In this document: positions 1-10,110 of the stretch, piece after piece | Numbering within the stretch: the stretch's first letter is position 1 | Layout of the letters: every line of letters starts with the position of its first letter | Made by a program: the position numbers and the translations under genes | Assembly (NCBI GenBank): GCA_003557545.1 | Contig: PWOD01000060.1 | Coordinates: forward strand, 1 to 10,110 | From: a bacterium | Lineage (GTDB): Bacteria > T1Sed10-126 | Direction: 5' to 3' | Length of the DNA stretch: 10,110 nt | The notes under the pieces: model-generated | What the model saw: the letters and a program-made list of their open reading frames with translations, nothing else | What the model was told of the DNA's origin: nothing | Databases searched by the model: none

Positions 1-1
1 A

Positions 2-2476
2 CCCCGACCCCGCTATGAAATCTACGTCTATTCAACAGAGATGGAAGGAATCCATCTGCGCCACAGTAAGGTCGCCCGGGGTGGTATTCGCTGGAGCGAC
101 CGGCGGGATGATTACCGAACCGAAGTGCTTGACCTGGTAAAAACTCAGAAGGTTAAAAACGCCCTGATAGTTCCCGACGGCTCCAAAGGTGGCTTTGTTC
201 TGAAAAAAGAATATTGAGAGGAGCGGGCCAACCTCGGCCAGCAAGCCCGCCAGCAATATTCAGTTTATATCCAGGGGCTGCTTGATCTTACTGACAACCG
301 GGTTGATCAACAACTTCAAACCCCACCGGGACTTATCTGCTACGATCAACCCGATCCATACCTGGTAGTGGCCGCCGACAAAGGTACCGCCGGCTACTCC
401 GATACTGCCAATCAGATCTCCCGTGACTATAATTTCTGGCTGGATGATGCCTTTGCCTCGGGCGGAGAGACCGGCTACGACCACAAGCAGCAGGGAATAA
501 CTGCCAGAGGAGCCTGGGAATCGGTTAAACGGCATTTTCGTGAGCTCGAGCAGGATATAGAATCCGAACCTTTCACAGTCGTGGGAATCGGTGATATGGG
601 GGGAGACGTTTTCGGTAATGGAATGCTTCTCTCCCGGCAGATAAAGCTGGTTGCCGCCTTCAACCACCAGCATATCTTTATCGATCCCGATCCCGATCCG
701 TCCAGATCGTTTGAAGAACGTCAAAGGCTTTTTGACAACGTCTGCGGCTGGGAAGAGTATGACAGCCAACTGCTCAGCCCGGGTGGAGGTATCTACCGTC
801 GGGACGCTCGAACTATCGAACTGTCCGAGGAAGCCCGTTCACTGCTGCAGATCGAGCAGCCCCGGCCCAGCCCTGAAACAGTTATTAAACGAATTTTAAG
901 TGCCCCGGCTGATCTCCTGTGGAACGGTGGTATCGGTACCTACATAAAGGCCACCGGACAGGCCGATTCCGAGGCCGGCGATCCCGATAACGATGACTGC
1001 CGGGTCGAAGCTTCACAGGTTCAGGCCCGAGTAATTGGCGAAGGGGGTAACCTGGGGATCACGCAAAAAGGTCGAATCGAACTGGATCAGCAAGGTGTGA
1101 TGCTAAATACTGACGCAATCGACAACAGCGGTGGAGTCGATATGTCTGACCACGAGGTCAATATAAAAATCCTGCTTCAGCAATCAATCCGACTCGGTGA
1201 ACTGGACCCGGAGAATAGAATAAAAGTTTTAAAAAGTCTAACCGATGAGCTGGTCGATATTGTAACAGCCAACAACTACAGCCAGTCAGGTGTGATAAGT
1301 CTTGAATCCCACAACTCCGAGCGCCGGCTTGACGACTACCGCCATCTGCTTTTTAAACTCGAAGAAACTGTTGAACTGAATAGGAAAGTTGAAAATCTTC
1401 CCTTTGAAAGCAGCATGCAGGAGCGGCTGAAAACCGGCGAAGGAATGGCCCGGCCAGAGCTGGCTGTCATCTTAAGCTATACTAAAATGGCCCTGCGCCA
1501 GGCCTTGAAATCGGCCGACTGGTCGGAAGAGTGGCTGATCAACCCAATGGCCAAAGATTATTTTCCCGACCGGTTAACCAGGAGTTTTCCGGCCGGACTT
1601 GACAATCATCCACTGAAACAGGAGATCGCCCTGACCAGGCTGACCAACCTGCTGGTTGATCGCTGCGGTCTCAGTTTCTTTTTTCGGCTGACCGAGGAGA
1701 CAGGAATTAAAATAGCCGACCTTGTAGGCTGGTATCTGGTTGGGAGCCGGCTGGCCGGTGAGCCAGAGCTATTTGCTGAGTTTAGAAAAACCGAAGGGCG
1801 GATCTCTACAGAAAAATATTTTACCACCTGGTGGAAACTGATCGCCCGGTTAGACGCTGTAACCGGCTGGCTCTGCAACAACCAGAACAGGACTCTCAGT
1901 CCGGCCGAATTCGAGGCTAAATTCAGTCCCCTGATAGAGAAGGCCCTTCCTCAGATCAGAGAAGTTCTCGAAGGATCAATGGAAGAACAGGACACAAGGT
2001 TCCAACGGATAAAACAGAAGGAGGATTTCTGGCAGGAACAGCTGGGTAATCATCGATTTGCCCGGCTGCGGACACGGCTTGATTATTTAATCCCGCTGCT
2101 GGATATAGTGACTCTTGCCGAGCAGAACGAGCAGCCGGTAAAAACTACCGCTAAACTTTACTTCTCACTGGGCCGCCGGCTCCATCTTGACTGGTTGATG
2201 GGCCGATTTATCCACCAGCATTCCCGGGACCACTGGGAAGAGATGGCAATCAGTTCGCTGAGCCGGGAAATAAGTATTATTCAACGAAAACTGGTAAACC
2301 AGCTCCAGACAGACGAGCTGAATCTTAAACAGCTCGAGAGCTGCTGCGCCACACAGTTAGAGGGTTTAGAAAAAATCTATCGCGATCTCGAGGCTTCCCG
2401 GCAGTTTAATTTTTCCGGCTACCAGTTTTTTGTCCAGAGATTAAGAAAAATTGCCGAAATCTGCTGGTCAAGCTAA
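2..2476 (+). CDS. NAD-specific glutamate dehydrogenase (large ~180 kDa family), C-terminal half, interrupted by an in-frame TGA
   Basis: Oxidative deamination of glutamate to 2-oxoglutarate with NAD, in the cytoplasm; family Bac_GDH. The reading frame enters from the left edge, so the N-terminal half is missing; 823 sense codons remain, against about 1600 residues for the family. Visible in order: substrate-binding segment [16 protein letters not shown], catalytic Lys in DGSKGGF (codon 185-187), [11 protein letters not shown], Rossmann glycine motif [16 protein letters not shown] (about 578-625), WNGGIGTY (about 920), [10 protein letters not shown] (about 1040), [21 protein letters not shown] split region (about 1105-1170), then the long helical C-terminal domain, ending in TAA. 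A TGA at 215-217 breaks the frame ten codons after the catalytic Lys. Homology continues in the same frame with no gap, so there is no frameshift. The first start codon after the break is GTG 368, without a ribosome binding site and inside the catalytic domain, so restart would not give a working enzyme. Family certain; functional state uncertain. Confidence 0.93.
215..217 (+). other. In-frame TGA stop inside the glutamate dehydrogenase gene
   Basis: Codons read Lys-Lys-Glu-Tyr-TGA-Glu-Glu-Arg, and conserved family sequence (GLLDLTDN, about 20 codons later) continues in the same frame. A one-base change from an Arg codon (CGA or AGA) would explain it. TGA ends the DUF948 gene at 4508-4510 and occurs inside no other gene here, so a general reassignment of TGA is unlikely. 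Confidence 0.9.
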
Positions 2477-2542
2477 GGATAAAACCGGTGATTTTAATTG
2501 ATTCTTTCAGTTGAAGGGTAGGACCCAGGATAGATCCGCCGG

Positions 2543-4096
2543 TTAACGGGATATATGAGCTGTCTTTATAATCTTCATCTCACGAATTGCATTGACCTTG
2601 ATCTCACCACTATAGGTGAGATTTTCCTCAATATCATGGGCAATTTCACGGGCCAACCCGGCCAGGTCAGCATCCGATATTTTACGATAATCAACCCAGA
2701 TCCGCAGCTCTCGACCGGCACTCATTGCATAGACTTTCCGAACCCCGGGCCGGTTACTGGCCAGTTTTCTCAGGTTGGCTATCCGCTCTGAATAATTAGT
2801 AACATTCTCTTTCCGGGCACCGGGACGGCTGCCTGAAATAGCATCGGCTGTGGCCACAATAATACTCTCCACAGCTGACGGTTCATGATCGCCATGATGA
2901 CTTTTCAAAGCGTTAATAACCGTCTCAGATTCGCCAAACTCCTCGGCGATTTCACCGCTTATTTCAGCGTGTCCACTTTCCCGCTGCCGGTCTACCGCTT
3001 TGCCAATATCATGCAGCAGTCCGGCACGACGGGCCAGATCGGCGTCCGCACCGATTTCAGCGGCGATCAACGAACTGAGCCGGGAAACCTCCATACTATG
3101 AATAATCTGGGGTTGACCATAAGAGGTTCTAAACTGTAAAATACCGAGCAGCTCAACAATTTCATCCGGAACCTTTGAGACACGGCAGCTGCGCAGGGCT
3201 TGGCGGGCGGCATCAAACTGATCCTGCCGAACCCGGCTGCGATATTTTTTAACCCCACTTTGCACGAGATCAAAGTTAAATTTTTTCTGCTGAACAATAT
3301 TATTCATGGTCCGGTAGGCTATCTCTTTTTGCACCGGCTCCATATTCTCAATCACAGCCAGCTGCTTGTCCGGCTCAAACCGAATACTGGAGTCGATAGT
3401 TTCAATCAACCGTTCACCATGCTTTTCATAAAAATCCTGCAGCCGGTCATAGGCATCCTGGTCGGGAAACTTGAGCGCGGCACTGGACACATCGGCCGGG
3501 GTGGGAATATCACAACGTGAAATAATTCTACCATGAAACCGACGGGCCAGACGGCCGGCATGGTTCTTAATAAATTTTTGATGACTCTTACAATGTTTCA
3601 TTATGCGCATCTCACTGTTAGTCACCAGATCATTTTTCAACCGCTGCAGAACAGCCTGCCGCTCCTCACCTGATTTTTTTTGCAGCCCCTCGACGATCTG
3701 CCGCTGACGATCCTTTAGTTGCTCATCTAACCGGGCCATCTGCTCTTCCATCTGATCCACAGAGCTCTGCTGTTTATCCATTAGTTTTTTTCGACCGGTC
3801 AGCCGTTCACCCATACTTTCCAGTCGTGTTTCCAGATGATTTACCTGTTTTTTCCGGGAGGCAATCTGTTTCTCCAGCAGCTCACGATGGCGGACCAGAC
3901 TCTCAGAAAAACGCTCAATCTCACCCTGGATCTGCTCTCCATCAATCTCCTCACGAGCTCGCTGCAAAATCTCTCCCGCTCGGATTTTTGCCTGTTTAAG
4001 AAGCCAGAAACTCCGTACCTTATGCAGCAGAAATCCTGCCAGAAAGGCTGCCGGCCCCAGAATTAGCAGTAAAAGGCTCAGATCTAATGTTTCCAT
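2543..4096 (-). CDS. rny: RNase Y-family protein (membrane anchor, coiled coil, degenerate KH, HD phosphohydrolase)
   Basis: RNase Y is a membrane-anchored endoribonuclease that starts mRNA decay. The protein has 517 aa, close to the usual ~520. It shows an N-terminal membrane segment (about residues 6-25), a long charged coiled coil (about 30-150), a KH-like region (about 200-270) and an HD domain (about 325-420) followed by the conserved tail (to GEIKVNAIRE). Metal/catalytic residues are all visible: His333, His362-Asp363 in GLLHDIGKA, His376, His400-His401 in SHHGD, and Asp418 in ATADAI. The KH GxxG loop, normally GREG, reads about YEKHGE here, so RNA binding may be altered. Start ATG 4096 lies 32 nt after the YtxH stop; the binding site is weak (GGGG about 15 nt upstream), suggesting translation within a shared transcript. 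It may be a paralogue of a standard RNase Y encoded elsewhere, so the symbol marks the family only. Confidence 0.87.
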   Translation of the reverse strand: METLDLSLLLLILGPAAFLAGFLLHKVRSFWLLKQAKIRAGEILQRAREEIDGEQIQGEIERFSESLVRHRELLEKQIASRKKQVNHLETRLESMGERLTGRKKLMDKQQSSVDQMEEQMARLDEQLKDRQRQIVEGLQKKSGEERQAVLQRLKNDLVTNSEMRIMKHCKSHQKFIKNHAGRLARRFHGRIISRCDIPTPADVSSAALKFPDQDAYDRLQDFYEKHGERLIETIDSSIRFEPDKQLAVIENMEPVQKEIAYRTMNNIVQQKKFNFDLVQSGVKKYRSRVRQDQFDAARQALRSCRVSKVPDEIVELLGILQFRTSYGQPQIIHSMEVSRLSSLIAAEIGADADLARRAGLLHDIGKAVDRQRESGHAEISGEIAEEFGESETVINALKSHHGDHEPSAVESIIVATADAISGSRPGARKENVTNYSERIANLRKLASNRPGVRKVYAMSAGRELRIWVDYRKISDADLAGLAREIAHDIEENLTYSGEIKVNAIREMKIIKTAHISR

Positions 4097-4128
4097 CAGC
4101 AGAAACCAATCCCCGGTCGACTACTCAT

Positions 4129-4515
4129 CTATGCCTCATCTCCATCCGGTTCAATCGGTTCGTCAACATCCGAATCAGTCGCCGGAGCCTTCTGCTCCAG
4201 ATCAACAGCGGCTTTATGTCGCTCCTGATGAAAGGTGTCCAGCGCAGCACTGATAGCTTCCAGCTCCTCACGAATCCGCTTCTGACCGCTTTCCATCGCC
4301 TGATTTTTCAGCGCTTCAAGCTCACCTTTAAGCCCCTGTACCCGGGCAATTAGATCAACTTTTCCGGTCTCCACAGAATCGATTGTGTTTTCCCCTAACT
4401 CAACAATGCGACGTCGAATCTCTTCTCCGGACTCCGGGGCAAACAGCAGAGCCACCACAGCACCTACTATCCCACCGGTTAAAAAAGCTTTAAACATGCT
4501 ATTTCCTTCACTCAT
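4129..4515 (-). CDS. YtxH-like small membrane protein
   Basis: 128 aa from ATG 4515. The start is chosen because AGGAGG lies 9 nt upstream and the product then begins MSEGNSMFKAF, as YtxH proteins often do; in-frame ATG 4521 and TTG 4524 are too close to that site. A short glycine-rich membrane segment (GGIVGAVVALLFAP, about residues 14-27) is followed by SGEEIRRRI, the typical YtxH signature, then by an amphipathic helical, probably coiled-coil, region and an acidic tail. Role unknown in the family; some members are stress-linked. The start overlaps the end of the DUF948 gene by 8 bp, so the two are probably translationally coupled. The stop is TAG. Confidence 0.8.
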   Translation of the reverse strand: MSEGNSMFKAFLTGGIVGAVVALLFAPESGEEIRRRIVELGENTIDSVETGKVDLIARVQGLKGELEALKNQAMESGQKRIREELEAISAALDTFHQERHKAAVDLEQKAPATDSDVDEPIEPDGDEA

Positions 4516-4924
4516 CTTCATCAACCTCCTGATTTGATTTAGTACTTGTTCTAAAGCTACTGAATAATTTAAATAAGGTTAACGCGCTGGACAGTGTTGA
4601 ACCTCCGCCCTTCTCCGATGAAAACCGCTGTCTCAAGTTGGCAACCACACTCTCCAGTCGATCACGGCTGGAATCTAATAACTCAGTAAACTTTTCCAGC
4701 CCTTCGCCGGCCTCCCCAACCCGCTGCTCAACTATTGAACTGACCCTTTCCAACCGACTTGTAACGGTTTCAAGTTCAGTTAAAATCGGCTCTCCTGTCT
4801 CCTTTAACAGAGAGAAAAAATCTTCGACTTCACGGGAAACAGCCCAGATTCTATAAACAACCAGCCAGATTGCTAACAGAGTGAACAGCAAAACAAAGCT
4901 GATTATCGCTTCAAACAATCCCAT
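4508..4924 (-). CDS. DUF948-like membrane protein with coiled coil
   Basis: 138 aa. One N-terminal membrane helix (about residues 5-26, FEAIISFVLLFTLLAIWLVV) is followed by a heptad-like helical stretch (about 30-100) and a low-complexity polar tail that ends VDEDE. This architecture, directly before a YtxH gene, fits DUF948 proteins; the assignment rests on layout and context rather than on a diagnostic motif. Function unknown; it could form a membrane-attached pair with the YtxH product. ATG 4924 has only a poor binding site (GGAG about 14 nt upstream). It is the only gene here that ends in TGA; a TAG follows two codons later. The ferredoxin stop is 36 bp upstream. Confidence 0.65.
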   Translation of the reverse strand: MGLFEAIISFVLLFTLLAIWLVVYRIWAVSREVEDFFSLLKETGEPILTELETVTSRLERVSSIVEQRVGEAGEGLEKFTELLDSSRDRLESVVANLRQRFSSEKGGGSTLSSALTLFKLFSSFRTSTKSNQEVDEDE

Positions 4925-4960
4925 GGTCAGAGTCTCAACTCCAAATAATCGCTGTTAAAT

Positions 4961-5227
4961 TTATAAACCCGGTTGAGGAACAGCCTGCGAAAAATCATAG
5001 CTACTGTTTTTGCAGAGATAGTCACTCCACTCCTCCGGCAGTTGATTTTCATGAAAAATTGCTTCCACGGGACATTCAGCCACACAGGTTGAACATTCAA
5101 TACATTCCTCAGGGTTGATATAATACTGATCATCAACCGACCGGCTATAGATACAGCTAACCGGACAGACATTTACACACTGGGAACATTTAACCCCCGA
5201 GCAGGGTTCCGCAATCACATATGCCAT
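4961..5227 (-). CDS. Ferredoxin with two iron-sulfur cluster motifs (extended FdxA-like type)
   Basis: 88 aa, small cytoplasmic electron carrier. The start ATG 5227 gives the typical opening MAYVIAEPC; the longer frame from GTG 5239 adds only four residues without support. First motif: Cys9, Cys14, Cys17, Cys21-Pro, Cys25. Second motif: Cys42-x2-Cys45-x2-Cys48-x3-Cys52-Pro. The segments EPC..., DQYYINPEECIEC and AIFHENQLPEEW match the group that includes seven-iron (3Fe-4S plus 4Fe-4S) ferredoxins. Those usually have Asp where this protein has Cys14, so two 4Fe-4S clusters look more likely here. An extra Cys72 lies in the tail. It is the first gene of the run towards RNase Y. The electron partner is not visible in the window. 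The stop is TAA. Confidence 0.92.
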   Translation of the reverse strand: MAYVIAEPCSGVKCSQCVNVCPVSCIYSRSVDDQYYINPEECIECSTCVAECPVEAIFHENQLPEEWSDYLCKNSSYDFSQAVPQPGL

Positions 5228-5401
5228 AGCTACCACCACAGACTTTACAGTTTTGTACCGGTGCTACCCGGTTCGGTGCCGTTTAACTCCAGACTACCTA
5301 TGATATATTTTTTTGCTCGATAAAGAAAGCAAAAACCAGCCCAATCTTAGTTTATTCTAACCCTTTTTTAAAACTATTTATTCCAACCACAGACCGATCT
5401 G

Positions 5402-6454
5402 CTACCAGCTAACAGAAATTTCTCCGGTAACTCCCTCCAGCTGATAGGCCCGGTTGGAATAATTAGAATCCTGATGAAGATATTCCAGTTTAAATAGCGA
5501 ATGGGGGCCAAACCGGTACCCGGCAGCCAGCTGCAGACGGTCCACTCTCCCGGACTGCAGATCAAGCCGGCCCCCCCGAGCGGCCAGCCAGAGTTCCGGT
5601 AAAAAACTACAAACGATCTCCAGGGAACGGTAGTCAAGCTGTTCATCCGGGAGATCCATCCGCCCCAGCTGGCCATAAAACTCCAGCGGTAGTTGACCGA
5701 CTACCGGATCATAGATCAGGTCAACCTGCCAGGCAGTGACGTCCGGTTCAGCGGTTAACGGGTCAACTACCAGCTGCTCATCGATCTGCTGGTAGATTTC
5801 AGCAGCATTACTATTATCAGTAAAATTTGTCAGGACAGGGGAATCATGATCTACCCGGTAGTAGGAAATCGAACCGGCAAGCCGGGGCAGCAGACGTTTC
5901 CACAACTTACCGCTGACAGCAAAGGACTGACCCTCCTGAAAATCTGGGCTGGCCTGGCCGTCAGTCAGGGCAAGACTCCAGCCCAGCCTCTCAAGACTGC
6001 CGGATAGTTCCAGACCGCTCTGTCGCACTGCCGGATCGACCAGCTGATTACCGATCAGGTAGTTGGCACGGCCGGAAGCGTTGTCGGTCCGGCGAGTGAA
6101 CTGTTCACCATAGTTCAATATAAAGCGGCCAATCCGCAGATCAACCCCCGGCAGCAGATCCAGCTGCTGAACAAATAGCTGTGATAGACGACCGGCAGGA
6201 TCAGCCGCAGCTTCCAGCTGCAGCTCAGCAAAAAATTCCAGGTCCCCCTCCAACCGGCCAAACCCTCGAAGATCCAGCCGGGCCCCATCAAAACTACTGC
6301 TGGCCCGGCGCGCGGTCCCGGTGTCAGCCGACAGGCTGACCAGCCGTGAACTAAACTCAACCTGATAATCAAACCGGGCTTCCACCGGGGATATCAGCAG
6401 AATGGTGAGAAATGGGATAACAAACCAGAGGTATTTTATAAAAATAAGGCCCAC
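5402..6454 (-). CDS. Outer-membrane beta-barrel protein, divergent member of the porin-like tandem family (Trp end)
   Basis: 350 codons from GTG 6454, or 347 from ATT 6445. A hydrophobic Sec signal (about residues 7-24, cleavage near VEA/RF) is followed by alternating strands with aromatic girdles, ending GEISVSW; a terminal aromatic is the BAM assembly signal. It shares with the other three genes IGRFxLNYGEQ (108-118), YLIGNxLVD...QSGLEL (132-150), WQVDLIYD (242-249), RVDRLQL (303-309) and LFKLEYLHQD (320-329). Likely a porin; the fold resembles phosphate-selective porin O/P types, but this is inference. It lacks the Asp-rich turns of its paralogues and has one Cys (282). The binding site AGGGAGG (6454-6460) overlaps the GTG and stands 8 nt before ATT, so initiation at ATT is plausible. 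The stop is TAG; no convincing terminator follows before the ferredoxin gene. Confidence 0.68.
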   Translation of the reverse strand: MGLIFIKYLWFVIPFLTILLISPVEARFDYQVEFSSRLVSLSADTGTARRASSSFDGARLDLRGFGRLEGDLEFFAELQLEAAADPAGRLSQLFVQQLDLLPGVDLRIGRFILNYGEQFTRRTDNASGRANYLIGNQLVDPAVRQSGLELSGSLERLGWSLALTDGQASPDFQEGQSFAVSGKLWKRLLPRLAGSISYYRVDHDSPVLTNFTDNSNAAEIYQQIDEQLVVDPLTAEPDVTAWQVDLIYDPVVGQLPLEFYGQLGRMDLPDEQLDYRSLEIVCSFLPELWLAARGGRLDLQSGRVDRLQLAAGYRFGPHSLFKLEYLHQDSNYSNRAYQLEGVTGEISVSW

Positions 6455-6473
6455 CTCCCTGTCCGAACGGACA
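6454..6473 (-). promoter_or_regulatory. Ribosome binding site and small dyad before the divergent porin gene
   Basis: AGGGAGG (minus strand, 6454-6460) shares its last base with the GTG at 6454 and stands 8 nt before ATT 6445, so it argues for the ATT start. Directly upstream, TGTCCG-AA-CGGACA (6460-6473, + strand) is a tight dyad that could be a protein site. Confidence 0.5.
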
Positions 6474-6520
6474 AAAAATAATAGAGCTAACTTTACCGAC
6501 CGGCCCTGCCATTAAACAAA

Positions 6521-6549
6521 ATCATACCATTAACCGGCGGACCGGTCGA
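6521..6549 (-). promoter_or_regulatory. Candidate extended -10 promoter for the divergent porin gene
   Basis: On the minus strand: TCGACC (6544-6549), 17 nt, then TATGAT (6521-6526) preceded by TGG, an extended -10. Predicted start near 6514, giving a ~70-nt leader before the AGGGAGG site. A GACCGG/CCGGTC dyad (6540-6545 and 6555-6560) covers the -35 box. Confidence 0.5.
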
Positions 6550-6576
6550 CCCTGCCGGTCAACTATAAATGACCGG
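6540..6576. promoter_or_regulatory. Cluster of GACCGG half-sites around the promoter (possible operator)
   Basis: GACCGG at 6540-6545, CCGGTC at 6555-6560 and GACCGG at 6571-6576, alternating in orientation about 15 bp apart. CCGGTCA-N8-TGACCGG (6555-6576) is a perfect dyad. GACCGG is also common in coding DNA here, which weakens the case. Confidence 0.3.
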
Positions 6577-6611
6577 GGTGAACGGTGAGCGGCAAAAAAT
6601 TTTCAGGGGGA

Positions 6612-6660
6612 AATAAAAAAAGCAAGGAGGACTGACCACATCTAAGCGGTCAATCCTCCT
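6612..6660 (-). terminator. Rho-independent terminator after the paralogue 3 gene
   Basis: Arms AGGAGGA-C-TGACC (6625-6637) and GGTCA-A-TCCTCCT (6648-6660): 12 pairs with one mismatch and a 10-nt loop. Read on the minus strand the stem is followed by TTGCTTTTTTTATTT, a clear U-tract. It lies 98 nt after the stop codon. Confidence 0.85.
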
Positions 6661-6694
6661 CACTGTGGGTGGAACATTTATTCAACTATCTGTA

Positions 6695-6728
6695 AAAACT
6701 ACTGTTTTTCAGTAAAACAAGTAGTTTT
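6695..6728 (-). terminator. AT-rich hairpin after the paralogue 3 gene (first of two)
   Basis: 14-bp stem (6695-6708 with 6714-6728, one bulged A at 6720) and a 5-nt loop, 30 nt after the TAA of the porin gene. The 3' arm on the minus strand ends in a run of five U. It may slow or stop polymerase or protect the 3' end. Confidence 0.6.
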
Positions 6729-6758
6729 CACTATAACCTGATACAGCTCTCGACAGTT

Positions 6759-7907
6759 TTAGAAGCGAATCGAAACCTCGCCAACAACACCGTCAAACTC
6801 TGTCAGATCTTCACCGCGAATTAGATCATAGAAGGCGAATACATCGTCATCCACATCCTGGGTGACATATTCCAGCTTGGCAATAACATTCTGTCCGAGC
6901 TCATGGCCAAATCCAACCTGCAGACGATCAACATCTCCCGAACTTTGAGTGGCCTCATCAGGATCAATCGTCATATCGGTATAGCGCAGAGCAAACCAGC
7001 TGCGAGGAGTAAAATCATAGCGGGCCTCAAAGGTCATATAATCGACCTCGAACTCCTCATAGATACCAGAAGCAAGAGGAACTCCAGGTGCATTAACATC
7101 CAGAGTCCCATAGTTCAGGTAGAGCCCTATGGGCAGGCCGGTCAGCGGTAAGAAATCATAGCTCAGATCAAGCTGCAGAGCATCCACTTCATGGCCACTC
7201 AGATCAGGAGCTGTATGAGCTCCAGCCACCGAGTAAACCTCGCGGGCAAACCGGTTAAACCCAAAGTTAGACTCCAGAATATCATCTGGAATATCCGGTT
7301 CGCTGTGACTTACCGTGTGGTATGAAAGGGCGCCGGTCAGACCGGGAAGAAACTCACCGGTAAACTGAATGTTCAGGGCAAGGTCCCGCTCATCACTGAA
7401 ATCTGAACCTTCCAGACCATTGGTCACGGCGACACTCCAGCCATAATCAAGATACTGTCCATAAAACTCAAGTCCGGTCTGGGAACCCACCAGGTCCACC
7501 AGCGAGTTACCGACAAGACTGTTGGACTGAACATCAGCGTTATTGGAACTGCGTCCACGCTGCTGCCCGTAATTAAGCTGAAACCGGCCAATCCTTGCAT
7601 TAACAGGAAAGATACCAATAGTAAACAGCTCATCATGACTCATATATGCTTGATAAACATCGATCTCCTGGTCACCGGCGGTGGAGGTCAAAAGTTCAAC
7701 ATAACCGTCAACATCGGGATTAACCGAGCCGGAAACCTTGAGGTTGAACAGCGCTTCGTTAAACCCCATCTCCTGACTTAAATCATTCTCTACATCCTGG
7801 AAATGGGTTGCCATCTCAGCCTCCAGCTGAATCTCAGCGGCGGCGGGAACAGCCAGCACCACGGCCAGGGTAAATACTGCAATAAAAATAACAGATAGAT
7901 CTCTCAT
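6759..7907 (-). CDS. Outer-membrane porin-like beta-barrel protein (paralogue 3 of the tandem array)
   Basis: 382 aa from ATG 7907. The start is fixed by AAGGAGG 9 nt upstream and by the signal peptide MRDLSVIFIA...PAAAEI (cleavage near residue 24). The open frame runs back to 8066, but that part is regulatory leader. Strand pattern and terminal EVSIRF mark a BAM-dependent barrel. Family motifs: IGRFQLNYGQQRGRS (106-120), DVQSNSLVGNSLVD (125-138), SQTGLEFYGQY (142-152), LQLDLSYD (244-251), LYLNYG (262-267), DRLQVGFGHE (328-337), AKLEYVTQDVDDD (343-355). Acidic turns at 315-327 and 350-355 resemble Ca-binding loops, but no complete EF-hand-like motif is present here. Substrate unknown. It has its own promoter and long leader, and two consecutive hairpins follow the TAA stop, so it is probably a separate transcription unit. 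Confidence 0.7.
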   Translation of the reverse strand: MRDLSVIFIAVFTLAVVLAVPAAAEIQLEAEMATHFQDVENDLSQEMGFNEALFNLKVSGSVNPDVDGYVELLTSTAGDQEIDVYQAYMSHDELFTIGIFPVNARIGRFQLNYGQQRGRSSNNADVQSNSLVGNSLVDLVGSQTGLEFYGQYLDYGWSVAVTNGLEGSDFSDERDLALNIQFTGEFLPGLTGALSYHTVSHSEPDIPDDILESNFGFNRFAREVYSVAGAHTAPDLSGHEVDALQLDLSYDFLPLTGLPIGLYLNYGTLDVNAPGVPLASGIYEEFEVDYMTFEARYDFTPRSWFALRYTDMTIDPDEATQSSGDVDRLQVGFGHELGQNVIAKLEYVTQDVDDDVFAFYDLIRGEDLTEFDGVVGEVSIRF

Positions 7908-8141
7908 AAATACATTCCTCCTTGTTAATCTAAACTTCAAACAGGTAAACTTGCCTGAAGCCTTGTCCCACTGCCATCCAACACCCACAGCACGACTTGC
8001 CGGTCCAGCCGGCAGGTTCGCTCGCGGAGGAATGATTTCACCACCTTTCTGCCTGGTTTTTGGCATCTGGCAGGGAACATCTTGCTTCGCATTATTAGAT
8101 TTAAAAGATTACAGCTAGCTTAATTAAAAATGATTCCTCCA
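7908..8141 (-). promoter_or_regulatory. Long structured 5' leader with alternative pairings of the ribosome binding site (riboswitch-like candidate)
   Basis: The binding site GGAGGAATG (minus strand, 7921-7913) has a perfect 9-base complement CATTCCTCC at 8034-8026. A second GGAGGAAT at 8140-8133 can pair with the same complement (8 bp, one mismatch, then 4 more pairs: 8128-8140 with 8026-8038). The two pairings exclude each other. Between complement and binding site lie a hairpin TGCCGG-N5-CCGGCA (7998-8014) and an imperfect hairpin (7935-7960), as in a branched aptamer. Upstream, CTGCC/GGCAG forms another small stem. I recognise no known riboswitch consensus. The open frame across this leader (to 8066) has no binding site of its own. 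Confidence 0.5.
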
Positions 8142-8165
8142 TATTTTACCAGTTTCTAACAATCA

Positions 8166-8194
8166 ATCATAACAAATAGTCAACAGTTTGAGAA
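8166..8194 (-). promoter_or_regulatory. Second candidate promoter in the leader region of paralogue 3
   Basis: Minus strand TTCTCA (8189-8194), 17 nt, TATGAT (8166-8171) preceded by TGT, an extended -10. Predicted start near 8159, giving a ~250-nt leader that includes both copies of GGAGGAAT. A further TGG-TAAAAT at 8143-8151 lacks a -35 box and would start inside the upstream copy. Confidence 0.35.
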
Positions 8195-8259
8195 AAACTT
8201 TTTTCCGCCGACCCCAATTTCATGGCCAGCCAAAAACAACCACCACCCATAATCAGATT

Positions 8260-8290
8260 ATTATATATTACAGGCGTCGGAGATTGTCAA
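8260..8290 (-). promoter_or_regulatory. Near-consensus sigma-70-type promoter for paralogue 3
   Basis: Minus strand TTGACA (8285-8290, perfect -35), then TATATA at 17 nt (8262-8267) or perfect TATAAT at 19 nt (8260-8265). Predicted start near 8253, so the leader to ATG 7907 would be about 345 nt. A 9-bp repeat TTTTCCGCC occurs at 8294-8302, 3 bp upstream of the -35 box, and at 8201-8209. Confidence 0.6.
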
Positions 8291-8309
8291 ATATTTTCCG
8301 CCAGAGAAA

Positions 8310-8338
8310 AAAATAATTCTAAAAGTTTTTTCCCAAGA
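8310..8338 (-). terminator. Weak AT-rich hairpin with U-tract, possible distant terminator of paralogue 2
   Basis: On the minus strand ATTCT...AGAAT closes an A-rich/U-rich hairpin that is followed by TATTTTTTT. The stem is almost free of G-C pairs and lies over 200 nt after the stop, so the assignment is tentative. Confidence 0.25.
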
Positions 8339-8442
8339 ATACAAGCGATAATCTACCCGACCTTTCCACCCGGGCTAATCGGCCTCAAACCACTCGCAAC
8401 TATAACAGCCGGAGATAGCGATTCGGATAACCAGAGCAAGCA

Positions 8443-8541
8443 GGACCGACCTCAACCGGCTGTCGGTCCCGCCAACTCCAGCCCTGCCGCCGGGAGCCAA
8501 CCTTCCTACCCCCGGCGGTTACCCTCTGCTAACAAACAGAG
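8443..8541 (-). repeat. Three successive hairpins after the paralogue 2 gene
   Basis: CTCTG/CAGAG (8524-8528, 8537-8541), CCGCCGGG/CCCGGCGG (8487-8494, 8511-8518) and GGACCGAC/GTCGGTCC (8443-8450, 8462-8469), the last two with perfect 8-bp arms. None is followed by a U-tract on the minus strand, so they fit 3'-end protection, factor-dependent termination or protein sites better than intrinsic termination. Confidence 0.6.
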
Positions 8542-8550
8542 CAAACAACT

Positions 8551-9639
8551 CTAAAATCGAACCGACAGCTCAGCCAGGATCCCACTAAATTTTGCCACAT
8601 CTATGAAAGGTGGCAGATCATCATCCACATCCTGGTCAACATACTCCAGCTTCATCAGGGTTCCGGGCGATATTTCATGGCCCAAACCGACCTGCAGACG
8701 CTCGACCTTACCATCATCATCACTATCTGGATCGATATCGATCTGGCTCCAGCGAACTGCCAGATAACTGGCCGGGGTCAGATCATAGCGACCTTCAAAG
8801 GTCAGGTAGTTGGCCTCACCTATGTCGTTATCGATATCTCCATAGTTAAGATAAAGCTCCAGCGGCGTCAGTCCCCCCAGTCCCAGGTCATAGGTCAGGT
8901 CCAACTGCCAGACATCCAGTTCCTCAACATTACTCAGGTCAGGTGAAATATCACCGATTGTTCCAAGCAGCCGGTAACCATGGTTGGCATAAAAATCCGG
9001 CCCACCAAAGTTATTCAATGTGGGGTCATCATGACTGACCGTGTAGAAGGAACCGGAGGCTCGGAAGCCGGGAAAGATATCCCCGCCGGCCCGCACTGTA
9101 ATGGCCATGTCCCGGTCGTCACTGAAGTTGGAGCCGGTCGTTCCGTTGGTCAGGGCAAGATTCCAGTCCATGGCCTGATAATGACCGGAAAACTCCAGAC
9201 CGGTCTGCGCAGCTCCCAGGTCGGTCACGGCATTACCGATCAGGTTGTTAGACTGCACGTCGGCAATCAGCGACCGGCGGCCGGTCTGATCACCAAAGGG
9301 CAGCTCAAACTGACCGAACTTCAGCTCGCTCATCGGCAGCAGCGCCGCATGGGTTATATATAACTCATAGGCTGCCGTTATCCCCCCAAAGGGAGCCACC
9401 ACCCGGGCAAAACCATCAATACCTGGGGCCACCTCACCGGTTATATCAAGATTAAACTGCAGATCACTAAATCCCCTCTCCTGGGGCTCATCCTCCCATT
9501 CACCGGCGGCTATCCAATCCTCACCCTCAATATCCTGGAAAATTCCGCTGACATGCCCCTCAAAACTTACCTGGGCGGTCGCCGGAACAACCAGCAGGAC
9601 AGTGAGCAAACTAACGATTACCAGTAAAGCTGTCTTCAT
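8551..9639 (-). CDS. Outer-membrane porin-like beta-barrel protein (paralogue 2 of the tandem array)
   Basis: 362 aa from ATG 9639, with AAGGAGG 6 nt upstream. Sec signal MKTALLVIVSLLTVLLVVPA, cleavage near ATA/QV (residue 22-23). The mature part is strand-rich and ends AELSVRF. Family motifs: LKFGQFELPFGDQTGRRS (106-123), DVQSNNLIGNAVTD (127-140), AQTGLEFSGHY (144-154), WQLDLTYD (244-251), LYLNYG (262-267), ERLQVGLGHE (313-322), MKLEYVDQDVDDD (329-341). DIDPDSDDDG (301-310) is a strongly acidic turn with a Ca-loop-like D-x-D-x-D spacing. Strongly acidic overall. The preceding paralogue ends 96 bp upstream, with an attenuator-like hairpin between, so the two may share a transcript whose read-through is controlled. 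The stop is TAG. Function as a porin is inferred from architecture; the ligand is unknown. Confidence 0.7.
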   Translation of the reverse strand: MKTALLVIVSLLTVLLVVPATAQVSFEGHVSGIFQDIEGEDWIAAGEWEDEPQERGFSDLQFNLDITGEVAPGIDGFARVVAPFGGITAAYELYITHAALLPMSELKFGQFELPFGDQTGRRSLIADVQSNNLIGNAVTDLGAAQTGLEFSGHYQAMDWNLALTNGTTGSNFSDDRDMAITVRAGGDIFPGFRASGSFYTVSHDDPTLNNFGGPDFYANHGYRLLGTIGDISPDLSNVEELDVWQLDLTYDLGLGGLTPLELYLNYGDIDNDIGEANYLTFEGRYDLTPASYLAVRWSQIDIDPDSDDDGKVERLQVGLGHEISPGTLMKLEYVDQDVDDDLPPFIDVAKFSGILAELSVRF

Positions 9640-9655
9640 AATTGTCCTCCTTCTT

Positions 9656-9681
9656 AAAAATAACCCCTCTGAACCGGGGTT
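9656..9681 (-). terminator. Attenuator-like terminator between paralogues 1 and 2
   Basis: AACCCC (minus, 9681-9676), 8-nt loop, GGGGTT (9667-9662), then ATTTTT. The U-tract ends just before the AAGGAGG site of the paralogue 2 gene. Partial termination here would set the ratio of the two porins. Confidence 0.6.
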
Positions 9682-9705
9682 GGTAAATCAACAGGATTAA
9701 CTACC

Positions 9706-9725
9706 GGCGAACCCGCGGGCTCGCC
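9706..9725 (-). repeat. GC-rich hairpin after the paralogue 1 stop
   Basis: GGCGA-A-CCC / GGG-C-TCGCC around a central GC, 10 bases after the TAA of the partial porin gene. No U-tract follows. Probably a 3'-end stabiliser or processing site. Confidence 0.4.
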
Positions 9726-9735
9726 CTGAACGGTT

Positions 9736-10110
9736 TTAAAAACTGATCGACAACTCGGCGGCCACACCGTCAAAGCTCGGATCATCGTCCGGGTCCTGGC
9801 TAACATATTCCAGTTTTACCAGGGTATTGGGAGCCAGCTGGTGACCCAGGCCGATCTGCAGCCGGTCCACCTTGTGGCCACCAACATCATCTTCCTCGAT
9901 ATCAGCCTGGCTGAAGCGGGCGGCCAGGTAGCTGACCGGCGTCAGATTGTACCGGGCTTCAACCGTAAAATAATCAACGGCAACATCGTCCGGCAACGGC
10001 GGCGGTGGTGTTAAACCACGTATATCAGTAACATCAGTAAACTCCAGCTGACCGTAGTTGAAATAAAGTTCGGCGGGCCAGCCCAACGCCAGCGAAAGAT
10101 CATAGGTCAG
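9736..10110 (-). CDS. Outer-membrane porin-like beta-barrel protein (paralogue 1, C-terminal part only)
   Basis: The last 124 residues of a barrel protein whose start lies beyond the right edge. The frame is open to the edge and begins LTYDLSLALGWPAELYFNYG, which aligns with LTYDLGLGG...LELYLNYG in the next gene; the TTG at 10086 is therefore internal, not a start. Further motifs: VDYFTVEARYNLTPVSYLAARFSQ, an acidic turn DIEEDD, HKVDRLQIGLGHQ, LVKLEYVSQDPDDD, and the end AELSISF. The C-terminal Phe and strand pattern support an outer-membrane barrel. A turn containing PPPPLPDD is peculiar to this copy. The stop is TAA, followed 10 bases later by a GC-rich hairpin. Confidence 0.68.
   Translation of the reverse strand: MTYDLSLALGWPAELYFNYGQLEFTDVTDIRGLTPPPPLPDDVAVDYFTVEARYNLTPVSYLAARFSQADIEEDDVGGHKVDRLQIGLGHQLAPNTLVKLEYVSQDPDDDPSFDGVAAELSISF

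Follow-up and report, generated by a model that had tools for sequence, protein, structure and literature searches.

The window, by which we mean the whole stretch of 10,110 nucleotides analysed here, is contig C78 from a genome that totals 2.15 Mb over 239 contigs. By the kinship label of G001, a related MAG, this genome belongs to T1Sed10-126, which is listed as a phylum lacking cultured members (PMC12942990, a source that also reports two MAGs from Odiel saltmarsh soils); sample codes of the T1Sed10 form are used in a study of hypersaline soda lake sediments from the Kulunda Steppe (PMC6146748). On its minus strand, the window encodes a Porin_4 protein of 382 amino acids, here called porin B (6759–7907, start codon 7907–7905), which matches PF13609 above the cut-off (E = 7e-7). 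The end of the window (9901–10110) overlaps a second contig of the same genome, C1 (L032 1–204), over about 205 bases at 96.7% identity, the difference being essentially one 6-base indel, and because the contig ends overlap, C1 can be placed just upstream of the window on the minus strand. The assembly break falls at this 6-base indel within a porin gene, and the porin array therefore comprises at least four genes, in the order leader 1 (in C1), porin 0, porin A, leader 2 (the leader studied here), porin B, a terminator and porin C. An RNase Y-like protein (RNase_Y_N plus HD domain) is encoded near the array at 2543–4096, also on the minus strand.

Homologous leaders and their promoters

A DNA search with the leader across 98 genomes matched only leader 1 and one leader in G001, a MAG assigned by its kinship label to another genus of the same family and phylum. 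Covariance models of the full leader and of its domain, run on up to 386 genomes, recovered the same three leaders only, and the block complementary to the ribosome binding site gave exactly these three leader matches in the two genomes. All three leaders precede porins, which share only 41–55% identity. The DNA and covariance searches, in up to 386 genomes, yielded no credible copy outside the T1Sed10-126 lineage. Scanning a genome contig collection for the patterns of the element returned 14 stretches, among which only the already-known G001 contig was real; a viral contig collection held no match to the patterns, and a porin protein search of the genome contig collection gave no confirmed relative. 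Three other covariance matches were rejected: that in G006 (L038) lies opposite a terminator-like hairpin, with no gene start downstream, that in G252 is weak with a broken P1 helix (described below), and that in G211 lies within an acyltransferase-like gene and resembles the core through the encoded peptide GGENIPPKG.

The whole window had no Rfam match at the gathering score, and at E values up to 10 the leader gave only caiA, a chance sRNA hit on the binding-site stretch (18.1 bits, where 55.5 are needed). The earlier impression that no known riboswitch consensus fits was thus borne out, the leader standing outside every Rfam family, and by the collections searched here its RNA would count as a new family.

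In the window, a promoter-like site on the minus strand (8260–8290) consists of TTGACA (8290–8285) followed by TATATA (8267–8262, spacing 17) or TATAAT (8265–8260, spacing 19), which predicts a transcript start near 8254, upstream of all three segments considered below. Its counterparts are TTGACT-17-TATAAT in the C1 leader and TTGACATTTGGGTGAAAATGTAATATATATT in G001. The best promoter-like sites, similar in form (TTGAC...TGTAATATA), lie about 340, 565 and 420–547 nt before the binding site, and because they are far upstream in each leader, a leader that includes the whole domain is favoured.

A conserved segment complementary to the binding site

The original prediction had placed one word twice on the minus strand with its exact complement in between, and these positions are confirmed: GGAGGAAT occurs at 8140–8133 and 7921–7914, and the complement ATTCCTCC at 8033–8026. 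The downstream copy contains the ribosome binding site of porin B (GGAGG, 7921–7917), which together with the next bases reads GGAGGAATG (7913–7921); the anti-binding-site segment CATTCCTCC (8026–8034, minus strand) is complementary to 7921–7913. The nine perfect pairs claimed for complement and binding site are present and are followed by five more past a 2x2 loop (-17.3 kcal/mol), and the helix is kept in all three homologous leaders, with CATTCCTCC and the 12-mer AAGGAGGAATGT identical despite diverged surroundings. Only three copies of AAGGAGGAATGT exist in the 2.15 Mb genome, two of them at porin starts and the third being the upstream copy in C1, while porins A and C, which lack the leader, carry other sequences after GGAGG. 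Because both words are invariant amid diverged surroundings and AAGGAGGAATGT is rare, we judge on sequence grounds that the pairing exceeds chance.

The hiding helix never varies, and covariation therefore lends it no support. Nor did the three-leader comparison show any both-sided change in hairpins 1 and 2 of the predicted off fold, which were rejected as the conserved structure. The hiding helix is 9–10 bp long and perfect, with G–C pairs, which makes an RNA thermometer unlikely for this leader.

The upstream copy of the binding-site word

The upstream copy GGAGGAAT (8133–8140, minus strand) had been proposed as a third segment, which captures the complement in the on state, the complement otherwise capturing the binding site (off). 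Its complementarity to that segment is real, with 8 + 5 pairs flanking one mismatch (the original count was 8 + 4; -15.2 kcal/mol), but it is not conserved: the copy occurs in the window and, as the full identical 12-mer AAGGAGGAATGT, in C1, and is absent from G001, whose leader keeps both the binding site and the complement. The pattern named as refuting the original prediction, a homologous leader that retains the binding site without another segment, thus applies to the upstream copy but not to the complement. Dinucleotide shuffles gave an equally good duplex in 40/1000 cases for the window, 7/1000 for C1 and 394/1000 for G001; relative to chance, the pairing is marginal in the window, better in C1 and no better than chance in G001.

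Presence of the copy in both leaders of this genome speaks for the three-part arrangement, as does its pairing with the complement in nascent transcripts, which in the window and C1 has a probability of about 1 up to some 40 nt past the complement and could be a transient folding step. However, this probability is 0.07 (window) and 0.30 (C1) at +70, 0.0003 and 0.005 in long transcripts, and 0 throughout in G001; the upstream copy would lose the complement when P1 can form. The distances from copy to complement also differ (107 versus about 159 nt), with intervening sequence that is not alignable. We therefore consider the three-part arrangement improbable: the upstream copy is not a conserved switch arm, and may be a folding intermediate, a CsrA site or a relic.

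Control by CsrA through the AAGGAGG words of the binding site and of the upstream copy appears just as improbable. A csrA gene was found in both genomes, a hairpin loop of C1 presents the upstream copy as C-AAGGAG-G in the manner typical of CsrA sites, and the window binding site reads CAAGGAGG; yet AGGA occurs in any strong binding site, G001 has no upstream site and that of the window is unstructured, such that an upstream hairpin-loop site exists in C1 only, and CsrA would leave the conserved domain described next unexplained.

Leader 1 carries a GTG 9 nt after the GGAGG of its upstream copy (AAGGAGGAATGT), and with it a 30-codon frame (L032 1212–1111, minus strand) that stops just before the RNA domain. 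A leader peptide was rejected, as this frame after the upstream copy occurs solely in C1.

A covarying domain around the complementary segment

The three leaders share a compact RNA domain (about 8079–7964, minus strand) made of a 12-bp long-range helix, P1, and two short helices, P2 and P3. The 5' arm of P1 (TGTTCCCTGCCA, 8068–8079) pairs with its 3' arm (TGGCAGTGGGACA, 7964–7976) around a bulged U (7970). The 5' arm of P2, CCA (8061–8063; CCC in the relatives), pairs with 7980–7978, an A–U pair of the window being C–G in both other leaders, and is directly followed by an invariant AAAA loop (8060–8057). The 5' arm of P3, CCAGGC (8051–8056), pairs with 7991–7989 and 7987–7985, and its top pair is C–G in the window versus U–A in the other two leaders. 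Beyond it lies the apical segment RGAAAGGUGGUGA (8038–8050), with one variable base across the three leaders, and the 3' side of P3 and P2 (GCTGTGGGTGTTGG, 7978–7991) is also complementary to a conserved block downstream of the porin. In the consensus fold, P1 has 12 bp, P2 has 3 bp (CCM:KGG), a 4x4 internal loop contains the invariant AAAA, and P3 has 6 bp with one bulge; the core consensus is approximately UUCNCUGYC-N4-GCC-MAAAACCAGGYRGAAAGGUGGUGA-N2-3-CAUUCCUCC. Between the domain and the binding site, a linker hairpin of 10–12 bp (approximately 7932–7963, minus strand) is predicted in all three leaders, with both arms differing in sequence in C1; as no T run follows it, transcription attenuation is not suggested.

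In a plain MAFFT alignment of the three sequences, 6 of the 21 pairs in P1–P3 are altered on both sides, compared to a mean of 2.4 after shuffling the 3' letters (six was reached in 2/500 shuffles), and with a model-fitted alignment none of 500 shuffles was as good as the observed covariation. P1 shows four both-sided changes in either alignment, or five when one bulge is placed by hand, in which case 35 of its 36 cells are paired. Over P1–P3 as a whole, 93.7% of cells are paired, whereas slid partners reach 27–44% with 0–1 both-sided pairs, and the alifold energy (z = -3.7) beats all 500 column shuffles. Additionally, 41 of the 59 core columns are invariant, while the 150 nt upstream are at background identity (42–45%). 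Compensatory changes in homologous leaders, which had been named as a check on the prediction, were found, although in P1–P3 and not in the helices then proposed. Only two genomes contributed to the set, and two of its three sequences are paralogs, so that the covariation rests on few events; structural support for P1–P3 from these alignments appears good but not final.

A coding origin of the core was rejected, since the frame from 8066 enters the porin in the window only, and in C1 the core has a 1-nt deletion and lacks the start codon there. The window frame (8066–6759, minus strand, 435 aa) begins within the RNA domain in frame with the porin, and a gene caller could wrongly set the porin start at 8066.

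A non-regulatory explanation would invoke recent paralogy, a strong binding site and a chance complement. Two of the three leaders share one porin array, and some leader similarity is therefore inherited; conservation of the core between genera, however, exceeds that of the coding sequence, and P1–P3 show both-sided changes; we hold this explanation to be very improbable, slightly more so than the three-part arrangement or CsrA.

Folding of the leader and a proposed switch

The folding energy of the whole leader is ordinary (z = -1.0). When each leader is folded under a nested model, two forms compete, one with the complement on the binding site and one with P1. In both leaders of this genome, the probability of P1 is 0.95–1.0 before the binding site is made and 0.14–0.33 after, with the hiding helix at 0.66–0.85 once the binding site is made, and both leaders would thus be bistable under this model. 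In G001, P1 stays at 1.0 with a 150-nt lead-in, and the hiding helix ranges from 0 to 0.26 by the length folded; bistability varies with folded length, the hiding helix of the window ranging from 0.03 to 0.66.

It is the P1–P3 domain that is conserved as an alternative to the off stem, and the exact three-part mechanism is unsupported. Because CATTCCTCC lies inside the domain, we infer that the likely switch is between the folded domain and the complement on the binding site. The leader (about 8254–7908) would act as a conserved, uncatalogued cis-regulatory RNA of the porin mRNA, in which the domain closed by P1 and continued by P2 and P3 (8079–7964) would store CATTCCTCC (8034–8026) in its upper part. 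While the domain is folded, CATTCCTCC would be retained within it and the ribosome binding site would be free; once the domain opens, CATTCCTCC would pair with GGAGGAATG (7921–7913), and the resulting multi-branched stem, near the start codon, would hide the binding site and so stop translation. In a variant of this scheme, P1–P3 would be kept and the helix between segment and binding site would be a pseudoknot, making the folded domain the off form; P1–P3 and the hiding helix cross, and a pseudoknot with both is therefore possible, beyond the scoring of the programs.

We regard it as fairly probable that this is a conserved cis-regulatory leader in which a domain-stored segment frees or hides the porin binding site, in either variant, and the leader probably turns porin translation on and off in this way. 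The general idea of a hidden or free binding site thereby survives in a conserved structured leader with a real anti-binding-site segment, but the upstream copy is not the partner of the on state. Candidate signals would be a metabolite or ion, temperature, a protein such as CsrA, or a partner RNA.

A candidate partner RNA downstream of porin B

A candidate for such a partner lies downstream of porin B (6614–6672, minus strand) and consists of a conserved block, CCACCCACAGTGAGGAGG (6672–6655), a terminator hairpin (about 6664–6621) and a T run. The block is identical in both genera and occurs once per genome, allowing up to three mismatches, only downstream of the leader-bearing porin; in G001 it lies at L033 6923–6906 (minus strand), where a terminator also follows. 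Conservation around the block ends within a few bases. Within the terminator stem, the 5' half (AGTGAGGAGG) is invariant while its 3' counterpart varies, which would fit a further pairing role of the 5' half. Just after porin B and before the block lies a second hairpin, AAAACTACT...AGTAGTTTT (about 6728–6690, minus strand), possibly a first terminator or a processing site.

In leader 1, TCACTGTGGGT is reverse-complementary to ACCCACAGTGA over 11 nt. The longest exact complements of the block (C1, 11 nt; G001, 10 nt; window, 9 nt) fall at one homologous site of the domain in all three leaders, and shuffled seeds were as good in only 5/2000 (C1), 1/2000 (G001) and 42/2000 (window) cases. Together with the restriction of the block to leader-bearing porins, this is consistent with a partner RNA made from CCACCCACAGTGAGGAGG and the terminator, either an independent small RNA or the 3' end of the porin mRNA itself, that would pair with CTGTGGGT...GGA of the domain and tip the switch. 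However, the complementarity was noticed after the fact, the seed lies partly within the terminator stem, co-folding favours other contacts, a clear promoter for a separate RNA was not seen by eye and neither genome has an Hfq match, and we offer the partner RNA as a doubtful, tentative reading.

Discussion

In cells with an outer membrane, porin expression governs what gets in, and it is set by two-component systems and small RNAs; we know of no riboswitch class for porins. A conserved RNA domain able to hide a porin binding site in a hypersaline lineage would provide a concrete element for salt, ion or osmolyte sensing, or for pairing with a partner RNA. Speculatively, and with no more confidence than we place in the partner RNA, the leader could represent an RNA switch of a new class, serving outer-membrane porins in a salt-lake phylum that is uncultured: the anti-binding-site strand would be kept in a covarying domain, and the switch would be set by a conserved partner RNA made at the end of that porin's own gene, or else by an ion or osmolyte.

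With the SAM-II and preQ1-II riboswitches, the leader shares a compact domain with conserved unpaired loops between covarying helices and an anti-binding-site segment inside; unlike them, it has no Rfam match, and the gene it would regulate is a porin. With the ompA 5' UTR thermosensor it shares an outer-membrane protein gene and a binding site that can be hidden in a stem. Most RNA thermometers are simple, imperfect hairpins whose sequence is little conserved, whereas the perfect 9–10 bp helix of this leader encloses about 100 nt, and its conserved multi-helix domain covaries. As for MicF, MicC and OmrA/B, the putative target of the candidate partner RNA is a porin mRNA leader, and the C-rich conserved seed before the terminator downstream of the porin, which complements the leader, recalls the pairing between the 5' and 3' UTRs of icaR mRNA. 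In contrast to all of these, no Hfq was found, and the putative target is a structured domain about 70–80 nt upstream of the binding site.
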